Below are positions 1 to 36,320 of a stretch of 36,320 nucleotides of DNA, piece by piece. The DNA is from Deltaproteobacteria bacterium (GTDB taxonomy: Bacteria > Desulfobacterota > Binatia > Binatales > Binataceae): assembly GCA_003135135.1 (NCBI GenBank), contig PLDK01000025.1, forward strand, positions 70,056 through 106,375, written 5' to 3'. Each line of letters starts with the position of its first letter. Within the stretch, counting starts at the first letter, position 1. A model generated the notes under the pieces. The model had not been told where the DNA came from and ran no database searches. It saw only the letters and a list, made by a program, of their open reading frames with translations. Both the position numbers and the translations under genes were made by a program.

Positions 1-58
1 GCTTAAGGCCGCGCTCCGTTGTCGCGCGCGGCCACGCTACAATTCAGAGCGAGATGGA

Positions 59-439
59 TTAGGGCTGGGGGGCGGTCCGGTTGCGGTTGTTCCGCCACTG
101 GACGGGTTGAAGATTCGAAAGCTCGTTGGTCCCGCCTTGTTCGACGGGCTTAATGTAACCGATCTCCCAGCCAAAATGGGACAAGGTATTGCCGTGCGCG
201 CTGTACTGCATCCAGACACCGAATGGATCGCGACGGTAGAAGATCGGGTTGTACCCTAAGGCGATTTCACCCTTTGCCCATACGCTCAGCTTCAACTGCT
301 CGCAGGCCGATTTGAACAAATATTTGTACGTCATTCCCGCCACATTCTTAGCATCTACGAGAGCTATATAGGCGTTACAGGGGTGTGGCAAGAAAAGCGA
401 AATATCGAAGGTCGGAGATTTATTAGCATTGCTAATCAA
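59..439 (-). CDS. HNH-endonuclease-like protein with degenerate active site
   Basis: A 126-residue product whose C-terminal half matches a well-known small HNH family: a VWxKG segment at residue 53, an RRDPFGxW stretch near 69, then WEIGYIKPV at 91-99, GGTNELSNLQP and WRNNRNR. In active members the WEI is followed by Asp-His, the metal-binding and catalytic pair. Here those positions are Gly94-Tyr95, and the conserved Cys before GxW is Phe73. The later Asn109 and the NN pair are kept. It therefore looks like a family member that has lost catalysis. The start is TTG at 439 with no good ribosome site; an internal Met at residue 36 would still include the whole domain. It stands alone, followed by a gene-free stretch before the molybdenum-enzyme operon. 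Fold assignment fairly sure, activity doubtful. Confidence 0.6.
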   Translation of the reverse strand: MISNANKSPTFDISLFLPHPCNAYIALVDAKNVAGMTYKYLFKSACEQLKLSVWAKGEIALGYNPIFYRRDPFGVWMQYSAHGNTLSHFGWEIGYIKPVEQGGTNELSNLQPVQWRNNRNRTAPQP

Positions 440-727
440 ATCGGGGGCGCCTGATCCTGACGATCAAACGGGGAATCCTGCTGCCAGCAAGGGCGGAAAG
501 CTTGGGAAGGAAACTTAATCCGCGAAGCAGTCGGGGAATTATTCTGAGCAATAAATTAGGGCCAGGCAGATTGCTCTGCCCGGCCCGCAGCCAACCGGGA
601 AAAGGGGGGCAAACCCCGGCTAGCAAACGTATTGTACTTAAGTGCGGGTGTGTTGCAAGAACGCTACGGAACCCTCCGGACCCGCCATCCACGGAGAAAA
701 GCGGCTTTCGCCGGCGCTGTTTGGCGC
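440..727. other. gene-free spacer with terminator
   Basis: No convincing gene on either strand. It holds the terminator-like hairpin at 559-586 and a GC-rich stretch with short inverted arms. Reading frames present here lack recognisable domains and ribosome sites. Confidence 0.5.
559..586 (-). terminator. probable intrinsic terminator of the Mo-hydroxylase operon
   Basis: Twelve-base arms (559-570 and 575-586) pair with one A/C mismatch around a TTGC loop. On the minus strand the stem is followed by TAATTTATT, an AT-rich tail suited to a rho-independent terminator. It lies about 140 bases past the stop of the last gene of the minus-strand operon. Confidence 0.55.
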
Positions 728-997
728 TCAGACGTCGCCTCCGCCAAGCGCGGGAATGAAATGCACTTCGCTGTTCTCGCCAACGGTATCGAGCACGCCG
801 CCGGTGGCTATTTCACCGTCGATTGACACCGCGATCGACGGCCGGATGTCTCCGTCCTCAAGTAACTGCTTGTCGATCCCTGGAAACCGCTCGCCAAGAT
901 GCCGAATCAGTTCGCGGATCGATTTTCCCGGCAGCTCGACTCGCTCAACGCCGCCGGTGAATTTGCGTAGCAGTGCGGGAATCACGACAATTGGCAT
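728..997 (-). CDS. MoaD/ThiS-family sulfur-carrier-like protein
   Basis: An 89-residue beta-grasp protein starting at the ATG at 997 (MPIVVIPALLRKFTGG); the frame is open further upstream but that extension is proline-rich and unlike the family. MoaD/ThiS proteins carry sulfur as a C-terminal thiocarboxylate for molybdopterin or thiazole synthesis. The family core is visible: LRKFTGG, a loop with GKSIRELI, and the end HFIPALGGGDV. The Gly-Gly normally ends the protein; here Asp-Val follows, so either the tail is trimmed or it is not a conventional carrier. It lies 57 bases after the molybdenum subunit gene on the same strand, which suggests co-transcription and a link to the molybdenum cofactor. 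No Shine-Dalgarno is evident. Family confident, role inferred. Confidence 0.75.
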   Translation of the reverse strand: MPIVVIPALLRKFTGGVERVELPGKSIRELIRHLGERFPGIDKQLLEDGDIRPSIAVSIDGEIATGGVLDTVGENSEVHFIPALGGGDV

Positions 998-1054
998 TGC
1001 AAAAAAATATGGGGGGGGAGGCGACTTCGGCCGCCCCCTTTCGATCACTGGTGA

Positions 1055-3343
1055 TCAATCTGCCGCTGCGGAATGTTGCGCGGCGCCGCGATGCTTCAGG
1101 ATCGCCTTGAGCAACCTCGGCGGCGACATCGGCGTCTGGGTCATCCTGACGCCCACGGCGCGATAGATCGCGTTGGCGACCGCTGCTACCGGCGGCACGA
1201 TCGACACCTCGCCGACGCCGCGCACGCCCAGCGGATGGCCGGGGTTTGCTTCCTCGACGATGATCGTTTCGATCATCGGCAAGTCGAGGCAGGTCGGGAT
1301 CCGGTAGTCGAGGAAACTGGAGTTACGCAGCGTGCCCTTGTCGTCGTAGAAGTATTCCTCATTGAGCGCCCACCCGATTCCCTGCGCGGTTCCGCCCTGC
1401 ATTTGTCCTTCGACGTAGCTCGGATGAATCGCCTTGCCGGCGTCTTGCGCGATGGTGCATCGCAGCACTTGCACCTTGCCGGTGTCGGGATCGACCTCGA
1501 CGTCAACGACGGTGGTGGCAAATCCAGGGCCCACGCCGCGCGGATTGACGCTGGCGCGGCCGGTGATCGGTCCGCCGGTGCGAGGGAAGCGTGGTGCGAG
1601 CTGCTTGATCGACATCGGGGGCACGCCGTTGCCTTTGGCGTGGAGCATGCCGTCGCGGAATTCGACTTCGTCGGGCTTCTTCTCCCAGACCTTGGCGGCG
1701 CGCTCGATCAACTGGCGCACGGCGTCCTTGGCCGCCTCGTACACCGCCATCCCGGTTGCGAAAGTAACGCGGCTACCGGCGGTCACGTCGGTATGACCGA
1801 TCGAATCGGTGTCGGCGGTGATCGGCCGCACGTCGGTCATCGGCATTCCGAGCACTTCGGCAGCGATCATCGCCATCGACGCGCGCGAGCCGCCGATATC
1901 CGGCGAGCCGGTGACGACGCTGGCGGTTCCGTCGGTGTGGATATTCACCATTGCCGACGACTGCATCCCGGCGTTGAACCAGAATCCCGACGCGACGCCG
2001 CGTCCGCGGAACTTGCCGGTCAGTTTCGACTTGTAATGCGGGCTGTTCTTGATCGCTTCGCAGGTCTGGATAAATCCGATGCGCTTGAAGGGAGGGCCCA
2101 TGATCTGCGGGGAGCCTTCTTTGACCCCGTTGTTGATCCGGAAGTCGATCGGATCGATTCCGCACTTCTCGGCCAGTTCGTCGATCACAGTCTCGGACGC
2201 GAACGCGGCCTGGGTGGTGCCCGGCGCGCGATAGGCGTTGGTCTTGGGCCGATTGACCACCACGTCGTACGCGTCGATTTGAAAATTCTCGACGGTGTAC
2301 GGAGCGATGATGCACAGCGCGCCGGCTGCCACCGGCGAGCCCGGGAACGCGCCCGCCTCGTATGCCATCCAGATTTCGGCGGCGACGAGCTTGCCGTCGC
2401 TGGTCGCACCCATCTTCACTTTGATTTTCGAGCCCGGGGTCGGTCCGCTCGCGCGGAGCACCTCCGAGCGCGACATGACGAGCTTGACGGGGGCGCCGGT
2501 CTTCTTCGAGAGCAGCACCGAGAGCGGCTCGAGGTAGATGGTGGTCTTGCCGCCGAAGCCGCCGCCGATTTCGGCCGGCACGACTTTGATTTTGCCGACC
2601 GGCATCCCCAACACGTGCGCGCTCAGCGAGCGCACGTCGAAGGCGCCCTGGGTCGAGCAGTAAATCGTTGCCTGTCCGTCGGAGTTGTAGATACCGACGG
2701 CGTTGTGAGGCTCGATGTATCCCTGGTGCACCATCGCGGTGTTGAATTCGCGCTCGATCACATAGTCGGCCGCCTTGAATCCGGCCGCGACGTCGCCGCG
2801 TTTAAACTGGAAGTGCTGCGCGACGTTGGTCGGCTTGTCGCCTTCCTCGTTGTTGCGTAGATCCTTGAGCAGAATCGGCGCGCCTGGCCTCATGGCGGCA
2901 TCGACGGTCATCACGGGCGGCAGCACTTCGTATTCGACTTCGATCAGGCGCAGCGCTTCCTCGGCGATATGCGGGCTGGTCGCGGCGACGGCGGCGATCG
3001 CATGGCCGTCATACAGGACCTTGTCGTGGGCGAGGATGTTCATCGACAGGTGCCTCGGATTGACCGTCAGCTCGCCGGACTGTTCGAGCTTATTCTCAGC
3101 CTGCGGGAGATCCTTCGAGGTGACGATAGCCTTCACGCCGGGGAGCTTGAGCGCCTTGTCAATCTTGATCGATTTGATAATCGCGTGGGCGTGCGGGCTG
3201 CGCAGCACCTTGCCGTGCAGCATCCCGGGGAATGCGTAGTCGGCGCCGAACTTGGCGCGGCCCGTCACTTTGTCAACGCCGTCGGGCCGAATCGGACGCG
3301 TGCCGATGACTTTGAAATCGCCTGTCGTGGTTGATGCCGCCAT
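1055..3343 (-). CDS. xanthine dehydrogenase family protein, molybdopterin-binding large subunit (CoxL-like)
   Basis: A 762-residue catalytic subunit of a molybdenum hydroxylase, which hydroxylates a carbon of its substrate using water with electrons leaving through the Fe-S and FAD subunits. Visible: the N-terminal hammerhead domain (GTRPIRPDGVDKVTGRAKFG, residues 14-33), the cofactor-binding GGGFGGK at about 260-266, AYRAPGTTQ at 370-378, and GVRGVGE with the catalytic Glu at 712. The AYRAPG loop differs from the Cys-containing AYXCSFR loop of true form I CO dehydrogenase and from the form II AYRGAGR loop, so CO oxidation is unlikely. Aldehyde, N-heterocycle or hydroxybenzoyl-CoA-like substrates remain possible. 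It follows the Fe-S subunit gene by 57 bases. Length is typical for separate large subunits. The substrate cannot be read from the sequence. Confidence 0.9.
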   Translation of the reverse strand: MAASTTTGDFKVIGTRPIRPDGVDKVTGRAKFGADYAFPGMLHGKVLRSPHAHAIIKSIKIDKALKLPGVKAIVTSKDLPQAENKLEQSGELTVNPRHLSMNILAHDKVLYDGHAIAAVAATSPHIAEEALRLIEVEYEVLPPVMTVDAAMRPGAPILLKDLRNNEEGDKPTNVAQHFQFKRGDVAAGFKAADYVIEREFNTAMVHQGYIEPHNAVGIYNSDGQATIYCSTQGAFDVRSLSAHVLGMPVGKIKVVPAEIGGGFGGKTTIYLEPLSVLLSKKTGAPVKLVMSRSEVLRASGPTPGSKIKVKMGATSDGKLVAAEIWMAYEAGAFPGSPVAAGALCIIAPYTVENFQIDAYDVVVNRPKTNAYRAPGTTQAAFASETVIDELAEKCGIDPIDFRINNGVKEGSPQIMGPPFKRIGFIQTCEAIKNSPHYKSKLTGKFRGRGVASGFWFNAGMQSSAMVNIHTDGTASVVTGSPDIGGSRASMAMIAAEVLGMPMTDVRPITADTDSIGHTDVTAGSRVTFATGMAVYEAAKDAVRQLIERAAKVWEKKPDEVEFRDGMLHAKGNGVPPMSIKQLAPRFPRTGGPITGRASVNPRGVGPGFATTVVDVEVDPDTGKVQVLRCTIAQDAGKAIHPSYVEGQMQGGTAQGIGWALNEEYFYDDKGTLRNSSFLDYRIPTCLDLPMIETIIVEEANPGHPLGVRGVGEVSIVPPVAAVANAIYRAVGVRMTQTPMSPPRLLKAILKHRGAAQHSAAAD

Positions 3344-3400
3344 GCCTTACCTCTCGGATCGCCTGGTCGTATCGGTAGTCCTGTCAGTACTGCGATGCGC

Positions 3401-3904
3401 TCAGCGCGGCGCCGCTTTGACTTCGCCCTGCGAGCGAATGTCCGCAGCCGCATCGAGCACCGCCTTTACAATCTTGTCATAACCGGTGCATCGGCACAGG
3501 TTCCCGGCCAGCGCGTAGCGAACTTCGTGCTCGGTCGGTTTCGGATTGCGATCGAGCAGCGACTTCGCCGAAATCAGGAATCCGGGCGTGCAGATGCCGC
3601 ACTGCAAGGCCGCGTGCTCGAGAAACTTGTTCTGCAAAACGGAAAGCACGCCGTTGGTGGCGAGTCCCTCGACGGTCACGATGCTCTTGCCTTGAGCTTC
3701 GACGCCAAGCATCAGGCACGAGCATACCGCGCGGCCGTCGACGAGCACGGTGCAAGCGCCGCAATCGCCGGTCAGGCATCCTTCCTTCGAGCCGGTGAGC
3801 TCGAGCACGTCGCGCAGCGCTTCAAGCAGGCTTTGGCGCGGCTCACACAGGAACTCGATCGTTTCGCCGTTGATCGTCGCTTCTACCAGGGTCTTTTTGG
3901 ACAT
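3401..3904 (-). CDS. (2Fe-2S)-binding small subunit of molybdenum hydroxylase (CoxS-like)
   Basis: A 167-residue electron-transfer subunit carrying two [2Fe-2S] clusters. The plant-ferredoxin-type cluster ligands are Cys43, Cys48, Cys51 and Cys63 (C-x4-C-x2-C-x11-C). The helical-domain cluster ligands are Cys102, Cys105, Cys137 and Cys139 (C-x2-C-x31-C-x1-C). Both sets are complete and canonically spaced. It sits between the FAD subunit gene (36 bases upstream) and the Mo subunit gene (57 bases downstream), giving the order M-S-L seen in many CO-dehydrogenase-like operons. Cytoplasmic, no signal peptide. Start is ATG at 3904. Confidence 0.93.
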   Translation of the reverse strand: MSKKTLVEATINGETIEFLCEPRQSLLEALRDVLELTGSKEGCLTGDCGACTVLVDGRAVCSCLMLGVEAQGKSIVTVEGLATNGVLSVLQNKFLEHAALQCGICTPGFLISAKSLLDRNPKPTEHEVRYALAGNLCRCTGYDKIVKAVLDAAADIRSQGEVKAAPR

Positions 3905-3940
3905 TGTTCTATGTGCCGTTGGTGTTTGCGTTGGTGTGAT

Positions 3941-4810
3941 TCAGTTCTTTTTCGCGCGTTCGGCGGCGATTGAGAGCACCCGTCGCGTGAGCACCGCGGC
4001 GATGTGGAGCCGAAATTCCGCCGTCCCGCGCATGTCATCGATGGGCGAGCAGGCGTCGCTCGCCGCATGGCCGGCGGCCTCGAGGGCCGCGTCGTCGAGT
4101 TTCTTACCGATGATCGCGTCGGCGGCTTTGGCTGCGAGGATCGGAGTCGCCGCAACGGCGCCCAGTGCGATCCGCGCCGCCTTCACCTTGTCGCCGTCGA
4201 GGGTAAGCGACGCTCCCACGCCGACGACCGCGATATCCATCTCGTTGCGCGGGATGAATCGAAGATACGCGTCGCTCGAATGCGGCGCGGGCGCCGGAAC
4301 CAGCAGTTCGACCAGCAACTCGCCGGGCTTGAGCACGGTGCGTCCCGGCGAGACGACGAAAGCCTCGACCGGCACCTCGCGCTCGCCATTGGGGCCGACG
4401 ACTCGGGCGCGCGCGCCGAGCGCTATCAGGGCAGGCGTAGTGTCCGCGGCCGGCGATCCATTGCACAGATTGCCGCCCACCGAGGCGCGGTTCTGGATCT
4501 GCAGCGAGCCGATGAGATGGGCCGCCTCGGTCAAGCCGGGGTAATAACGCCGCATCACGTCGCTCTCGCTGATCTCGATGCAAGGCACGGCCGCGCCGAG
4601 CCGCAATCCCTGCTTCGCATCGAAGAAAAGAGTTTGCAGCTCTTTGATTTTCTTGACGTCAACCAGATGCTCGGTGCGGCGGACTCCGGCGCGCAACTGG
4701 ACGATGATATCGGTGCCGCCGCAGAACGGGCGGGCGTTCTCGCCGTGGGCTTTGAGGATGCTGACCGCCTGCGCGAGCGTGGTTGGGGCTTCGTAATCGA
4801 TGGCGTGCAA
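3941..4810 (-). CDS. FAD-binding medium subunit of molybdenum hydroxylase (CoxM-like)
   Basis: A 289-residue FAD-binding subunit that passes electrons from the Fe-S subunit to the final acceptor. Family marks: the N-terminal segment FDYEAP-like (IDYEAPTTLAQAVSIL), the FAD pyrophosphate loop CGGTDI around residue 30, and the second FAD motif SVGGNLCNGSPAADT in the middle. The C-terminal part matches the CO_deh_flav_C domain. It is the first gene of the minus-strand operon. The start at 4810 is a TTG with GGAGG about 11 bases upstream. The upstream region holds the inverted repeat at 4931-5018, so the operon promoter must lie between that repeat and 4810 or beyond it. Confidence 0.9.
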   Translation of the reverse strand: MHAIDYEAPTTLAQAVSILKAHGENARPFCGGTDIIVQLRAGVRRTEHLVDVKKIKELQTLFFDAKQGLRLGAAVPCIEISESDVMRRYYPGLTEAAHLIGSLQIQNRASVGGNLCNGSPAADTTPALIALGARARVVGPNGEREVPVEAFVVSPGRTVLKPGELLVELLVPAPAPHSSDAYLRFIPRNEMDIAVVGVGASLTLDGDKVKAARIALGAVAATPILAAKAADAIIGKKLDDAALEAAGHAASDACSPIDDMRGTAEFRLHIAAVLTRRVLSIAAERAKKN

Positions 4811-4930
4811 GAGTGGGAAACCTCCGGGCCGGGATAATTGTTAGCCGCCTTCTACCTTGGATAGCCTAGTTGCGGCTGGCTGAAAAGGGGATGGCAGCAG
4901 CCGCGCATCACGCCGCGCGCTTGCGCGCGC

Positions 4931-5018
4931 GAGATCCTTCGCTGCGCTCAGGATGACACAAAAAAACATCGGACCTCTTCCGTCATTCTGAGCGGAAGCT
5001 GCTGCAGCGAAGAATCTC
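4931..5018. repeat. REP-like imperfect inverted repeat
   Basis: The left arm (4931-4957) reads GAGATCCTTCGCTGCGCTCA then GGATGAC. The right arm (4982-5018) is its inverted copy with two substitutions and a ten-base insertion. About 24 bases, including an A-run, separate the arms. The sequence has the look of a dispersed intergenic palindromic element. It lies between the kinase gene stop and the flavoprotein subunit start, and could also act as a terminator for the former. Confidence 0.65.
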
Positions 5019-5053
5019 GACGGACACTCCGGCGTCAGCCACGCAAGGCTCTG

Positions 5054-6148
5054 CTATCCCTTGAAGCCGAGGCGCGAGGCGACCTGCGCGGCGGCGAACG
5101 CGAGCGCCGGCGCCATCGGACCCATCAGGGCGAAGCGCGGATCGGTGGTCTGCCCGCGCACGTAGCGCACGTAGATTTGCTCGACGACGGTCGCAGTCTT
5201 CCAATGCGCCCACGCCCAGTAAAACGGGATGCCGCTCACGTCGCGGCCGGTGCGGCTCGAATAGCGATGCACCAGTTCGTCGCGGGTCATGAAGCCGGGG
5301 CGCAGCGTGTGCGCCTCGCCGTAGGAGGTCATCACCAGTTCGGGCGGGTCGGTCTTGTCGCGCCAGTAGCCAATCGCGATGCCGAGATCGACCAGCGGAT
5401 CGCCGATGGTGGACATTTCCCAGTCGAATACCCCGACCACCTCGCCGTGATTGACGGCGCCGAGCATGATGTTGTGCAGGTAGAAGTCGTTATGCACGAG
5501 CACCGGCGGCGGCGACACGGGGAGGTTGTCGAGAAACCAGGCGCCGAGCTTCTCCATCAGCGGCACTTCGCGGGTCTTCGCCTTCTCCCATCGCCCCATC
5601 CATCCGGTTACCTGGCGCTTTAGGAATCCGTCGGGCTTGCCCAGCGAGCCAAGTCCGATCGCCGCGTAATCGACGGCGTGCAAATCGGCCAGCGTGTCGA
5701 TGAATCCTTCCGAGATTGCGCGAAACGCCGCCGGATCGTTGCCGAGCTCTACGGGCAGCGGCTCGCGATTTTTGATGACGATCCCATTGCGCCGCTCCAT
5801 CACGAAAAATGGCGCGCCGACGATCGACGCGTCGTCGCTGTAGAGCATCCCGCGCGGCGCCGGCTTGAAGACTTCCCACAGCCGCGAGAGCACCTTGTAC
5901 TCGCGGCCCATGTCATGCCCGCCGACGGGCAGCGGCCCGAATGGCGGCCGGCGCATCACCCATTCCTGGTCGCCGAAGCGCAGCAGGTAGGTGAGATTCG
6001 ACGATCCGCCGCGAAACTGCTTTACGGTCATCGACGCGTCGGCGCCGGGAAGCTTGCCGCGCAAGTAGGCGGCGAGCTTGCCCCAGTCGAGCTGCTCCTC
6101 GTCGCGGACCTCGCCAAATTCAGGGACAACTTCCATCGCTTCAGCCAT
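5054..6148 (-). CDS. APH-family phosphotransferase (ACAD10/11 kinase-domain type)
   Basis: A 364-residue kinase-fold protein of the aminoglycoside/choline phosphotransferase family. The nucleotide-binding region is GGSSNLTYLL at 47-56. The catalytic loop is VHNDFYLHN (His219, Asp221, Asn226) and the metal-binding motif is FDWEMSTIGDP (Asp242). This subtype, with PPFGPLP near residue 70, matches the kinase domain fused to acyl-CoA dehydrogenase in animal ACAD10/ACAD11 and bacterial LvaA-type kinases that phosphorylate 4-hydroxyacyl-CoA. An acyl-CoA dehydrogenase gene lies 24 bases upstream on the same strand, supporting such a role rather than antibiotic resistance. Start ATG at 6148 with no clear Shine-Dalgarno, so translation may depend on coupling. 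Substrate inferred. Confidence 0.88.
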   Translation of the reverse strand: MAEAMEVVPEFGEVRDEEQLDWGKLAAYLRGKLPGADASMTVKQFRGGSSNLTYLLRFGDQEWVMRRPPFGPLPVGGHDMGREYKVLSRLWEVFKPAPRGMLYSDDASIVGAPFFVMERRNGIVIKNREPLPVELGNDPAAFRAISEGFIDTLADLHAVDYAAIGLGSLGKPDGFLKRQVTGWMGRWEKAKTREVPLMEKLGAWFLDNLPVSPPPVLVHNDFYLHNIMLGAVNHGEVVGVFDWEMSTIGDPLVDLGIAIGYWRDKTDPPELVMTSYGEAHTLRPGFMTRDELVHRYSSRTGRDVSGIPFYWAWAHWKTATVVEQIYVRYVRGQTTDPRFALMGPMAPALAFAAAQVASRLGFKG

Positions 6149-6172
6149 GAGCGCGCACCAGAAGAATCGGCC

Positions 6173-7360
6173 TCACTTGTACTTGCGCAGTTCGCGGCGA
6201 GCGATGGTCATGCGATGCACTTCGTCGGGGCCGTCGGCGATTCGCAGCGAGCGGCTGTCGCGCCACATCCGCGCGATCGGGATGTCGTCGCTGACGCCGG
6301 CGGCGCCGAACACCTGGATGGCGCGATCGAGCACGATCATCACCATGTTCGCGCACATCACTTTGATCATCGAGATTTCGTTGCGCGCTTCGCGCTTGCC
6401 CGCGGTGTCCATCTTCCACGCCGCATGCATCACCATCAGGCGGCATGAGTCGATCTCGATTCGCGAGTTGGCGATCCACTCCTGGATGTTGGCCTTGTCG
6501 GCGAGGAAGCTGCCGTGCGTGAAGCGCGTGTTCGCCCGCTTGCACATCAGTTCGAGCCCACGTTCGGCGACCCCGATGATTCGCATGCAGTGGTGGATGC
6601 GTCCGGGGCCCAGCCGCGCCTGCGAGATTGCGAAGCCGCCGCCTTCCTCGCCGAGTATGTTGGTCAGCGGCACGCGGCAGTCCTTGTAGATAATCTCGCA
6701 ATGCCCGCCGCCGCCGGTGTGGCCCATCACCGGCACGGGGCGAACCAGGTTGAATCCGGGAGTGTCGGTCGGAACGATTATCTGGCTGGCGCGGCGATGC
6801 GGCTCCGCGTCGGGGTCCGTCACGACCATCGCGATCGCGAAGCTCGAGCCAATCGCATTGGAAGTGAACCACTTGTGGCCGTTGATCACGTAGTAGTCGC
6901 CGTCGCGAACGGCGCGGGTCTTGAGCTGAGTCGGATCGGAGCCCGCAGTATCAGGCTCGGTCATCGAGAAGCAGGTGCGCATCTCGCCGTCGAGACAGGG
7001 CTGGAGCCATTTCTTTTTCTGCTCGGGAGTGCCGAACTCGGACAGGATTTCCATGTTGCCGGTATCGGGCGCCATGCAGTTGAACGCGCGCGCGCCAATC
7101 GGGCTGCGGCCCATCAGCTCGCACAGGGGCGCATACTCGTGGTTGTTGAGACCGGCGCCGTCTTTGCCGGGCAGAAAGAGGTTCCAAAGGCCCTCGGCCT
7201 TGGCTTTTTTGCGGACGTCTTTGAGGCATTGGGGCTCGGTATGCCCGCTCTCGCCTATCTCGCGCTGAACTTCCTTTTCGATGGGAAAGACGTACTGGTC
7301 CATGAAGTCGGAAACGCGCTTGCGCAATTGTTCGGTTTTGGGGGTCAGTGAAAAGTCCAT
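6173..7360 (-). CDS. acyl-CoA dehydrogenase (ACAD10/11-like)
   Basis: A 395-residue FAD enzyme that oxidises acyl-CoA at the alpha-beta bond. The start is the ATG at 7360 (MDFSLTPKTEQLRKR), preceded by GAGGA at good spacing; the frame is open further upstream but the extension is unlike the family. Visible marks: CFSMTEPDTAGSDPTQL (substrate and FAD loop), GHKWFTSNA, and near the end RIADGPDEVHR in place of the YEGTxxIQ motif of medium-chain enzymes, a form typical of ACAD10/11 relatives. It is the first gene of a two-gene operon with the APH kinase. Shared promoter space with the divergent VOC gene lies at 7361-7542. Confidence 0.92.
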   Translation of the reverse strand: MDFSLTPKTEQLRKRVSDFMDQYVFPIEKEVQREIGESGHTEPQCLKDVRKKAKAEGLWNLFLPGKDGAGLNNHEYAPLCELMGRSPIGARAFNCMAPDTGNMEILSEFGTPEQKKKWLQPCLDGEMRTCFSMTEPDTAGSDPTQLKTRAVRDGDYYVINGHKWFTSNAIGSSFAIAMVVTDPDAEPHRRASQIIVPTDTPGFNLVRPVPVMGHTGGGGHCEIIYKDCRVPLTNILGEEGGGFAISQARLGPGRIHHCMRIIGVAERGLELMCKRANTRFTHGSFLADKANIQEWIANSRIEIDSCRLMVMHAAWKMDTAGKREARNEISMIKVMCANMVMIVLDRAIQVFGAAGVSDDIPIARMWRDSRSLRIADGPDEVHRMTIARRELRKYK

Positions 7361-7542
7361 TTCGATCCTCGCGAGGCTAGTGATTTGTATCGCAACAGGT
7401 AACCCAGATCGCCAACAAATGAAAGCGAGCGCGAAGCGGGCCGACGGGGAGAAAACGCGCGGGCGAGAGGCGGATGATTGAATGGAGATCGTTCGATGGG
7501 CGAGGATAGTACCGGCGCGCGGCGCATTTGCGGGAGATCGAA

Positions 7543-8259
7543 ATGGAATTGGCAAAGCGATTCGTGGACGTGGGAATTTTCACCAACCGGCTCGACGAGA
7601 TGCGCGCATTCTATGGCGAGCGAATCCGGCTGCCCTACGAGGAGATGATCCCGGTCGGCGCAGGCGTGAGGCAATATCGTTTCGGATTGCTCGGATCGGT
7701 GCTCAAGATAAATCACGTCCGCGATCCGCTCCCGGCCCGCGTCGCAGGCGGCTACCGAAAGCTTTCGATTTCCGATCCGCGCACGCCGATGCCGCTTCCG
7801 TTGCAGGACCCCGACGGCAACGAGGTCGAGCTGGCGCCGAGCGGTCAGCGCGGCGTCAATCAGATCGAAATCCATATCGGCGTCACCGACGAGGCCGCCT
7901 TCGAGAATTTCTACGCCGACGCGCTACAGGCACAGAGGATTGGCGCGGGCCGCTTCAAGCTGGGCGAGACGATTATCAGCTTCAGGCACGAACTCGCGGC
8001 GATGCGCGCCCGGAAATCACCGACGGCCAGCGCGGTGGACGTGATCGCGTCGATGCGCGCAGTGGGGATGCGTTACATCACGGTGCAGGTGCGCGACTGC
8101 GACGGAGAGCATCGACGCTTCATGTCGATGGGTGTTTGGGAAGGCGCGGCGCCGGTCACGCTGGGCGCGGTGGCGCGGATTTCGTTCATTCGCGACCCCG
8201 ACGGCAACTTCATTGAGATTTCGCAGCGGGCGTCGCTGACTGGTCCGATCCCGGCTTAG
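7543..8259 (+). CDS. two-domain VOC (glyoxalase/dioxygenase-fold) protein
   Basis: A 238-residue protein with two vicinal-oxygen-chelate units. The first (residues 1 to about 105) begins AKRFVDVGIFTNRLDEM-like and ends LQDPDGNEVEL. The second begins QIEIHIGVTD and ends FIRDPDGNFIEI. The DPDGN-E endings are the usual family signature and carry the Glu metal ligand. Start chosen at the ATG at 7543, which has GGGAG upstream; a TTG at 7528 would overlap that site. It is divergent from the acyl-CoA dehydrogenase and convergent with the helicase. The reaction is unknown; family members include glyoxalases, ring-cleavage dioxygenases and resistance proteins. Confidence 0.8.
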   Translation: MELAKRFVDVGIFTNRLDEMRAFYGERIRLPYEEMIPVGAGVRQYRFGLLGSVLKINHVRDPLPARVAGGYRKLSISDPRTPMPLPLQDPDGNEVELAPSGQRGVNQIEIHIGVTDEAAFENFYADALQAQRIGAGRFKLGETIISFRHELAAMRARKSPTASAVDVIASMRAVGMRYITVQVRDCDGEHRRFMSMGVWEGAAPVTLGAVARISFIRDPDGNFIEISQRASLTGPIPA

Positions 8260-8275
8260 CGGGCAGCACTGATTT

Positions 8276-8311
8276 CCACCGTGCCGATCGCGGTTGCGAT
8301 CGGCACGGTGG
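8276..8311. terminator. perfect hairpin between convergent genes
   Basis: Sixteen-base arms, CCACCGTGCCGATCGC and its exact complement, flank a GGTT loop. It lies 16 bases after the VOC stop and 32 bases past the helicase stop, the place for a shared bidirectional terminator. There is no T-run on either side, so factor-independent termination is uncertain. Confidence 0.65.
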
Positions 8312-8343
8312 TGGCCGGACTTATTTCCGGGAAATTGCGGCGG

Positions 8344-9558
8344 TTACGCCCAGCGCGAGCGCGGGCGATTACGCGCCGATTTATTGCGCGCGCCGGACGA
8401 GCGGAAGACAGTCACCGGCTTGGGCGCGTGAATTTCGATTTTCTCGAAACCCTCGACGTGCTCGCGATCGAGCGCGTTGCCGAGCGTGCGTTCCAGCCGC
8501 GCCAGGTTGACGCGTTCATCTTGCGTGACCAGGCTGATCGCCTCGCCCGCCTTGCCCATCCTGGCTGTGCGGCCGATGCGATGGATGTAGCCCTCGGTCT
8601 CATCGGGCAGATCGAAGTTGATGACGTGCGAAACGTCGGGGATGTCCAGTCCGCGGGCGGCCACGTCGGTCGCGACCATCACGCGAAACTTTCGCGCGCG
8701 GAATCCCGCCAACGCCGCATTGCGCTGGCTCTGCGAGCGGTCGCCGTGGATCTGCACCGCGTTGACGTGGGCGCGTTGCAGCATCTTGGCAACCCGGTCG
8801 GCGCGGCTCTTGGTGCGCGTGAAGACGATCGCGCTCTCCACTTCGGGACGCTTGAGAATCTCGAGCAGCACTGGTCCCTTGTTCTCGAGCGTGACCGGAT
8901 AAATCGACTGGCGAATTTGCGACGGCGGCGCGGATTTGCCGCCGACCGTGATGCGCTCAGGCGTGGTCAGGAATTCGCGCGCGATCATTTCGGGACCGGA
9001 CGCCATCGTTGCCGAGAACATCATGGTCTGGCGATTCTTCGGCACCATCCGCATGATCCGGCGCAGTTGCGGCAGAAAGCCCATGTCGAGCAGGCGGTCG
9101 GCCTCATCGATGATCACGACTTCAATTTTGTCGAGCTTGACGATGCCGCGCTCGATAAAGTCGATGAGCCGTCCGGGACACGCGACGAGCACTTGCGCGC
9201 CCTTGCGAATCTCGTCGATTTGGCGCCGTTCGGATTCGCCGCCGACCACGGTCGCGCAGCGGATGCGGGTATGGCGTGCGATCAGATCGAACTCGCGCGC
9301 GGCCTGCGCAGCAAGCTCGCGCGTCGGCATGATCACCAGCGCGGCGAGATGCCGGGTGTTCTTGCGATGCAGCCGATCTATAGTCGGGATCAGAAAGGCC
9401 GCGGTCTTGCCGCTGCCGGTTTCAGCCGTGGCCACCACGTCGCGCCCGCTGAGCGCAACCGGGATAGCTCCGGCCTGGACCGGGGTCGGTGTGTGATGAC
9501 CGCGGTCTTTGATTGAACGATGGATCTCGGGTGATACGGGAAATTCAGAAAACGACAA
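8344..9558 (-). CDS. DEAD-box ATP-dependent RNA helicase (RhlE-like)
   Basis: A 404-residue helicase that unwinds RNA structure in ribosome assembly or decay. Motifs in order: the Q-motif region (TPTPVQAGAIP), motif I AETGSGKT (45-52), Ia PTRELA, Ib CPGRLIDF (usually TPGRL; Cys is a minor change), motif II DEAD (151-154), motif III SAT (182-184), VATDVAARGLDIP and motif VI HRIGRTAR (326-333). The short basic tail (NRPRSRWA) suits RNA binding. Start is a TTG at 9558 with AGGA six bases upstream. It is alone, with a 186-base spacer to the next gene upstream that could carry its promoter. Subfamily is less certain than function. Confidence 0.92.
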   Translation of the reverse strand: MSFSEFPVSPEIHRSIKDRGHHTPTPVQAGAIPVALSGRDVVATAETGSGKTAAFLIPTIDRLHRKNTRHLAALVIMPTRELAAQAAREFDLIARHTRIRCATVVGGESERRQIDEIRKGAQVLVACPGRLIDFIERGIVKLDKIEVVIIDEADRLLDMGFLPQLRRIMRMVPKNRQTMMFSATMASGPEMIAREFLTTPERITVGGKSAPPSQIRQSIYPVTLENKGPVLLEILKRPEVESAIVFTRTKSRADRVAKMLQRAHVNAVQIHGDRSQSQRNAALAGFRARKFRVMVATDVAARGLDIPDVSHVINFDLPDETEGYIHRIGRTARMGKAGEAISLVTQDERVNLARLERTLGNALDREHVEGFEKIEIHAPKPVTVFRSSGARNKSARNRPRSRWA

Positions 9559-9744
9559 AGAGTATCCTATGGTTCAGAGCCCCGGATTCCAGTTCGAAAA
9601 AAGTACCGAACTTATGGGTCTGATGGGTTGAGAGGGTGGCGTCACGGAATCCGACGCGCGCATAAAGTCACGATTGACTTGGGGGTAAGGTACACGAACC
9701 GGTGCAGCGGCACAACCCCCGGCAGCGGTTAAATCGAGGCTGCC

Positions 9745-10509
9745 TCAGAATTTGCCGTGCCTGCCCACTCCCGACGCGAAGCGCTCGGCACCGGCGCGCG
9801 TCTCGCCTGAACGGATCGTTTCGATCCCGTGGCGATGCTCGTTTTTGAGCGCATCGCCAAGCGCCAAGGTCCAGCCCTCGTACGCAGATATCCGGTCCGA
9901 GCGCATGCATCGCTGCGGGAAGCCCGCTATCTGTTTGGCCAGTTCCCGCGCCTGCGCCAAGGCAGTGCCCGGCTCGACGACGCGATTCGCAAGGCCCATC
10001 GCGAACGCCTCTTCGCCGGAGACACTGCGGCCGGTCAGGATCATGTCCATCGCACGGCTCATCCCAATCAAGCGCGGCAGCCGGATCGTGCCGCCATCGA
10101 CCAGCGGCACACCGAAGCGCCGGCAATACACGCCGAAGATCGCGTCACGAGCGGCCACGCGCAGGTCGCACCACAGCGCGAGTTCGATTCCGCCCGCGAC
10201 TGCGAATCCCTCGACCGCCGCAATCACCGGCTTGCTGAGGAGCATCCGCGTGCATCCGAGCGGTCCGTCGCCGTTCTCGGTCACGCGATTGCCGCGATCG
10301 GTGGCGACCGCTTTCAGATCTGCGCCCGCGCAAAACGTCCCGCCCGCGCCGGTCAGGATCGCGACCGAGAGAGCGTCGTCGGCGTCGAAGCGGCGCATCG
10401 CGCCGGCCAGCGCCGCGGCGGTGGGCTGATCGACCGCGTTGCGCGCCCCAGGACGGTTGATAGTTACGATCGCGATTCCGCCCTCGATTGCGAACTCGAC
10501 CAGACTCAT
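9745..10509 (-). CDS. crotonase-family enoyl-CoA hydratase/isomerase
   Basis: A 254-residue crotonase-fold enzyme. The first oxyanion-hole segment is FCAGADLK (59-66) and the second is AVAGGIEL, with Glu109 matching the first catalytic Glu of enoyl-CoA hydratase. At the position of the second catalytic Glu (the PE of FGQPE in rat hydratase) it has Cys129 in FGVYCRRFG, followed by GVPLVDGGTIRLPRLIG. This is a recognised subgroup often annotated as hydratase, but the missing Glu argues against straightforward hydration; isomerase, hydrolase or other CoA chemistry is possible. ATG start at 10509, 42 bases after the GNAT gene stop, so the two may be co-transcribed. Confidence 0.87.
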   Translation of the reverse strand: MSLVEFAIEGGIAIVTINRPGARNAVDQPTAAALAGAMRRFDADDALSVAILTGAGGTFCAGADLKAVATDRGNRVTENGDGPLGCTRMLLSKPVIAAVEGFAVAGGIELALWCDLRVAARDAIFGVYCRRFGVPLVDGGTIRLPRLIGMSRAMDMILTGRSVSGEEAFAMGLANRVVEPGTALAQARELAKQIAGFPQRCMRSDRISAYEGWTLALGDALKNEHRHGIETIRSGETRAGAERFASGVGRHGKF

Positions 10510-10551
10510 CGAATGACCTCCCCGGCTGAAGTGCGATTACCCAAAAGAAAC

Positions 10552-11094
10552 TTACTTTTTCAACATTTTGCTTGTCGAGGAGTAGAGATGTACGACGCCC
10601 GAATCCAAAGAGCGACGGCTCTCGAAACCGCTGTGCGCGAACACCTCCAGCATTTGGCGGTTGTCGCCGAGCACGTCGGCTTCGAACTGCGCGATCCCGT
10701 TTGCGTCGGCAATAAGGCTCAGATGTTCGAGCAGCAGAGTGCCGATGCCGCGGCCCTGGAACTCGTCGAGAATTGCGAACGCGACCTCTGCGCGATGCGG
10801 ATCGGAGCCGCAAATATAACGACCGACGCCGATGAAGCGTTCGCGGCCATTCTCAGTTACGGTCGCGGCCAGACCGACGTGACTCTTGAAGTCGAGCTCG
10901 GTCAGACCCTTCAGATCGTGCGGCGACAGATCGCGCTTGGCCCCCATGAAACGAAAGTAGACGGACTGTTCGCTGAGCCTCCCGAAATGCTCGTGCAGGC
11001 GTTCCTGATCGTCGGGGCGAATCGCACGGATCCGGATCGCGGCGCCGTCGAGCATTTTGGCATCGACGCAATATTTCCGCGCGTCGCTAAGCAT
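10552..11094 (-). CDS. GNAT-family N-acetyltransferase
   Basis: A 180-residue acyltransferase using acetyl-CoA. The start is the ATG at 11094 with AGGAG seven bases upstream; an earlier in-frame start would place that site inside the gene. The core motifs are IRAIRPDDQERLHEHF at the N-terminus and EFQGRGIGTLLLEHL, where QGRGIG binds the CoA pyrophosphate. The N-terminal part (SEQSVYFRFMGAKRDLS) resembles the GNAT domain of Pat-type protein lysine acetyltransferases that regulate acyl-CoA synthetases, here without the synthetase-like domain. It is 54 bases downstream of msrB on the same strand. Target unknown. Confidence 0.85.
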   Translation of the reverse strand: MLSDARKYCVDAKMLDGAAIRIRAIRPDDQERLHEHFGRLSEQSVYFRFMGAKRDLSPHDLKGLTELDFKSHVGLAATVTENGRERFIGVGRYICGSDPHRAEVAFAILDEFQGRGIGTLLLEHLSLIADANGIAQFEADVLGDNRQMLEVFAHSGFESRRSLDSGVVHLYSSTSKMLKK

Positions 11095-11148
11095 GTCGCG
11101 ATCTCCTAATGGCGGCTCGCGCAATGCTTACGCGCGGGCCATCGCGAC

Positions 11149-11787
11149 TCACGGCTTATTCGGTTCGTCGGGCTTGATGAACTTGAGCGACGCGGAATTC
11201 ATGCAGTAGCGCAACCCGGTCGGCCGCGGACCGTCGTCGAACACGTGCCCGAGATGCGCGTCGCATTTCGCGCACAGCACCTCGGTCCGCTTCGTGAAAA
11301 GCGAACTGTCGGTCTCCGTCTTGACGTTCTCCGGCGCGATCGGCTGATAGAAGCTCGGCCATCCGGTGCCGGATTCGAACTTGGTGTCGGAGCTGAACAG
11401 CGCATTGCCGCAGCAGATGCACCGATACAGACCCTTGTCGTGATTCTCGGCGTATAGGTTTGCGAACGGGCGCTCGGTGCCCTTTTTGCGCGTGACCTCG
11501 TACTGCTCCGGGGTCAGCTCCTTGCGCCATTCCTCGTCCGTCTTGACGACTTTATCTTCCATCACGAGTCCCTTTCTTTGGCCGGAATCGGTGAACTCCA
11601 CTATCGATACTTTGACTATGCCCGGCGCATCCGGGTCCGGCGAATTGCCGGATGCATCGGATGCGGCGGCGGTTTCAGCGTAACCGAATGCGACGACCGC
11701 CGGTATCGCGGCGATCGCGGCGATGAATACTCGCCGCCCGATCAGACGCTCGTTGTGACTATTCGAATGATTACTGCTCTGAGCCAA
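11149..11787 (-). CDS. msrB: exported peptide-methionine (R)-S-oxide reductase MsrB
   Basis: A 212-residue protein that repairs R-methionine sulfoxide. An N-terminal signal with twin arginines ([13 protein letters not shown], residues 17-29) and a hydrophobic core ending near AETAAAS points to export, possibly by Tat. The MsrB domain has both zinc pairs (Cys123/Cys126 and Cys172/Cys175), [21 protein letters not shown] and the catalytic Cys195 in RYCMNSASL. The start is uncertain: no ATG is in frame before the signal, and TTG at 11787 or the CTG just before the signal are candidates. The frame stays open far upstream but that part is antisense to cysA and not credible. It ends the sulfate-transport gene block, 80 bases after cysA. 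Confidence 0.9.
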
Positions 11788-11867
11788 CTTTCGACCGCTG
11801 TGTTGATCATTGCATATTAGACGACGGCGTCGAAGGCCGCCCGCTTCCCCGCAACCAGCCCTGGAAT

Positions 11868-12938
11868 CTAGATCGAATAGACGAACAGCTTCTGTTCCTT
11901 GGGTCTGAGAAAAACGTTCGCGCCCGGCTCCAGATGCAGCGCCTGGTAGCGTTCGTGATCGATCTCGACCTGCACCATGTCGCCCCACTCGGCGACCAAC
12001 TCGATCTTGACCTGCGGACCGGCCGGATTGATCGACTTCACGGTCGCCGGGAACGTCTGCTTGCCGTTGGGCTTCATCACGATTTCCAGCAGATGCGGCC
12101 GCACGTAGAGGACCGCCTTGCCGGTCTCGGGATGCGCATGGGCATGGGTGTTCTCGAGTTCGACGGCAGTATCGCCGAGAAACACGCGGCCGTTCTCGAT
12201 TCGGCCGTGGAACAGGTTCACGTTGCCCAGGAAGTTGTACACGAAAGCGTTGGCGGGATGGTGATAGACCTCCTCGGCCGAGCCGATCTGCTCGATGCGC
12301 CCCTGGTTCATAACGACGATCCGGTTGGCGAGTTCGAGCGCCTCTTCCTGATCGTGAGTGACGAAAACGCTGGTTATCTTGATCTCGTCGTGCAGTCGCC
12401 GCAGCCATCGGCGCAGTTCCTGCCGCACCTTGGCGTCGAGCGCGCCGAACGGCTCGTCGAGCAGCAGCACTTTTGGCTCCACGGCCAGCGTGCGCGCGAG
12501 TGCGACGCGCTGGCGCTGCCCGCCGGAGAGCTGCGAGGGGTAGCGATCGGCAAGAAAATCAAGCTGCACGAGCTTCAGCAGCTCATGCACCCGCCGCGCG
12601 ATCGCGGCCTCGGCGGGGCGCGCGCGCCGCGGGATCACGCGCAGCCCGAAGGCGACGTTTTCGAACACCGTCATGTGGCGAAATAGCGCGTAGTGCTGAA
12701 ATACGAAACCGACTTTGCGCTCGCGAACGCTGACGTCGCTGGCGTCCTCGCCGTGAAACAGCACCTCGCCGGTGTCCGGCGTTTCCAGCCCCGCGATTAT
12801 CCGTAGCAGCGTGGTCTTGCCCGAGCCCGACAGCCCCAGCAGCGCGACCAGCTCGCCGGTTTCGATATGCAGGTTGAGATTGTCAACCGCGACGAAATCG
12901 CCGAACTTCTTGGCTATATTTCTGAGCTCGATACTCAT
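11868..12938 (-). CDS. cysA: sulfate/thiosulfate ABC transporter ATP-binding protein CysA
   Basis: A 356-residue ATPase driving sulfate import. Walker A is GLSGSGKT (35-42, with Leu where Pro is usual), Q-loop Gln81, signature LSGGQ (137-141), Walker B VLLLDEP (157-163) and switch His195. The C-terminal third is the regulatory TOBE-type domain of CysA proteins. Its ATG overlaps the cysW stop in an ATGA, a sign of translational coupling and fixed stoichiometry. The gene order binding protein, cysT, cysW, cysA is the classical one for sulfate rather than molybdate uptake. Confidence 0.93.
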
Positions 12939-13855
12939 GCCGCAACTTTGACCGCCAGTTCGTCCTGTGCCTGCTTCACCGGAACCACTCGGCGCTCCAG
13001 AAAACGCTTGGCGATGAGCGTCGCGATCGCGAGCATGGTAAGCAGCGACGAGACCGCAAATGCGGCCGCGAACTGAAAATCATTGTACAGAATCTCGACG
13101 TACAGCGGCATCGTGTTCGTGTGCCCCTGGATATGCCCCGAAACCACCGAGACCGCGCCGAACTCGCCCATCGCGCGCGCGTTGCACAACACCAGGCCGT
13201 ACAGCAGCCCCCACTTGACGTTGGGGATCGTCACCCGAAAAAACATTTGCCATCCACCGGCGCCCAGCACGATCGCGGCTTCTTCCTCCTCGCTGCCGAC
13301 CGCCTGCATGATCGGGATGAGTTCGCGCGCGGCCAGCGGAAACGTAACGAAGAGCGTCGCCAGCACGATTCCCGGCTCCGCAAAAATCACCCTGATGCCG
13401 TGAGCGGCAAGGAATCCGCCAAGCGGCGCGCGCACCCCGAGCAGCAGCACGAACAGCATCCCCGAGATGACCGGCGAGACCGAAAACGGTATGTCGATCA
13501 GCGTCAGGAGTGTTTGCTTGCCGGGAAAATCGAAGCGCGCGATCGCCCACGATGCGGCGATACCGAAAGTAACGTTGAGCGGCACCGCGATCGCGGCGGT
13601 CATCAGCGTCAGCCGAATTGCGGCGCGCGCCTCAGGATTGGCGATCGCGGCAAAGTAAGCGCCGACTCCTTTCCGCAGCGCCTCGGCGAAAACCGCGATT
13701 ACCGGGATGAAAATAAATAGCGCGACAAACACCATCGCGATCGTGATCAGCGCGATTCTGACCATGGGCGGATCCGCCGTCCCGGGTCGTTTCGGTTCGC
13801 GATGCGGTTGGCTGGCCATCTGCACCGTCAGGCCGTCAGGCGGCGGCTGCTCCAC
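12935..13855 (-). CDS. cysW: sulfate ABC transporter permease CysW
   Basis: A 306-residue inner-membrane permease with about six hydrophobic helices, the first at about residues 32-57. The binding-protein-dependent transport EAA loop is seen around [24 protein letters not shown], and the [20 protein letters not shown] segment is characteristic of CysW. The GTG start at 13855 overlaps the end of cysT by 28 bases; an ATG at 13819 would remove the overlap and 12 residues, and cannot be excluded. It pairs with CysT to form the channel energised by CysA. Confidence 0.92.
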
Positions 13856-14661
13856 CTTTGCAGCACGTTAACCCCGAGCAGAATCAAGAACGACACCGTC
13901 AGCATCACCACCGCGATCGCCGTCGCGCCGGCGTAATCGAATTGCTCGAGCTTGCTCATGATCAGCAACGGCACCACTTCGGTATGCATCGGCATGTTGC
14001 CTGAAATGAATACGACCGAGCCGTATTCACCGAGCGCGCGCGCAAACGCGAGTGCGAACCCGGTCAGCAGCGCGGGAATCAGTGCGGGCGCGATCACCAA
14101 TACGAACGTCTGCAAGCGGCTTGCGCCGAGCGTCGCCGCGGCCTCCTCGTATTCCTGATCGAGATCCTCGAGCACCGGCTGGATGGTGCGCACCACGAAC
14201 GGCAGCCCGACGAAAGTAAGCGCGACCGCCACTCCGAGCGGAGTGTACGCGACTTTTATTCCCAGCGGCGCGAGGTACCGCCCAATCCATCCGTTGCTCG
14301 CATAAATCGCGGTGAGAGTGATTCCCGCTACCGAAGTCGGCAGCGCGAACGGCAGATCGACCATCACGTCAATCAGGCTTTTGCCCGGAAATTCGTAACG
14401 AACCAGGCTCCACGCCACGATGAACCCGAACACCGAGTTGACCAACGCGCCTGCGATCGATGCGCTGAAGCTCAGCCGGTAGGCCGCGATAGTGCGCGGA
14501 CTTGCAACCGCGGCCCAGAACTGGGGCCAGGTCAGCGTGAAAGTCTTGAAGAAGATCGTCGAGATCGGAATCAGCACGACGATTCCGAGGTACGCGAGCG
14601 TGAAGCCCAGAGTCAGGCCGAATCCCGGCAGCACGTTGCTGCGTTTCGTGTTCGATGCCAT
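13828..14661 (-). CDS. cysT: sulfate ABC transporter permease CysT (CysU)
   Basis: A 277-residue permease. The start is taken at the ATG at 14661 (MASNTKRSNVLPGFGL), because the open frame upstream overlaps the end of the binding-protein gene and lacks family similarity. Hallmarks are DLPFALPTSVAGITL, the EAA loop around EDLDQEYEEAAATLGAS, and ARALGEYGSVVFISGNMP. It forms a heterodimer with CysW in the inner membrane. It lies 25 bases after the stop of the binding-protein gene. Confidence 0.92.
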   Translation of the reverse strand: MASNTKRSNVLPGFGLTLGFTLAYLGIVVLIPISTIFFKTFTLTWPQFWAAVASPRTIAAYRLSFSASIAGALVNSVFGFIVAWSLVRYEFPGKSLIDVMVDLPFALPTSVAGITLTAIYASNGWIGRYLAPLGIKVAYTPLGVAVALTFVGLPFVVRTIQPVLEDLDQEYEEAAATLGASRLQTFVLVIAPALIPALLTGFALAFARALGEYGSVVFISGNMPMHTEVVPLLIMSKLEQFDYAGATAIAVVMLTVSFLILLGVNVLQRWSSRRLTA

Positions 14662-14686
14662 CGCGCGCCGCTTTGCCCCGGCTCCC

Positions 14687-15721
14687 CTAACTTCCCGGTT
14701 GATAGATCTTGTCGAATACGCCGCCGTCGCCGAAAAACTTGGGCTGCGCCTTTTTCCATCCGCCAAAATCCGAATCAATCGTGAGCAGGCTCATGCCTGG
14801 AAATTGGCTCGCATACTTCGCGGCGACGGCCTTATCGCGCGGACGGAAAAAATTCTGCGCGATTATTTCCTGGGCCGCGGGCGTGTACAGAAATTCCAGG
14901 TACGCCTTCGAGATCGCCGCCGTGCCGCGGCGGTCGTCCACCTTGTCCACCCACGCAACGGGAGGTTCGGCCAGGATGCTTACCGACGGATACACGACCT
15001 CGAACTTGTCGGCGCCAAATTGCTTGATCGCCGTCCGCGCCTCGTTTTCCCACGCGATCAGCACGTCGCCGATTTCGCGCTCGACGAAAGTAGTCGTCGA
15101 GCCGCGCGCGCCGGAATCGAGCACGGGCACGTTTTTGTAGAGCAGCTTGACGAACGCCGCCGCCTTCGCCTCGTCGCCGCCGTTGCGTTTGAGCGCGTAG
15201 CCCCACACCGCCAGGAAATTCCATCGCGCGCCGCCCGAGGTCTTCGGATTCGCCGTGATTACCGCGATGCCCGGTTTTACCAGGTCATCCCAGTCGTGGA
15301 TCTTTTTCGGATTTCCCTTGCGCACCAGCAGCACGATGGTCGACGTGTAGGGACAGCTGTTGTCGGGCAGGCGCGATTGCCAGTTCGACGGCAGCAAGTC
15401 CGCCTTCTCGACGATCGCGTCGATGTCGCCGGCCAGCCCGAGCGTCACCACGTCGGCCTCCAGGCCGTCGATTACCGCGCGCGCCTGCTTGCCCGAGCCG
15501 CCGTGCGATTGGTTGACGGTGACGTCGTCGCCCGTCTTCGCCTTCCACTCCTTCGCGAACTGCGCGTTGACAGCTTCGTAGAGTTCACGGGTCGGATCGT
15601 ACGATACGTTGAGGAGTGTGACTTGAGCTGCGCGCGCGGCGCGCACACCGAGAGCAACGCTCGCCGCCACCACGAGGGCGGCGGCGAGCGTATGTGTCAA
15701 TTTCAACCTGCTACCGGACAT
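14687..15721 (-). CDS. sbp: periplasmic sulfate-binding protein
   Basis: A 344-residue binding protein delivering sulfate to CysTWA. It has a Sec-type signal (hydrophobic run about residues 10-27, predicted cut after ARAA). The mature protein carries [49 protein letters not shown] and [14 protein letters not shown], all conserved in Sbp/CysP proteins. Sbp and CysP cannot be told apart by eye. Its start lies 15 bases after the porin stop, so the porin and the transporter are very likely one transcript. Confidence 0.93.
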
Positions 15722-15735
15722 TCCGATATTCCACC

Positions 15736-17247
15736 TCAGAACGAAATCTGCAGTTGCGACTCGAAGCAGCTTTCGTTAGGCCGGTCCTTGGTCTCGGCGG
15801 TCGTACCAGCGCCCCCGTCGAAGTACGTGTTCGCATAGTCGAACTGCCACTTGATGTTGCTGGTCAGATACCAGTTGACGCCCGCCGCAAACTCGGTCGC
15901 AGTCTTCGCGGACGCGTCCGGATTGGCGAAACCGAGCTGGAACTGTCGGGTATCCGTGGCGACGTTGCTGATTCTGGCCGCCAACTCCCATCCGCCCCAC
16001 GATCCATTGCGCGGGTCGAACGGATGATATGGCTTGACCCACCCGTAGGACGCGTTTTCACCGGTCAACAGGTATGAGGCCTGCGCGAAATAGCCGGTGT
16101 CCGTGAAGGTATCGGTCCGGTTGATTTGCTGTTTGAACGGAATGTTCCCGGGTGTGGCGAACCGGTTCAGCGAGTGCTCGTCCTGCGCGTATTCGGCCAT
16201 CAATCCGAAGGGGCCGACGTAGTAGTAGGCTTGCGGCTCCAGACGCGTGCGCAACCCCGACGCCGTCACTCCCGAGGCGTATGAGAACCAGGTGCTCGCG
16301 CCATACGTCTTGTAGGACGAGATCGTGCTGCCGCGTTCATCGCCATAAGAACCGGCGAAACCGAAACCGAGACCCTTGAGCCACTGGTTCTCGCCGATTT
16401 CGAACGGTGTCGCGAAGATACGGCCGACGAAATCCTTGCCGTCGTTGTTGTCGACGTCATAAGTGTCGGACGCGGTGTTGTTTGGCACCCCGTTCATCAA
16501 CGCGGCGTCATAGAAGACGCGGCCGTCCAGAAGTCTGCCGTGCAGGGAGAAACCAGTGTCGCGGTTCGGGACCAGATTCTGGATCTCCGAACGTTCGCTG
16601 AATTCCAGGTCGCGATCCGACTGTAGGCGCTCGAGATCCAGCGGCGCCTTGAACTTCCCGGCCCTCAGGCTCGCAAAATCGAAATAGGTGATATTGAGGT
16701 AGGCGTCTTGCAGTACGACTTTGCCCTGGCCGAAGTCGGGCGTGATGTTGAAGTTGTAGTACTTCGCCACCGAGCCGGTGATAATCGGGCGCACCCGGTT
16801 CAGGAAGAATGTGCTGCCGCTGTCCTTGTCCGCGCCGCTGGTGAAGAAGCGGCCGTCGCCCTGGATGATTCCGCCGAAACCGATATTGTAGTCGTGGTCG
16901 GGCGAAGAGAGCGAGAATCCCTCGTCGCCCGCCTTGACGATCGGCCACGCAAGCGCCTGCTTGCGCTCCGTCTGGGCCTCAACGTCGATTTTTTGGGCCT
17001 GAACGTCAAGTTTCTGGGCCTGAACGTCGACCTTTTGATCGATCACTTTCACCTTCTGGCTCAGCCCTTCCAGCGTATCGACCCGCTGCTCGAGTTGCTT
17101 GATTTCTGTCTTGAGCAACTCAATTTCCCGATCCTTCGGATCTTTGGATAGCTTCGACTGCGCGTGCGCCGGCCCGGCGGGTAGCGACACCCCGACAATT
17201 ACCGCCGCCAGCAGGACTGGCAGGATCGGCAAAGTGCATTTTCTCAT
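15736..17247 (-). CDS. OprP/OprO-family porin with N-terminal coiled coil
   Basis: A 503-residue outer-membrane barrel protein. A signal peptide ends at about Ala29 (AGPAHA). A charged coiled coil follows (residues about 38-92, with three copies of K-[VLI]-D-V-[QE]-A-Q), then a barrel domain starting near [17 protein letters not shown] and ending in aromatic Phe, the usual C-terminal signal for outer-membrane insertion. The family (phosphate-selective porins O and P) forms anion-selective channels with a periplasmic or trimerising coiled coil. Placed 15 bases upstream of the sulfate-binding protein gene and behind an Rrf2 regulator, it most likely admits sulfate or organosulfur anions. That specificity is inference. 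ATG start at 17247. Confidence 0.88.
16973..17035. repeat. three tandem 21-base units inside the porin gene
   Basis: Three near-identical 21-base units begin at 16973, 16994 and 17015, each with TGGGCCT followed by AACGTC. They encode one heptad of the coiled coil per unit, so the coil length can change by unit gain or loss. Confidence 0.8.
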
Positions 17248-17409
17248 CTCGAAAGCCCCTCATCGTCTTGGGAACTTCCGGATGACCGGTCAGCTCATGG
17301 TTTAAGATTAACGGCTCTGTCATGGAGCACCCGGATCCTTCCTTGGTCCGGGCTCCTCCCTGGATTTTCATATTTTCACTGTCGTGGACGATTAATTTCG
17401 CGGCTGCTG
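17248..17409 (-). promoter_or_regulatory. structured leader before the porin gene
   Basis: The 162-base gap between yezD and the porin gene holds a hairpin: CCCGGA (17330-17335) pairs with TCCGGG (17347-17352), extended by GGAG/CTCC across a two-base bulge. Further on lies the perfect palindrome TGACCGGTCA (17283-17292). These could be a transcription-factor site and an RNA structure; I cannot match them to a known riboswitch. Confidence 0.35.
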
Positions 17410-17610
17410 TTACCCACGACCGGGCTTGTCGAAGCGAAACTTCTCTTTGCGCTCGATTTGCACGACTCGCGAGTCCTGGATTACGACCTCTACCGACCCA
17501 AAGCGCACGCCGCTGATGGCGCTTGCGATGCGCCGCAGAATCTCGTCGCCTGAATCGGGCTCGGGCTGAACCTCACGCCGGCCAGAAAGAATTGAATCGA
17601 CTTTCATCAT
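17410..17610 (-). CDS. YezD-family (DUF2292) small protein
   Basis: A 66-residue protein with the family signature ISGVRFGSVEVVIQDSRVVQIERKEKFRF. Members are found again and again beside sulfate transport and assimilation genes and are thought to belong to the sulfur regulon, though the molecular role is unknown to me. Here it sits between an Rrf2 regulator and the porin and sulfate transporter genes, all on the minus strand. Two adjacent ATG codons open it (17610 and 17607). The dyad at 17618-17636 lies immediately upstream. Basic and soluble, no signal peptide. Confidence 0.85.
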   Translation of the reverse strand: MMKVDSILSGRREVQPEPDSGDEILRRIASAISGVRFGSVEVVIQDSRVVQIERKEKFRFDKPGRG

Positions 17611-17617
17611 CTATCCC

Positions 17618-17636
17618 ATTAGGTGACTAGACTAAT
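17618..17636. promoter_or_regulatory. dyad upstream of yezD, candidate Rrf2 operator
   Basis: ATTAG and CTAAT arms are separated by nine bases, and on the minus strand the region also contains TAGTC twice in tandem. It is 8 bases upstream of the yezD start and just past the Rrf2 gene, a sensible operator position for the sulfur operon. Confidence 0.4.
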
Positions 17637-17661
17637 CCCAAAAAAAAGAGCAGTCCTGGTT

Positions 17662-18120
17662 TCAAATCGCAAAACTCAGCGGTTCCTTGCCGTTAACTAC
17701 CGTCTCGACCTGCCTGAGCATATCCGCCAGCGATGTCGAGTCCATTATCTTCGCGGTCGCGTCGCGGACTTCCTTCATTACGAATCTGATTGCACAAGTG
17801 CGCTCGTCACGGCATTCACGGCATCGCATGTATGCCATCTTGCTGACACATGGCAACGGTGCGATTGGCCCGTCCAGTACGCGTACGATGTGCCCAACGC
17901 TGATCAGTTGAGGATCGCGGCCAAGGAAGTATCCGCCGCCCTTACCCTTCTTGCTCTGGAGGAGTCCCTGGTTCTTGAGTTCGAGCAGGATCAGTTCCAG
18001 AAACTTGCGCGGAATATCTTCGCGCTGGGCCAAGTCAGATATGAGCACGGGTCCCTGACCGTATTCCTTGGCCAATACCATCATCGCCTTGAGGGCGTAT
18101 TTCGATTTTTTCGAAAGCAT
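17662..18120 (-). CDS. Rrf2-family transcriptional regulator
   Basis: A 152-residue winged-helix regulator. The N-terminus MLSKKSKYALKAMMVLA and the wing segment KKGKGGGYFLGR are typical. The sensor region has Cys91, Cys100, Cys103 and Cys109 (C-x8-C-x2-C-x5-C), suited to an Fe-S cluster or thiol sensing, though the spacing differs from the three cysteines of E. coli IscR. Being first in a block of yezD, porin, sulfate transporter and msrB, it is most likely a sulfur-status regulator analogous to CymR. Dyads near its start suggest autoregulation. ATG start at 18120. Confidence 0.9.
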   Translation of the reverse strand: MLSKKSKYALKAMMVLAKEYGQGPVLISDLAQREDIPRKFLELILLELKNQGLLQSKKGKGGGYFLGRDPQLISVGHIVRVLDGPIAPLPCVSKMAYMRCRECRDERTCAIRFVMKEVRDATAKIMDSTSLADMLRQVETVVNGKEPLSFAI

Positions 18121-18125
18121 TTTAT

Positions 18126-18179
18126 CGACCCTTAGTCGATAGGGTCGCTAGAGTAAAGATCGGGACTGACTCAGTCAAG
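18126..18179 (-). promoter_or_regulatory. promoter and operator region of the Rrf2 gene
   Basis: On the minus strand TTGACT (18179-18174) is followed after 17 bases by TACTCT, a plausible but weak sigma-70 pair. The -35 overlaps the 13-base palindrome GACTGACTCAGTC (18164-18176), whose GACT-N5-AGTC core resembles IscR type 1 sites. A second dyad, CGACCCT with AGGGTCG (18126-18132, 18141-18147), lies just before the start codon. Confidence 0.45.
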
Positions 18180-18234
18180 AGCCTCGGGGTAAAAATATTT
18201 AGACCGCCGGCAGACAGAAAATTCCCGCTTCGCG

Positions 18235-19077
18235 TCAGCGCGCCTTGGCCTTCAGTTCAGCGTACTTGTCGAGCATCGGGAGCACGGTATCGCGTGGGGC
18301 AGGCCGCAGCCCGAAAATCAGCCGATCAAGGCCGAGGTCGAGTAATGTTTTAATGCGTTCCTCGTTTGGGCCGACGCCAAACATCGAGACGGGAAGTTTC
18401 TTGCGGCCAGCCTTCATCCCCGCTTCGGCAAGCGCTTTCAGGTTGGCGGCGAGATCATAACGCGGAGAATAGATCGGCATCCATCCGTCGCAATACTCGG
18501 CGACGCGATCGAACGTCCTGGGCGATTGCGAACCGAGGATAATCGGCGGTCCACCCGCCTGCACCGGTTTGGGAAACGACCAAATCGGATCGAAGTTCAC
18601 GAACTCGCCGTGAAACTCGGCCGCCTCCTTGGTCCATATTTGGCGCATCGCGAGAATTTTTTCCCTGACGATTTGCCAGCGCCGCTTGAACACCGCGCCA
18701 TGATTCTCCATCTCCTCGACGTTCCAGCCCGCGCCGATGCCGAAGATCACGCGGCCGCCCGAAATCATGTCGAGCGACGCCACTTCCTTGGCAAGCGTGA
18801 TCGGGTCGCGCTCGACCACCAGGCATACTCCGGTGCCGAGTTTGAGTTTTTTGGTTACGGCCGCCGCCGCGCCGAGCGCGACGAACGGATCGTGCGTATG
18901 CCAATACTCCTTTGGCAATTCGGTTCCGCCGGGGAAGGGCGTCTTGCGCGACGCGGGTATGTGAGTGTGCTCGGGAAAGAACATCGACTCGAAGCCGCGT
19001 TCTTCAGCCGCGCGCGCAAGTTCGATCGGCTGGATTGCGTAGTCAGTCGGGAACATCGAGATTCCGAATTCGGCCAT
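18235..19077 (-). CDS. LLM-class F420-dependent oxidoreductase
   Basis: A 280-residue luciferase-like monooxygenase-family enzyme, TIM barrel, using F420 or FMN. The start is the ATG at 19077 with AGGAGG seven bases upstream. Family marks: FGISMFPTDY at the N-terminus, MFFPEHTHIP, LKLGTGVCLV, and GGRVIFGIGAGWNVEEMENHG, typical of the TIGR03619-type F420 subgroup; GPPIILGSQSP follows. Substrate unknown. It lies 103 bases after the S9 peptidase stop on the same strand and upstream of the Rrf2 promoter region, so it is probably not part of the sulfur operon. Confidence 0.88.
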   Translation of the reverse strand: MAEFGISMFPTDYAIQPIELARAAEERGFESMFFPEHTHIPASRKTPFPGGTELPKEYWHTHDPFVALGAAAAVTKKLKLGTGVCLVVERDPITLAKEVASLDMISGGRVIFGIGAGWNVEEMENHGAVFKRRWQIVREKILAMRQIWTKEAAEFHGEFVNFDPIWSFPKPVQAGGPPIILGSQSPRTFDRVAEYCDGWMPIYSPRYDLAANLKALAEAGMKAGRKKLPVSMFGVGPNEERIKTLLDLGLDRLIFGLRPAPRDTVLPMLDKYAELKAKAR

Positions 19078-19180
19078 GGCGATTCCTCCTGAATCAGGCG
19101 GCAACGGGTCGTCGTCCGCGCCCCTTTGCGATTTCATAGCACAACCGATCGGCGAAGCGCCCGCGCACGCTGCGGCAATG

Positions 19181-21178
19181 CTAGTTCTGATGCTTCAGCG
19201 GCGACGCGACGACGACGCGGAGCCGCGCGGTCGAGCCGGGAATCCGATCGCCTTTCATCGGCTCGTAGCGCCCGCCCAGATTGTCGGCCAGGAACTTCTC
19301 CATGCGGGCGGTGAAGTCGAGCCGATTTCCGGGCCGCACGAAGCCGTGGCCTTCGTCGGTGTATAAAACGTAAACCGCGCTCCCGCGATGCATGGCGATC
19401 GCATCGACGATCTGCTCGGCCTCGGCCTGCTTCACGCGTGGGTCGTTTGCGCCCTGGCCGATCAGCATCGGGATTTTTATTTTGTCGGCGGAGAACAACG
19501 GCGACGCCGTGGTCAGCAGCTCCTTGTCCCCGGGATCGCCGGGATTCCCAACCCTGGTGAAGAAGATCGAGCGCGCGACTTCCCAATACGGCGGAAACGA
19601 CTCCAACAACGTGAACAGATTCGACGGGCCGCATTCGTCCACCGCGCATCGATACAGATCGGGCGTGAATGCCGCCCCGGCCAGCGCCGCGTAGCCGCCG
19701 TACGAACCTCCGAATATCGCGACTCGCTTCGGATCGGCGATGCCTTGATCCACGGCCCACTTTACGCCGTCGGTCAGGTCGGTCTGCATTTCGAGGCCCC
19801 ACTGGCGGTCGCCGGCGTGCAGATATTTCTTTCCGAATCCGGTCGAGCCGCGAAAGTTTATCTGCAGCGCGGCATAACCCCGGTTCGCCAGCAGTTGGAT
19901 ATAGGGATTGAAGCCCCAGCTGTCGCGCGCCCACGGCCCGCCGTGCACCACGAGCACGATCGGGAGATTCTTGGGCGGCGCGCCAAGGGGAAGAGTGAGG
20001 TAACCGTTGATTTTCATCCCGTCGCGGGCGGCGAATTCAACCGGCTTCATCGCAGCGAGCGGCGCGTCGTCGAGTTTGGGCTGGGTGCTGAACAGAAAGG
20101 TCGCTTTCCTTGCCGCGCGATCCCACGAGTAGCAGCGCGCCGGCGCACGGTCGCTTACGAACGAGACGAGCCACGTCTGGTCGGCGAGGTCGCGGTCAAC
20201 GACGGTGAAATCTCCGGCGGTGATTTTCGCGATCGCGTCGAAGTCGGCCTGAACCGACGGGTCGACGACGGTCCAGTGCATCCGGCCGGGGTCGAACGCG
20301 GCTGCCTGCACGACGTGACGGGTCGGCTGAATCATCGCGTCGCTCAGGTCCGCATCGTCGCTGTGCGCGATAACCGTTTCATGGCCCGACGCGATCTCAT
20401 GGCGCACCAGGCGTGCGGTGTCCGTCCCGATCGAGCTGCTGAGAAAGATCGATTGCCTGTCCTGGCTGAAGTCCAGCGCCGCCAGGTTGTCTTCCATCGC
20501 GGCTTTCATCAACGTGCGCCACGGATCAGCCGCGCGGTCGCGAATCCGAAGCTCGGTGCCGCCGTCGGGCGTCGTGACCGTGGCCGCGCGCACTATCAGG
20601 TCGTCGTCGGCAAGCCATCCCGCGACGTCGCCGGGGTTTTGGGTATCGAGTTCGACGGCGCCGGTGCGCAGATCGATTCGATAGACGTCCATCAATTTGC
20701 GATCGCGGAGATTGAGCGCAACCAGTATCCGGCCGGGAAATTTCGGACTGGACGCGACGACCTCGGAGCGTACGCCCTGCCATGGCGTCAAATCGCGGAC
20801 GTTGTGCGAATCGAGGTCGACGGCGAACAGGTGGAAGTTTTCGTCGCCGGCGGCGTCCTGTGCGTAGAGGATCGTTTTCGAATCGAACGCCCATCCGTAG
20901 GATTGGATTCCACGGCTCTTGTCGGCGGTGACGACGCGCGTGTCGTGCTGGCCGACGGTTTGCACCCACACCTGCAGGATTTCGTGTTCGTCGGGAGCGA
21001 GCCATGCCAGCCGTTTGCCATCGGGCGCGATATGCGGATTGGCGCGCTCGGGATTGCCGAGCAGAGTGTCGCGCGGAATCAGCGGCGGCGGCTGGGCAAA
21101 GCCGGCAGGCGGGGGAATTGTCGAAGTCATCGTGAGGACCGCAATTATCAGCGAAACCTTTCGCGCGAATCCGAACAT
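19181..21178 (-). CDS. S9-family (prolyl oligopeptidase-type) exported serine peptidase
   Basis: A 665-residue secreted peptidase. The signal peptide covers about residues 1-28 (ending AGFAQ). A beta-propeller-type region with repeated APDGKRLAWL- and AFDSKTILYAQ-like blades spans to about 370. The C-terminal alpha/beta hydrolase domain has the oxyanion segment HGGPWARDSWGFN, nucleophile Ser492 in GGSYGGYAAL, Asp579 in GQGANDPRV and His611 in DEGHGF, a complete triad. It probably cleaves short peptides in the periplasm. ATG start at 21178; the divergent ferredoxin gene begins 195 bases away. Confidence 0.92.
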   Translation of the reverse strand: MFGFARKVSLIIAVLTMTSTIPPPAGFAQPPPLIPRDTLLGNPERANPHIAPDGKRLAWLAPDEHEILQVWVQTVGQHDTRVVTADKSRGIQSYGWAFDSKTILYAQDAAGDENFHLFAVDLDSHNVRDLTPWQGVRSEVVASSPKFPGRILVALNLRDRKLMDVYRIDLRTGAVELDTQNPGDVAGWLADDDLIVRAATVTTPDGGTELRIRDRAADPWRTLMKAAMEDNLAALDFSQDRQSIFLSSSIGTDTARLVRHEIASGHETVIAHSDDADLSDAMIQPTRHVVQAAAFDPGRMHWTVVDPSVQADFDAIAKITAGDFTVVDRDLADQTWLVSFVSDRAPARCYSWDRAARKATFLFSTQPKLDDAPLAAMKPVEFAARDGMKINGYLTLPLGAPPKNLPIVLVVHGGPWARDSWGFNPYIQLLANRGYAALQINFRGSTGFGKKYLHAGDRQWGLEMQTDLTDGVKWAVDQGIADPKRVAIFGGSYGGYAALAGAAFTPDLYRCAVDECGPSNLFTLLESFPPYWEVARSIFFTRVGNPGDPGDKELLTTASPLFSADKIKIPMLIGQGANDPRVKQAEAEQIVDAIAMHRGSAVYVLYTDEGHGFVRPGNRLDFTARMEKFLADNLGGRYEPMKGDRIPGSTARLRVVVASPLKHQN

Positions 21179-21373
21179 CGATCATAAGGATGACAGAAAA
21201 AATCGCGCAATGAAGGGTGCGCAGGCATTGCCCGCACTCTCACCGGCCGGCCGAGGCTCGGCGCGTCAGATACTTATCCGCGGCTGCGCGCTCCTAGTCG
21301 CAGGAATTGCCCTCTTATATGATCGATTCGCCGGACGGCGTTCCGTGGGCGGCGAAAAAGGAGAACCCATCAA

Positions 21374-21568
21374 ATGAAGGTCGTTGTCGATCAGAAACTG
21401 TGCGAGGGGAACACGAAATGCCAGCAGACGGCGCCGGAAGTGTTCGAGGTGCGAGACGACGACAAGAGCCATCTGTTGATCGACAATCCGCCCGAGCGCA
21501 TGCGCGAAAAAGTCAAGCTTGCGGCAAAACTGTGTCCCCGCCAGGCCATCACGGTCAGCGATGACTAG
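21374..21568 (+). CDS. 3Fe-4S ferredoxin of the P450 type
   Basis: A 64-residue ferredoxin. Only three cluster cysteines are present: Cys9, Cys15 (C-x5-C) and the Cys before Pro near residue 54 (LCPRQAI), the pattern of single 3Fe-4S ferredoxins that donate electrons to actinobacterial-type P450s. GGAG lies about 10 bases before the ATG. The P450 gene follows after 63 bases, so the pair forms a natural redox couple; no dedicated reductase is nearby. Confidence 0.92.
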   Translation: MKVVVDQKLCEGNTKCQQTAPEVFEVRDDDKSHLLIDNPPERMREKVKLAAKLCPRQAITVSDD

Positions 21569-21631
21569 AGGCCCGAGAGGTCAGAATGCGGAATCGAGAC
21601 GGAAATCGCGGGATCGCGGAGACACTTTTCA

Positions 21632-22891
21632 ATGGAAACTGAGAGCGCACTGTCACTGGAATCGTTGAACATCATTGGACCCGACCATTACGCGAAAAAC
21701 GGTTATCCGCATCGCGAGTGGACGTATCTGCGCAAGCACAAGCCGGTCTTCTGGTGCGAGTACCCAAAGACCGATCCATTTTGGGCGATCACCAAGCACG
21801 CCGACATCATTCAGATTTCCAAGCAACCGCGGCTGTTCCTCAACGGTCCCCGCTTGCTGGTGTTTGTCAACGAGATGGGGCTGGAGCGGAGTCCGACGCC
21901 GCCCTTCCGCCACCTGCTCGACATGGATCCACCGGATCATGGCGAATATCGCGCGGTTGTCAGCCGCCGTTTCACGCCGCGCGGCGTGCGTCCGCTGCAG
22001 CCTGAAATCGAGAACATCACGCGACAGGTGCTCGACGACGTGACCGGGCGCGACAAGTGCGACTTTGTCCTCGACGTATCGTCGAAGATTCCACTTGCCG
22101 TCATCGCCGAGTTGTTGGGTGTTCCGCATAAAGATTGGGAACAACTCTTCAGATGGACCAACGAGACGATCGGCGGCGGCGACCCCGAATTTCAGGCTGG
22201 AACGACCGCGCAGGAGACGATGGATCGTTCGCGGCTGGGCCTGTTCCAGTATTTCACCGACATGGTGGTGGAACGGATGAAGCACCCGGCCAACGACATC
22301 ACCAGCGTCGTTGCCAACGGCAAGGTCAATGGCCAGCCGATACCGCAGTTCGAGATGCTGTCGTACTATTTCCTGCTGGTCGTGGCCGGCAACGAGACCA
22401 CGCGCAACGCGACCACCGGCGGTCTGCTGGCTTTCATCGAGCATCCGGACCAGTGGCAAAAGCTCAAGCGCAATCCCGAGCTGATCGACTCGGCCGTCGA
22501 GGAAATCGTGCGCTGGACGACACCGGTTATTCAGTTCGCGCGGACCGCGACCGAAGATACCGTGATTCGCGGCCAGAAGATCAAAGCCGGCGAATCGGTG
22601 TGCCTGTTTTATCCGTCGGCGAACCGCGATGAAGAAGTTTTCGAGCAGCCTTTCAAGTTCGACATCGGCCGCGATCCGAATCCGCACATCGCATTCGGCC
22701 TCGGGGAACATTTCTGTCTCGGCGCGAACCTGGCGCGGCTCGAACTGAAGGTGATTTTCAGCCAGCTCGCGCAGCGCCTCGATCACGCCGAACTCGCGGG
22801 TCCCGTCGAGCGGCTGCGATCGAGCTTCGTCGGCGGAATCAAGCACATGCCGATCCGCATGAAGATGAAGCCGGCGGCCGCCGCCGCCTGA
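21632..22891 (+). CDS. cytochrome P450
   Basis: A 419-residue soluble P450. The I-helix oxygen-activation motif is AGNETT (252-257), the K-helix ExxR is Glu291-Arg294, and the heme loop FGLGEHFCLG gives the axial Cys362. The N-terminus has no membrane anchor. The overall pattern (HLLDMDPPDH, SSKIPLAVIAELLGVP) resembles the CYP125/CYP142-type bacterial P450s that hydroxylate steroid or terpenoid side chains; that substrate is inference. Ferredoxin lies upstream and a pirin gene 13 bases downstream, one likely operon. Confidence 0.93.
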   Translation: METESALSLESLNIIGPDHYAKNGYPHREWTYLRKHKPVFWCEYPKTDPFWAITKHADIIQISKQPRLFLNGPRLLVFVNEMGLERSPTPPFRHLLDMDPPDHGEYRAVVSRRFTPRGVRPLQPEIENITRQVLDDVTGRDKCDFVLDVSSKIPLAVIAELLGVPHKDWEQLFRWTNETIGGGDPEFQAGTTAQETMDRSRLGLFQYFTDMVVERMKHPANDITSVVANGKVNGQPIPQFEMLSYYFLLVVAGNETTRNATTGGLLAFIEHPDQWQKLKRNPELIDSAVEEIVRWTTPVIQFARTATEDTVIRGQKIKAGESVCLFYPSANRDEEVFEQPFKFDIGRDPNPHIAFGLGEHFCLGANLARLELKVIFSQLAQRLDHAELAGPVERLRSSFVGGIKHMPIRMKMKPAAAAA

Positions 22892-22904
22892 GGCCAGGTC
22901 CTCG

Positions 22905-23603
22905 ATGATAACCCCGCGAAGGTCCGCCGACCGCGGACGCACGAAGATCGACTGGCTCGACAGCCGCCACACTTTCTCGTTTGGCGACTACTACGATCCC
23001 GGCCAGATGGGATTTCGCACGCTGCGGGTAATCAACGAGGATCGCGTCCGCCCCGGCGCGGGCTTTCCCACCCATGCGCATCGCGACATGGAGATCATCA
23101 CCTACATTCTCGAAGGCGCGCTCGAACACAAGGACAGCCTTGGCACCGGCTCGATTATTCGTCCGGGCGAAGCGCAGAGAATGAGTGCCGGCGCGGGAAT
23201 CACGCACAGCGAATTCAATCATTCGAAAACTGACCCGGTTCATTTTCTGCAAATCTGGATCACGCCTTCCACGCGCGCAATCGCTCCGGGCTACGAGCAG
23301 CGGACCATCGACGAGGCGAAGGCGCGCGCTGGCTTCGCGACTGTAGGCTCTCCCGATGGCCGCGATCAGTCTGTGAAAATTCATCAGGACGCCGTGCTGT
23401 CGGTCGCAAAGCTCGAGCGCGGACAGACTGCCGGGACCAATCTGAAGAAGGGCCGCCATGGATGGGTGCAAGTGGCGCGCGGCGAAGTCACAGTTAATGG
23501 TATCGCGCTCGCGGAAGGCGACGGCGCCGCGATCAGCGACGAAGAGCAAGTGACTATCGTCGCCAACTCTCCCGCCGAGATCCTGTTGTTCGATCTCGCG
23601 TGA
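22905..23603 (+). CDS. pirin-family bicupin protein
   Basis: A 232-residue bicupin of the YhhW/pirin type; bacterial members show quercetin 2,3-dioxygenase activity in vitro. The metal ligands of the N-terminal cupin are visible as His57, His59, His101 and Glu103 (FPTHAHRDMEII and GITHSEFN). The C-terminal cupin lacks these ligands, as is normal. It begins 13 bases after the P450 stop, which suggests co-expression. Biological role open. Confidence 0.9.
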   Translation: MITPRRSADRGRTKIDWLDSRHTFSFGDYYDPGQMGFRTLRVINEDRVRPGAGFPTHAHRDMEIITYILEGALEHKDSLGTGSIIRPGEAQRMSAGAGITHSEFNHSKTDPVHFLQIWITPSTRAIAPGYEQRTIDEAKARAGFATVGSPDGRDQSVKIHQDAVLSVAKLERGQTAGTNLKKGRHGWVQVARGEVTVNGIALAEGDGAAISDEEQVTIVANSPAEILLFDLA

Positions 23604-23625
23604 GTGCGCCGCGCCTCGCGAGCGC

Positions 23626-24309
23626 TCAGTCGGGCCTCGATCCCGCACGCAAGCGCGCAAGATCGTAGTCGCGCAGCTGATCGATTCTATCCACCGTGAC
23701 GTCGGGCGCCGGGTACCTGGCCGTCTCCTTCGCATCAGCCGCATAGTGCCCCTGCCGGGGGAACACCGTCGTCACGCGCGCGCCCCACGCCTTCTTCACC
23801 GCGTCCAGGATTCGCACCTTGTCATCGATCAACACGTAATGATCGGCGGGATAGCGGGTCCGCACGTCGTCGAGCTCCTGTTCCTTGTGGATGTAAATCA
23901 TCACGTTTTCATCGACGGCTTCGCGCAGTCCAGACCGCTCGATCTTGAGCGGCTGAAAGATCATGTCGCCATCGGACAGGATCGCCGTCTCGCCGTATTG
24001 TTTGAAGTTTTCAATTACGTCGAGCGAGCAGGGGAACAACCGATTCGCGAAATGGTAGTTCATCAGGAAGTACGACACGGCGATGATTCCGAAGTCACGC
24101 GGATGATTGACCCGATAGCGTTGCAGCGCGCCGAGATAGTCCGCGTAGCCGAGCTCGGTGCGCAACTGCTCAAAATATTCCCAGTAGTGCTGTTGTTGGT
24201 CGTGGCCGATGTCGCGCTCGAGATCGCGCTTCATGTCGGCAACGATGCGATCGTTGTCGATCAGGGTGTTGTCGACGTCAAACAAAAAAACGACATGTTC
24301 TGCGGCCAT
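23626..24309 (-). CDS. HAD-superfamily hydrolase
   Basis: A 227-residue phosphatase-fold protein. Motif I is FDVDNTLID (Asp11, Asp13), motif II ILSDGD and the late acidic motif VLIDDKVRILDA. The helical cap lies between motifs I and II and is rich in Tyr, Gln and Glu. The start is the ATG at 24309; an upstream TTG at 24387 would absorb the leader hairpin into the gene. GGAGG is 12 bases before the ATG, inside a structured leader (24310-24360). Convergent with pirin, 22 bases apart. Substrate unknown. Confidence 0.85.
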   Translation of the reverse strand: MAAEHVVFLFDVDNTLIDNDRIVADMKRDLERDIGHDQQQHYWEYFEQLRTELGYADYLGALQRYRVNHPRDFGIIAVSYFLMNYHFANRLFPCSLDVIENFKQYGETAILSDGDMIFQPLKIERSGLREAVDENVMIYIHKEQELDDVRTRYPADHYVLIDDKVRILDAVKKAWGARVTTVFPRQGHYAADAKETARYPAPDVTVDRIDQLRDYDLARLRAGSRPD

Positions 24310-24360
24310 CGGCTTGAAGGTCCTCCGCCGACAATGATTGCGATTGTTGGCCTTCAAGCC
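24310..24360 (-). promoter_or_regulatory. structured 5' leader of the HAD gene
   Basis: Perfect ten-base arms GGCTTGAAGG and CCTTCAAGCC (24311-24320, 24351-24360) enclose an inner stem of eight with one mismatch. On the minus strand the ribosome site CGGAGGA lies unpaired between the inner stem and the outer arm, and the outer stem ends one base before the ATG. The layout suggests translational control. Confidence 0.5.
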
Positions 24361-24492
24361 AAACGGATTAACTGTCGTATATGACAACCGATGAGCACGA
24401 CGACCGGGGTTGGCAGGGCCTGCCTGTTAGAGTCGCGAATGAATACAGGTCGTTACGCGCGAACCCGGAGAGTCAGACGGTTGCGGTCATCT

Positions 24493-25293
24493 CTATTCCG
24501 ATTCACGCAAGAGACGGCTGATCCGAGCCATCAGTTCGCCCGAGTAGAAGGGCTTGGTGATGTAGTCATCGGCGCCGAGCGAGAAGCCCTTAACCACTTC
24601 AGCTTCGTCACGATGCGCGCTGACCAGGATTACCGGCGTACTCCTGGTCGCCGAATCGCTGCGCAGAGCAGTCAGCGCTTCGAACCCATTCATATGCGGC
24701 ATCGACACGTCCAGCAGCACCAGGTCGGGTTTTTCCTTACGGGCAATCTCCAATGCCTGCGCACCGTCGTGCGCGATGTCGCACTCGAAATTGAAGTGCT
24801 TCAGGATCGTTGAGATCATAACGATGGTGGTGGCGTCGTCATCGGCGAGTACTACGTGCCGGGCACCGTTTCGAGCTGAGGGTTGAATCGCAACTGCCGC
24901 ACGCTCGGCGAATCTGAGGATGCGGTAGGCCCTGAGCAACAATTCCTCGGGCTGCCATGGGCGTATAATGAAGTCGCGGTTGAGGTCGGCGACCGCCACG
25001 AATCGTGTCACCAGTTCATCGAGTGTGCCGATGATGACCGCCGGCTTGCGGCTGCGCCCGATCATTTCGATCGGAGACGGTTGCTCGCCAGTGCCGGTGG
25101 CCGAAGCGTTGACGAAGCAAGCATCGAAAGGAGAAAAGGAGTTCAGCCCGGGAATATTAGGTGCGGCTCCGACCACGTGGCCGAATCCACGGGCGGTCCC
25201 CAACGCCGCGATGATCGAATCCGCTTCGGGCGTTTCGAATCCCATCAAGGCGAATCTCCTGCCGGCTAACGATTGTCTAATGATCTGGTCCAT
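24493..25293 (-). CDS. response regulator with N-terminal pseudo-receiver and C-terminal receiver domain
   Basis: A 266-residue two-domain protein without an output domain. The C-terminal half (about 145-266) is a full receiver: acidic pair Asp151/Asp152, phospho-acceptor Asp195 in LVLLDVSMPHMNGFEAL, Ser225 and Lys247 in YITKPF. The N-terminal half (about 10-125) follows the same fold but has Asn62 at the acceptor position (FDACFVNAS) and Arg111 for the conserved Lys (FIIRPWQPEEL), so it should not be phosphorylated. The start is the ATG at 25293; the longer open frame reads through non-family sequence. No histidine kinase is nearby, so it is an orphan here. It may signal by protein contact. 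Confidence 0.83.
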   Translation of the reverse strand: MDQIIRQSLAGRRFALMGFETPEADSIIAALGTARGFGHVVGAAPNIPGLNSFSPFDACFVNASATGTGEQPSPIEMIGRSRKPAVIIGTLDELVTRFVAVADLNRDFIIRPWQPEELLLRAYRILRFAERAAVAIQPSARNGARHVVLADDDATTIVMISTILKHFNFECDIAHDGAQALEIARKEKPDLVLLDVSMPHMNGFEALTALRSDSATRSTPVILVSAHRDEAEVVKGFSLGADDYITKPFYSGELMARISRLLRESE

Positions 25294-25538
25294 GGGGCCT
25301 CGGTCCTCCCTGCTGCCGAAAAAATGCCGAACAGTCGATCTGGCAGGTTCCAACGCACTCCGCCAGGCGCGATCGACGCTGCGTTGATACGCAATGTGCG
25401 TGCCTTGCGGCGATGACAAGCAAAGCTTCACGTAGCGCAGAGCCGTGGCCAGACCACATCGCGGAGCAGGCCGTACAAGGTCAACAGCTGACCGAAGCGG
25501 AGACAGCCATGTCGCGCTTTGGGACATGATGAGGCGCG

Positions 25539-25661
25539 ATGGTCAAGGAGACGACGCATAGCTTTGCCGGCAAGATAATCCTGATGGCAGCTTCGCTTAT
25601 CGCGGCCGGAACGCTCGCCTTGACACCACCGGTCCCGTTGCGCGACACGGATACATCATGA
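25539..25661 (+). CDS. 40-residue single-pass membrane or secreted peptide
   Basis: A short frame, ATG at 25539 with GAGG four bases before it, encoding a basic start, a hydrophobic stretch (KIILMAASLIAAGTLAL) and a polar tail. Its TGA overlaps the ATG of the ion-channel gene in an ATGA, the usual arrangement for translational coupling. It may be a channel accessory peptide or just a coupling leader. No family recognised; conservation would decide. Confidence 0.45.
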   Translation: MVKETTHSFAGKIILMAASLIAAGTLALTPPVPLRDTDTS

Positions 25662-26395
25662 GCGAGAAATCCAGCTTCCTGAGCCCTTCGGCGCTATGGC
25701 GACGGCTGGGGTTGGCGCGGCACAACTGGCCGGGCAGATTTACCATTCTGCTCGCGACGATTCTGCTGCTGCTCGTCACTCAGCCGATTTTCGCGGGTCA
25801 TGCCTTCGCGCAGATTTTTGCGACCGCGACGATAGCTCTTGTGCTGCTGTCCGCTCTTTATGCATTTCGTACGACCGGGACCTACTTCACGATTGCGCTA
25901 ATACTGATGGTACCTTCGATCGGAAGCCGATTCGCGCTGCAATTTACGTCAAACCCAACGCTCGAGCTGGTCGGCGGGGTCTCTTCGTGTCTGTTCCTGA
26001 CCGTGACGGTCTTTGCCCTGGTATCCAGGCTGTTCACCGTAAAGAGCGTTACCTTCGACACTATAAGCGCCGCAATTTGCGCCTACCTGCTGATCGGCGT
26101 CGCGTGGGCCTATGCCTTCGCAATCGTCGAACTGCGGCATCCCGGTTCGTTCAGCGCCTCACTGTTCCAGAGGCCGACGGGCAACGTGGCGCCTCTGCTC
26201 GCTTCGCTTCACACCTTCGTCTACTACAGCTTCGTGTGCCTGACGACGACGGGTTTCGGAGATATCCTGCCGGTCTCCGAGGGCGCCCGCAGCCTCTCGG
26301 TGATGGAGGCGGTATTCGGCCAGTTGTATATGGCTATTCTGATTGCGCGGCTGGTCGGTCTCGAGATCGCTCAATCGATGAAAGAGGAGCGTTAG
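25658..26395 (+). CDS. two-TM ion channel domain protein (potassium-channel type)
   Basis: A 245-residue inner-membrane protein. Hydrophobic helices occur at about 27-46, 50-69, 75-92, 106-124 and 136-156, followed by a pore loop with the selectivity filter TTGFGD (197-202) and a last helix near 213-236. The filter belongs to the TxGFGD class of bacterial potassium channels. The N-terminal four-helix part is not a canonical voltage sensor, as no regular Arg ladder is visible. Starts inside the stop of the small peptide gene. Potassium conduction is inferred from the filter. Confidence 0.85.
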   Translation: MSEKSSFLSPSALWRRLGLARHNWPGRFTILLATILLLLVTQPIFAGHAFAQIFATATIALVLLSALYAFRTTGTYFTIALILMVPSIGSRFALQFTSNPTLELVGGVSSCLFLTVTVFALVSRLFTVKSVTFDTISAAICAYLLIGVAWAYAFAIVELRHPGSFSASLFQRPTGNVAPLLASLHTFVYYSFVCLTTTGFGDILPVSEGARSLSVMEAVFGQLYMAILIARLVGLEIAQSMKEER

Positions 26396-26407
26396 CCGGA
26401 CGCCAAA

Positions 26408-26419
26408 TACTACGTAGTA
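26408..26419. promoter_or_regulatory. perfect 12-base palindrome
   Basis: TACTACGTAGTA lies in the gap between the channel gene and the next gene, 63 bases before the latter's ATG. It may be a dimeric regulator site. Nothing else supports a function. Confidence 0.3.
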
Positions 26420-26481
26420 GCTGGCTGAAGTACATTGGCTTGCGATGCGATTGATTTGACTATTACTCAGGGGTGGCATCG

Positions 26482-27307
26482 ATGACCAGAATCAAGCGTC
26501 TGCTGTTGGCAGCGACGGTTCTGCTGATGCTCGCGACGCCCGCATTCGCGCAGTACATACCATGGCCGACCCCCTTTCCCTGCCGCGCCTGCATGGGGTG
26601 ATTACGACGCCGGCCACGTTTGGCGCGACGGCGCATGGTGGTGGCAATCGCAGCCCGCGTGGGTACCGGTGCATCACCCTGAATGGTGGGGCGCCTTCGA
26701 CGACAAACACGCATGGCACACCGACACCTGGTGGGCGGAGAAAAACCCCACCGTAGCATTGCAGCGTCATCCCGAGTGGACCGATGCGATGCGCGAGTCA
26801 GTAACGCGCCAGCATGGCGAGCAACAGCAAGCTCTCCAGCGCCAGCATGATGTCCAGATGCAGGAGCTCGAGCGCAATCGCGTCCAGCAGCAGCAAGAGG
26901 CCGACCGCAACCGCGACGCGCAAATGCAGGAGCTTCAGCGAAAGAATGACGCGGAGGCGCAGGCTCTCGAGCGTCAGCATCTGCAGGAAGTGCAGCAGCG
27001 CGAGAAGGCCGCTCCTGAACAGGCAAATGAGCCAGAGGAAAATGGTCAGTGGCGGCAAGTCGAGGATAATTACGCCCAGCAAGCGGCGGAACTCTTGCAA
27101 CGCCATCAACAGGAAACGCAGGCGCTCGTGCGCAGGCAGGCGGCCGATCAACAGGAGGCTCAACGCCAGCATCTCGTGCAACAGCAGGCGTTACAGCGTC
27201 AGCATTCGCAGCAAATGCAGTCCTTTGAGCGACAGCATGCGCAGCAGATGCGTGTGTTTGCGAGCCCGCGTGGCGGTGGCAGCGGCGGCGGACATGGGCG
27301 TCGCTAG
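26482..27307 (+). CDS. secreted Trp-rich / coiled-coil protein, frame broken near the signal peptide
   Basis: The ATG at 26482 (GGGGTGG upstream) opens a clear signal peptide (MTRIKRLLLAATVLLMLA to AFAQ) and YIPWPTPFP, then hits TGA at 26599. The continuation is in the +1 frame: AAPAWGDYDAGHVWRDGAWW, a Trp-rich domain, and then a long Gln/Glu/Arg/His coiled coil with repeated ALQRQH/LERQH units and a Gly-rich basic tail ending at 27307. The two halves join exactly at codons CCC-T (26578-26581), so one extra base explains the break: sequencing error, true mutation or +1 frameshifting. The downstream frame alone has a GTG at 26669. The protein looks like a periplasmic fibrous or metal-binding protein of unknown role. 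Confidence 0.65.
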
Positions 27308-27350
27308 AGCTGAAACGGGGATACGAGTTCGAAGTACTAATCAGCTACGC

Positions 27351-27387
27351 ACGAGCGCCCGGCACCCCATGGGGGTCGGGCGCTCGT
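27351..27387. terminator. bidirectional terminator hairpin
   Basis: Eleven-base perfect arms ACGAGCGCCCG and CGGGCGCTCGT, with an inner CCCC/GGGG pairing, lie between the stop at 27307 (plus) and the stop at 27396 (minus). No T-run follows, but the stem strength and location suit shared termination. Confidence 0.65.
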
Positions 27388-27395
27388 CGCATCCT

Positions 27396-28229
27396 TCATT
27401 GCGGAATCCAGATGGGAGCGGCGCTGAACAGATGATCAACGATACCTATCTGGTACGCGAGGAACAGGCCAAAGCCGAAACTCAGTAGTCCAGAGCCGGT
27501 GACGAGGCCTTGATGGAGCCAGGACGCTCGCCGCGACGCGACCATGAACGGCGTGGCGATTGCGGTGGTGATGAGCCCCATTCCGATGATCGTACCGACG
27601 CAGAAAATCCCGAGGTAGAGCGTCGCCCACAGCGGTTGCGGAATCGCGCTCAGGACCAGCAACGCAATCGCGGCGCTGCCGGCGAGTCCATGGACGAGGC
27701 CCACTGCGAACGATCTCAGCAGCGGACGGCGCGCGGCGAACGGCGCCAATGTGCCGGCGAGGATGCGATGATCGTGATGCGTCGCATCGTCGCTATCTTC
27801 GTGAGCATGAACGTGAACGTGCGAATGCAGGTGCACGGCGCCGTCGTGAGCGTGAGCGTGCGCATGGACGAATAAGCCTTCATCCTCCGATGAACTCGCG
27901 CGCATCCGAGTCGCCGCTTTGCGAATCAAGCTTGCTGCCGAGCCGACGCCGAGCATAATCAGCACGACCGCGACTGCGAATTCCATGGCAAGTCCCAGCC
28001 GTGTCGGAATCGCAATTTTGAAAATGATGATCGCGGCGCCCACCAGCAGCACGGTCAGCGTGTGGCCGAGTCCCCATATGACACCGATCCGCGCCGCAAC
28101 GACCAGGCGGCGTTCGCGGCTCAGAATGGTCGTGACAGCGATCACGTGATCGGGATCGGTGGCGTGGCGCATTCCGAGCGCCAGTCCGAGGAGCGCGATT
28201 GCCAGCGGCGCGGCATTAGCAGGGAGCAT
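27396..28229 (-). CDS. nickel/cobalt transporter (NiCoT/UreH-like) with His-rich loop
   Basis: A 277-residue inner-membrane metal transporter. The signature GMRHATDPDHVIAVTT has the HX4DH pattern (His22, Asp27, His28) essential for Ni/Co transport, and a second family segment is GLVHGLAGSAAIALL. Between the halves, residues 121-154 form a loop very rich in His (HAHAHAH, HLHSHVHVHAH), probably a cytoplasmic metal buffer. Six or more hydrophobic helices. Start ATG at 28229 with AAGGAA upstream. Direction (uptake or efflux) cannot be settled; urease, hydrogenase or cobalamin genes are not in the window. Confidence 0.88.
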   Translation of the reverse strand: MLPANAAPLAIALLGLALGMRHATDPDHVIAVTTILSRERRLVVAARIGVIWGLGHTLTVLLVGAAIIIFKIAIPTRLGLAMEFAVAVVLIMLGVGSAASLIRKAATRMRASSSEDEGLFVHAHAHAHDGAVHLHSHVHVHAHEDSDDATHHDHRILAGTLAPFAARRPLLRSFAVGLVHGLAGSAAIALLVLSAIPQPLWATLYLGIFCVGTIIGMGLITTAIATPFMVASRRASWLHQGLVTGSGLLSFGFGLFLAYQIGIVDHLFSAAPIWIPQ

Positions 28230-28367
28230 CTGGTTGGTTCCTTCAGCCGATCGATCCAACCGACAGTACGCCCATTATTCTGGGCGAAGTGCAACGACGG
28301 GAATCCGCGCTCAAACTTCGCCTGAGCGGAGATTTGCGGTATGTTCCCTTCAGTTAGGGTGATCAAA

Positions 28368-28664
28368 ATGGAAATTTCGGCTTACAGCCGCGGGGGTGAT
28401 GCGCCATACGCCGCGCGTCGTTTGTCCGCGATTGCAACCGGTGCAACCGCGATCCTCCTTGTCCTGTCGTGGCGAGGCGAATGCTGGGCCTACATCGACC
28501 CTAATGCGGGAGGATTCCTGTCACAAATCCTGGTCCCGCTCGCATCGATCTTCCTTTCGTTCCTCTTTTACTGCCGTAAAGAAATCAGACGGTTAGCCAA
28601 ATCCGTCCGTGACCGATGGAAAAGAATCGATTCGCCCGGCGCCGCGCCCGAGGTTAGAAAGTAA
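28368..28664 (+). CDS. small membrane protein of the YIDPxxG type
   Basis: A 98-residue protein with a hydrophobic segment (ATGATAILLVLSW), the motif AYIDPNAGGFLSQ and a second helix (ILVPLASIFLSFLFYC) followed by a basic tail. Proteins with a YIDPG-like motif between two helices often sit beside sulfatase-fold or glycan-modifying genes; function unknown. Start chosen at the ATG at 28368, with AGGG 11 bases before; an earlier ATG at 28341 is possible. It ends three bases before the sulfatase-like gene and is probably co-translated. Confidence 0.7.
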   Translation: MEISAYSRGGDAPYAARRLSAIATGATAILLVLSWRGECWAYIDPNAGGFLSQILVPLASIFLSFLFYCRKEIRRLAKSVRDRWKRIDSPGAAPEVRK

Positions 28665-28667
28665 ATC

Positions 28668-30557
28668 GTGGGCCGGCGGTGGTGGTTGCTGTTTCGCAGC
28701 CTCGCAGTGGTAACGGTCCTTTTTCTCGCGCCGATTCTCGCCGTCCAGTTGCGTGCGTGGTTCTATTTTCTCTCGAAGTGGGATGCAGTCGCCCAACTGG
28801 CACTGGAAATCTCAGCCATTCTTTTGCTGGAAGCTTTGGGCGCGACCTTTCTCACTCTCGTTCTCTCCGGCGGCCGCGCGCTCAAGCTATGGAGTGATCA
28901 GGCCGATGCTAATTGCGCGGGGTTCCTCGCCCTCGCAAGCTCGATCTTATGCCTCCTTGCGCTAGTCAGCCCTGTGGGATCTCCGATCGTGAACGTTAGC
29001 CTGAGCGCGGCGCTGATCCTCGCGGCAATCGCTCTGCTTAAGTTCTTCGGCTGGCAGCCTGCTTTCGCGCTTTTCAACCGACTCAACCAATCAGCACAGA
29101 TTGTACTGGCGGCCTGTCCGCTGCTGCTGATTCCCATGCTTGCCGGAGGCCTCGGCTGGCGTAGCTTCGATCCGATGCCGCAGGCGCAGCGGTTCACACC
29201 GAACCCCCAGGCCAAGCCTAACGTGGTATTGATCAGCTTCGATGCGCTGACCGCTCAGGACATGTCGCTCTATGGCTACGGGCTGCCGACCACGCCGCGA
29301 TTCGAGCGGCTTGCCCAGCGCAGTTACAACTTCGTCAACTTCGTCTCGACCTCGGATTTCACCACGCCGGCGGTCGCGTCGATGTTGACCGGCCAGTACC
29401 CGCTGACCAATCGGGTGTTCCAACTCAATGGGCACATCCCTCATCGCCTGCGCGAGCACAACGTTGCCTGGATACTGCGCCAGCACGGATATACGACTGC
29501 GGCAATGGTTACCAACCCAGCGGCCCATCCCCTGACTTTGCGGCTCTCGGATTCCTTTTCGAGCCTGCCTTGGCCCCCGGTGAACTCCTGGTTTTTCCCC
29601 GGAACCTTCCTGCTCCAATTGCGCCATGGCCTGCTGTCCGACGCCGCCAACGACCTCGCGGTCCTTGCGCTCAGGAATTTCGGTTCTCTTTTCGACCGAT
29701 TCAACAAGGCGAGCTGGGTCGAGCCGCGCGCGGTCTTTGCTTCTGCCCGGGACTTTATACGCGGCACGCGCACGCCCTACTTCCTGTGGATTCACCTGTA
29801 CCCACCCCATGCCCCGTACATGACGGACGCCCGCTTTCGGGGCCGGTTTCTGCCGGGTTCCGAGTTCACCACTCAAGCGCAGTACTTTTTCCAAACACCC
29901 CCGCTATTCTATCCACCAGAGATGCAACACAAAGTCGACTTGCTGAGGCTGCGCTATGACGAAAGCATCGCCGAGTGCGACAGTGCTCTGGGGGAGTTCC
30001 TTGACTGGATGGCGACCAGCCATCGAGACGCGAACACTGTCCTGGTTGTGACCGCCGATCATGGCGAGAACTTTTCCGGCGGCTGGTGGACCCACGAATC
30101 GCCGGATCTGCGTTATGCCGAAACCCACATTCCCCTGCTGATTTCGTTGCCAGGCCAGAGCCACAGCTACACCGAAACCGAAAACGGCGACCTCTCCGAT
30201 GTCGCGCCCACGCTTCTTGCCGTGCTCGGAATCGCGAGACCGTCATGGATGGATGGCCACCCGCTCATTGGCGCGGCGCGGGCGCCGTCCCCGCCGCAAC
30301 CCGCCATTTCGATGTATCTCGCCCAATCAAGTGCATTCAGCCGGCCCGAGGTCGGAACGATCGCCGCGAATTCCGGTCCCTATCATCTTGTGTTGTATTT
30401 TCCCTCCGGACGCGCCGAGCTTTTCGATATCGCCAGTGACCCCGACGAAACGCGCTACGCCGCATTTACTCCTGGCGTGGCGATGGCGCTGGTCCAGGAC
30501 ATCAAGCGGCGCTTTTGCGATTCGCTCAATTGCGGGCCGCCGGTCTGCGGTCCATGA
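28668..30557 (+). CDS. membrane-anchored sulfatase-fold (alkaline phosphatase superfamily) enzyme
   Basis: A 629-residue protein with about four to five helices in the first 165 residues and a catalytic domain after. Metal and active-site marks: NVVLISFDAL (Asp192), the nucleophile region FTTPAVASMLTG with Thr232 where sulfatases have Cys or Ser, YPPHAPY near 381, and VTADHGENFSGGWWTHES (Asp464, His465, His476). Lack of the C/S-x-P-x-R sulfatase motif argues against formylglycine sulfatase chemistry; a Thr nucleophile is used by phosphoglycerol and phosphoethanolamine transferases of this superfamily. Start GTG at 28668. Its stop overlaps the sulfotransferase start (ATGA). Substrate unknown, probably an envelope glycan or lipid. 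Confidence 0.85.
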   Translation: MGRRWWLLFRSLAVVTVLFLAPILAVQLRAWFYFLSKWDAVAQLALEISAILLLEALGATFLTLVLSGGRALKLWSDQADANCAGFLALASSILCLLALVSPVGSPIVNVSLSAALILAAIALLKFFGWQPAFALFNRLNQSAQIVLAACPLLLIPMLAGGLGWRSFDPMPQAQRFTPNPQAKPNVVLISFDALTAQDMSLYGYGLPTTPRFERLAQRSYNFVNFVSTSDFTTPAVASMLTGQYPLTNRVFQLNGHIPHRLREHNVAWILRQHGYTTAAMVTNPAAHPLTLRLSDSFSSLPWPPVNSWFFPGTFLLQLRHGLLSDAANDLAVLALRNFGSLFDRFNKASWVEPRAVFASARDFIRGTRTPYFLWIHLYPPHAPYMTDARFRGRFLPGSEFTTQAQYFFQTPPLFYPPEMQHKVDLLRLRYDESIAECDSALGEFLDWMATSHRDANTVLVVTADHGENFSGGWWTHESPDLRYAETHIPLLISLPGQSHSYTETENGDLSDVAPTLLAVLGIARPSWMDGHPLIGAARAPSPPQPAISMYLAQSSAFSRPEVGTIAANSGPYHLVLYFPSGRAELFDIASDPDETRYAAFTPGVAMALVQDIKRRFCDSLNCGPPVCGP

Positions 30558-31627
30558 ATTCGGGTGCCTGGTCACGGCCGGTATTCAATCTGAATCTCTC
30601 CGCATGGCGCAGTATCCGCAGCCGCCATCGTGAACCGATCAATCGCGCGCTGGAATTGCGCTTCCGCCTGACCGGCAGCATGCTGTCGGCGCTGGGGATG
30701 CTCCAGGAGCGGTTGTACCGGCGCACCTTTGACCAACTCGATCTCAGGCCACCGCTGTTCCTCGTAGGGCATTGGCGCAGCGGAACTACTCTGCTGCACG
30801 AGTTGCTCGCGCTCGACGAGTCCTTTGCTGCTCCGAGCACTTACGCTTGCTTCAATCCGCATCACTTTCTGCTCACGCGCCACCGCGCACCCTCCATGAA
30901 ACAACTTGCCCGGCCGACCGGCGACATGACCGTTTCACCTTTCTCACCGCAGGAGGAAGAGTTCGCCCTGCTCTGCATGGGCGCGACCTCACCATATGAG
31001 GCGTTCGTGTTTCCCTCCGCGCTCCGTCAGTTCGAGGCTTTGTGCGATCCCGACCTTTTCGGGCGGGCACAGCAGCAAAAATGGAACGACGCGATTACGT
31101 GGATATTGAAAGCGACAGCGTACCTGCGCGGCGCGGACAAGCGGTTGCTGGTCAAATCTCCGGCCAACTCGTTTCGAATTCCGAGGCTCGGCACTCTCTT
31201 TCCCGGCGCAATGTTCATTCGGCTGGTACGCGAGCCATGCGCTGTTTTTGCTTCTACGCTGAAGCTCTGGCAGGGCATGTGGGAGCGGTATGCACTGGCC
31301 GCACCGCTCGCGCAGGAGGTGTTGATCGAGCGGATTCTGGAAACGCGGCTGACGTTGGAACGAAGGCTAAAAAGCTCGCTGCGGAATCTGCCGGCGGACA
31401 GGACTGTGACCATCCGTTACGAGGAAGTGGTTGCCGACCCGTGCGGTACAATTGGGCGTTTGTACGAACGACTGGCGCTCGGCGATCCGTCCTCTCTGTT
31501 GCCCAAGGTGAGCGCGTATATGGCGCAACATCCGCGCTCGGCGACACGTTCAGGCGAAGATTGGCGCCAACTGGTAGAAGCTCGCTGGCCTGAACTGTTC
31601 GACGAATTCGGTTACGCGCCGGGCTAA
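30554..31627 (+). CDS. PAPS-dependent sulfotransferase family protein
   Basis: A 357-residue sulfotransferase, moving sulfate from PAPS to an acceptor. The 5'-phosphosulfate loop is VGHWRSGTTLLHELL (Arg75 to Thr79), and the 3'-phosphate region is FIRLVREPCAVFASTLKLW with its Arg and Ser. KSPANSFRIPRL and TIRYEEVVADP are also family-like. The ATG at 30554 overlaps the preceding stop, so it is coupled to the sulfatase-fold gene. It is the last chromosomal gene before the putative attachment site. Soluble or peripheral; acceptor unknown. Confidence 0.9.
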   Translation: MNSGAWSRPVFNLNLSAWRSIRSRHREPINRALELRFRLTGSMLSALGMLQERLYRRTFDQLDLRPPLFLVGHWRSGTTLLHELLALDESFAAPSTYACFNPHHFLLTRHRAPSMKQLARPTGDMTVSPFSPQEEEFALLCMGATSPYEAFVFPSALRQFEALCDPDLFGRAQQQKWNDAITWILKATAYLRGADKRLLVKSPANSFRIPRLGTLFPGAMFIRLVREPCAVFASTLKLWQGMWERYALAAPLAQEVLIERILETRLTLERRLKSSLRNLPADRTVTIRYEEVVADPCGTIGRLYERLALGDPSSLLPKVSAYMAQHPRSATRSGEDWRQLVEARWPELFDEFGYAPG

Positions 31628-31652
31628 CCGCCACTGGTGGCGCGCGAGGGGA

Positions 31653-31675
31653 TGGTGGAGGCGGGGGGAATTGAA
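31653..31675 (-). other. putative att site: 3' end of a tmRNA (ssrA) gene
   Basis: On the minus strand the segment reads TTCAATT (a T-loop), then CCCCC, CGCCTCC, A and CCA: T-stem, acceptor strand, discriminator and CCA end. The discriminator A and CTCCACCA ending fit tmRNA better than tRNA-Ser, which has G. No body of the RNA precedes it, so it is a remnant, as left at the far end of an element integrated in the 3' end of the gene. Confidence 0.6.
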
Positions 31676-31690
31676 TAGATGGCCTAAGCA

Positions 31691-31748
31691 TTTGAAAACA
31701 CGAGGTTTTCTAATTTGGTTTTCAAAAGCTACCCCCAAAGCTACCCCT
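31691..31748. repeat. inverted arms and tandem repeats next to the att site
   Basis: A perfect nine-base inverted repeat (31691-31699 with 31718-31726) is followed by two 12-base units AAAGCTACCCC[C/T]C-like starting at 31725 and 31737. Such short repeats beside an att core are typical of integrase or excisionase binding sites; this role is inferred. Confidence 0.45.
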
Positions 31749-32197
31749 CCACAGTATAGGCTTAGGTGGTGCCGCTCACTGACCTGACCAGCGATCTCGC
31801 CATGACCGACCTCAGTTGGTCCTCTGACACGAGCCCGCCTCGCAATCGGGCACTCGGGAACGACCGGCAGGACATCCTACGCTCCGGTAAGCTTGGTCTC
31901 CGCGCAGGTCCCGATTACTTCCACATCATCGCTGATCGGCTGTTCGGGATATAGCGCTCTACCCCGGCGGGAGGTGGGGCGTGCTTGGCCAGGGGTCTAA
32001 TCTCAGGTGTCAGACCTCCTCGGCAAGAAAAATTATCTGAAATCATCGCTTCGTGATGACTGCTCACTCCTTAAGCCACTCGGGGCTAGAACTTGAACTC
32101 TTTCTTAGCGGATATCGCAAAAGATAACCAAAGTACACGGCCTCGTCATGAATCCAAAGGCAGCAGTCATCTCAGCGCCTTTCACGAATCGAATACC

Positions 32198-32252
32198 TTG
32201 ACAGAGACGAAGCCATGGCTGTTGAATAGAGACGTGAGTTTTCGAGGAGGGG
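32198..32252 (+). promoter_or_regulatory. promoter and ribosome site of the zinc-ribbon gene
   Basis: TTGACA (32198-32203) and TTGAAT (32222-32227) are 18 bases apart, a fair sigma-70 promoter. A strong ribosome site GAGGAGGGG follows at 32244-32252, directly before GTG at 32253. Confidence 0.5.
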
Positions 32253-32298
32253 GTGAACCGTTAACAGCTCGAAATACTGCACGAAGTGTGGTGCTCCC

Positions 32299-33111
32299 TT
32301 GGTGCGCGAGGCGCGTTTCTGTGCAAAGTGTGCCGCTCCCGTCTTCGTTGGCAGCTTGGAACCACTTCGGTCCCGAACTCCTGTAGCGAGGCTGAAGATT
32401 TTAGCCGTGGTTATGGGAACCTGCGCGGCGCTTGGGGCGCTACTCGCAGTGCCAAAGATAAGATCTCTTGCTATGTTCGCAGCCTCGGAGCCTTCGTCAA
32501 ACCAGTCGAACAGGTCGGCGGTAGCTGAGCGGCTTGCGGCCAATTCCCCACCAGCGGCCGCACCGACGCCAACGCCGTCGGTGTCAGCTAATATCACGAG
32601 TCAGATGGCGAATTCCGTCGAGGTATCCGGGGCTAGTAGTGCTTTCGAGGGCGTCTGGGGCGGATATGACGGCGGCATGATTTATTTGCCTTCTGGCTAT
32701 CCGATTCGCCGGGTTGAACCTTCTCCATCGGGATACACGTTCCTTCTTCGCAATGGAACTATAGTCCTTACCTTTGGTCAGATAGGTGACCCGGCCACTA
32801 CCGCCAGCCATCCCAAGGCGTGGGCTCCTTCTCCTAATGAGATTGTATTGCGTATGGAATACGACACTTTCGACAGACATAACGTCAGTGTGTCCCGCTG
32901 CAAACTAAAAGGTACGGGTATTTCGTACTCAGAGGAAACAGCCATATATGACTCGCATTCTCGACAACTCATCGGAACCATGAAAACGAGTGGACGTCTT
33001 AAGAAGCTCGACGCGGACGCTGAGAAGCGCTGGGATAAGATCACAGCTGATTACCAAGCGCGTAACGGATTGGTCGATCTCGGAACTTTCGAGGCCCCCG
33101 CTGAAAAGTGA
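32299..33111 (+). CDS. zinc-ribbon membrane protein, start region damaged
   Basis: A 270-residue product from the first legal in-frame start (TTG at 32299). The frame upstream, from 32263, reads NSSKYCTKCGAPL before joining VREARFCAKCAAPV, so a complete double CxxC zinc ribbon spans the putative start, yet no ATG, GTG or TTG occurs between the TGA at 32254 and the ribbon. After the ribbon come a membrane helix (ILAVVMGTCAALGALLAV), a Ser/Pro/Ala linker and a C-terminal domain of about 150 residues with VWGGYDGGMIYLPSGYPIRR that I do not recognise. This looks like a small sensor or envelope protein carried by the island. Confidence 0.65.
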   Translation: MVREARFCAKCAAPVFVGSLEPLRSRTPVARLKILAVVMGTCAALGALLAVPKIRSLAMFAASEPSSNQSNRSAVAERLAANSPPAAAPTPTPSVSANITSQMANSVEVSGASSAFEGVWGGYDGGMIYLPSGYPIRRVEPSPSGYTFLLRNGTIVLTFGQIGDPATTASHPKAWAPSPNEIVLRMEYDTFDRHNVSVSRCKLKGTGISYSEETAIYDSHSRQLIGTMKTSGRLKKLDADAEKRWDKITADYQARNGLVDLGTFEAPAEK

Positions 33112-33124
33112 CTACGCGGAAGGG

Positions 33125-33289
33125 TCAAGCGCTAAGCTCACAACGCGCGATTGACAGCAGGATGTCAAGCAGCTCGGGGGCAACTTGGATGCATAGCCCT
33201 CGGGACTCCCTAATCTGACCTTTGGGCCGACCGCCCGGATTCGGTGACTCGCATCCGGGCTGCCAGCGCCCCTTCTCGTCCCTACTCAT
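33125..33289 (-). CDS. DUF5681-like small protein
   Basis: A 54-residue protein with the signature KGRWQPGCESPNPGGRPKGQ, matching the KGRFxPGxSGNPxGRPKG motif of DUF5681 proteins found in phages and islands, often near packaging or terminase genes. Start at ATG 33289; a longer GTG start at 33322 is possible. The family is usually longer, so this may be a minimal or truncated member. Converges with the zinc-ribbon gene, 13 bases apart. Confidence 0.6.
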   Translation of the reverse strand: MSRDEKGRWQPGCESPNPGGRPKGQIRESRGLCIQVAPELLDILLSIARCELSA

Positions 33290-33322
33290 TGGCGCTCGAT
33301 CCTCAGTAACACGACCTATCAC

Positions 33323-33448
33323 GCAATAACCATTCTAGCAAATTTCAACTACTGGACTTCTTCTTCTTTGACCGATGCACAGGCCGCGCTCACAGTGCCG
33401 TTGGTATTCGCTGACCTTGGCCAACCGCTTGTCAGCTTCCCCGCTGGT
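33323..33448. other. short AT-richer spacer
   Basis: Between the DUF5681-like start and the next stop I see no gene, repeat or strong promoter. Confidence 0.4.
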
Positions 33449-33847
33449 TTAGTTATACTTCTGGTTCATCTCCGCGTTCTTCTTTTTCTCTTCTTGTTCC
33501 CGCTCTTTTTGTGCCTTGAGCAACGGAGCTGTGTACTCCTTGCAGGCCTTCGCCGTGCGGAAGAAGGTGATGATACTGGTGTAAAGATCACCGGGGTGAA
33601 CAGTCACATCAACGCCGCCATCCACTCTGTCGGCGATTTTGTTATCGTTACCCATAGTATCGTAGAGTTGCTTCGGAGATTGATCGCTCCGCTGACAGGC
33701 CTCAATTGAGCAGCCGCTGCCGCCCTTCGGAGGTTCGAATCCCAGCCGTGAAAAATTGTCGCAGGATTCAGCCTTATACCAAGCCCCTGCATAAGCTGGT
33801 GAAGCCAGCGCCAGCGATGCGGCCACCAGAAGTTGCGTTACTTTCAT
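33449..33847 (-). CDS. small secreted hypothetical protein
   Basis: A 132-residue protein with a clear signal peptide (MKVTQLLVAASLALASPAYA, cut after residue 20). The mature part has three or four Cys (AESCDNF, GSGCSIEACQ, AKACKEY), which could form disulfides, and ends in a charged Lys/Glu helix. GGGAG lies about 10 bases before the ATG, so translation is likely. No family recognised. It is an island gene on the minus strand between the DUF5681-like gene and the 301-residue gene. Confidence 0.7.
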   Translation of the reverse strand: MKVTQLLVAASLALASPAYAGAWYKAESCDNFSRLGFEPPKGGSGCSIEACQRSDQSPKQLYDTMGNDNKIADRVDGGVDVTVHPGDLYTSIITFFRTAKACKEYTAPLLKAQKEREQEEKKKNAEMNQKYN

Positions 33848-33941
33848 TGTCGTCGTTCTCCCTTCTCCCAGACTTAACTTTCCTTAGTTAAACAGCAGCC
33901 GAAGTTCAAGCGAAGCGTCTGCGCAGATTAAGGCTGGGGTG

Positions 33942-34847
33942 CTAATCAGCCGACCCGCGCCGGGTAAATGGTTCCTCGCCAAGTAGATTCTCGAAGGAAG
34001 GTGTCATAACTTCCCAACACTTTTCACATCGCCATTCACCCGATACCCTTTCCGCAAGCTGCATTGTTGGATGACACTTGGGGCAGCACATATATAGAGG
34101 TTTCTTGATCTCCTCCATCAGTGCCTTGGCCCGATCCGTGAGCGGTGGTGGCACCTTTTTATGGGATCGATCCAGCTGCGGAGTTGCGACGCCGCCTTTC
34201 ACCTCGGCGCGAGATATGGGATCGTTCTCGGGCTTAATTCTCACGGGACGCCAAGGACGGCGTGGCCGATCTTCATCATCTTCGGGATCGTTTTCCTGAT
34301 GTACTGGATCATTTGCGGGATCATTTCGCGGGACAATGGGATCGTTTACGGGATCGTTTACGGGATCGCTTTGAAATGATCCCTTCCTTCCTAAGAAGGA
34401 AGAAGGGATCAAACCGCTTTCTGCGGGTTTGAATCCCATACCAGACAAGTAGGAAGGATCAGAATCCAGACAGCCCGAACCGCTACCGCTAGGTTCAGGG
34501 CTCATCTCAGAAGGTGCACCTTGTGATGCTTCCTTGTCGAGTCCAACTAGTTGCCAAGTTGGCGCAAGTTCTTTCTTGAAGTTCCCGTCCTTGATTTTCT
34601 TTACCAGCCGCATCTCTTGCAACTTTGCCGTCAGCCGCTTGCAACTGCCGCTCGATGTCCCGGTCTCCCGGTTTACTTGCGACATGGCGAGCCCGAAGTT
34701 GCCGTCCGCGCCCGCGTGCTCGACATAGGTCTCGACGAACACGCGCAGGATCGCGATCATCTTGTCGGCTTCCCGCCGTTGCAACCGCGCCTCGCCGATC
34801 ACCCCCACGGCGGTGTCGAGCCAACTCTGTATTTGTTCTGCTTCCAT
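33942..34847 (-). CDS. island protein with winged-helix-like N-terminus, NDP repeats and C-terminal zinc ribbon
   Basis: A 301-residue protein. Residues about 10-100 look like a helix-turn-helix or winged-helix unit (MSQVNRETGTSSGSCKRLTA, then KLQEMRLVKKI). A low-complexity middle has about six NDP[VIA]-type repeats, and the C-terminus has CCPKCHP and WRCEKCW, a four-Cys zinc ribbon. Start ATG at 34847. It follows the AlpA-type regulator gene by 70 bases on the same strand. The place and architecture recall replication-initiation or primase-helper proteins of small elements, but no replication motif is seen; function open. Confidence 0.7.
   Translation of the reverse strand: MEAEQIQSWLDTAVGVIGEARLQRREADKMIAILRVFVETYVEHAGADGNFGLAMSQVNRETGTSSGSCKRLTAKLQEMRLVKKIKDGNFKKELAPTWQLVGLDKEASQGAPSEMSPEPSGSGSGCLDSDPSYLSGMGFKPAESGLIPSSFLGRKGSFQSDPVNDPVNDPIVPRNDPANDPVHQENDPEDDEDRPRRPWRPVRIKPENDPISRAEVKGGVATPQLDRSHKKVPPPLTDRAKALMEEIKKPLYMCCPKCHPTMQLAERVSGEWRCEKCWEVMTPSFENLLGEEPFTRRGSAD
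34338..34373. repeat. 12-base tandem repeats in the 301-residue gene
   Basis: GGGATCGTTTAC recurs at 34338, 34350 and, with one change, at 34362; more diverged copies of GGGATC or GGATCATTT lie to the left as far as about 34222. They encode the NDP repeats. Confidence 0.75.
34378..34410. repeat. strong hairpin inside the 301-residue gene
   Basis: GATCCCTTC and GAAGGGATC arms, extended by TTCCT/AGGAA across a one-base bulge, leave a four-base loop (34393-34396). It borders the tandem repeats within the coding region. Confidence 0.6.
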
Positions 34848-34917
34848 CTGATCCGTCTCCTTTCCACCGATCTTATAGGGTCATCTAACGGGCTCGAAGA
34901 TCATCATCATGGTCTAG

Positions 34918-35172
34918 TTAGCTGCTGTTCTCGGCTTCGGAGTTCCGGTTCGCGGCCAGCTCGCGGCTCTTACCGGCTGAACGCTCGATCAGGGCGATAA
35001 TGTCGGATGCCCGCCAGCAAGTTGTTCGTGGCCCGAGCTTGACGGACTGAGGGAAGCGACCGGACTTCACGCCTGCCCACCAACTTGAGGGCGACACCGG
35101 CACGATTTTCAGCACCTCGGGTAAGCGCAAAAGCGCGATTGAGTCCAAGGAAGTGTGGTCGCGCTGATTCAC
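34918..35172 (-). CDS. AlpA-family phage/island transcriptional regulator
   Basis: An 84-residue helix-turn-helix protein. SIALLRLPEVLKIVPVSPSS, then WWAGVKSGRFPQSVKLGPRTTCWRASDI, is the AlpA signature. AlpA proteins activate excision (excisionase-like) or regulate integrase in P4-type elements, in line with the integrase at the right edge. The GTG start at 35172 has TATAAT (35180-35175) only two bases ahead; if that is its -10, the transcript would begin inside the gene, so either the promoter or the start is elsewhere. Confidence 0.85.
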   Translation of the reverse strand: MNQRDHTSLDSIALLRLPEVLKIVPVSPSSWWAGVKSGRFPQSVKLGPRTTCWRASDIIALIERSAGKSRELAANRNSEAENSS

Positions 35173-35271
35173 ATATTATAGTGTACGTAATTTCGAAATC
35201 TCGACAAGCTGACGGGTTTGAAGATGATTCCTGCTTACGTTCTGACTTTATTGATATTCTACTGACGGGTT
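35173..35271. promoter_or_regulatory. divergent promoter region with direct repeats
   Basis: An AT-rich gap between the AlpA-type gene and a rightward gene. CTGACGGGTT occurs twice (35209-35218 and 35262-35271), 53 bases apart, and TTCGAA and TACGTA palindromes are nearby. These may be regulator or integrase-accessory sites. Confidence 0.4.
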
Positions 35272-35883
35272 ATGCCTGGACGTTCAAATTTCATCATTCC
35301 CTTCGTCGCGATCCGAAACCTAGCCAGGGCGGGAAGATTCGGTCCCGACTGCGAAAGCGAGATCGAAAACTTGGTGGACGTGATTTTTTCTGCGATGATC
35401 GGCAAAGGGCCGAGCGCAGGAGGCGGAGATCGGTCACCTCGGCCTGATGCACCAGCGGAGCCCGATCCCACTGTCCGGTCGGTCGCGCACGCCCTCAGTC
35501 GATTCGGCCCGTTCGTTGCCAGGGTGATCGAGTCTGCGGTTGAGAAGGAGCGGCAGGTTTCTCCCCCGCGTGGTGCACCCGACGAGATCTCGGATGACCT
35601 CGGTGATGTGGTTTCGCAGATATTGCCATCAGATCGCGGTCGGTGGAACCGCGATCCTCTCGATGTCCTGTGCGATCTTCAGGAACGGTTGATCGAGACT
35701 ATTAAGGTCACAGACATCGACCGCCTCAGGTTTTGCCCGGCTTGCCACAAAATGTATTACGCTCATCACAAGTTGATGCAGGCTTGCTGTTCGAAGCACT
35801 CGCACCGAGTCCGGCAGCACAACTATTACAGAAGACTCCATGGCCCTAAGCGGGCCCGGCCGAGGCGATCTCGGACGAGGTAG
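35272..35883 (+). CDS. hypothetical protein with C-terminal CGNR-like zinc finger
   Basis: A 203-residue protein. The C-terminal region has RFCPACHKMYYAHHK, then CCSKHSHRVRQHNYYRR, resembling the CGNR zinc finger but with His in place of the last Cys. A basic tail (PKRARPRRSRTR) follows. The N-terminal two thirds are not recognised and contain a Pro/Asp linker near residue 55. Start ATG at 35272. Its end overlaps the integrase gene end by 38 bases on the opposite strand. Probably DNA- or RNA-binding. Confidence 0.65.
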   Translation: MPGRSNFIIPFVAIRNLARAGRFGPDCESEIENLVDVIFSAMIGKGPSAGGGDRSPRPDAPAEPDPTVRSVAHALSRFGPFVARVIESAVEKERQVSPPRGAPDEISDDLGDVVSQILPSDRGRWNRDPLDVLCDLQERLIETIKVTDIDRLRFCPACHKMYYAHHKLMQACCSKHSHRVRQHNYYRRLHGPKRARPRRSRTR

Positions 35884-36320
35884 CCACGCTGGCCGTCAAC
35901 TGCTCAAGATAATCCGCCCATGCCTGCATCATGCGCCGGCGCTCCGCCAGATACTCCGCTCGGTTGTACGCGTCTCGCACTCCATCACGCTCCGCGTGCG
36001 CAAGCTGGCGCTCGATCGCGTCGGCGGACCATCCCAATTCATTGAGCAATGTAGACGCCATCGTGCGGAACCCGTGCCCGGTCATCTGGTCCCGCTCGTA
36101 GCCCATCCGCCTCAGAGCCGCCAACACGGCATTTTCGCTCATCGCTCTGCCGGTGGTTCGAACGCTTGGGAAAACATAGCGGGCGGCTCCGGTCAGATGA
36201 TGCAACTCGCGCAGGATCTCGACTGCTTGTCGCGAGAGCGGAACAAGATGTTCAGTGCGCATCTTCATGCGTTCAGCCGAGATGCGCCACATCGCGCTGT
36301 CCAGATCAAACTCGCTCCAT
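35846..36320 (-). CDS. P4-type tyrosine integrase, partial (5' end beyond the window)
   Basis: The C-terminal 157 residues of a site-specific recombinase; the frame is still open at the window edge (WSEFDLDSAMWRIS, then AERMKMRTEHLVPLS). Catalytic-domain marks: GHGFRTMASTLLNELGW (His-x-x-Arg), ERQLAHAERDGVR (second His) and AYNRAEYL with the Tyr nucleophile. The first catalytic Arg lies outside. This form is typical of P4/CP4-57-like integrases that use the 3' ends of tRNA or tmRNA genes. It points leftward, in line with an attachment site just beyond the right edge. Confidence 0.92.
   Translation of the reverse strand, partial: WSEFDLDSAMWRISAERMKMRTEHLVPLSRQAVEILRELHHLTGAARYVFPSVRTTGRAMSENAVLAALRRMGYERDQMTGHGFRTMASTLLNELGWSADAIERQLAHAERDGVRDAYNRAEYLAERRRMMQAWADYLEQLTASVATSSEIASAGPA

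Follow-up and report, generated by a model that had tools for sequence, protein, structure and literature searches.

A small genomic island seated in the 3' end of ssrA, and the P4/CP4-57-type integrase it carries

A small integrative genomic island almost certainly sits in the 3' end of the tmRNA gene ssrA, where a P4/CP4-57-type integrase inserted it site-specifically. The island totals 5,583 bp. It begins inside the window (the whole 36,320-bp stretch of DNA that was analysed), ends at extended coordinate 37235, and encodes the integrase, a regulator resembling AlpA and five ORFs without an assigned function (Table 1). The element is ordinary in kind and belongs to a well-described type.

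Table 1. Features of the ssrA island; positions are those of the window unless a contig is named
Feature	Position	Strand	Basis
Island part within the window	31653..36320	.	direct repeats at both ends, GC shift, absent at G006 ssrA
Displaced ssrA 3' end (T-loop to CCA), 23 bp, left attachment-site copy	31653..31675	-	exact match
Two direct repeats GCTACCCC, proposed integrase arm-type sites, near left end	31728..31747	+	motif positions
ORF270, function unknown	32299..33111	+	no Pfam/NCBIfam match over cut-off
ORF65, short, resembles start of DUF5681	33125..33322	-	PF18932, below cut-off
ORF132, function unknown	33449..33847	-	ORF list
ORF301, function unknown	33942..34847	-	sub-threshold matches only
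AlpA-like regulator, candidate excisionase, 84 aa	34918..35172	-	PF05930, PHROG 2790
ORF203	35272..35883	+	C-terminal cysteine pattern, zinc-finger-like by eye
P4/CP4-57-type tyrosine integrase, 3' part	35846..36320	-	Pfam domains, conserved residues
ssrA	contig 107291-107648 (L009:8292-8649)	minus	RF00023 match

Ends of the island and the proposed insertion

The two ends of the island carry the same 23 bp. The 23-mer TGGTGGAGGCGGGGGGAATTGAA is identical to the last 23 nt of ssrA, lies in the same orientation, and has just these two exact occurrences across the draft genome. The first-pass annotation had read the left copy as a tmRNA 3' end and hence as the left boundary of an ssrA island, and had pointed beyond position 36320, right of the integrase, for an intact ssrA on the minus strand sharing that 3' sequence. 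That gene is indeed there: it starts 916 bp past the right end of the window (contig 106375) and matches Rfam RF00023 with 197.4 bits, covering model positions 1-374 without being cut off. As a control, the reversed (not complemented) 23-mer gave no match in any of the 41 family genomes searched. The predicted change of composition at the remnant was borne out as well. The GC content of the island (56.1%) falls below that of all 63 overlapping windows of equal length in the surrounding 48 kb, which have a mean of 61.5% and a minimum of 59.4%.

Between ssrA and the remnant lies the integrase gene, complete from window position 35846 to extended coordinate 37063 (405 aa) and on the same strand as ssrA, the orientation that the annotation had expected. 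P4/CP4-57-type integrases share the residue motif R-K-HxxR-H-Y. The protein belongs to this type by its domain set, with Arm-DNA-bind_3, Phage_int_M and Phage_integrase all over the Pfam cut-off, and by its residues, with R240, K267, H330, R333, H356 and Y366 conserved in 107-109 of 109 rows. The match to the NCBIfam model NF007246, at 279.9 bits, fell short of the cut-off of 434.

In the Islander definition of tDNA islands, a regenerated target gene and a displaced fragment mark the ends, with the integrase between them, and the tmRNA gene is enriched among targets above any tRNA isoacceptor type (PMC4383910). The window island has an intact tmRNA gene at one end, a displaced ssrA fragment in the same orientation (23 bp, exact) at the opposite end, a 405-aa tyrosine integrase gene between the two, and a counterpart locus without the island in the relative G006. 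It shows no essential difference from Islander tDNA islands.

We propose that the integrase recombined the chromosomal ssrA with an attP on the island that included a copy of this 3' end. The incoming copy would have completed ssrA, leaving the tmRNA intact, and the original 23 bp would have been displaced by 5.6 kb to their present place. Because the integrase start lies 173 bp from ssrA, the integrase leader would double as the right attachment arm, and AlpA would likely serve as a directionality factor or regulator. We infer that recombination could be working today, that the integrase would bind the repeats, that AlpA would act in this role and that the element may move from cell to cell. 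The predicted joined attP has no exact match in viral contigs. In the KplE1/IntS module, too, the attachment region coincides with the integrase leader; there the integrase represses its own promoter and both binding sites and repression were measured (PMC2951348), whereas the sites of the window island are predicted from repeats.

The integrase probably has its arm sites in the tandem GGGGTA(A/G)-type repeats that lie close to either end. The direct repeats near the left end have TACCCC counterparts near the right end, at extended coordinates 37103, 37115 and 37126. Across 141 loci, GGGGTA/TACCCC occurs 155 times within 205 bp at the start of the integrase gene, against 8 in random stretches. 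The second core falls within the sequence covered at only 3 of the 96 loci with a target, the window's own among them; one of the other two has the motif at each end and the other has none.

Gene content and mobility

In E. coli CP4-57 the integrase is co-oriented with ssrA and lies directly downstream of it, a layout that the window island shares. Like CP4-57 and other P4-integrase ssrA islands, the window island uses the ssrA 3' end as its target, carries the same integrase domain set and encodes an AlpA regulator, whose family, PF05930, is named after prophage CP4-57. The window island differs in being small (5.6 kb) and in that five of its seven genes are without a family match over cut-off. 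The AlpA-like protein matches PF05930 (E 1.8e-08, 34.6 bits, cut-off 21) and PHROG 2790, annotated as excisionase and transcriptional regulator (E 4.6e-06).

The other proteins are less easily placed. ORF270 is weakly matched in 4 of the 147 other genomes of the class. ORF65 aligns with positions 2-23 of the 77-position profile PF18932 (E 6.2e-05, 23.9 bits vs a cut-off of 27.5). ORF132 has no Pfam, NCBIfam or PHROG match; by eye, its N terminus resembles a signal peptide. ORF301 gives winged-helix and zinc-ribbon-like hints, all sub-threshold, and no relative of it was found in the 147 other class genomes or in the phage collection. ORF203, which overlaps the integrase gene tail-to-tail, has no family match in Pfam, NCBIfam, PHROG or PADLOC. 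A PADLOC scan of the seven proteins for anti-phage systems returned only ORF132 against PDC-S02 (E 0.045), a result that does not make the element a defence island. ORF301 and the other island proteins without a family match could be divergent satellite members.

The island may have integrated as described and since decayed into an immobile remnant that no longer excises, a possibility we take seriously while leaning against it. Such decay would fit an element of only 5.6 kb in which the seven proteins scanned include none recognised as serving transfer, replication or packaging, and in which ORF65 corresponds to no more than the beginning of DUF5681, at a score under the cut-off. However, the integrase is full length and keeps its catalytic residues, the AlpA match exceeds its cut-off, and the 23 bp of both repeats are identical. 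With regard to an integrative and mobilizable element, the seven proteins gave no relaxase match in Pfam or NCBIfam.

It is unlikely that the island is a P4-like phage satellite, moved with the help of another phage. P4-like satellites combine a primase/replication gene with capsid-size or packaging functions, and the seven proteins yielded no match over cut-off to any of these. A P4-type integrase with AlpA would suit a satellite, as would the 853-aa DUF3631 protein in the ssrA island of G029, whose integrase is 67% identical; yet no primase was recognised in the window island, the integrase itself gave the sole packaging/capsid PHROG match, a weak one at E 0.039, and ORF301 matches nothing in the phage collection.

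The locus in related genomes

A comparison with a genome lacking the island, proposed in the first-pass annotation, agrees with site-specific insertion into ssrA. In the genus relative G006 the ssrA locus is free of an island, and chromosomal DNA colinear with the window resumes about 120 bp past the gene. G006 is not the exact pre-insertion state, because it is also without the block left of the remnant (window ~28300-31652: ORF107, a sulfatase and a sulfotransferase); the empty site is thus known one step removed, from a genus relative.

The sister genome G001 carries the same displaced fragment (a 25-bp match) adjoining the same sulfotransferase gene. This shared block and fragment suggest that, before the insertion, ssrA would have adjoined the sulfotransferase gene. 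The DNA adjoining the fragment in G001 is unlike the window's, and a different integrase lies at its ssrA. The sulfatase/sulfotransferase block was considered as an older ssrA island, and the window contains no further ssrA remnant at up to 6 edits. G019 carries a block related to these three genes elsewhere than at ssrA, and the surrounding 17 kb are free of ssrA.

A second ssrA-end copy in G013 was rejected as a displaced fragment; it arises where two contig ends overlap by 107 bp. Although that copy and the draft state of our genome (51 contigs) might raise the same suspicion here, the chance that the 23-bp match is a coincidental repeat or an assembly artefact is negligible, as a single 228-kb contig carries both copies, the next best match is 10 bp (last 40 nt of ssrA against either strand of the 36,320-bp window, remnant masked), and the junction recurs in G001 beside the same gene.

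ssrA as an integration site in the family

Integrases lie beyond ssrA in at least 7 of the 22 family genomes that have at least 1.5 kb of sequence there, and they are of at least three types, which makes the ssrA end a common docking site. The count is a lower bound because the scan of 87 ORFs from 15 family genomes together, with no integrase found, refers to the 25 of 58 families listed. A recombinase-motif pattern was not used alone for counting, since it failed to pick up the integrase of G001 and returned an unlikely match in G020. Dehalococcoides islands likewise have as their bounds ssrA and a direct repeat, 20 bp long, of the 3' end of the gene, and many different islands use that site, some in tandem; their integrase is a serine recombinase (DsiB) (PMC3146451), whereas the window integrase is a tyrosine recombinase.

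Homologues of the window integrase lie directly 3' of ssrA in G029, G034, G036 and G049. A co-oriented tRNA or tmRNA gene stands no more than 700 bp upstream in 67 of the 80 homologues from named genomes, and in 20 it is tmRNA. A quick tree was built from 109 of 167 integrases, with 58 viral-contig rows without a detected target dropped and 13 such rows from named genomes kept, unlabelled. On it the window integrase groups with those of G029 and G034 (tmRNA) and G015 (tRNA-Ser) with support of 98. The tree does not support a single integrase clade dedicated to ssrA: the tmRNA label takes 17 changes, vs 22.6 in shuffles, and at least 8 are forced by starred branches.

Proteins like ORF203 are encoded in G087, G014 and G032, and in the ssrA island of G029 one lies between int and alpA. 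Of five P4-type elements at ssrA that were compared, two, those of the window and G029, have an ORF203-type protein thus placed. Among the 167 integrase loci, ORF203 or its G029 counterpart was matched in the window and G029 only, besides three loci added since they were already known as matches; G034, G036 and G049, with P4-type integrases at ssrA, gave no ORF203-type match in the short stretches covered beyond their integrases. These occurrences lend weak support to a conserved int - zinc-finger - alpA module. We give little credence to a broader reading that holds two things at once: that elements contest the ssrA 3' end as a docking site, with convergence of no fewer than three separate tyrosine-integrase types, occupants that differ between sister species and occupied and empty states perhaps mixed within populations; and that the ORF203-type zinc-finger-like protein is an unrecognised accessory of integration or excision. 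In G015 the shared contig ends could mean mixed occupancy or a tandem array.

Exact ends can now be given for one mobile element, and together with the proposed arm repeats they are accurate enough to allow recombination to be tested directly. The comparison among related genomes shows that unrelated elements reuse the same ssrA site, and the window shows an island seated in ssrA without breaking ribosome rescue.

An island between ssrA and its displaced end

The source genome is a 3.73-Mb draft in 51 contigs. Within the window (70056–106375 of contig 38) ARAGORN detects neither a tRNA nor a tmRNA gene, and no Rfam model reaches its gathering score. Beyond window position 36320, where the first-pass annotation had proposed to look for it, lies an intact minus-strand tmRNA gene, ssrA (contig 107291–107648, starting 916 bp past the window's right end). 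It covers the full Rfam model at 197.4 bits and encodes the tag peptide ADNNGYALAA. Past ssrA is a 163-aa ORF that, judged by its sequence and place, resembles smpB. An ARAGORN tRNA-Glu prediction on the opposite strand (L009:9198–9295) overlaps the end of this smpB-like ORF and is probably spurious.

Window 31653–31675 is an exact copy of the last 23 nt of ssrA in identical orientation, which bears out the annotation of this remnant as a tmRNA end from T-loop to CCA. These are the only two exact copies of the 23-mer in the source genome, and with the remnant masked the longest match of ssrA's last 40 nt to the window is 10 bp. The island between the copies measures 5,583 bp. Its GC content is 56.1%, against a minimum of 59.4% and a mean of 61.5% in 63 other overlapping windows of island length from a 48-kb stretch, none of them as low, so the suggested compositional shift at the boundary also holds.

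Genes of the island in order leftwards from ssrA (extended coordinates continue the window numbering past its right end)
Feature	Position	Strand	Remark
Integrase gene	window 35846 to extended coordinate 37063	minus	
ORF203		plus	tail-to-tail overlap with integrase gene
AlpA-like gene		minus	match over cut-off
ORF301		minus	
ORF132		minus	
ORF65		minus	
ORF270		plus	

The integrase has three P4/CP4-57-type domains, all over cut-off, and its R240, K267, H330, R333, H356 and Y366 are conserved in 107–109 of 109 aligned rows. None of the five numbered ORFs exceeds a curated Pfam or NCBIfam cut-off, and PHROGs and PADLOC give no match of note. Among 147 other genomes of the class, ORF203 has weak matches in three, ORF270 in four and ORF301 in none; a search of the phage collection at E 0.01 likewise found nothing for ORF301. 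By eye, ORF270 has a zinc-ribbon-like N terminus (window about 32253–32340) whose first CxxC precedes any standard in-frame start codon, making its true start or integrity uncertain.

ORF203-like proteins elsewhere adjoin mobile-element-like genes (L173:4381–5214, L273:1329–2120 and L275:4609–5226). Their neighbours are an integrase gene and alpA in G029, primase-like and DUF3631-like ORFs in G087, and another tyrosine-integrase-like ORF with a helix-turn-helix-like ORF in G032, the last two sets recognized by eye. Place and cysteine pattern pointed to the candidate G029 counterpart, which afterwards served as a query itself, so its kinship carries no independent score.

Judged by the Islander criteria (PMC4383910), the element qualifies as a tDNA genomic island; its target is ssrA and its integrase belongs to the P4/CP4-57 type. 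Other islands in ssrA are well documented; those of Dehalococcoides have a serine recombinase (PMC3146451). The first-pass finding is correct and of annotation value; it is no surprise.

The same locus in two relatives

In G006, a relative from the same genus, colinearity with the window (from about 28300 leftwards) restarts about 120 bp past ssrA, and the first gene there is the NicO-like gene of window 27396–28259 (NicO match below cut-off). Both the island and the block at window about 28300–31652 are therefore absent: the proposed comparison with a genome lacking the island finds none at G006 ssrA, but the neighbouring block is missing as well. G006 also lacks about 2 kb (window about 19116–21148) between two colinear blocks. 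Window about 26594–26780, inside a Gln/His/Arg-rich ORF, aligns to G006 at numerous offsets, suggesting that repeat number differs between the two genomes.

The absent block, ORF107–sulfatase–sulfotransferase, adjoins an ssrA fragment in both the window genome and the sister genome G001; relatives of its three genes occur in G016, in G008 and, at a distance from ssrA, in G019. The G001 sulfotransferase is 95% identical to the window's and is followed by the same ssrA fragment (a 25-bp match), past which the DNA has no similarity to the window. Beside G001 ssrA stands a different tyrosine integrase (354 aa; PF00589 at 47.1 bits; no Arm-DNA-bind_3 match), adjoined by an HSDR_N-like gene, a type I restriction R-subunit N terminus (L139:105–1220; 32.6 bits against a cut-off of 25.1). 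We infer that a single element is bounded by the fragment and the ssrA pieces of G001, which lie on separate contigs. This arrangement could have arisen when one element replaced another at ssrA; a simpler history has two separate insertions at one site, after the sulfotransferase block came beside ssrA, and is the simplest we see.

Integrase targets and candidate arm sites

Among named-genome homologues of the integrase (best 80 of 562, 55–67% identity), 67 lie no more than 700 bp downstream of a co-oriented tRNA or tmRNA gene: 20 tmRNA, 13 Met, 12 Ala, 7 Cys, 5 Leu, 4 Ser and 6 others. In viral contigs (best 80 of 165 homologues), many of which begin at the integrase, 22 have such a gene, tmRNA in two. 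Target labels cluster on the integrase tree, yet five labels require 31 changes (shuffled mean 45.4), frequent enough that related integrases evidently switch targets.

TACCCC occurs six times on the plus strand of the island: 55 and 67 bp inward from the left copy, three times about 105–135 bp inside the right end, ahead of the integrase start, and once at 31960. The complement GGGGTA lies at 36896, within the integrase gene, and at 37065, at its start. Across 141 of 167 loci with sufficient upstream DNA, the window's own among them, 155 motifs on either strand fall in the 205 bp at integrase starts, versus 8 in stretches picked at random from those loci; 44 loci have at least two, versus 0.6. 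Common descent inflates these counts, and roughly two in three loci have at most one motif. Such repeats are present in this interval in G029, G034, G036 and G049. A far-end motif test on other islands had almost no power. From sequence, we propose these repeats as candidate arm sites. In KplE1 the attachment region overlaps an integrase promoter that the integrase represses (PMC2951348); the island has a like geometry, with attachment region and integrase start side by side, which by analogy suggests that its integrase may be autoregulated.

The ssrA end as a docking site

A tmRNA hit was obtained in 29 family genomes; 22 extend at least 1.5 kb beyond ssrA, and contig ends stop the remaining 7. 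A tyrosine integrase follows ssrA in at least 7 of the 22, a lower bound because the other 15 were scanned in bulk. The window type occurs in the source genome, G029 and G034, and outside the family, within the class, at ssrA of G036 and G049; the G001 type occurs in G001. In G012, G030 and G035 the integrase reads towards ssrA, its open frame overlapping the ssrA end. Those of G012 and G030 have Arm-DNA-bind_2 over cut-off and PF00589 just below; that of G035 may be a further type, since PF00589 is over cut-off with no Arm-DNA-bind_2 match.

The exact 23-mer is found in 35 of 41 family genomes, with extra copies in the source genome, G001, G013, G015, G032 and G035. The extra copy in G013 comes from overlapping contig ends, ruling it out as a displaced fragment. 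Two G015 contigs, of which one carries ssrA and the other a different left neighbour, finish in an identical 23-bp core plus 84 bp, an arrangement consistent with a mixed population or a tandem array. Contigs of relatives (L180:1; ends of L152, L155 and L297) break off here, in G005 precisely at the 3' end of ssrA and in G013 and G015 84 bp beyond the core; variation of the site in the sampled populations would give such a pattern. By eye, ssrA-end copies in different genera share two further kinds of left flank: three copies in G015 and G032 (L297, L300, L301) have one, and copies in G015 and G035 (L298, L303) the other. These recurring flanks suggest further island families at the ssrA site.
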